A DNA stretch of 20,326 bases from a virus, in IMG/VR virus record IMGVR_UViG_3300025849_000283, positions 1 to 20,326 of that record. One strand, 5' to 3'. Positions 1 to 20,326 of the stretch are shown in pieces. Each line of letters starts with the position of its first letter. Positions within the stretch are counted from its first letter, which is position 1. The notes below the pieces were generated by a model. The model was not told where the DNA came from. It did no database searches and was given only the letters and a program-made list of their open reading frames with translations. Both the position numbers and the translations under genes were made by a program.

Positions 1-87
1 ATCTTTTGGTCAATGGTCAAAGCAATCCAAGAACTATCAACCCAAAACGCAGCACTTGAAGCACGTTTAACAGCACTAGAGGAATAA
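1..87 (+). CDS. Tail fibre or tail-spike protein, C-terminal end (partial)
   Basis: Open from the first base in frame 1 and ending with TAA at 85-87. The 28 visible residues read IFWSMVKAIQELSTQNAAL and then EARLTALEE, a heptad-like helical tail. Phage tail fibres with a C-terminal chaperone (S74-like) domain very often end this way, with an aromatic residue, a short helix and a coiled coil finishing in LTALE. Function is inferred from this ending and from its place just before the lysis genes; the body of the protein is outside the window. Another structural protein with a trimeric coiled-coil end is possible. Confidence 0.55.
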   Translation: MFWSMVKAIQELSTQNAALEARLTALEE

Positions 88-91
88 CAAG

Positions 92-301
92 ATGGCTGAA
101 TTAACAGCAGAACAAATCGCAGCACACTACGCAGCTTGTGGTGATTCCGTAGCATTAATCAACGGCAGTCAGCCAGAAGGTATGTCCGATGAAGATTGGG
201 CAGATACAGTGTCTCGCAACAAGGAGCATTTGGTTCTTATGTTGACTAAAGACTACTGGACTGATGAAGATATGACGGCTATTGAAGCTGCTGCTGCTTA
301 A
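92..301 (+). CDS. Small conserved-type phage protein, 69 aa
   Basis: ATG start four bases after the tail-fibre stop, with a good ribosome site (AGAGGAA) 7 nt upstream. The protein is acidic, with no membrane segment: an N-terminal helix (LTAEQIAAHYAACGDSVALI), a central SRNKEHLVLMLTKDYWT segment and an Ala-rich end. Short acidic proteins of this pattern often follow tail-fibre genes in aquatic phages, but I cannot assign a function. It probably belongs to the same late transcript as the tail fibre. No CCWGG word occurs in it, unlike most genes of this phage. Confidence 0.7.
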   Translation: MAELTAEQIAAHYAACGDSVALINGSQPEGMSDEDWADTVSRNKEHLVLMLTKDYWTDEDMTAIEAAAA

Positions 302-341
302 TATATCTATGTGGTCAACAGTCGGTGAGGTTTACGCGGTA

Positions 342-500
342 ATGATTCAGCCAGCCCCAGTGGGCCAGGTTGTCGTGGCCGAACCCCAAACCGACCAGGG
401 GCAAAATAATGAGCGATTCGCCGTCAGGAAAATAAACGGGGTCCTGGCGTATGAAAACCGGGGTCCGATTTCGACTTTATATTGGGTGGCTAGATTTTGA
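342..500 (+). CDS. Putative small protein, 52 aa, upstream of the lysis cassette
   Basis: The frame is open from 282, overlapping the previous gene. The ATG at 342 is preferred because GGTGAGG lies about 11 nt upstream; ATGs at 282 and 310 lack a ribosome site. The product starts MIQPAPVGQVVVAEPQTDQ and has no recognisable domain or membrane segment. Its TGA overlaps the TTG start of the next gene (TTGA at 497-500), a coupling arrangement that supports translation. Function unknown; it could also be untranslated leader. Confidence 0.4.
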   Translation: MIQPAPVGQVVVAEPQTDQGQNNERFAVRKINGVLAYENRGPISTLYWVARF

Positions 501-991
501 TTGTCGAGCTAATGGCCTTAAATGCCAGCTTTGCAGTGATCAAAGAGGGTTTGAACAACGGCCGCGACCTGGTACAAATGGGCCAGGCATTATCCAAATG
601 GTTTACGGCATCCAGTGAGATTAATAAAAAACCTGGCAATAAAGTGGGTCAAGGTAGCGCCCTGGAAAGTTGGCAAGCACAAGAATTAATCAGGCGCCAG
701 CGTAAAGAATTGGAGTTTGCGATTTCCAAAACGCGCCTCCAGGCGTGGAGTGATTTTATAGCATACGAGGCACAATGGCACCGCGAGCGAAAAGAAGAGG
801 CGCACGCATTAAGAGTTAAAAAAGCAGCGCGTGCAAAAGCAATGGCCAAAAATTTAAATATTGCCATTACGGTCGGGCTGGTAATGATTGGCGCCATGGG
901 GTTATTAATTGGCGTCGCAGTTTATATAAAAGCTAACCCGGTTGGCAATTTTTACGGGCACCATTCAACCTTTGAAAAAGTGACGAAATGA
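497..991 (+). CDS. Lysis-cassette membrane protein with basic coiled-coil region, 164 aa
   Basis: TTG start, chosen because GGGTGG lies about 8 nt upstream and the stop of the preceding frame overlaps it. The N-terminal part (MIVELMALNASFAVIKEGL) is followed by a charged helical region rich in Lys, Arg and Glu (about residues 50-115). One hydrophobic segment lies near residues 121-146 (NIAITVGLVMIGAMGLLIGV). Proteins of this design occur beside lysozyme and holin genes in aquatic podo- and siphophages, usually annotated only as transmembrane protein. A role in lysis (holin partner or spanin-like) is inferred from position. The end overlaps the next ATG by 4 nt. Confidence 0.7.
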   Translation: MIVELMALNASFAVIKEGLNNGRDLVQMGQALSKWFTASSEINKKPGNKVGQGSALESWQAQELIRRQRKELEFAISKTRLQAWSDFIAYEAQWHRERKEEAHALRVKKAARAKAMAKNLNIAITVGLVMIGAMGLLIGVAVYIKANPVGNFYGHHSTFEKVTK

Positions 992-1173
992 ATATGGAAA
1001 ATAGACAACCATTAACCGACGAAGAAATTGAGCAAATTGCATCCAGGGCAAGTGAAATTGCTTATGCCAGATTTTATCAAAAAGTCGGCGAAAGTGTGGT
1101 CCGAAAAGGTTTATTTATCCTGGGCGCAGGGGCGGCCGCAATCTGGTTTTATATTAATGGGGACCTAAACTAA
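988..1173 (+). CDS. Small single-pass membrane protein, 61 aa, holin-like
   Basis: ATG overlaps the preceding stop (ATGA), so it is probably translationally coupled; no strong ribosome site is seen. A soluble charged helix (about residues 8-38) is followed by one hydrophobic segment (LFILGAGAAAIWFYI, about 42-57) and a short tail. Size, topology and position directly before the lysozyme fit a small holin or holin regulator, but this is inference. Its stop overlaps the lysozyme start (TAATG). Confidence 0.65.
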   Translation: MNMENRQPLTDEEIEQIASRASEIAYARFYQKVGESVVRKGLFILGAGAAAIWFYINGDLN

Positions 1174-1592
1174 TGACCATGATTATTGAAATGTTGCGCG
1201 CCCATGAAGGCGTAGAAACGCACGCGTATAAATGCACGGCCGAAAAGATCACCATAGGGGTGGGGCGCAATATTGACCCGGCGGGTGGCATTGGTTTATC
1301 CGATGATGAAATTGATTTTTTATTGGCCAACGATGTGGCCAGGGTCAATAAAGAATTGCTTTTAACCTTCTCCTGGTTCGCAGAATTGGACGAAGTGAGA
1401 AAAGATTGCATGATTAATATTTGTTTTCAATTGGGATTGCCCAGGTTAAAGAAGTTTAAAAAGAGCCTGGCATATATGGCAAATGGTGATTTTGATTTGG
1501 CCGCCGATGAATTTTTGGACAGTAATTGGGCCAGCCAAACACCAGCAAGGGCGAATGAAATAACACAGATGATTCGATCAGGAGATTATTAA
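1173..1592 (+). CDS. T4-type lysozyme (endolysin), GH24, E-C-T triad
   Basis: Cleaves the MurNAc-GlcNAc bond of peptidoglycan at the end of infection. The 139 residues align by eye with T4 lysozyme: EMLRAHEG corresponds to EMLRIDEG, TIGVGRNID to TIGIGHLLT, INICFQLG to INMVFQMG, and SNWASQTPARA to SRWYNQTPNRA. Catalytic Glu12 is followed after eight residues by Cys21 and after five more by Thr27. T4 has Asp20 at the Cys position; E-8-(D/C)-5-T is a known variation of the family and T4 D20C is reported active. It is shorter than T4 lysozyme (164 aa), lacking the insert between the lobes. No signal peptide, so export should need a holin. GGGGA lies upstream of the start, which overlaps the previous stop. 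Confidence 0.92.
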   Translation: MTMIIEMLRAHEGVETHAYKCTAEKITIGVGRNIDPAGGIGLSDDEIDFLLANDVARVNKELLLTFSWFAELDEVRKDCMINICFQLGLPRLKKFKKSLAYMANGDFDLAADEFLDSNWASQTPARANEITQMIRSGDY

Positions 1593-1593
1593 A

Positions 1594-1965
1594 ATGCTTG
1601 GATTAATTAAAACGCTGGTCGGCGTCGGTGGTACTTTTCTTCAGGGGAAAATGGACAACAAAAAAGCCGAGATCGAAGGGCGAAATAATGCCATCCAGGA
1701 GAAGCTAAAACAGTCGGGCACCTGGGACGAAATACACGCGAAAAACAGTGGCGAATCCTGGAAGGATGAATGGTTTACTTTGCTCTTTTCCATTCCCCTG
1801 GTACTGGCATTTATACCGTCAGCGGTGCCCTATGTGGAGCAGGGTTTTAAAGTTTTAGACATGATGCCAGATTGGTATAAACAAGCCCTGGCGGTCCTGG
1901 TTGCGGCTTCTGTTGGTTATCAAAAGCTAACACAGTTATTCACCAAAAAAGCCATGGGAAAATAA
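1594..1965 (+). CDS. Holin-like membrane protein, 3TM-holin type, 123 aa
   Basis: Likely forms the inner-membrane lesion that releases the lysozyme. It follows the lysozyme by one base and has a strong ribosome site (GGAGA). The N-terminus is weakly hydrophobic (MLGLIKTLVGVGGTFL), the middle is charged (about 20-50), then SWKDEWFTLLFSIPLVLAF begins a membrane segment (about 56-78) and a second follows near 91-108 (WYKQALAVLVAASVGYQ). The WKDEW...IPLxLxF pattern with a following WY...VAAS segment is typical of the phage and gene-transfer-agent 3TM holin family. It is the last rightward gene before attP. Confidence 0.75.
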   Translation: MLGLIKTLVGVGGTFLQGKMDNKKAEIEGRNNAIQEKLKQSGTWDEIHAKNSGESWKDEWFTLLFSIPLVLAFIPSAVPYVEQGFKVLDMMPDWYKQALAVLVAASVGYQKLTQLFTKKAMGK

Positions 1966-1981
1966 TTAATTAAATATTCTA

Positions 1982-2010
1982 TTGACTAGGGCGGGACCTA
2001 TCTTTAGAAT
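1982..2010 (+). promoter_or_regulatory. Sigma70-like promoter pointing across attP
   Basis: TTGACT (1982-1987), a 17-nt spacer and TAGAAT (2005-2010) match the consensus at 5 of 6 positions in each box. It lies 16 nt after the holin gene and drives no obvious protein; transcripts would cross the attachment site and could stop at the terminator at 2223-2245. In the integrated state it would face outward into the host DNA beyond attR. Confidence 0.6.
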
Positions 2011-2110
2011 GCCGTGGCAGTAACAAGCAAGACGAAGTTAGGTTGCAAAACTCGCTTGTAAGTCTTTGTTTTTGTTACTCGCTGTTTGTAGCTGTTTGAC
2101 CTGTTTATTG
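2011..2110 (+). ncRNA. Possible structured RNA leader in the attP left arm
   Basis: Immediately downstream of the promoter, AGTAACAA (2019-2026) is exactly complementary to TTGTTACT (2072-2079), enclosing a second possible pairing, AAGAC with GTCTT. The loop carries a TTGCAAAA site. No open reading frame with a ribosome site is present. The pairing could be a small RNA, or simply DNA architecture of the P arm. Confidence 0.25.
2043..2050 (+). promoter_or_regulatory. Candidate integrase arm-type site, left (P) arm
   Basis: TTGCAAAA, the same octamer found three times in tandem on the other side of the core. It lies about 110 bp left of the tRNA fragment, a distance similar to lambda P-arm sites. 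Identification as an arm site rests on repetition and symmetry about the core. Confidence 0.45.
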
Positions 2111-2158
2111 TTTTGATAATATCATTATAATCAACAACTTAGGGTACATAAGGCCCAT

Positions 2159-2205
2159 GCCTTCTAAGCCGTAGGTCGCGGGTTCGAATCCTGCAGGGCG
2201 TGCCA
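2159..2205 (+). other. attP core: 3' half of tRNA-Arg(UCU)
   Basis: The stretch runs from the anticodon loop (CTTCTAA, anticodon TCT) through the variable region, a complete T arm (GCGGG-TTCGAAT-CCTGC) and the acceptor 3' strand to CCA at 2203-2205. It follows E. coli argU closely in this half. The bases before 2159 do not continue the tRNA: the 5' strand of the anticodon stem does not pair and there is no D arm or 5' acceptor strand. A phage-borne 3' half that rebuilds the tRNA after integration is the standard arrangement for tRNA-targeting integrases. The crossover is presumably at or near the anticodon loop. Confidence 0.88.
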
Positions 2206-2222
2206 ATAAATGCCTATATATC

Positions 2223-2245
2223 AAGACCTTATAAGGTCTTTTTTT
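2223..2245 (+). terminator. Rho-independent terminator after the tRNA fragment
   Basis: A perfect 18-bp palindrome (AAGACCTTA then TAAGGTCTT) folds into a 7-bp hairpin with a TATA loop and is followed by a T run to 2245. It would stop rightward transcripts from the lysis operon or the 1982 promoter, and in the integrated state the rebuilt tRNA-Arg transcript. Confidence 0.8.
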
Positions 2246-2261
2246 ATGCCTGTAATTTGGG

Positions 2262-2291
2262 TTGCAAAAAGATTGCAAAAAGATTGCAAAA
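2262..2291 (+). repeat. Three tandem TTGCAAAA sites (right-arm integrase sites)
   Basis: TTGCAAAA starts at 2262, 2273 and 2284, an exact 11-bp period (about one helical turn); the last two units share GATTGCAAAA. With the copy at 2043 the octamer brackets the core. Lambda also has closely spaced tandem arm sites on its P' arm, and the integrase here is lambda-like, so these are probably bound by its N-terminal domain. Confidence 0.6.
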
Positions 2292-2299
2292 CCATAGGC

Positions 2300-2327
2300 A
2301 AAAAAAAGGCCGCTTAATAAAGCAGCC
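2300..2327 (-). terminator. Terminator of the leftward int operon
   Basis: On the minus strand GGCTGCTT-TATT-AAGCGGCC forms an 8-bp stem with one G-T pair and is followed by a run of about eight T (the A run at 2300-2307). It lies 19 nt beyond the integrase stop and would close the early-left transcript before it enters the arm sites. Confidence 0.8.
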
Positions 2328-2345
2328 CTGGGCTTTTCATTATGG

Positions 2346-3515
2346 TTATCCCATGAATTTTGCCAGGCTAAAACCTTCCAGGCTGGCATCAACCCAGTTT
2401 ATATCTTCATGCCTGGCGTCGTAATTATCCGTCATTTTCTCGCTGGCGTGCCCGGCCAATTGTTGTGGCGCGCAGCCTTGCTTTTTGTGTTCATGGATAG
2501 CTAACGCACGCCCCTGGTGGAAGCCTGGACGCTGGACCATGGGTAAGTGGTCATAAGCGCCTGTCACGTCGTCGCGTAGGCGTTTAAACTCTTTGGTTAG
2601 ATAGTCTTTATTGATATAACTAAAATGGATTCCAGCGGCTTTTTGGCGCTCAGTGTAGGCCCTGGGTTTACGGTGAATTAAGTATGGCGACACAATATTA
2701 ACGCGATCTTTTCCAAGCGTCCTGGTTAATACTTCATTCAGTTCTGGCGTGATTTGAATGGCCAAATAACCCGTATCATGTTTGTGCGTTTTTTCCTGGA
2801 CCACATACAAAACGCCGTCTTTTATGTTTTCCTTTTTCATATTGCAAATGTCGCCCCGGCGCTGAGTGGTCAGCATACAAATGTCCATGGCTTTTTGCAT
2901 CCAAGGTTCAGCGGCGTTATAAATCATTTTCCAACCGTCTTTATTATGGCGCTCGACTTCTGGCGGGTTGCCTATTTTCAAACAAGGCGTCGCGGGGTTT
3001 GTGTCTAATTCACCTTTAGTTTGTCCATAGTTCAAAGTGGCCACAAATACTTTTCGGGTTTTGTCGCGCTCGCGTGCGTGACCTTCGCTTTCTTCCGGGT
3101 CATAAATACCATCAAGAAATTGTGATATGGCCATGGTAGTTAATTGGCGGCAATTCCACCCATCAAAGTAAATTTTAATCTTTTTATGCGCGCCGCGAAT
3201 TTCATCAATAGACGCTTTTTGCAAAGCCTTTTTACCTTTTAAGTTTTTCTTAAACGCCAGGTAACTATCGCATAATGATTCAACAGAAGTGGATGGATGC
3301 AAAACAGAATCAACCAGGGAGCTTGCGCCAATGAGTTTATCATTTAACGATTTAGCAGCCTTTATGGCTTCGACTTTATCTTTGCCCATACCATGAAACT
3401 TTTTGGTGGTGGGGTGTTTATAACGGTAATAAACAGCACCCGTTCCCTTGCCGTTGGTGGTTTCATAAAGATTCAATGGCAGCCTTTGCGTGGCCTTTGT
3501 TTCCCGATAGCGCAT
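2346..3515 (-). CDS. int: Tyrosine-recombinase integrase, lambda type
   Basis: Catalyses site-specific integration at tRNA-Arg and, with the excisionase, excision. The length of 389 aa is normal. The N-terminal part (about 1-65) is basic and probably binds arm sites; residues 75-175 form the SAM-like core-binding domain; the rest is catalytic. Visible catalytic residues are Arg219 (TTQRRGDI), Lys242 (QEKTHK), His333 and Arg336 (HQGR), His356 (LAGH) and nucleophile Tyr365 (DNYDARH). TQRRGDICNMK resembles lambda Int TGQRVGDLCEMK. The start has TTGAGG upstream. It lies next to its attP and directly after the excisionase, as the last gene of the left operon. Confidence 0.95.
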   Translation of the reverse strand: MRYRETKATQRLPLNLYETTNGKGTGAVYYRYKHPTTKKFHGMGKDKVEAIKAAKSLNDKLIGASSLVDSVLHPSTSVESLCDSYLAFKKNLKGKKALQKASIDEIRGAHKKIKIYFDGWNCRQLTTMAISQFLDGIYDPEESEGHARERDKTRKVFVATLNYGQTKGELDTNPATPCLKIGNPPEVERHNKDGWKMIYNAAEPWMQKAMDICMLTTQRRGDICNMKKENIKDGVLYVVQEKTHKHDTGYLAIQITPELNEVLTRTLGKDRVNIVSPYLIHRKPRAYTERQKAAGIHFSYINKDYLTKEFKRLRDDVTGAYDHLPMVQRPGFHQGRALAIHEHKKQGCAPQQLAGHASEKMTDNYDARHEDINWVDASLEGFSLAKFMG

Positions 3516-3524
3516 AATTTAACC

Positions 3525-3740
3525 TCAACTATTTAATACCCTATTCACCAGATTATCGGCGGGGTTTTCGTAAGCATAACTTACAGCATGGCCATTGGCA
3601 ATATAATAAACGCCACCCATTTTGACGCCTTTAATTTTACCCTGGTTAATCCAGTTACGGACGGTGTAGACACTGGGAGCCGAGCCAGGTGCGAATTGAT
3701 GTTTTAGATACTCTGGAATAGTCATTAATTTTTCATTCAT
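3525..3740 (-). CDS. xis: Excisionase, Xis-like winged HTH
   Basis: Small DNA-bending protein that directs the integrase to excision. The 71 residues contain MTIPEYLKHQFAPGSAP, then TVRNWINQGKIKGVKMGG and a VYYI strand, the normal order for P22/lambda-type excisionases (helix, recognition helix, wing). ATG at 3740 is preferred because GAGA lies about 10 nt upstream; an in-frame ATG at 3761 would add seven residues but has no ribosome site. It ends 9 nt before int. Confidence 0.85.
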   Translation of the reverse strand: MNEKLMTIPEYLKHQFAPGSAPSVYTVRNWINQGKIKGVKMGGVYYIANGHAVSYAYENPADNLVNRVLNS

Positions 3741-3769
3741 TTTGTTAGTTCTCAATAGCATTATTAAAG

Positions 3770-5386
3770 TTAAAAAGGTAATTCTTCTCTGAACTCAGAA
3801 AAGTCATAACGGGTAATGTTTGGGTATTTATCGCTTTCTTTGACGCGGATAGAAAACGGGATGGTGCCGTTGCCAACATTGTCCAAAATAGCGTCGGTGG
3901 TATGTTCCTGCAATGTCGGAAAATGGGCAGTTATCCACGCGTGCGCTCTATCGGCAGCATACCCACCATGAGCCGGGCAAACCCAAGTTGAAAAGTCACC
4001 GCCGCTGGTGCAATAAGTGACCCGGACCGAATCGGGTTTGCCAAGTTTTTTATGCCTAGCAATATTCACATTATTGACGTTATACCATTCGTGTTTTATT
4101 GGGATAGGCAAAGCCAAATCCACCAAAAGGGCGGCCGTGCTGGCAGTTTGGTCATGGGTTATATCGCGTGGAAACAAGTGGCCACATTCGGGGCATTTAG
4201 TGCAAGACGCCGCCATTATTGTTTTGCAAATCGGGCACGTCCTGGACGGAGGCGCTCCCTTGCTTCCCTTTGCCTTTTGTTCGCCTTGTGGATTCAGCGC
4301 GTTAATGGGTCCATGGCGTTGAGTATTACCACCGAAATCTAGGACCAGGCAATCGTTCTTACTTTCAGCCAGGCGCATACCCCGGCCGCACATTTGGACA
4401 TATAACCCCTGGCTTTGAGTGGGTCGCAAAAAGACGAGCATATCAATCGCCGGCGCGTCAAACCCGGTCGTTAAAACGTCGCAGTTGGTCAAGCATTGAA
4501 TGTGCCCGGCCTTAAATCGCTCCAGGATATAATCGCGCTCGTCGGTGGGCGTGGCCCCGGTAATGGTGGCCGTGGTAATGTTATGCTCTGCAATAATTTC
4601 GGCCATCTTTTCGGCATGGTTAACACCGGTACAAAAGATCAGCCAAGATTTACGCTGGCGTCCATAAGCTAAGATTTCAACTAACACCATTCTAGCCAGG
4701 GCGTCGTTGTCGGTGAGCGCGTGCAATTGATCCGTTTTGTAATCACCCGCCCTGGTGTTGATTTCTGACAGGTCAAATTCGTTATCCATGGCCTTGGGCA
4801 CCAGGGGAGATAAATAACCGTCGTTAACCAATTGCATTACATCAACGTCATAAGCTATATCAGTAAAAATTCGATCGTCACCATCAATGAGTGAACCAGA
4901 ATTAAGCCTGTAAGGTGTTGCCGTTAATCCCACCACCCGAATTTTAGAGTTAATCACATTCATGCTTTTTAAAAATCGCAAATACATTCCCATTCCCTTT
5001 TTGGGGACCAGGTGGCATTCGTCAATAATAATTAAATCAATATGGCCAATTTCGGTGGCTCGTTTGTGGACCGATTGGATTCCGGCAAAAATAATGTCGT
5101 GGTCCGTATCGCGTCGATTTAAGCCGGCCGAATAAATTCCCGCCGGGGCGTCCGGCCAAAGCGTCATTAATTTATCGTAATTCTGAGCAATCAATTCTTT
5201 TACATGGGTTAACAAAAGCACGCGTTGCCCTGGCCATTGCTGCATCAATCCGCGAATAAATTCCCCGGCAATAACAGATTTACCGGCCGCCGTTGGAAGC
5301 ACCAGGATAGGGTGCCCGGTTGCGTTCTCTTCAAAATATGAATACAGCGCGTCGATTGAATCCTTTTGATAATCGCGTAATTGCAT
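3770..5386 (-). CDS. SF2 DNA helicase with C-terminal zinc ribbon
   Basis: ATP-dependent DEAD/DEAH-like helicase of the phage replication-recombination set. From the ATG at 5386 (538 aa): Q-motif-like LRDYQKDSIDAL at 3-14, Walker A PTAAGKS near 31-37, DECH at 122-125, GLTATP after it, and motif VI QMCGRGMR. A four-cysteine zinc ribbon (CPIC...CTKCPEC) follows the second RecA lobe; the C-terminal 120 residues are unassigned. The frame is open to 5434, but the 16 extra residues overlap the preceding gene, and TAA of that gene is one base before the ATG at 5386, so this start is chosen. The closest general type is the phage helicases related to RadD and RecG-like DEXH proteins; the substrate is not predictable. 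Confidence 0.9.
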   Translation of the reverse strand: MQLRDYQKDSIDALYSYFEENATGHPILVLPTAAGKSVIAGEFIRGLMQQWPGQRVLLLTHVKELIAQNYDKLMTLWPDAPAGIYSAGLNRRDTDHDIIFAGIQSVHKRATEIGHIDLIIIDECHLVPKKGMGMYLRFLKSMNVINSKIRVVGLTATPYRLNSGSLIDGDDRIFTDIAYDVDVMQLVNDGYLSPLVPKAMDNEFDLSEINTRAGDYKTDQLHALTDNDALARMVLVEILAYGRQRKSWLIFCTGVNHAEKMAEIIAEHNITTATITGATPTDERDYILERFKAGHIQCLTNCDVLTTGFDAPAIDMLVFLRPTQSQGLYVQMCGRGMRLAESKNDCLVLDFGGNTQRHGPINALNPQGEQKAKGSKGAPPSRTCPICKTIMAASCTKCPECGHLFPRDITHDQTASTAALLVDLALPIPIKHEWYNVNNVNIARHKKLGKPDSVRVTYCTSGGDFSTWVCPAHGGYAADRAHAWITAHFPTLQEHTTDAILDNVGNGTIPFSIRVKESDKYPNITRYDFSEFREELPF

Positions 5387-5387
5387 A

Positions 5388-5699
5388 TTAAATACCAAAA
5401 TGCCGAGATTGATAACCAGGCTTTTCGTGGCCAAATCGTGTGGTTAAAAAATGACAAAAGAAGCCGGTTTTTTTGTATATTTCTAAAGCCTTTTCGTAAT
5501 TACCTTCACGCAATGCTCGTTGCATTGGCACGTTGGTAATACCCAAGCGCCTGGCTTTAAATACGACGGCTTGTGAAGGTTTGTTAATTATTAAACCAAT
5601 GTCTTTAACCGTTTTTAAATGGTAATTATTTAAAAGAAATTGTGTGTCCTGGTCACTCCAGGGGAAACGGGGAGCATTTTTTATTTTATTATTTAACAT
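5388..5699 (-). CDS. Myb/SANT-like DNA-binding protein, 103 aa
   Basis: One helical repeat near residues 13-55: FPWSDQDTQFLLNNY, then KTVKDIGLIINKPSQAV and VFKARRLGI, the Trp-acid-helix-helix-turn-helix pattern of Myb-like or GcrA-like domains. The remainder is basic and unrecognised. The start overlaps the end of the upstream Myb-like gene by 11 nt; AGGA lies about 13 nt upstream of ATG. It shares the RRLGI ending of the repeat with its neighbour, so the two genes probably arose by duplication. Role unknown; DNA binding is inferred. Confidence 0.72.
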   Translation of the reverse strand: MLNNKIKNAPRFPWSDQDTQFLLNNYHLKTVKDIGLIINKPSQAVVFKARRLGITNVPMQRALREGNYEKALEIYKKTGFFCHFLTTRFGHEKPGYQSRHFGI

Positions 5700-6075
5700 T
5701 TATTTTTGGTCCTATTTTTCCCGTCAAAAACGGGTTGTAATGCGCCTTGTTTAAATCATCAAAATCGAGATCAAACTCTGGCGCGTTTTTAAAAAACAAC
5801 GTGCAGCGATTAACAACAGCCGCCCTTGAGCGACCCAGTTTTTTGGCGATTACCGACGGTGGTAAAATGTCTCGATTTTTAGCCAGGTAATTATGTTCAG
5901 TTTTCGTCCACCTTTTCCTGGACCCGCTTTTTTGAATACCTAACCTGGCCGCCCGGTCTTTTATTGCGCCAGAAGATCGTTCCATTTGATTGGCCAATAT
6001 TTCGTTGGTATAGCGGACATAGTTAAATCGCAAAAATTGATCTTCTTTATCGGTCCATCGTTTCACAGCCATCAT
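5689..6075 (-). CDS. Two-repeat Myb/SANT-like DNA-binding protein, 128 aa
   Basis: Two similar helical repeats: RWTDKEDQFLRFNYVRY...SSGAIKDRAARLGI (about 6-47) and RWTKTEHNYLAKNRDILPP...SRAAVVNRCTLF (about 55-95), followed by a tail with acidic and basic stretches. Trp-Thr-x-x-E/D openings and the AARLGI recognition-helix ending are typical of phage Myb-like and sigma-like HTH proteins. The ATG overlaps the stop of the nuclease gene (ATGA); a second ATG three bases on is equally usable. Likely a regulator or DNA-organising protein of the left operon. Confidence 0.75.
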   Translation of the reverse strand: MMAVKRWTDKEDQFLRFNYVRYTNEILANQMERSSGAIKDRAARLGIQKSGSRKRWTKTEHNYLAKNRDILPPSVIAKKLGRSRAAVVNRCTLFFKNAPEFDLDFDDLNKAHYNPFLTGKIGPKINVK

Positions 6076-7121
6076 TCGTTGCCATCCACAAAGACGCCAC
6101 CAAAAGCAGCACGTAAGCTATCAGCGCCAGGGTCGCCCAAGAGGGCAGCCGGGGCAGCTTGCAGTTCGTTGCTTGTGTATGATTTATCACCCTTAACGCC
6201 GTTGTAAAATTCCACACCGTCGATGGTTCGGTATGAGATACGGTTATTAACCGGGTCCATATCCACCATTTCATGGGGCACAAGGTTTGGATTAAATAAG
6301 TGCTTTTCACACCCCAGACGTTGTTCATCGGTTGATATTTCTTTATCGTGAAAAGTGCATTTCCAGCCACCGTTTTTAATGTCGGCAAATGAATGCACGC
6401 ACGTTCTGCAATTAACCTGGGGCAATTCGTCGCGGTGGCAAACGTCCTGGTGGTCGCAGAATTTACACTTGAAAAAGTCGGCCCTAGTGCTTATGCCAGG
6501 CGGTGGAATATCGGTTGCTATGATGGTCCTGGCCTTTTCGACCAGCGCCAAAGCATCCTCCTGGTTGTACTTAAAACGCTCTGTATACAGCTCGTCGGTG
6601 TCTTTGCTTACTGCCATATACATTGCGCGTTCAAGCCCCAGGCCGTGCATATAAACCTGCATTTGGGCATAATGTTCGGGTTTAGATTCGCGCACGCCGT
6701 TCTTTTTTAGCAGCGCAAACGATTTATGATTGTGGGTTTTAAATTCCAGTAAATGGGCTTTGTTAGGGGATTCTGGCAGCCCTTTGGCCACCCCGTCACA
6801 AGAGCCGGCAAAGTGGCCGCCGTGAAACGTGCAGCCAAATTGTTTTTGGTTTTTATCAACAGCCCAAACTTGGACATTAATTGATGATAGATCACGAATA
6901 AAATAATCTTCCTCGTCGTGGCCGCGCTTAAATAGGCGCAGCACGCGCCCAGGGAAATTGGGCACGGTGGCCCAACGGAAGCCATACCACAGCGCCCGGT
7001 TGCACTCGCGGCCGATCATACTTGCGCCAAGATGCGCGCGGCTTGATTCAACATGATTTGTTTCAAACTTGCGATAAATCGCCTCTATAGTGCTGTTATA
7101 AGGTGGTGGTATGGCAGCCAT
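6072..7121 (-). CDS. PD-(D/E)XK nuclease, Cas4/RecB-like with Fe-S cysteines
   Basis: Probable DNA exonuclease of the recombination module. In 349 aa: early SMIGREC (Cys40), RGHDEEDYF (about 66-73), Asp109 in GSCDGV, Glu126-Phe-Lys128 in LLEFKT, and QMQVY (153-157). Together these give the D-ExK-QxxxY active site. Cys40 with Cys219, Cys222 and Cys228 (KCKFCDHQDVC) has the spacing of the Cas4/AddB iron-sulphur cluster. A further cysteine set (NCRTC...WKC...GC, about 238-271) suggests an extra zinc site. GGGGA precedes the start, which lies five bases after the ssDNA-binding protein stop. Partners are probably the Sak4 ATPase and SSB upstream. Confidence 0.88.
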   Translation of the reverse strand: MAAIPPPYNSTIEAIYRKFETNHVESSRAHLGASMIGRECNRALWYGFRWATVPNFPGRVLRLFKRGHDEEDYFIRDLSSINVQVWAVDKNQKQFGCTFHGGHFAGSCDGVAKGLPESPNKAHLLEFKTHNHKSFALLKKNGVRESKPEHYAQMQVYMHGLGLERAMYMAVSKDTDELYTERFKYNQEDALALVEKARTIIATDIPPPGISTRADFFKCKFCDHQDVCHRDELPQVNCRTCVHSFADIKNGGWKCTFHDKEISTDEQRLGCEKHLFNPNLVPHEMVDMDPVNNRISYRTIDGVEFYNGVKGDKSYTSNELQAAPAALLGDPGADSLRAAFGGVFVDGNE

Positions 7122-7125
7122 TAGA

Positions 7126-7605
7126 TTATCCCCAAGGTGGAGCAGCTACGGCCGCTGTTGGTGGTGGAGTGGGTCGGCCAACCATTGGTGCAGCCGTGGG
7201 CTGGTTAGCGGCAGGGGCAGTAAATGACACATCATTTGATGGTTCATATCCGTCGCGCTGGCTAATCTTTAAACCCATGACAAACGGTTTGCCGTGCAAT
7301 TCCTGGGTGTCGCCCATTTGCGGTGGTAAACCTAAATTACTCATTAATACCGCCAAATCTTTGCGGCCAATGTTTTCAGCGACCGGGTTGGGGTTGACGA
7401 TATTAAGGCGGTGCCAGATTTTGCGATTAACGTGCGCGCCATCCAATACCTGGCAAACTAATTCCAAATATTGGCCGGTGCCCGCTTTGGTATCTTTTAC
7501 GGCCGATTCAATCACCATGGCGTTATATTTACCCTGGGGTAATGGCTCAAAGCCGCCGCGATCGTCAGACGTGTCGATTCCTGTTGCATCAAAAGAAAAT
7601 TGCAT
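7126..7605 (-). CDS. ssDNA-binding protein, DUF669 type
   Basis: Binds single-stranded DNA in phage replication and recombination. The N-terminal OB-like core (about 1-115) has FEPLPQGKYNAMVIES, QYLELVCQVLDG and NRKIWHRLNIVN, which are hallmarks of DUF669 proteins. A low-complexity Ala/Pro/Thr tail follows and ends in PPWG, a short C-terminal tip like the protein-docking tips of SSBs. AAAGG lies 7-8 nt upstream of ATG. It stands between the Sak4-like ATPase and the Cas4-like nuclease, the normal place for this family. Confidence 0.85.
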   Translation of the reverse strand: MQFSFDATGIDTSDDRGGFEPLPQGKYNAMVIESAVKDTKAGTGQYLELVCQVLDGAHVNRKIWHRLNIVNPNPVAENIGRKDLAVLMSNLGLPPQMGDTQELHGKPFVMGLKISQRDGYEPSNDVSFTAPAANQPTAAPMVGRPTPPPTAAVAAPPWG

Positions 7606-7619
7606 TATTAATACCTTTT

Positions 7620-8297
7620 TTAGTTACGGATTTTATTGGCAATGTTTGCCAAGGTGGGGTATTCGTAGGGGTCCAATTTGCCGGAGCGGTCTTTGGCCTC
7701 ATACTGAATGTCGCGTGAAGTTTGCAGGGACCGCTCAATAACACCATCGGCGTTTTTCGTTAAGCGGAGACAAAAAACTTCGTCGAAAAAATAGGCCAAA
7801 GATTGCGCCAGGCGTGCGCCAGGCATAGATGGCATAAAGAGTAGGGTATTGGCATGATCGTCGTTTACCCGGTCCATCTTGGCGGTCATAACCACATTGG
7901 TGGGCAGATCACGGAATGATCTAATCAGCGCCGTCATTTGGTCTATTAGGGCACCATAAGCCTGGCGTGGGTCTTTGGTTTTTGCCTTTTCAGCGTTTAG
8001 CACGACTTCGGCAATTTCGCTGATCGAATCGAGGCAAACCCATTGATAGGGGTGTTCGCCTTTGAGGTGGTTAAATATTTCATACACATCATCAATTGAC
8101 GTGACCACACAAATATCGACCAAAGCGTTGTCTTGGATAGATAACAAGCCACCTTCGGCGCTTATGATTAAGGTTTTTTCATCGTCCGGGGCACTGGTGC
8201 AAAATACAGTTTTGCCAGCGCCAGCGGGTCCGTAGATCAAAACCTTAATGCCGTTTTGCAATGCGGCGTCTTTCGCGCTTATGAGTTGAATAGCCAT
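7620..8297 (-). CDS. Sak4-type RecA-like ATPase, ssDNA annealing
   Basis: Phage single-strand annealing or recombination ATPase of the AAA_24/Sak4 family. In 225 aa: Walker A GPAGAGKT at 23-30, ISAEGG (about 45-50), Walker B WVCLDS ending at Asp90, and a later FMPSMPGARLAQSL segment typical of the family. The start overlaps the preceding stop (TAATG), with GGAGGAGG upstream for re-initiation. Sak4 proteins work with an SSB, and the DUF669 gene follows 14 nt later. Confidence 0.9.
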   Translation of the reverse strand: MAIQLISAKDAALQNGIKVLIYGPAGAGKTVFCTSAPDDEKTLIISAEGGLLSIQDNALVDICVVTSIDDVYEIFNHLKGEHPYQWVCLDSISEIAEVVLNAEKAKTKDPRQAYGALIDQMTALIRSFRDLPTNVVMTAKMDRVNDDHANTLLFMPSMPGARLAQSLAYFFDEVFCLRLTKNADGVIERSLQTSRDIQYEAKDRSGKLDPYEYPTLANIANKIRN

Positions 8298-8704
8298 TAC
8301 GCAGCATCCTCCTCAACCAGTTCAACCGTGACAGCGACTTTGGCCGGCTTGGCGATTACCGCCCGGCTGATTTCGTTGTAATATTCCGGTTCGTTCAATT
8401 CGATGTGGCGCAATGCTTTTACGTCGATGGTGGGTTTGTAGCTAAATACTTTGCTCAAAATCGCTTCGGGCATTTTCTGTTTAAGTAGGTCCAGGGCATC
8501 AAAATCAATTCGCCTGGTGACTTTGCCAACCGTTTTGATTTTAAAATACTTGCCATATTCGCTGGTCGTTCCTTCGTCTTTAACCCCGGCCAAATGAATG
8601 ATGTGAAGTTCAGCGTTTAACACTTCTTGTTTGACTAACTCCATTCTGTTTTTTGCTTCTTGCAGCGTGAACGCCGCCTGGTCAATTTCCGTCGGTGTGT
8701 GCAT
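8297..8704 (-). CDS. Uncharacterised phage protein upstream of Sak4, 135 aa
   Basis: Mostly helical, acidic protein with no membrane segment. Residues 8-45 look like a helical hairpin (FTLQEAKNRMELVKQEVLN); the middle contains YGKYFKIKTVGKVTRRIDF and the end is VELVEEDAA. Proteins of this type often precede Sak4 or other recombinase genes in phages, but the function is unknown to me. AAAGGA lies 7 nt before ATG. It is coupled to the Sak4 gene by a one-base overlap. Confidence 0.75.
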   Translation of the reverse strand: MHTPTEIDQAAFTLQEAKNRMELVKQEVLNAELHIIHLAGVKDEGTTSEYGKYFKIKTVGKVTRRIDFDALDLLKQKMPEAILSKVFSYKPTIDVKALRHIELNEPEYYNEISRAVIAKPAKVAVTVELVEEDAA

Positions 8705-8714
8705 ATTTTTTCCT

Positions 8715-8780
8715 TTAAATTAATTCGACTAACATTTGACTAACAATCAGGACCGCTAAAAAAAACAAAGTGTGCGTCAT
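8715..8780 (-). CDS. Tiny hydrophobic peptide, 21 aa
   Basis: ATG overlaps the stop of the preceding small frame (ATGA at 8777-8780). The product, MTHTLFFLAVLIVSQMLVEL plus a final Ile, is almost entirely one membrane helix. Its stop overlaps the ribosome site (AAAGGA) of the 135-aa gene. The tight packing suggests it is translated, but 21 codons is too short for certainty; it may act only as a translational relay. Confidence 0.35.
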   Translation of the reverse strand: MTHTLFFLAVLIVSQMLVELI

Positions 8781-8872
8781 GCTGTTAAACCCACCCAAAA
8801 CCAAATAGAGCAAATTGCATATATCAATATCCCTAGGGTGTTTATGGCCAACGTATAATTTGAAATTTTCAT
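8777..8872 (-). CDS. Small membrane peptide, 31 aa
   Basis: ATG at 8872 has AAAGG with a 7-nt spacing; an in-frame ATG at 8878 would add two residues but sits too close to the ribosome site. After MKISNYTL comes a hydrophobic helix (INTLGILIYAICSIWFWVGL) and then TA. A one-pass inner-membrane microprotein is predicted. It begins directly after a duplicated 22-bp element, and its stop overlaps the next tiny frame. In lambda the comparable region carries small accessory proteins such as kil and cIII; no sequence similarity is claimed. Confidence 0.42.
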   Translation of the reverse strand: MKISNYTLAINTLGILIYAICSIWFWVGLTA

Positions 8873-8884
8873 ACTCATACCTTT

Positions 8885-8940
8885 AGTGTTAGGTTTAAAT
8901 AGCATTACTAATTAAACCAGTGTTAGGTTTAAATAGCATT
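8885..8940 (-). repeat. Duplicated 22-bp element before the small-peptide genes
   Basis: A 22-bp sequence beginning AGTGTTAGGTTTAAATAG (plus strand) occurs exactly at 8885-8906 and 8919-8940, period 34 bp. The two copies lie between the terminator at 8948-9004 and the small-peptide ribosome site. On the minus strand each copy contains ATTTAAACCTAACACT. They may be regulator-binding sites or an RNA element of the left operon leader. Confidence 0.7.
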
Positions 8941-8947
8941 TGGGGCT

Positions 8948-9004
8948 AAAAAAACTGGCCTTACAGGATTTTATGCAAAATTTCGCAATCTATCCCTGGC
9001 CAGT
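8948..9004 (-). terminator. Bidirectional terminator or attenuator inside the left operon
   Basis: ACTGGCC (8954-8960) pairs exactly with GGCCAGT (8998-9004), with inner AGGAT/ATCCC-type pairing. On the minus strand the stem is followed by seven T (A run 8948-8954); on the plus strand it is followed by TTGTTTTTT. On the minus strand it lies at the very end of the 54-aa gene, so leftward transcription into the recombination genes would have to read through it. Confidence 0.65.
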
Positions 9005-9154
9005 TTGTTTTTTCGCCTCTGTTATTATTCTTAAAATCGTTTGTTCGTCAAAATTACTTAATAAATCCAGTGATAACAGCGTTTTAACGTCTGTTAAATC
9101 TAACCTGGTCGTTTTTACTTCCAGCGGTTTAATTGGCTGGCCCGATATAATCAT
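8990..9154 (-). CDS. First gene of the left operon, 54-aa acidic protein
   Basis: ATG at 9154 has a very strong ribosome site (GGGGGA) 8 nt upstream. The product starts MIISGQPIKPLEVKTTRLDL and is predicted helical (TDVKTLLSLDLL, then FDEQTILRIITEAKKQTGQG). It is the first gene after the left promoter and ends in a terminator stem, the position held by N in lambda. It lacks the Arg-rich N-terminus of N proteins, so antitermination is only a positional idea. The sequence on the opposite strand is open but has no ribosome site and no coding character. Confidence 0.62.
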   Translation of the reverse strand: MIISGQPIKPLEVKTTRLDLTDVKTLLSLDLLSNFDEQTILRIITEAKKQTGQG

Positions 9155-9174
9155 CTTTGAGTCCCCCAATTAAT

Positions 9175-9189
9175 GTAAGTTAAACTTAC
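9175..9189. promoter_or_regulatory. Left operator, perfect 15-bp palindrome
   Basis: GTAAGTTAAACTTAC is a perfect 7+1+7 inverted repeat located at the predicted start of the leftward transcript. Related sequences occur in both promoters of the switch (10058-10072, 13 of 15 identical; 9991-10006, more distant). A site for the HTH repressor or the Cro-like protein is inferred. Confidence 0.6.
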
Positions 9190-9196
9190 AGCAATA

Positions 9197-9225
9197 AATA
9201 TACACAAACAAAAAAAGACAAGCAA
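9197..9225 (-). promoter_or_regulatory. Early left promoter (PL-like)
   Basis: On the minus strand TTGCTT (9225-9220), a 17-nt spacer and TATATT (9202-9197). Initiation would fall near 9190, at the edge of the palindromic operator, and the first gene starts 36 nt later. All genes from 9154 to 2346 read away from it without another convincing promoter. Confidence 0.6.
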
Positions 9226-9312
9226 TAGCATTTGTTGTTTTAGTGCTAATTAATGTTGCTAAAAGGGCAAAATCAGAATTATTCCTAGACAGTTATAAAA
9301 ACAACCAGGCAT

Positions 9313-9339
9313 AAAAAAACCCCAATTAAGGGGCTTTTT
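9313..9339 (-). terminator. Terminator behind the repressor gene
   Basis: CCCCAATTAAGGGG with an A run on the left and a T run on the right. On the minus strand GCCCC-TTAATT-GGGG is followed by seven T. It lies 16 nt beyond the repressor stop and separates the immunity operon from the left promoter. It could also act in the other direction. Confidence 0.65.
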
Positions 9340-9354
9340 CTCATTGCTGTTAAA

Positions 9355-9699
9355 TTAATATGAGTCGATTATATTTCTAACAGCTTTGATTTGGTCGGGC
9401 GTTAATTCGCTCAGTTTGTGGCTGATTGCTTCTATGTCTTTTATAGTTTTTCCAAAGTTTTCTGGGATTGAGCGGTCGTTGTCGTCCATCAACCAGTGAA
9501 GTGGGGCACCGGTTATTATGGCTAATTTTCTAAGGCGGGTCCGGGTGGGTTCGTTTCTGACTTCCGGGTCGTTTGATTCCCAAAGCGATACAGCCGGGCG
9601 TGATACGTCCAGCAAGTCGGCTAATTGTTGTTGTGTCATTTTGGCATGGTGCCTGGCAGCTTTTATTTTGTGATGTAATACGTCGGAGTTATTCGGCAT
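9355..9699 (-). CDS. Short CI-like HTH repressor, 114 aa, no protease domain
   Basis: Probable immunity repressor. ATG at 9699 is chosen because GGGAG lies 9 nt upstream; the frame is open further upstream without a ribosome site. An XRE-type HTH spans about residues 10-65 (HHKIKAARHHAKMTQQQLADL, with DVSRPAVSLWES as the turn and recognition helix). It ends with PLHWLMDD and a short helical tail (ELTPDQIKAVRNIIDSY) that may dimerise. There is no S24/LexA-like autoprotease, so RecA-stimulated self-cleavage is not expected. Its start overlaps the end of the 80-aa gene upstream. Confidence 0.85.
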   Translation of the reverse strand: MPNNSDVLHHKIKAARHHAKMTQQQLADLLDVSRPAVSLWESNDPEVRNEPTRTRLRKLAIITGAPLHWLMDDNDRSIPENFGKTIKDIEAISHKLSELTPDQIKAVRNIIDSY

Positions 9700-9931
9700 T
9701 AGTTGTCGCTCCCATTGGTGGGCCTTGCTGGCATTGCTCGTTAAGATTATTTCCAAAGTTTGTTTTAAGATACGAAAAAATTGGCGCTAGGTAATTCAAG
9801 GGTGGGGAAGTGCAAGCCATGTGGTCGGTGAATATAATGTGCCAGCTATAGCCTTCGCGCATCCAGGCAAGTTTCTTTGCACAGTTATTCGGCAAATCCG
9901 CAACGCGTAAATTATTATTAGTGTTTAGCAT
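9689..9931 (-). CDS. Immunity-operon protein of unknown function, 80 aa
   Basis: ATG at 9931 has a strong ribosome site (GGAGG, 4 nt spacing). The product starts MLNTNNNLRVADLPNNCAKK, continues LAWMREGYSWHIIFTDHMAC and ends in a polar tail; there is no clear HTH or membrane helix. It is the first gene on the repressor transcript and its stop overlaps the repressor ATG region, so the two are probably co-translated. I do not recognise the family. Confidence 0.6.
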   Translation of the reverse strand: MLNTNNNLRVADLPNNCAKKLAWMREGYSWHIIFTDHMACTSPPLNYLAPIFSYLKTNFGNNLNEQCQQGPPMGATTNAE

Positions 9932-9942
9932 AAAGCCTCCAA

Positions 9943-9956
9943 GGGTATTATTACCC
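9943..9956 (-). promoter_or_regulatory. Hairpin directly before the 80-aa gene ribosome site
   Basis: GGGTA-TTAT-TACCC reads the same on both strands apart from the loop and sits two bases upstream of TTGGAGG. It could modulate translation of the immunity transcript or be a protein-binding dyad. Confidence 0.35.
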
Positions 9957-9965
9957 GTTGCGAAG

Positions 9966-9995
9966 ATTGTATAACACCAAATAGCTAGGTGTAAA
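9966..9995 (-). promoter_or_regulatory. Repressor maintenance promoter (PRM-like)
   Basis: On the minus strand TTTACA (9995-9990), an 18-nt spacer and TACAAT (9971-9966), each 5 of 6 to consensus. The -35 box overlaps a GTAA-N8-TTAC operator-like site at 9991-10006, suggesting autoregulation. A second dyad, ACACC/GGTGT (9974-9992), lies in the spacer. Confidence 0.5.
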
Positions 9996-10006
9996 GTTAT
10001 GCTTAC
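9991..10006. promoter_or_regulatory. Operator-like site at the repressor promoter
   Basis: GTAAAGTTATGCTTAC keeps the GTAA...TTAC ends of the left operator with one additional base between them. It covers the -35 box of the leftward repressor promoter. The variant spacing makes it weaker evidence than the other two sites. Confidence 0.4.
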
Positions 10007-10027
10007 CAATTAATTTAGACTAAATGC

Positions 10028-10044
10028 AAAGCGCGCTATTATAC
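10028..10044. promoter_or_regulatory. AGCGCGCT promoter-region motif, copy 1
   Basis: AAAGCGCGCTATTATAC contains the palindrome AGCGCGCT and a TATTAT/TTATAC -10-like end. A TTAGAC 16-18 nt upstream could make a second rightward promoter here. A near-identical element occurs at 20075-20091, again in a divergent-promoter region. Confidence 0.4.
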
Positions 10045-10046
10045 AT

Positions 10047-10075
10047 TTGTTTAAATGGTAATTAAAACTTACAAT
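10047..10075 (+). promoter_or_regulatory. Early right promoter (PR-like)
   Basis: TTGTTT (10047-10052), a 17-nt spacer and TACAAT (10070-10075). The operator at 10058-10072 fills most of the spacer and enters the -10 box, so bound repressor would block polymerase. The Cro-like gene starts about 35 nt after the predicted initiation site. Confidence 0.55.
10058..10072. promoter_or_regulatory. Right operator
   Basis: GTAATTAAAACTTAC matches the perfect left operator at 13 of 15 positions and keeps both ends. It overlaps the -10 box of the right promoter. Confidence 0.5.
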
Positions 10076-10116
10076 CTGTTCAAATCAACAAACAACGGAA
10101 TGAAGGTTTTAATATC

Positions 10117-10368
10117 ATGGCTAGGAAAAAGAACATATTGACCGGCAAGGATAAAATGGCCGATTACACCAAATCAGCAATCGCTTTTGCTGGTGGTCCC
10201 GCAGCCCTGGCACGGCATATTCGCGCTCAAGGCCACACAATCACCACCCAGGCGATTAGCCAATGGCAAGGCGTGCCCAGTAACCGGGTGATTATGGTGG
10301 AACAAGCCGCAAAGGGTTTGGTATCAAGACACGAAATGCGACCCGACGTATTTGGTGATGGCCAATGA
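10117..10368 (+). CDS. Cro/YdaS-like HTH regulator
   Basis: DNA-binding protein of the lytic side of the switch. The YdaS/Cro family pattern is visible: FAGGPAALARHIRAQGHTI, TTQAISQWQGVP, NRVIMVEQAAKG, and the ending HEMRPDVFGD. ATG at 10117 has GAAGG about 10 nt upstream; ATG at 10156 (MADYTKSAIAF) has AAGGA and would fit the family's usual length of about 70 aa better, so the true start is open. The stop overlaps the primase ATG, so it is the first gene of the replication operon. Confidence 0.85.
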   Translation: MARKKNILTGKDKMADYTKSAIAFAGGPAALARHIRAQGHTITTQAISQWQGVPSNRVIMVEQAAKGLVSRHEMRPDVFGDGQ

Positions 10369-12410
10369 TGCGTTACACACTGTTTACCAGTGTTAAAAAC
10401 AGCATAGGCAAAAGCGCATCCAGGCCGTGGCCAGATTTTGTAAAAGACCATTTGAGCGATCACCAGGTAATAAACAATAAAGACGCCGGGCTAATGTATA
10501 GCGGCGCTGTTTACGAAATGGACCCGCCAAAGCGCGGTGATGCAAACGTTGATTCAATGTCGATGATGGTTGTCGATTATGACAATAGCCAGGGCATTGG
10601 CCTTGATTCTAAATGTTCGGGGTTGCCCACATTACCCCAGGACGTTGAGCCAGAATTAGCCGGTAATGCCTACGCGTTTCATTCGACCCACAGCCATGGC
10701 AAAGATTGGCCCAGGTGGCGCCTGGTGATTCCGTTTGATCGTTTGGTTAGCCGGACCGAATGGCCTATTGTTTTCAATTATGTGTTTGAGCGCATTTTAG
10801 GTTCGGATTTAAACATCGACACGACTTGCAAAGATTTAAGCCGCGCTTATTGGCAACCCGCTTGCACAAAAGACACCATCGACGTGGCGTTTACCGGGTA
10901 TCAGGAGGGCGAATTATTAAACATTGACGAAATTATGGACCAAATGCAGACCACCATATCGCCCGAATTTATGGCAGCTATGGCCGATAACGTGGTTAAC
11001 CTGGTGACTAAACAAGCGCCAAAACCATTGGACGAATCACGCGTGCCAGAAGGTAGAAACGATTATTTAAAGCAGATCGTGGCGGCCATGCTAGAAAGGG
11101 CCGAGCCACTAGAAGAAATCATTTGCCAGGTCTACCAAGCCGACGTTGATAAACATGGTGCGAATGCCTTGTTTACCGACGCAGCCGAGGGCATGAAAGG
11201 CTCCCCAGGTATTAATTGCATGGGATTCGTTACCAATGTCATAAGGTCGATTGATTCAATGCGAACCAGGGCGGCGATTGAACCACAATTGCCGACCATG
11301 CGCCCGGTGAATGTGGTCCTGGATAACAAAGACTTATTAAACATCGAGCCACCGGCCAAATTTGAGATCGTTCAAGCGTCTAGCCTTTATGGGCATGAGC
11401 CAAAACCCATGGAATGGATCATGGAGGATTGGATGCCCAGGAGCCAAACCACACTTATTTATGGTGATGGTGGCGTGGGTAAAACCCAGTTAATACAGCA
11501 ATTAATGTCGTGCGTTGCCACCGGGCGGCCATTTATGGGCGTCGAATGTGCCGAGGGTCCAGCAATGGGTTTCTTTTGTGAGGACGATATTAACCAGCTA
11601 CACCGGCGCCAGGCGTCCATCAATACATTGTATGGGATGGATTTTCGGGGTTTAGATAATTTGTATTTAAGCGCACGACCAGCCCAGGACAATTTATTGA
11701 TGGAATTTGACGGCAAAAATGTCAATGGCGTTAAAACCCAAATATGGCACCAATTGCGCGAAAAAGTGGGCGATATAAAACCCGCCATGCTAACGATTGA
11801 CACAGCAGCCGATACATTTGGCGGTAATGAGATCGACCGGCAGCAAGTGCGTCGATATATCCAGGGTTGTTTAACGTCGTTGGCATTGGAGTTTGAAATG
11901 GCTTTGGCTCTGTTATGCCACCCGTCGGCGTCAGGTATGGCCAATGGAACGGGCGCTGGTGGTTCGACCGCCTGGAGCAATACGGGGCGTTGTAGGTGGT
12001 GGGTTTTCCCTAACCCGGAAAAGGGTTGTATCACCATGAAGATAATGAAAAACAATTACGGCAAAAAAGATTTAGAGATAGATTTTAAGCATAACGGTGA
12101 TGGTTTTGTGCCTCACCATCAAGCCGACGTCGATAACTTTGTGGACCAGCTAACCTATGACCTGGATAAAAAATGGATTATTGAGCAAATCGCGTATTGC
12201 AAGGATAGAAACATAAATCTATCAATGCAAAACCGAGCCAATTATTACCCCAAGCAATTGCTAAAACTAGCCAAGCAGGACAAATACAATATTAGCTTTT
12301 CCACCATCGAATCCATTGTTTATGGCATGGATAAAAAAGGCCAGATTGAGCATTTAGAGCGAGGCAACCGCCATTCCAATGGTGCTTCTTTTGTCTATAA
12401 AGGCGTCTAA
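10365..12410 (+). CDS. Primase-helicase, AEP-like N-terminus and RepA-like ATPase
   Basis: Replication initiator enzyme combining priming and unwinding. In 681 aa, the N-terminal half (about 1-190) has archaeo-eukaryotic primase features: VVDYDN (Asp71, Asp73), HSTHSH (106-111), WRLVIPFD and CKDLSRAYWQP. The C-terminal half is a RepA/AAA_25 hexameric helicase: GDGGVGKT at 367-374, FFCEDD, Walker B MLTIDT (Asp479), and the sensor segment LLCHPSASG...GSTAWSNTGRC. The terminal 100 residues may bind DNA. ATG overlaps the Cro-like stop; a second ATG follows at 10368. The candidate iteron origin begins 25 nt after its stop. CCWGG occurs 17 times in this gene by hand count. Confidence 0.9.
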   Translation: MMRYTLFTSVKNSIGKSASRPWPDFVKDHLSDHQVINNKDAGLMYSGAVYEMDPPKRGDANVDSMSMMVVDYDNSQGIGLDSKCSGLPTLPQDVEPELAGNAYAFHSTHSHGKDWPRWRLVIPFDRLVSRTEWPIVFNYVFERILGSDLNIDTTCKDLSRAYWQPACTKDTIDVAFTGYQEGELLNIDEIMDQMQTTISPEFMAAMADNVVNLVTKQAPKPLDESRVPEGRNDYLKQIVAAMLERAEPLEEIICQVYQADVDKHGANALFTDAAEGMKGSPGINCMGFVTNVIRSIDSMRTRAAIEPQLPTMRPVNVVLDNKDLLNIEPPAKFEIVQASSLYGHEPKPMEWIMEDWMPRSQTTLIYGDGGVGKTQLIQQLMSCVATGRPFMGVECAEGPAMGFFCEDDINQLHRRQASINTLYGMDFRGLDNLYLSARPAQDNLLMEFDGKNVNGVKTQIWHQLREKVGDIKPAMLTIDTAADTFGGNEIDRQQVRRYIQGCLTSLALEFEMALALLCHPSASGMANGTGAGGSTAWSNTGRCRWWVFPNPEKGCITMKIMKNNYGKKDLEIDFKHNGDGFVPHHQADVDNFVDQLTYDLDKKWIIEQIAYCKDRNINLSMQNRANYYPKQLLKLAKQDKYNISFSTIESIVYGMDKKGQIEHLERGNRHSNGASFVYKGV

Positions 12411-12435
12411 AAAATGGATATTTTCACCAAAAAAG

Positions 12436-12577
12436 TGCGGCAGTTATGCGGCGTAGAATTGATTTCTTGCGGCATAGTCTTTTTTGGGTTTGCGGCATAG
12501 TGCGGCGTAGAAATGGAAACGCCCATATAGCTGGCGATAAATGCGGCAGTTTTGCGGCATATCTTGTGCGGCATAAC
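12436..12577 (+). repeat. Iteron array: eight TGCGGC repeats, candidate origin
   Basis: TGCGGC begins at 12436, 12447, 12468, 12491, 12501, 12542, 12553 and 12567, all in one orientation. Extensions fall in three classes (AGTT, GTAGAA, ATA). Adjacent pairs are spaced 10-11 bp (12436/12447, 12491/12501, 12542/12553), one helical turn. An AT-only block follows at once. Directly repeated sites beside a replication initiator gene plus an AT-rich unwinding element is the layout of iteron origins. The frame open through this region has no ribosome site and repetitive Arg/Tyr content, so I treat it as noncoding. Confidence 0.65.
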
Positions 12578-12622
12578 TATATATATAAATATATATATGG
12601 GGCTTTGGCCCCCAATATATTA
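12578..12622 (+). other. AT-rich unwinding element and GC hairpin
   Basis: 12578-12598 is made only of A and T (alternating ATATAT). It is followed by GGGGC-TTTG-GCCCC (12599-12612), whose stem can be lengthened by ATATAT/ATATAT pairing with a two-base bulge. The AT block fits the site of strand opening; the hairpin could halt a fork or serve as a single-strand priming structure. There is no T run, so it is not a standard terminator. Confidence 0.5.
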
Positions 12623-12672
12623 ATACATATAAAAAAAGCAGCGAGAAACGAAAATTTTAAAAGGGTTAAATT

Positions 12673-13095
12673 TTGATTAACAGCCAAAGAAAAGGCGCGA
12701 GCGCAGAAAGGGAAGTGGCGGGATTAATTGCACTAAACCTTGGCGTCAAATTAAAACGCAATTTAGAGCAAACCAGAGGCGGTGGCCATGACCTGGTATT
12801 AGATGGTGATGAACAAATCTGGCCCATTGCTCTGGAGATTAAGAATTATTCCGAGGCACGCCCTGGGCAGATTAGCGGATGGTGGCAGCAAGCCGTCAGC
12901 CAGGCAGCAATTGCGAAACAGATACCTGTTCTTTGGTACAAAGATCGACGCCGCTGGCGGGTCATATTACCAGGGCATTTGTTTATGGATGGCGTCACCT
13001 GGGGAACAATTGAAGCCTACACCGTGACCGTATCGCCAGAAATGTTTTATTCAGTCTATCGGGAAAAAATAATGGAGGGTCCGAGTTTTTGCTAA
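12673..13095 (+). CDS. PD-(D/E)XK endonuclease, Hjc-like resolvase
   Basis: Probable structure-specific endonuclease, a candidate Holliday junction resolvase. TTG start with AAGGG 8 nt upstream. Motifs in 140 aa: SQRKGASAEREVAGL (Glu12), RGGGHDLVL (Asp40), ALEIKN (Glu55 and Lys57), then WWQQAVSQAA. These follow the E-D-ExK order of archaeal Hjc-type and phage resolvases. It lies just downstream of the origin region and would resolve recombination or replication intermediates before packaging. The stop overlaps the next start. Confidence 0.82.
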   Translation: MINSQRKGASAEREVAGLIALNLGVKLKRNLEQTRGGGHDLVLDGDEQIWPIALEIKNYSEARPGQISGWWQQAVSQAAIAKQIPVLWYKDRRRWRVILPGHLFMDGVTWGTIEAYTVTVSPEMFYSVYREKIMEGPSFC

Positions 13096-13298
13096 AGCCC
13101 AAAAAATATGAGTTAAACGGGGAGCAGCTAACAATTAAACAAATTGCCGAGCGCAGCGATTTGCCCGCCAGCAGAATACGCCGACGCATAAGCAGGGGAT
13201 GGACGCCAAGTGAAGCGGTAGAAGTTAAAAAAATGTCGAGCAGCCAAGCGGGGCGAATCGGCAAGCGTCGATCACCCTGGATAAAAGATTGGAAATGA
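13089..13298 (+). CDS. Small HTH protein, 69 aa
   Basis: TTG start with GGAGGG 9 nt upstream, overlapping the endonuclease stop. The pattern is YELNGEQLTIKQIAERSDL, then PASRIRRRISRGWTPSEAVEV, a short HTH resembling modules seen in phage proteins and beside homing endonucleases. The tail is basic. DNA binding is likely; the target is unknown. Confidence 0.72.
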   Translation: MLKPKKYELNGEQLTIKQIAERSDLPASRIRRRISRGWTPSEAVEVKKMSSSQAGRIGKRRSPWIKDWK

Positions 13299-13308
13299 GG
13301 GATAGATA

Positions 13309-13935
13309 ATGGATTTAAATATAACGACCAACATTAATTCGATACAGCGAGGGTTAAGCAAAACCGCGAAACGCCAGGTGCCGTTTGCAATTGCTTCCAC
13401 ATTAACCAAATTGGCATTTGAAGCCATGAAGGAAGAAAAGCAGGGAGCGCCCAAATATTTGGACCGGCCGACCCCATTTACTGTAAAAGGTTTTCGATAT
13501 AAGAAAGCAAACAAACGAAACCTAATGTCTGAGGTTTATATAGATGGTGCAGCGGCCAACCGGTCCTATATGAAATATTCAATTGAGGGTGGCGTATCAA
13601 GGCCGAAAAAAAATGCCCTGGTCCACCCTGCAAAGAACAGCAAATTAAACAAATACGGCAACCTTCCCAGGAACTACGTTAAGAAAGCCCTGGCAAACAA
13701 AGCCAAGTTTTTCAGTGGCGTGCCCAAGGGAATGCAAGGTAATGAAAATTCGGGTATCTGGCAGCGTTATGGGCCAAGAAATAACCAGCGCATTCGGATG
13801 GTTGCCCAATGGCGTAAAACCCGTGGATACCAGGCTAAATTCCCATTCTACGAGATCACAGGCGACGTGGTATTTGGTCGAGCAAACGCGATCTTTAATA
13901 AGCAGTTAGCGTATGCCATGGCGACGGCACGGTGA
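13309..13935 (+). CDS. gpZ-like minor tail or tail-completion protein
   Basis: ATG with GAGGGA about 7 nt upstream. The 208 residues are basic. The N-terminal QVPFAIASTLTKLAFEAM, then DRPTPFTVKGF, the IEGG segment, NKYGNLPR, GIWQRYG and a final FNKQLAYAMATAR resemble phage proteins distantly related to lambda gpZ (tail completion). The first three and last segments are the clearest. The assignment is from memory of the family pattern and is moderate. Its place among replication genes rather than in the tail operon is odd. The stop overlaps the SleB-like start (GTGA). Confidence 0.55.
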   Translation: MDLNITTNINSIQRGLSKTAKRQVPFAIASTLTKLAFEAMKEEKQGAPKYLDRPTPFTVKGFRYKKANKRNLMSEVYIDGAAANRSYMKYSIEGGVSRPKKNALVHPAKNSKLNKYGNLPRNYVKKALANKAKFFSGVPKGMQGNENSGIWQRYGPRNNQRIRMVAQWRKTRGYQAKFPFYEITGDVVFGRANAIFNKQLAYAMATAR

Positions 13936-14360
13936 TTGGTGAAGCGGTGTTATGCCTGGCGCTTAATTTGTATTTTGAGGCACGCGACCAAAGCCAAGTT
14001 GGCCAGTATATGGTTGGCCTAAGTGTAATGAATAGAGTTCGCCATGAGCATTATCCAGGGACCGTTTGCGAGGTGGTTAAGTCTGCCAAATATAGGAAGG
14101 ATAATAAAACCATACCGATACGCAATGCGTGCGCTTATTCCTGGTTCTGCAATGGTTTGAGCGATCAGCCCCAAAACCTGGAGGCATTTAGCCGGGCAAA
14201 GATCATGGCCCACCGTATTTATACAGGTCAGGTTAATGATTTTTCCGAGGGCGCAACCCATTACCATGCCACCTGGATAGAGCCACCCTATTGGGTTGAG
14301 CAAATGCAAACGATCAGTCGCATTGATGAACATATATTTTATAAGGAGTTAGACAAATGA
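13932..14360 (+). CDS. SleB-type cell wall hydrolase
   Basis: Peptidoglycan hydrolase of the SleB/CwlJ family. GTG start coupled to the preceding stop; no ribosome site. In 142 aa: CLALNLYFEARDQSQVGQ (Glu16, the likely catalytic acid), MNRVRHEHYPGTVCEVV, the CAYSWFCNGL segment, and GATHYHA; all are standard for the family. No signal peptide or membrane segment. As the phage already has a lysozyme, this enzyme may act during DNA entry, be packaged with virions, or give a second lytic activity. Confidence 0.88.
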   Translation: MIGEAVLCLALNLYFEARDQSQVGQYMVGLSVMNRVRHEHYPGTVCEVVKSAKYRKDNKTIPIRNACAYSWFCNGLSDQPQNLEAFSRAKIMAHRIYTGQVNDFSEGATHYHATWIEPPYWVEQMQTISRIDEHIFYKELDK

Positions 14361-14536
14361 CAAAAGCCTTGGACGTTATGTTGCGGGACCGGCCTAAGAT
14401 TATTGTAGACCGGGAGTATTTTTATATCATCCAAAAAGATAGTGAATTGTTTGAGATATTGAAAGCCCATGGTGTAGAAGATTGGGACGGGTATAAGGCA
14501 GCCGAGCAAGAGTACAAAGACGAGGTGGAAGAATGA
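14357..14536 (+). CDS. Small acidic phage protein, 59 aa
   Basis: ATG overlaps the SleB stop (ATGA) with AAGGAG 7 nt upstream, and its own stop overlaps the next ATG (ATGA). The product starts MTKALDVMLRDRPKIIVDRE, continues YFYIIQKDSELFEILKAHG and ends in an acidic helix (AAEQEYKDEVEE). No known domain. The strong ribosome site and double coupling make it a real gene; function unknown. Confidence 0.75.
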   Translation: MTKALDVMLRDRPKIIVDREYFYIIQKDSELFEILKAHGVEDWDGYKAAEQEYKDEVEE

Positions 14537-15486
14537 AAAATGGAAAGTTATCAGAAAAACAAGGAGAGAGCGTAAAAAATCACATAGTCTCTTTTTCTGG
14601 TGGCCGAACATCGGCTTATATGGTCTGGCTTTTCCAGCAAAAAAGTTTGCGAGAAAATATAAACGTTGAATTTGTCTACTGCGATACGGGAGCAGAACAT
14701 CCAGCTACATATAAATTTATAAAGGATGTGGTGAAACATTACGATATAAATTTAACGTGCTTGCGCTGTTTAATAAATCCAGAAAAAGGCATAGGCACTA
14801 CATACAAAGTAGTCTCATTAGAAGAATGCCAGCCAGATTTAAAGCCGTTTAAAGATATGGTTTTAAAATATGGCGTTCCAAGTGTTACTGGTCCGATGTG
14901 TACTAGGGAAATGAAGTCAACACCAAGCGACAAATATTGCAATGAAAAATATGGGCGTGGTAATTATGTCAAATGGCTTGGCATTAGAGCCGACGAGCCA
15001 AACCGAATCAAAGTAGTTGAAGATCAATTGGATTTGTTTGGAGGGGCTAAAAAAATATCTAAAGAAAAATTACCTTTGCGATACTTAGGGCAAATAAGCA
15101 ACATGACCAAGCAAGACATTTTAGATTGGTGGGAAGATCAACCTTTTAATTTAAATCTAACGGAAGAGTTAGGTAACTGCGTTTTCTGCGTAAAAAAAGG
15201 AACCAATAAAATAGCATTAGCGGCAAAAAAAGAACCTGAAATGGCGAAAAAATTTATAACTATGGTCCAAGACCCAAGAATCCCTATACCTGCTACAAAA
15301 GCGGCCGCTGGTCACTTAATAGACACTATGTATAGAGGTAGATTGTCACTTGGAGATGTAATTGAGTCATACAAAGATGTAAGCATAAAAGACTTGTCTG
15401 ATTCGATCACAAGAGGCCGACGCTATAGTGCTGATTCATGCAGTGAATCATGCGAATCAATGACCCTAGATTTGTTTGGGCAATAA
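14533..15486 (+). CDS. PAPS-reductase-family protein (adenine nucleotide alpha hydrolase fold)
   Basis: The family binds ATP, APS or PAPS; phage members are of uncertain role (sulphur metabolism, or nucleic-acid thiolation as in DndC). In 317 aa: PP-loop SGGRTS at 22-27, VYCDTGAEHPATY, CTRE (Cys123), LGIRADEPNR (149-158), Cys216-x-x-Cys219 and a closing Cys pair. AGGTGG lies upstream of ATG. The gene is AT-richer than its neighbours, prefers TTA, AGA and AAA codons, and contains no CCWGG, which is common on either side. That points to recent acquisition. The exact substrate is not predictable. Confidence 0.85.
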   Translation: MKNGKLSEKQGESVKNHIVSFSGGRTSAYMVWLFQQKSLRENINVEFVYCDTGAEHPATYKFIKDVVKHYDINLTCLRCLINPEKGIGTTYKVVSLEECQPDLKPFKDMVLKYGVPSVTGPMCTREMKSTPSDKYCNEKYGRGNYVKWLGIRADEPNRIKVVEDQLDLFGGAKKISKEKLPLRYLGQISNMTKQDILDWWEDQPFNLNLTEELGNCVFCVKKGTNKIALAAKKEPEMAKKFITMVQDPRIPIPATKAAAGHLIDTMYRGRLSLGDVIESYKDVSIKDLSDSITRGRRYSADSCSESCESMTLDLFGQ

Positions 15487-15488
15487 AT

Positions 15489-15797
15489 ATGCTTAGTGAT
15501 AAAGGTGACGGCAAACTTTTAAAGTGGCAAAAAAACCATGATATGCGAGCAGAAATAGAATGCATTTATGGTGATGAATTTCCAGGCATGATGTTTATGG
15601 ATGGCCTCGATTCCGCAATCATTGGAGTGGCCCTGGTGAATAGCAATCCATTGGTAACCTATTCCACAGAAAAGATATTAGATAACCTGGTCGATCGAGG
15701 CATGGGATTTGATGAAGCCAGGGAGTTTATGATGTTCAACATCTTGGGCGCGTATATGGGTGAGTTTACTCCCCTGGTTATTGATGATTTATTTTAA
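15489..15797 (+). CDS. Uncharacterised phage protein, 102 aa
   Basis: ATG at 15489, two bases after the preceding stop; an in-frame ATG at 15450 lies inside the previous gene. The pattern DGLDSAIIGVALV, TYSTEKILDNLVDRGM, FDEAREFMMFNILGAY and GEFTPLVI is shared by a widespread small phage protein family of unknown function. CCWGG reappears here, so composition is back to that of the main genome. Confidence 0.78.
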   Translation: MLSDKGDGKLLKWQKNHDMRAEIECIYGDEFPGMMFMDGLDSAIIGVALVNSNPLVTYSTEKILDNLVDRGMGFDEAREFMMFNILGAYMGEFTPLVIDDLF

Positions 15798-15870
15798 ATA
15801 AACTTGGTGAGACTATCGTGCCACCAAGTCGCTATAGAGTAGGGAAAGATAAACAGTGGGGAATAATAAG

Positions 15871-16413
15871 ATGTATTACAGTCAATTAACCAAGACGGTT
15901 GAACAACGCAAAGCGATAGCAGCCAAGGGCGTAGAAACCAGACGTAAAAACAAAGCATTGCGAGAGGTTCAAGAGCAATTAAAACGAGACAAGCGCGACC
16001 ACTTATTAGTGGAGATTGAGGCATTAACTAAAGAGCGTAACGACCTACTATTGCATGAGCATTTTGGCGAACTAATATCGACAATCGGTAATAAGTCGCT
16101 ATTGCGTGAAAGCGAAATAGTGCAACAGGCAAGCGAATGGGGCGGCGTAACAGGCGTATATTTTTTAATTAAGCAAGACCGCATTGTCTATGTTGGTCAG
16201 TCTGTAAACGTATTTGCCAGGATTGGCACACATCAAACAGACAAAGACTTTGATTCCATTGCCTGGTTGCCATGTGATAAGGGCGTATTAGATAAACTGG
16301 AGTCGATCTATATACACACATTACAGCCGCCGCTAAACGGGAGGCTAAACAATGGCTATATTAATGCACCATTGGCCCTGGATACTTTTTTGACAGCACA
16401 TAAGCAGCTATAA
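15871..16413 (+). CDS. GIY-YIG endonuclease
   Basis: Stand-alone nuclease, probably a homing-type or phage DNA-processing enzyme. ATG at 15871 has GTGGGGA 6 nt upstream; a GTG at 15856 lies within that ribosome site. In 180 aa, a basic helical N-terminal region (about 1-85, with a coiled-coil-like QEQLKRDKRDHLLVEIEALT) is followed by the catalytic domain: GVY (95-97), YVG (107-109), Arg117, Glu144 and Asn156. All five key residues are present. The N-terminus is the likely DNA-binding part. It lies immediately upstream of the terminase genes. Confidence 0.87.
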   Translation: MYYSQLTKTVEQRKAIAAKGVETRRKNKALREVQEQLKRDKRDHLLVEIEALTKERNDLLLHEHFGELISTIGNKSLLRESEIVQQASEWGGVTGVYFLIKQDRIVYVGQSVNVFARIGTHQTDKDFDSIAWLPCDKGVLDKLESIYIHTLQPPLNGRLNNGYINAPLALDTFLTAHKQL

Positions 16414-16550
16414 GGGTGAGGTACAAAACAAGTTTATTTATGACGTTTTGTATATGTTTTGAGAAAAAGGTACTACCTGGCCTTGTGGTTTAAGGGTGTT
16501 TCAGAAGCGCGACATTTATTTAGTTACATAAAGTTACAAAGGGCATTAGC
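16414..16550 (+). other. Noncoding region before terminase; candidate cos area
   Basis: 137 nt with no gene. It contains ACAAAAC/GTTTTGT as a 7-bp inverted repeat (about 16423-16451), a further GTTTTG, and a GTTACATAA-AGTTACAAA direct repeat just before the terminase ribosome site (AAAGGG). Lambda-type phages place cos before the small terminase gene, so packaging sites are plausible here. I cannot identify cohesive ends by eye. Confidence 0.3.
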
Positions 16551-17066
16551 ATGATGGAGTTTAACAAAAACCAAATAGCCGAGGCTTTTGGGATAAATTT
16601 AACCACCGTGGACAAATGGCGGCGAAGTGGGTGCCCGGCAGAAAAAAAGGGTCCAAACGTGATGTTTTCAGTTCGCCAGGTTAGCGATTGGTTAAGGTCC
16701 CGAGATATGGAAACCAGCGGAACCTTGGACCTGGGGCAAGAGCGCGCCAAGTTAACAAAACTCCAGGCACAAAAAGCCACCCTGGAACTAGAGATTTCAC
16801 GCGGTAATTTGATTCCAATGGATTTGGTGGTGGAAACCTGGCAGGGACACATCGGGAACTGTCGGGCAAAGTTGCTGGCAATGCCAGCCAAGGCCGCCGC
16901 GCAGACGATTGGGATGGATGAATACCTGGAGACAGAACAATTTTTAACAGGATTAATCAACGAAGCACTGGACGAACTAGACAATGACGGATTACCTAAA
17001 CAACACGTTAAAAGCCTTGAAGCTATCGCAGAAGATATGGAAGTCGCCGCCAACGCTAACGGTTAG
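16551..17066 (+). CDS. terS: Terminase small subunit, Nu1-like
   Basis: Recognises phage DNA and recruits the large subunit. In 171 aa: winged-HTH N-terminus (NQIAEAFGINLTTVDKWRRS, then GCP, and FSVRQVSDWL), a helical linker (LTKLQAQKATLELEISRGNL), and a C-terminal part for large-subunit contact. This is the lambda Nu1 order and length (181 aa). AAAGGG precedes ATG by 8 nt; a second ATG follows at 16554. Its last 83 nt overlap the large-subunit gene in another frame. Confidence 0.88.
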   Translation: MMEFNKNQIAEAFGINLTTVDKWRRSGCPAEKKGPNVMFSVRQVSDWLRSRDMETSGTLDLGQERAKLTKLQAQKATLELEISRGNLIPMDLVVETWQGHIGNCRAKLLAMPAKAAAQTIGMDEYLETEQFLTGLINEALDELDNDGLPKQHVKSLEAIAEDMEVAANANG

Positions 17067-18825
17067 CGAGTGGGCCGACGAAAACCGCAGGCTATCGCCA
17101 GAGTCGAGCTCGGAGCCAGGGCTGTGGCGAACCAGCCGGGCAGAGTATCAGCGCGAAATCATGGACACCGTTGCAGATGCCAGGATAGAAACGATTGTGA
17201 TTATGTCCAGCGCCCAAGTGGGTAAAACTGAGATCATCAACAATATAGTGGGCTACTTTATAGACCAGGACCCAAGCCCAATGATGGTGTTACAGCCGAC
17301 CGTCGAAATGGCAAAGACCTGGAGCCATGACCGGCTAGCGCCAATGGTGAGAGATACACCGGCGCTGAAGTCACTAATTGCAGATAACAAGAGCCGGGCG
17401 TCAAGTAACACGTTATTCCACAAATCATTCCCTGGTGGGCACATTACAATGACCGGTGCCAATTCACCCACCGGCCTGGCGTCGCGTCCCATACGCATTG
17501 TCTGTTGTGACGAGGTGAGCCGATACCCGCAAAGTGCAGGAGCCGAGGGCGACCCGGTAAACCTAATTAGAAAACGAACAACGACATTCCACAATCGAAA
17601 AATCGTATTAACCAGCACGCCCACCTTAAAAGGCGCGTGCCGAATCGAACAAGAATTTAGCATATCGGACCGGCGTTATTACGAGGTGCCGTGCCCACAT
17701 TGCCAGCATGAGCAAAGGCTTAAATGGGCAAACGTGCAATGGCCAGAAGGGAAACCCCAAGAAGCCGTGATGGTGTGTACCGAATGCGGCGGCGTGATAG
17801 AAGATAAACACAAACCCAAAATGATTAAAAACGGCAAGTGGGTGGCCGAGTTACCAGGAGGAAAAATTGCCGGGTTTCATTTGAATGAATTATATTCGCC
17901 CTGGCGAACCTTTGCCGACGTGGCCGAAGATTTCGCAGAAGCCAAAAAAAACCCGGAGACATTAAAGACCTGGGTCAATACTTCCCTGGGAGAAACCTGG
18001 GAGGAAGCCGGCGAAAGTTTGAGCGAGCATTTATTGTCGGAGCGCAAAGAAAATTACGCCATCGACGCGATACCGCCGGAAGTGTTATTGCTCACAAGCG
18101 GGTCAGATATTCAAAAGGACCGCATCGAAACTACCATAGTCGGTTGGGGTATGGATTCTGAGTGCTGGATATTGGACCATGTTGTTTTGTACGGCGACCC
18201 GACACAGCAAAAAGTGTGGCATGAGTTAGAAGAGGTTTTGACAAAAACTTATGATGGCCACCGCATTGCAGGAGCCGCGATTGATTCGGGTTATTTGACC
18301 GAGTATGTTTACCAGTTCACAAAGCCCAGGAGCAGCCGCCGGGTGTTTGCCATTAAAGGCCAGGCCGGAATGGGCAAGCCATTAACCACCAAACCAAAGC
18401 CAGTGGGACGCACCAGGACGCCCATGTATACGGTCGGAGTGGATACCGCCAAGCGGACCATTTATGCCAGATTAAGGTTGACCAGTGGCGAGGGATATAT
18501 TCACTTTGGTGTGGACTTTGACGATGAATATTTCCAACAGCTAACCGCTGAAAAAATGGTGACTAAATACCGGCGCGGTTTTCCCGTAATGGAGTTTGTC
18601 AAAACAAGAGATAGAAACGAGGCGCTTGATTGCCTGGCGTATGCCTATGCAGCCCTGGATAATTTAAACGTGAAGTTGGCCGCCCTGGCTGCAAAGCGCA
18701 AGGCTAAACAAAACGCGGTGGCAGTAGAGCCGGAGCAAACTAGCCCACTAGCTACACCACCACCGCCGGTGAAAAGAACAAAGAAAACGAGGTCGAGAAA
18801 AGGAGGGTTTGCTACCAGGTATTAA
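16984..18825 (+). CDS. terL: Terminase large subunit, lambda GpA family
   Basis: ATP-driven packaging motor and nuclease. In 613 aa: TLTVSEWADENRRLSPESSS near 24-43 and REIMD, the family opening; Walker A SSAQVGKTE with Lys81; Walker B IVCCDEVSRYP with Asp176-Glu177; a zinc ribbon CPHC...CTEC; then the nuclease half with SGSDIQKDRIE and AIDSGYLTEYVY, and DCLAYAYAAL near the end. The C-terminal tail is Lys/Arg rich. ATG at 16984 keeps the conserved N-terminus and is the only suitable start. The stop is shared in part with a convergent gene (TTAA, 18822-18825). GpA-type terminases imply cos packaging. Confidence 0.94.
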   Translation: MTDYLNNTLKALKLSQKIWKSPPTLTVSEWADENRRLSPESSSEPGLWRTSRAEYQREIMDTVADARIETIVIMSSAQVGKTEIINNIVGYFIDQDPSPMMVLQPTVEMAKTWSHDRLAPMVRDTPALKSLIADNKSRASSNTLFHKSFPGGHITMTGANSPTGLASRPIRIVCCDEVSRYPQSAGAEGDPVNLIRKRTTTFHNRKIVLTSTPTLKGACRIEQEFSISDRRYYEVPCPHCQHEQRLKWANVQWPEGKPQEAVMVCTECGGVIEDKHKPKMIKNGKWVAELPGGKIAGFHLNELYSPWRTFADVAEDFAEAKKNPETLKTWVNTSLGETWEEAGESLSEHLLSERKENYAIDAIPPEVLLLTSGSDIQKDRIETTIVGWGMDSECWILDHVVLYGDPTQQKVWHELEEVLTKTYDGHRIAGAAIDSGYLTEYVYQFTKPRSSRRVFAIKGQAGMGKPLTTKPKPVGRTRTPMYTVGVDTAKRTIYARLRLTSGEGYIHFGVDFDDEYFQQLTAEKMVTKYRRGFPVMEFVKTRDRNEALDCLAYAYAALDNLNVKLAALAAKRKAKQNAVAVEPEQTSPLATPPPPVKRTKKTRSRKGGFATRY

Positions 18826-18992
18826 CTGGCAGCGTTTAAAGTATCGGATACCCAGGCGGCCAATGATTTCCCATTGGCGGCTTTTTCCCAGGCGGCTTTT
18901 TCTTTTGGCGTGCAACGGATTTGCAGCCGGACAGATTTGGTAATTTCTTTTGCGGCGTTTTTTTGGCCGGCCATGCCATGTGGTTTTTTCAT
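18822..18992 (-). CDS. Small ribbon-helix-helix-like protein, 56 aa
   Basis: ATG at 18992 with TTGGGGA 6-7 nt upstream, and a GGGGC-TACG-GCCCC hairpin just before that. The product starts MKKPHGMAGQKNAAK and contains EITKSVRLQIRCTPKEKAAW, then GKSLAAWVSDTL, the strand-helix-helix order of RHH/CopG proteins. It probably binds DNA as a dimer and could regulate the leftward cassette. The stop overlaps the terminase stop on the other strand. A longer frame in another phase over the same bases (18748-18996) lacks any domain pattern and is not used. Confidence 0.7.
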   Translation of the reverse strand: MKKPHGMAGQKNAAKEITKSVRLQIRCTPKEKAAWEKAANGKSLAAWVSDTLNAAS

Positions 18993-19003
18993 GCAATCCC
19001 CAA

Positions 19004-19017
19004 GGGGCCGTAGCCCC
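19004..19017 (-). promoter_or_regulatory. Intercistronic hairpin, UACG tetraloop
   Basis: Minus strand GGGGC-TACG-GCCCC, a 5-bp GC stem closing an exceptionally stable cUACGg loop. It sits between the stop of the 108-aa gene and the ribosome site of the 56-aa gene. Confidence 0.7.
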
Positions 19018-19023
19018 TATTAA

Positions 19024-19350
19024 TTAATCTTCTTTTTGTTCCATTTCATTCCATACTTTATTCATCAAACAAAGAAGGATTGTTGACAGTTCTTTTAACT
19101 CAACTAATGAGCATTTGCCAGGCACCGTATTACCTGGTGAGTATGTTTGGCCTTTAAGTGAATATTGATCTGGAACTATATCAACCGGCGTGATGGTGTC
19201 AACCTCACACGTTTTTGGCTCAATACAATTTAAAAATGCAATTAAGCCAGCTTTATCGGTTGGCACTTCAATTTGGTCAAATGACCCTAATGCTTTGGCA
19301 TCCGATTGGGTGCCGGTCCATTGGTTATTTTTGCTAACGTAAAGTCTCAT
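19024..19350 (-). CDS. Leftward cassette protein, 108 aa
   Basis: ATG at 19350 has AGGGGA 8 nt upstream; the frame continues upstream through a hairpin without a start signal. The product starts MRLYVSKNNQWTGTQSDAKA, then GSFDQIEVPTDKAGLIAFLN and a Glu-rich end (LVELKELSTILLCLMNKVW). Its opening recalls small phage proteins that begin with KLYVSKDG and carry a PTDKAGL segment. Function unknown; no membrane segment. Confidence 0.7.
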   Translation of the reverse strand: MRLYVSKNNQWTGTQSDAKALGSFDQIEVPTDKAGLIAFLNCIEPKTCEVDTITPVDIVPDQYSLKGQTYSPGNTVPGKCSLVELKELSTILLCLMNKVWNEMEQKED

Positions 19351-19363
19351 TTTATTTTCCCCT

Positions 19364-19377
19364 GGGGCCGTGGCCCC
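19364..19377 (-). promoter_or_regulatory. Intercistronic hairpin, CACG tetraloop
   Basis: Minus strand GGGGC-CACG-GCCCC, located between the 88-aa gene stop and the AGGGGA ribosome site of the 108-aa gene. CACG belongs to the YNMG loop group. Confidence 0.7.
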
Positions 19378-19385
19378 GTTATTAT

Positions 19386-19652
19386 TTAAGCGACCACAAA
19401 ACTTTTTAGATGATATTCTTTGCAATACGAATCTATCTTTTTGTTAAAAGTAAAATGACCTCCAATACCATCGCCCTGGTAATTACCGTTAACATAATTG
19501 ACCCCGTATAACTGAACCATTGCAGGTTTTCGGTTTGATTTTTTCTTAATTATTTCTATGTCGCCATTTTTAAATACAACTTCAATTCTGAAGCCGTTTT
19601 TTATTTCAATGGCTTTAACTTCAGCGATTGTATTTGCTATTTCAATATTCAT
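19386..19652 (-). CDS. Leftward cassette protein, 88 aa
   Basis: ATG at 19652 has TTTGGAGA 6-7 nt upstream. The product starts MNIEIANTIAEVKAIEIKNG and is probably beta-rich (FRIEVVFKNGDIEIIKKKS), followed by VQLYGVNYVNGNYQGDG, which might be part of a compact all-beta fold. AT-rich with only one CCWGG. Function unknown. Confidence 0.68.
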   Translation of the reverse strand: MNIEIANTIAEVKAIEIKNGFRIEVVFKNGDIEIIKKKSNRKPAMVQLYGVNYVNGNYQGDGIGGHFTFNKKIDSYCKEYHLKSFVVA

Positions 19653-19664
19653 TTAATTCTCCAA

Positions 19665-19678
19665 AGGGCCGAAGCCCC
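19665..19678 (-). promoter_or_regulatory. Intercistronic hairpin, UUCG tetraloop
   Basis: Minus strand GGGGC-TTCG-GCCCT, four GC pairs plus a G-U pair closing the classic cUUCGg loop, between the 95-aa gene stop and the GGAGA ribosome site of the 88-aa gene. Confidence 0.7.
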
Positions 19679-19687
19679 ATATTGTTG

Positions 19688-19975
19688 TTATTTAAACTTC
19701 TTGTAGGTGGATAGATCGCTAACCATTTTAGCTTCATCTTTTGTCATGTTTGTTACGGTACACCACTCGTAGGGCACGCAAATGCCATCAATCCATATTC
19801 CTAAACTAATACCTCCATATTTAGCTGGTCTTTGAACTAAACCAATTTCGCCATCTACTAATGGGCCTTTAAATGTTTCTGCTAAATATTCCCAAGTAGA
19901 AACATAGTCGTTGCTATACGCAAACACGTCTAATTGTGTTTGATTTGGGATTAATTTAATTGTTACTTGTGCCAT
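19688..19975 (-). CDS. First gene of the leftward cassette, 95 aa
   Basis: ATG at 19975 has GGAGC 7 nt upstream. The product starts MAQVTIKLIPNQTQLDVFAY, continues STWEYLAETFKGPLVDG, YGGISLGIWIDG and MTKDEAKMVSDLSTYKK. No signal peptide or known motif. It has no CCWGG. It is the promoter-proximal gene of the four-gene leftward unit; function unknown. Confidence 0.7.
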   Translation of the reverse strand: MAQVTIKLIPNQTQLDVFAYSNDYVSTWEYLAETFKGPLVDGEIGLVQRPAKYGGISLGIWIDGICVPYEWCTVTNMTKDEAKMVSDLSTYKKFK

Positions 19976-20020
19976 GTGATGCTCCGTTTGTTTATTTACT
20001 TAACTTTATCTAACAATCTA

Positions 20021-20048
20021 ATTGTACTGACAAATAGAATATATGCAA
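20021..20048 (-). promoter_or_regulatory. Promoter of the leftward cassette
   Basis: On the minus strand TTGCAT (20048-20043), a 16-nt spacer and TACAAT (20026-20021), giving a leader of about 40 nt before the 95-aa gene. This makes the cassette independently transcribed inside a rightward late region. Confidence 0.5.
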
Positions 20049-20074
20049 CACTTTATTAAAAAATAAATAAAAAT

Positions 20075-20091
20075 AAAGCGCGCTTATATAC
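20075..20091. promoter_or_regulatory. AGCGCGCT promoter-region motif, copy 2
   Basis: AAAGCGCGCTTATATAC differs from the copy at 10028-10044 only around the A/T at its centre. It lies between the leftward cassette promoter and the rightward TTGACA. Confidence 0.4.
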
Positions 20092-20093
20092 GA

Positions 20094-20122
20094 TTGACAT
20101 TAAAAGCAGATACGCCTATGCC
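20094..20122 (+). promoter_or_regulatory. Possible late promoter for resumed rightward genes
   Basis: A perfect TTGACA (20094-20099) with TATGCC 17 nt on (20117-20122). The -10 box is poor, so an activator or a different sigma contact would be needed. A promoter is expected here because the leftward cassette interrupts the rightward late transcript. Confidence 0.3.
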
Positions 20123-20153
20123 TTTCGGCATTAGATCAAAGGCGTTTTTGTGC

Positions 20154-20326
20154 ATGGCCAATTTATTTGATACTGCAAATTACCCAGGACGTGAACCATT
20201 TTCACTCGTCATTGGCGACCGCTGGACCTGGAAAAAAGACGATTTTTCAGATTACCCATCATCGGCATATACCCTTAAATACTCGTTTCGATTAGATGGT
20301 GCCGGGGCAACCGAGATTCAGATTAC
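20154..20326 (+). CDS. Probable virion (head or connector) protein, N-terminus only
   Basis: Open to the end of the window. ATG at 20154 has AAAGG about 11 nt upstream; an in-frame ATG at 20118 lies within the hairpin and has no ribosome site. The product starts MANLFDTANYPGREPFSLVI, then GDRWTWKKDDF and YTLKYSFRLDGAG. Proteins with this opening occur near GpA-type terminases in phage late operons, but their role is not known to me. Position suggests a head-tail structural protein. Confidence 0.55.
   Translation, partial: MANLFDTANYPGREPFSLVIGDRWTWKKDDFSDYPSSAYTLKYSFRLDGAGATEIQI

Follow-up and report, generated by a model that had tools for sequence, protein, structure and literature searches.

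The window, i.e. the whole stretch of 20,326 nucleotides that makes up positions 1 to 20,326 of virus record IMGVR_UViG_3300025849_000283, carries an array of four small leftward genes (g1 to g4) between the gene for the large terminase and the next rightward late gene (Table 1). The four ORFs and the three hairpins between them were found where the original prediction, made from the letters of this DNA, had placed them, and the proposed order of stop codon, GGGGC-NNNN-GCCC(C/U) stem, ribosome site and ATG was seen at all three leftward junctions. The distance from stop codon to hairpin had been overestimated: it measures 6-9 nt, not 12-20 nt, within a whole stop-to-ATG gap of 31-35 nt. Each junction comprises an AU-rich spacer of this length, a 14-nt stem-loop, 1-3 further nucleotides, a GGAG or GGGGA ribosome site and the ATG. 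The pattern GGGGC-NNNN-GCCCY occurs seven times in the window when both strands of palindromes are counted, compared to 0.10 occurrences expected from dinucleotide shuffles. A GGGGC-TTTG-GCCCC stem had also been pointed out at position 12599. It exists, but its architecture is different: it lies in a gap from 12411 to 12672 with no ribosome site directly behind it, and its UUUG loop is not of the YNMG class. The GC content of the array is 0.33-0.40, that of the adjoining late genes 0.49-0.53.

Table 1. Features of the window discussed in the text (hairpins written as RNA)
Feature	Position	Strand	Basis or remark
Cas4-type exonuclease	6072-7121	-	Part of recombination module 6072..8297
DUF669 SSB-like protein	7126-7605	-	Part of recombination module 6072..8297
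Sak4-like annealing protein	7620-8297	-	Part of recombination module 6072..8297
Large terminase	16984..18825	+	GpA ATPase and nuclease; left border of insertion site
Terminal gene g4, 56 aa, likely RHH-like	18822..18992	-	ORF; 4-nt overlap with terminase 3' end
Hairpin 3, GGGGC-UACG-GCCCC	19004..19017	-	Pattern search; folding z -2.6
Cassette gene g3, 108 aa	19024..19350	-	ORF
Hairpin 2, GGGGC-CACG-GCCCC	19364..19377	-	Pattern search
Cassette gene g2, 88 aa	19386..19652	-	ORF
Hairpin 1, GGGGC-UUCG-GCCCU	19665..19678	-	Pattern search
Cassette gene g1, 95 aa	19688..19975	-	ORF
Leader AAGTTAAGTAAATAAACAAACGGAGCATCAC, ribosome site GGAG	19976..20006	-	Common to arrays at other positions in other phages
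Promoter-like sequence of array, TTGCAT (20048-20043) -16 nt- TACAAT (20026-20021)	20021..20048	-	Conservation in relatives
Next rightward late gene MANLFDTANYP..., cut by window end	20154..20326	+	Right border of insertion site

The array was thought to have a promoter of its own, and a promoter-like sequence indeed precedes it, conserved in seven relatives ahead of different first genes; a simple sigma-70 scan gave this sequence no score. Between it and g1 lies the leader AAGTTAAGTAAATAAACAAACGGAGCATCAC, of which 24 stretches were found in a complete scan of viral contigs. Since this leader (AAGTTAAGTAA...GGAGCATCAC) otherwise belongs to arrays elsewhere in genomes and is here joined to the promoter-like sequence of the terminase site, the array in the window appears to be chimeric. 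In another contig, L005, g1 has a 78% identical homologue, with the leader in common and a hairpin junction orthologous to the one in the window. No homologues of g2 were found among the fetched contigs. Members of the g3 family were located in 7 contigs, next to 9 different neighbours, and 8 of the family's junctions are hairpins.

Searching with the terminase yielded 15 close relatives (82-98% terminase identity) and many distant ones. In most relatives the interval from the terminase to the next gene is 55-100 bp long, in array carriers 0.6-1.9 kb. Leftward arrays are present in 10 of the 15 close relatives and absent in 5, one of which, with a terminase 97% identical, has no more than 101 bp at the site. 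The gene set differs in nearly every close relative, as illustrated by the gene sizes in amino acids (78, 70, 60, 108, 134 and 56 in L007; 78, about 90 and 56 in L008; 78, 101 and 56 in L013; 79 and 56 in L015 and L016), and the array of L009 consists of overlapping genes without hairpins. Only g4 is found in all ten array-carrying close relatives, always adjoining the terminase. Some distant relatives carry unrelated, mostly rightward inserts at the same site. By its variable content, this site is an insertion hotspot. A search for the host by means of the terminase returned only distant relatives (at most 51% identity) from mixed phyla. Morons of lambdoid phages consist of one gene with a promoter and a terminator. 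The window array resembles them in its promoter-like sequence, its low GC content, its orientation against late transcription and its absence from some close relatives at the same site, in agreement with the view that it is a modular, moron-like accessory unit, but differs in comprising several genes with internal standard joints.

An RHH-like regulator had been proposed for g4, and this is likely. The AlphaFold model has an extended stretch and behind it two helices, at low confidence (pLDDT 65); the best matches of g4, NikA, TacA, KacA and an RHH ParB among them, are mostly of the RHH type, but weak and below every threshold. The predicted structure of g3 is likewise of low confidence. At E 0.001, Pfam, NCBIfam and PADLOC gave no match for any of 73 joint-flanked families, and their PHROGs matches had no functional name attached. 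Judged by setting alone, roles of the array genes in anti-defence or host take-over are plausible.

Similar junctions were searched for in relatives and other phages and were found in many, which decisively removes the objection that the window junctions have no counterparts. Small genes are also connected by this type of junction in many further viral contigs. In a free-loop scan, the loops in contigs of at most 50% GC were, among the matches listed, mostly UUCG, UACG, CACG and GAAA, and most of these hairpins were positioned a few nucleotides behind a stop codon and ahead of a small ORF. Among contigs retrieved with the hairpin pattern and having no more than 50% GC, 46 of 55 loops belonged to the YNMG or GNRA class, compared to 9% by chance (p 1e-38). 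GC-rich pattern-fetched contigs, which serve as an internal control for loop class, had mostly random loops (13 of 58 YNMG or GNRA). A set free of ascertainment was formed by contigs fetched only by gene homology, ribosome-site block or leader. It contained 28 GGGGC-NNNN-GCCCC palindromes, of which 24 were located at same-strand gene junctions, and the loops of all 24 were of the YNMG or GNRA class in mRNA sense. Among junctions with a gap of 30-40 nt, the hairpin was present in 71 of 87, with a stem of usually 5-6 bp and in most cases of the sequence GGGGC. A strict linker pattern had no match in 85,000 bacterial and archaeal genomes, an Rfam search of the window gave no family, and BLAST of the linker in cultured phages gave only partial matches, mainly in Klebsiella, E. 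coli and T4-like phages. The array type belongs to a group of uncultured, mostly low-GC viruses, which is probably aquatic.

The behaviour of genes on both sides of the hairpin was compared in 79 contigs, in which genes were called by our own script and grouped into families. When a gene was present in two contigs at 70-97% identity, its neighbour beyond a hairpin was retained in none of 18 and in 2 of 23 pairs, but beyond a coupled junction, with the genes overlapping or closely spaced, in 54 of 74 pairs and in 27 of 73; contig pairs are not independent in these counts. Long junctions (gap of at least 20 nt) without a recognised hairpin kept the neighbour in 1 of 53 pairs when the upstream gene was held, and in 4 of 7, too few to judge, on the other side; many of them are promoter-leader linkers, and a small number are hairpins that the filter missed. 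Since these junctions also turn over, the hairpin is not the only seam, and the arrays have two types of shared joint. Contig pairs with only the upstream gene in common have a similarity of 0.95 in the gene end and of 0.82 in the spacer from stop to hairpin, the latter compared to a background of 0.49 (p 3e-16); in the ribosome-site part their similarity falls to background (0.60 versus 0.56, p 0.26). Pairs that share only the downstream gene have the reverse pattern, with 0.57 in the spacer and 0.75 in the ribosome-site part (p 4e-10). Loop identity never exceeded background in either type of pair. This comparison shows the switch in similarity at the hairpin, the spacer travelling with the upstream gene and the ribosome site with the downstream gene, and likewise shows gain, loss and re-ordering of genes at the linkers. 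One gene is shared at 99% DNA identity by L009, where it occupies the terminase site, and L119, where it is part of another array, and a further gene is shared at 90% identity by another pair of contigs (L007 and L325). As judged from such genes, the gene pools overlap between sites and phages. A role of the hairpins as seams in the exchange of genes between phages was not part of the original prediction.

At the RNA level, the prediction that the fold is kept while the loops vary was borne out within stable classes, as YNMG or GNRA loops are retained on the mRNA strand. Between the window and L005, the orthologous junction changes from GGGGC-UUCG-GCCCU to UAUGAGGC-UUCG-GCCUCAUA by compensated changes, and behind the same gene L330 has AAGCCC-UUCG-GGGCUU in place of the AGGGGC-UUCG-GCCCCU of L177. 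Variants of the stem are paired throughout these cases (GAGGC/GCCTC, AAGCCC/GGGCTT, AAGGGC/GCCCTT), and all are to be taken as examples and not as a covariation test, pairing having been part of the junction filter. In folding predictions for 91 junctions, the median probability of the stem was close to 1 and the mean energy -10 kcal/mol. Of the window's three linkers, two did not fold better than shuffled sequences. The strong conservation of the stem in sequence could result from homogenisation alone. The constraint on the loop is a strand-specific property of RNA. Since the loop class (UNCG or GNRA) is kept and not the loop sequence, a sequence-specific RNA binder seems improbable. In the folding model the ribosome site was slightly more open with the hairpin (0.52 versus 0.50), and the variance across foreign upstream contexts was not reduced by it; the folding model therefore does not support insulation of the ribosome site by secondary structure. 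The proposed built-in RNA control is only partly supported: there was no support for a switch, no terminator U-run follows the stems on the sense strand, and the folding test gave no insulation from context.

The hairpins might be pure RNA elements, acting as intercistronic stabilisers or processing barriers of the mRNA, while exchange is incidental and tolerated at any boundary between non-coupled genes. We regard this as unlikely. It agrees with the retained loop class, the paired stem variants and the turnover at long junctions without a recognised hairpin, but many of the latter are shared promoter-leader linkers, most gaps of 30-40 nt are occupied by the hairpin, and the prevalence of GGGGC over any other stable stem is not demanded by RNA stability alone. 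It is highly improbable that the hairpins are terminators or attenuators that set an expression ratio, or that they terminate antisense late transcription from the terminase side. Their GC-rich stems and their loops are typical of terminators, and a T-rich tail is found on the + strand behind one of the three window hairpins, but the stable loop lies on the sense strand of the array, even where arrays run with other genes. On this strand no U-run follows the stems, no terminator was scored in the window array, and the stem mostly runs into the ribosome site (commonest next bases ACGG, TTGG, AAGG and AGGG); on these sequence grounds the intrinsic terminator was rejected. Also highly improbable is a site-specific cassette system, with the hairpin recombining in single-stranded form like an integron attC site or serving an HUH/REP-type transposase as substrate; it would suit cassettes of one or few genes between hairpins and the switch at the hairpin, but not stems of 5-6 bp without conserved bulges or a GTT/GTAG core, a loop constraint that belongs to RNA, a lambda-type phage integrase as the only integrase found in the window, or promoter-leader linkers that are seams without hairpins.

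We consider it rather probable that the array is a cassette array with standard linkers, annealing-based exchange at these linkers and the hairpin as punctuation of the mRNA. The comparisons above mark the hairpin as a seam where genes are exchanged and, at the same time, as a structure under selection in the mRNA. This comparative pattern is well supported across the contigs, whereas we infer the recombination agent and the RNA function. In this reading, a standard linker of about 31-38 nt, made up of AU-rich spacer, GGGGC-YNMG-GCCCC hairpin and ribosome site, connects the small genes, and entry into the first gene is by way of the promoter-leader linker, likewise a standard one. The window encodes a putative recombination module (Table 1), and AAA_24 (Sak4) matches are also present in the longer records behind two other contigs (L016 and L321). 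In phage HK620, DUF669 is the SSB neighbour of Sak4 (PMC5928155). Annealing proteins of the Sak4 kind help to recombine sequences with short or divergent homology, according to passages in PMC5499656 and PMC8093625, which suits a shared linker of 35 nt. Exchange may thus proceed by phage-encoded single-strand annealing (Sak4-like protein, SSB and exonuclease) on short shared linkers, dependent on homology and without a site-specific recombinase. More tentatively, the very stable mRNA hairpin could be a generic punctuation mark that blocks coupling of neighbours, protects mRNA ends, or both, so that any gene might be plugged in with its own ribosome site. We further put forward, as a possible but somewhat doubtful extension, that a broad pool of aquatic, uncultured phages has a plug-in format for genes in common, one 14-nt RNA hairpin being both recombination seam and translational punctuation. 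If true, any small gene could pass from phage to phage and remain an independent unit of expression, as a natural counterpart of the standardised parts of synthetic biology. The hairpin joint would give a testable mechanism for the shuffling of small phage genes and a case of one short structure shaped by recombination and RNA selection together. Phages hold masses of small genes without assigned function, and a recognisable joint is a sequence handle for listing them across metagenomes.

The arrays share features with several known systems. In phage T4, intercistronic cUUCGg hairpins were reportedly described by Tuerk et al. 1988, and a role as mRNA stabilisers or processing barriers has been proposed for them. 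They resemble the hairpins described here in their very high stability, their tetraloops and their position between genes on the mRNA strand; to our knowledge, the T4 hairpins were never described as standard joints directly before each ribosome site in exchangeable arrays. Integron cassettes are arrays of small promoterless genes with hairpin-forming sites between them. The arrays described here have small genes separated in the same manner, but no integron integrase was seen in the window, the stems lack attC features, and exchange appears to depend on homology.

The closest parallel are the PeSLs (promoter early stem-loops) of T4-like phages, which unite promoter and terminator stem-loop in one element and flank small non-essential genes. 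Genes are reportedly shuffled at these linkers, as Arbiol et al. 2010 and Comeau et al. 2014 are said to have found. Both systems have short repeated regulatory linkers with a stem-loop between small genes, and exchange with breakpoints in the element. The hairpin linkers described here are mostly 31-38 nt long, which leaves no room for a promoter, and the promoters lie in separate leader linkers. Their stem-loop lacks a terminator U-run, is restricted in loop class and is joined directly to a ribosome site within a single operon, and the window phage is of a lambda-like temperate type, not T4-like. In the small-gene region of the cultured Roseobacter phage CRP-901 (OQ401623), a linker recurs at four gene junctions, and at two of these it contains a GGGGC/U-UUCG-GCCCC stem. 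This linker differs in holding a promoter-like block with a TGTGACAnnTGTCA dyad and is therefore closer to a PeSL. A passage of PMC4503421 on PeSLs cites Arbiol et al. 2010 and Comeau et al. 2014. We regard the hairpin-jointed arrays as a variant of stem-loop-mediated modular shuffling of the PeSL type, in which promoter and stem-loop as separate linkers are the new element.

The small-gene arrays of L109, L163, L210, L222, L317, L325, L326 and other viral contigs have a second linker in common, which is of a promoter-leader type and separate from the hairpin joint. Its promoter carries a -35 box flanked by two AACAnnnnTGTT-like dyads, followed in order by TATACT, 6 nt, a AAGTTAAGTAA leader and the ribosome site. 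A candidate controller of this linker is a phage repressor, which would possibly act via an operator.

Other junction stems were also observed. At a junction in the contigs L129 and L151 the loop reads CGUG, the reverse complement of CACG, and by its sequence this hairpin looks as if it had been inverted. The GC-rich contigs L208, L217, L242, L255 and L272 have the same ribosome-site block, GGAGCATCACATGA, with another stem ahead of it, a perfect TGCCGC-CACGC-GCGGCA; together, this stem and block are perhaps an analogous joint of a different phage group.

Features of the window and of Roseobacter phage CRP-901
Feature	Position	Remark
Phosphoadenosine phosphosulfate reductase-like moron family gene	window 14533-15486	phrog_33262 match, E 2e-89
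GGGGC-UUUG-GCCCC stem	window 12599	inside AT-rich gap 12411-12672, not next to a ribosome site
Repeated CRP-901 linker	L348 = OQ401623, 12000-14330 of record	at four small-gene junctions

The paper describing CRP-901 makes no mention of stem-loops, hairpins or promoters. The linker of this phage contains a TGTGACAnnTGTCA dyad and a promoter-like block, and two of the four junctions bearing it are headed by GGGGC/U-UUCG-GCCCC stems.
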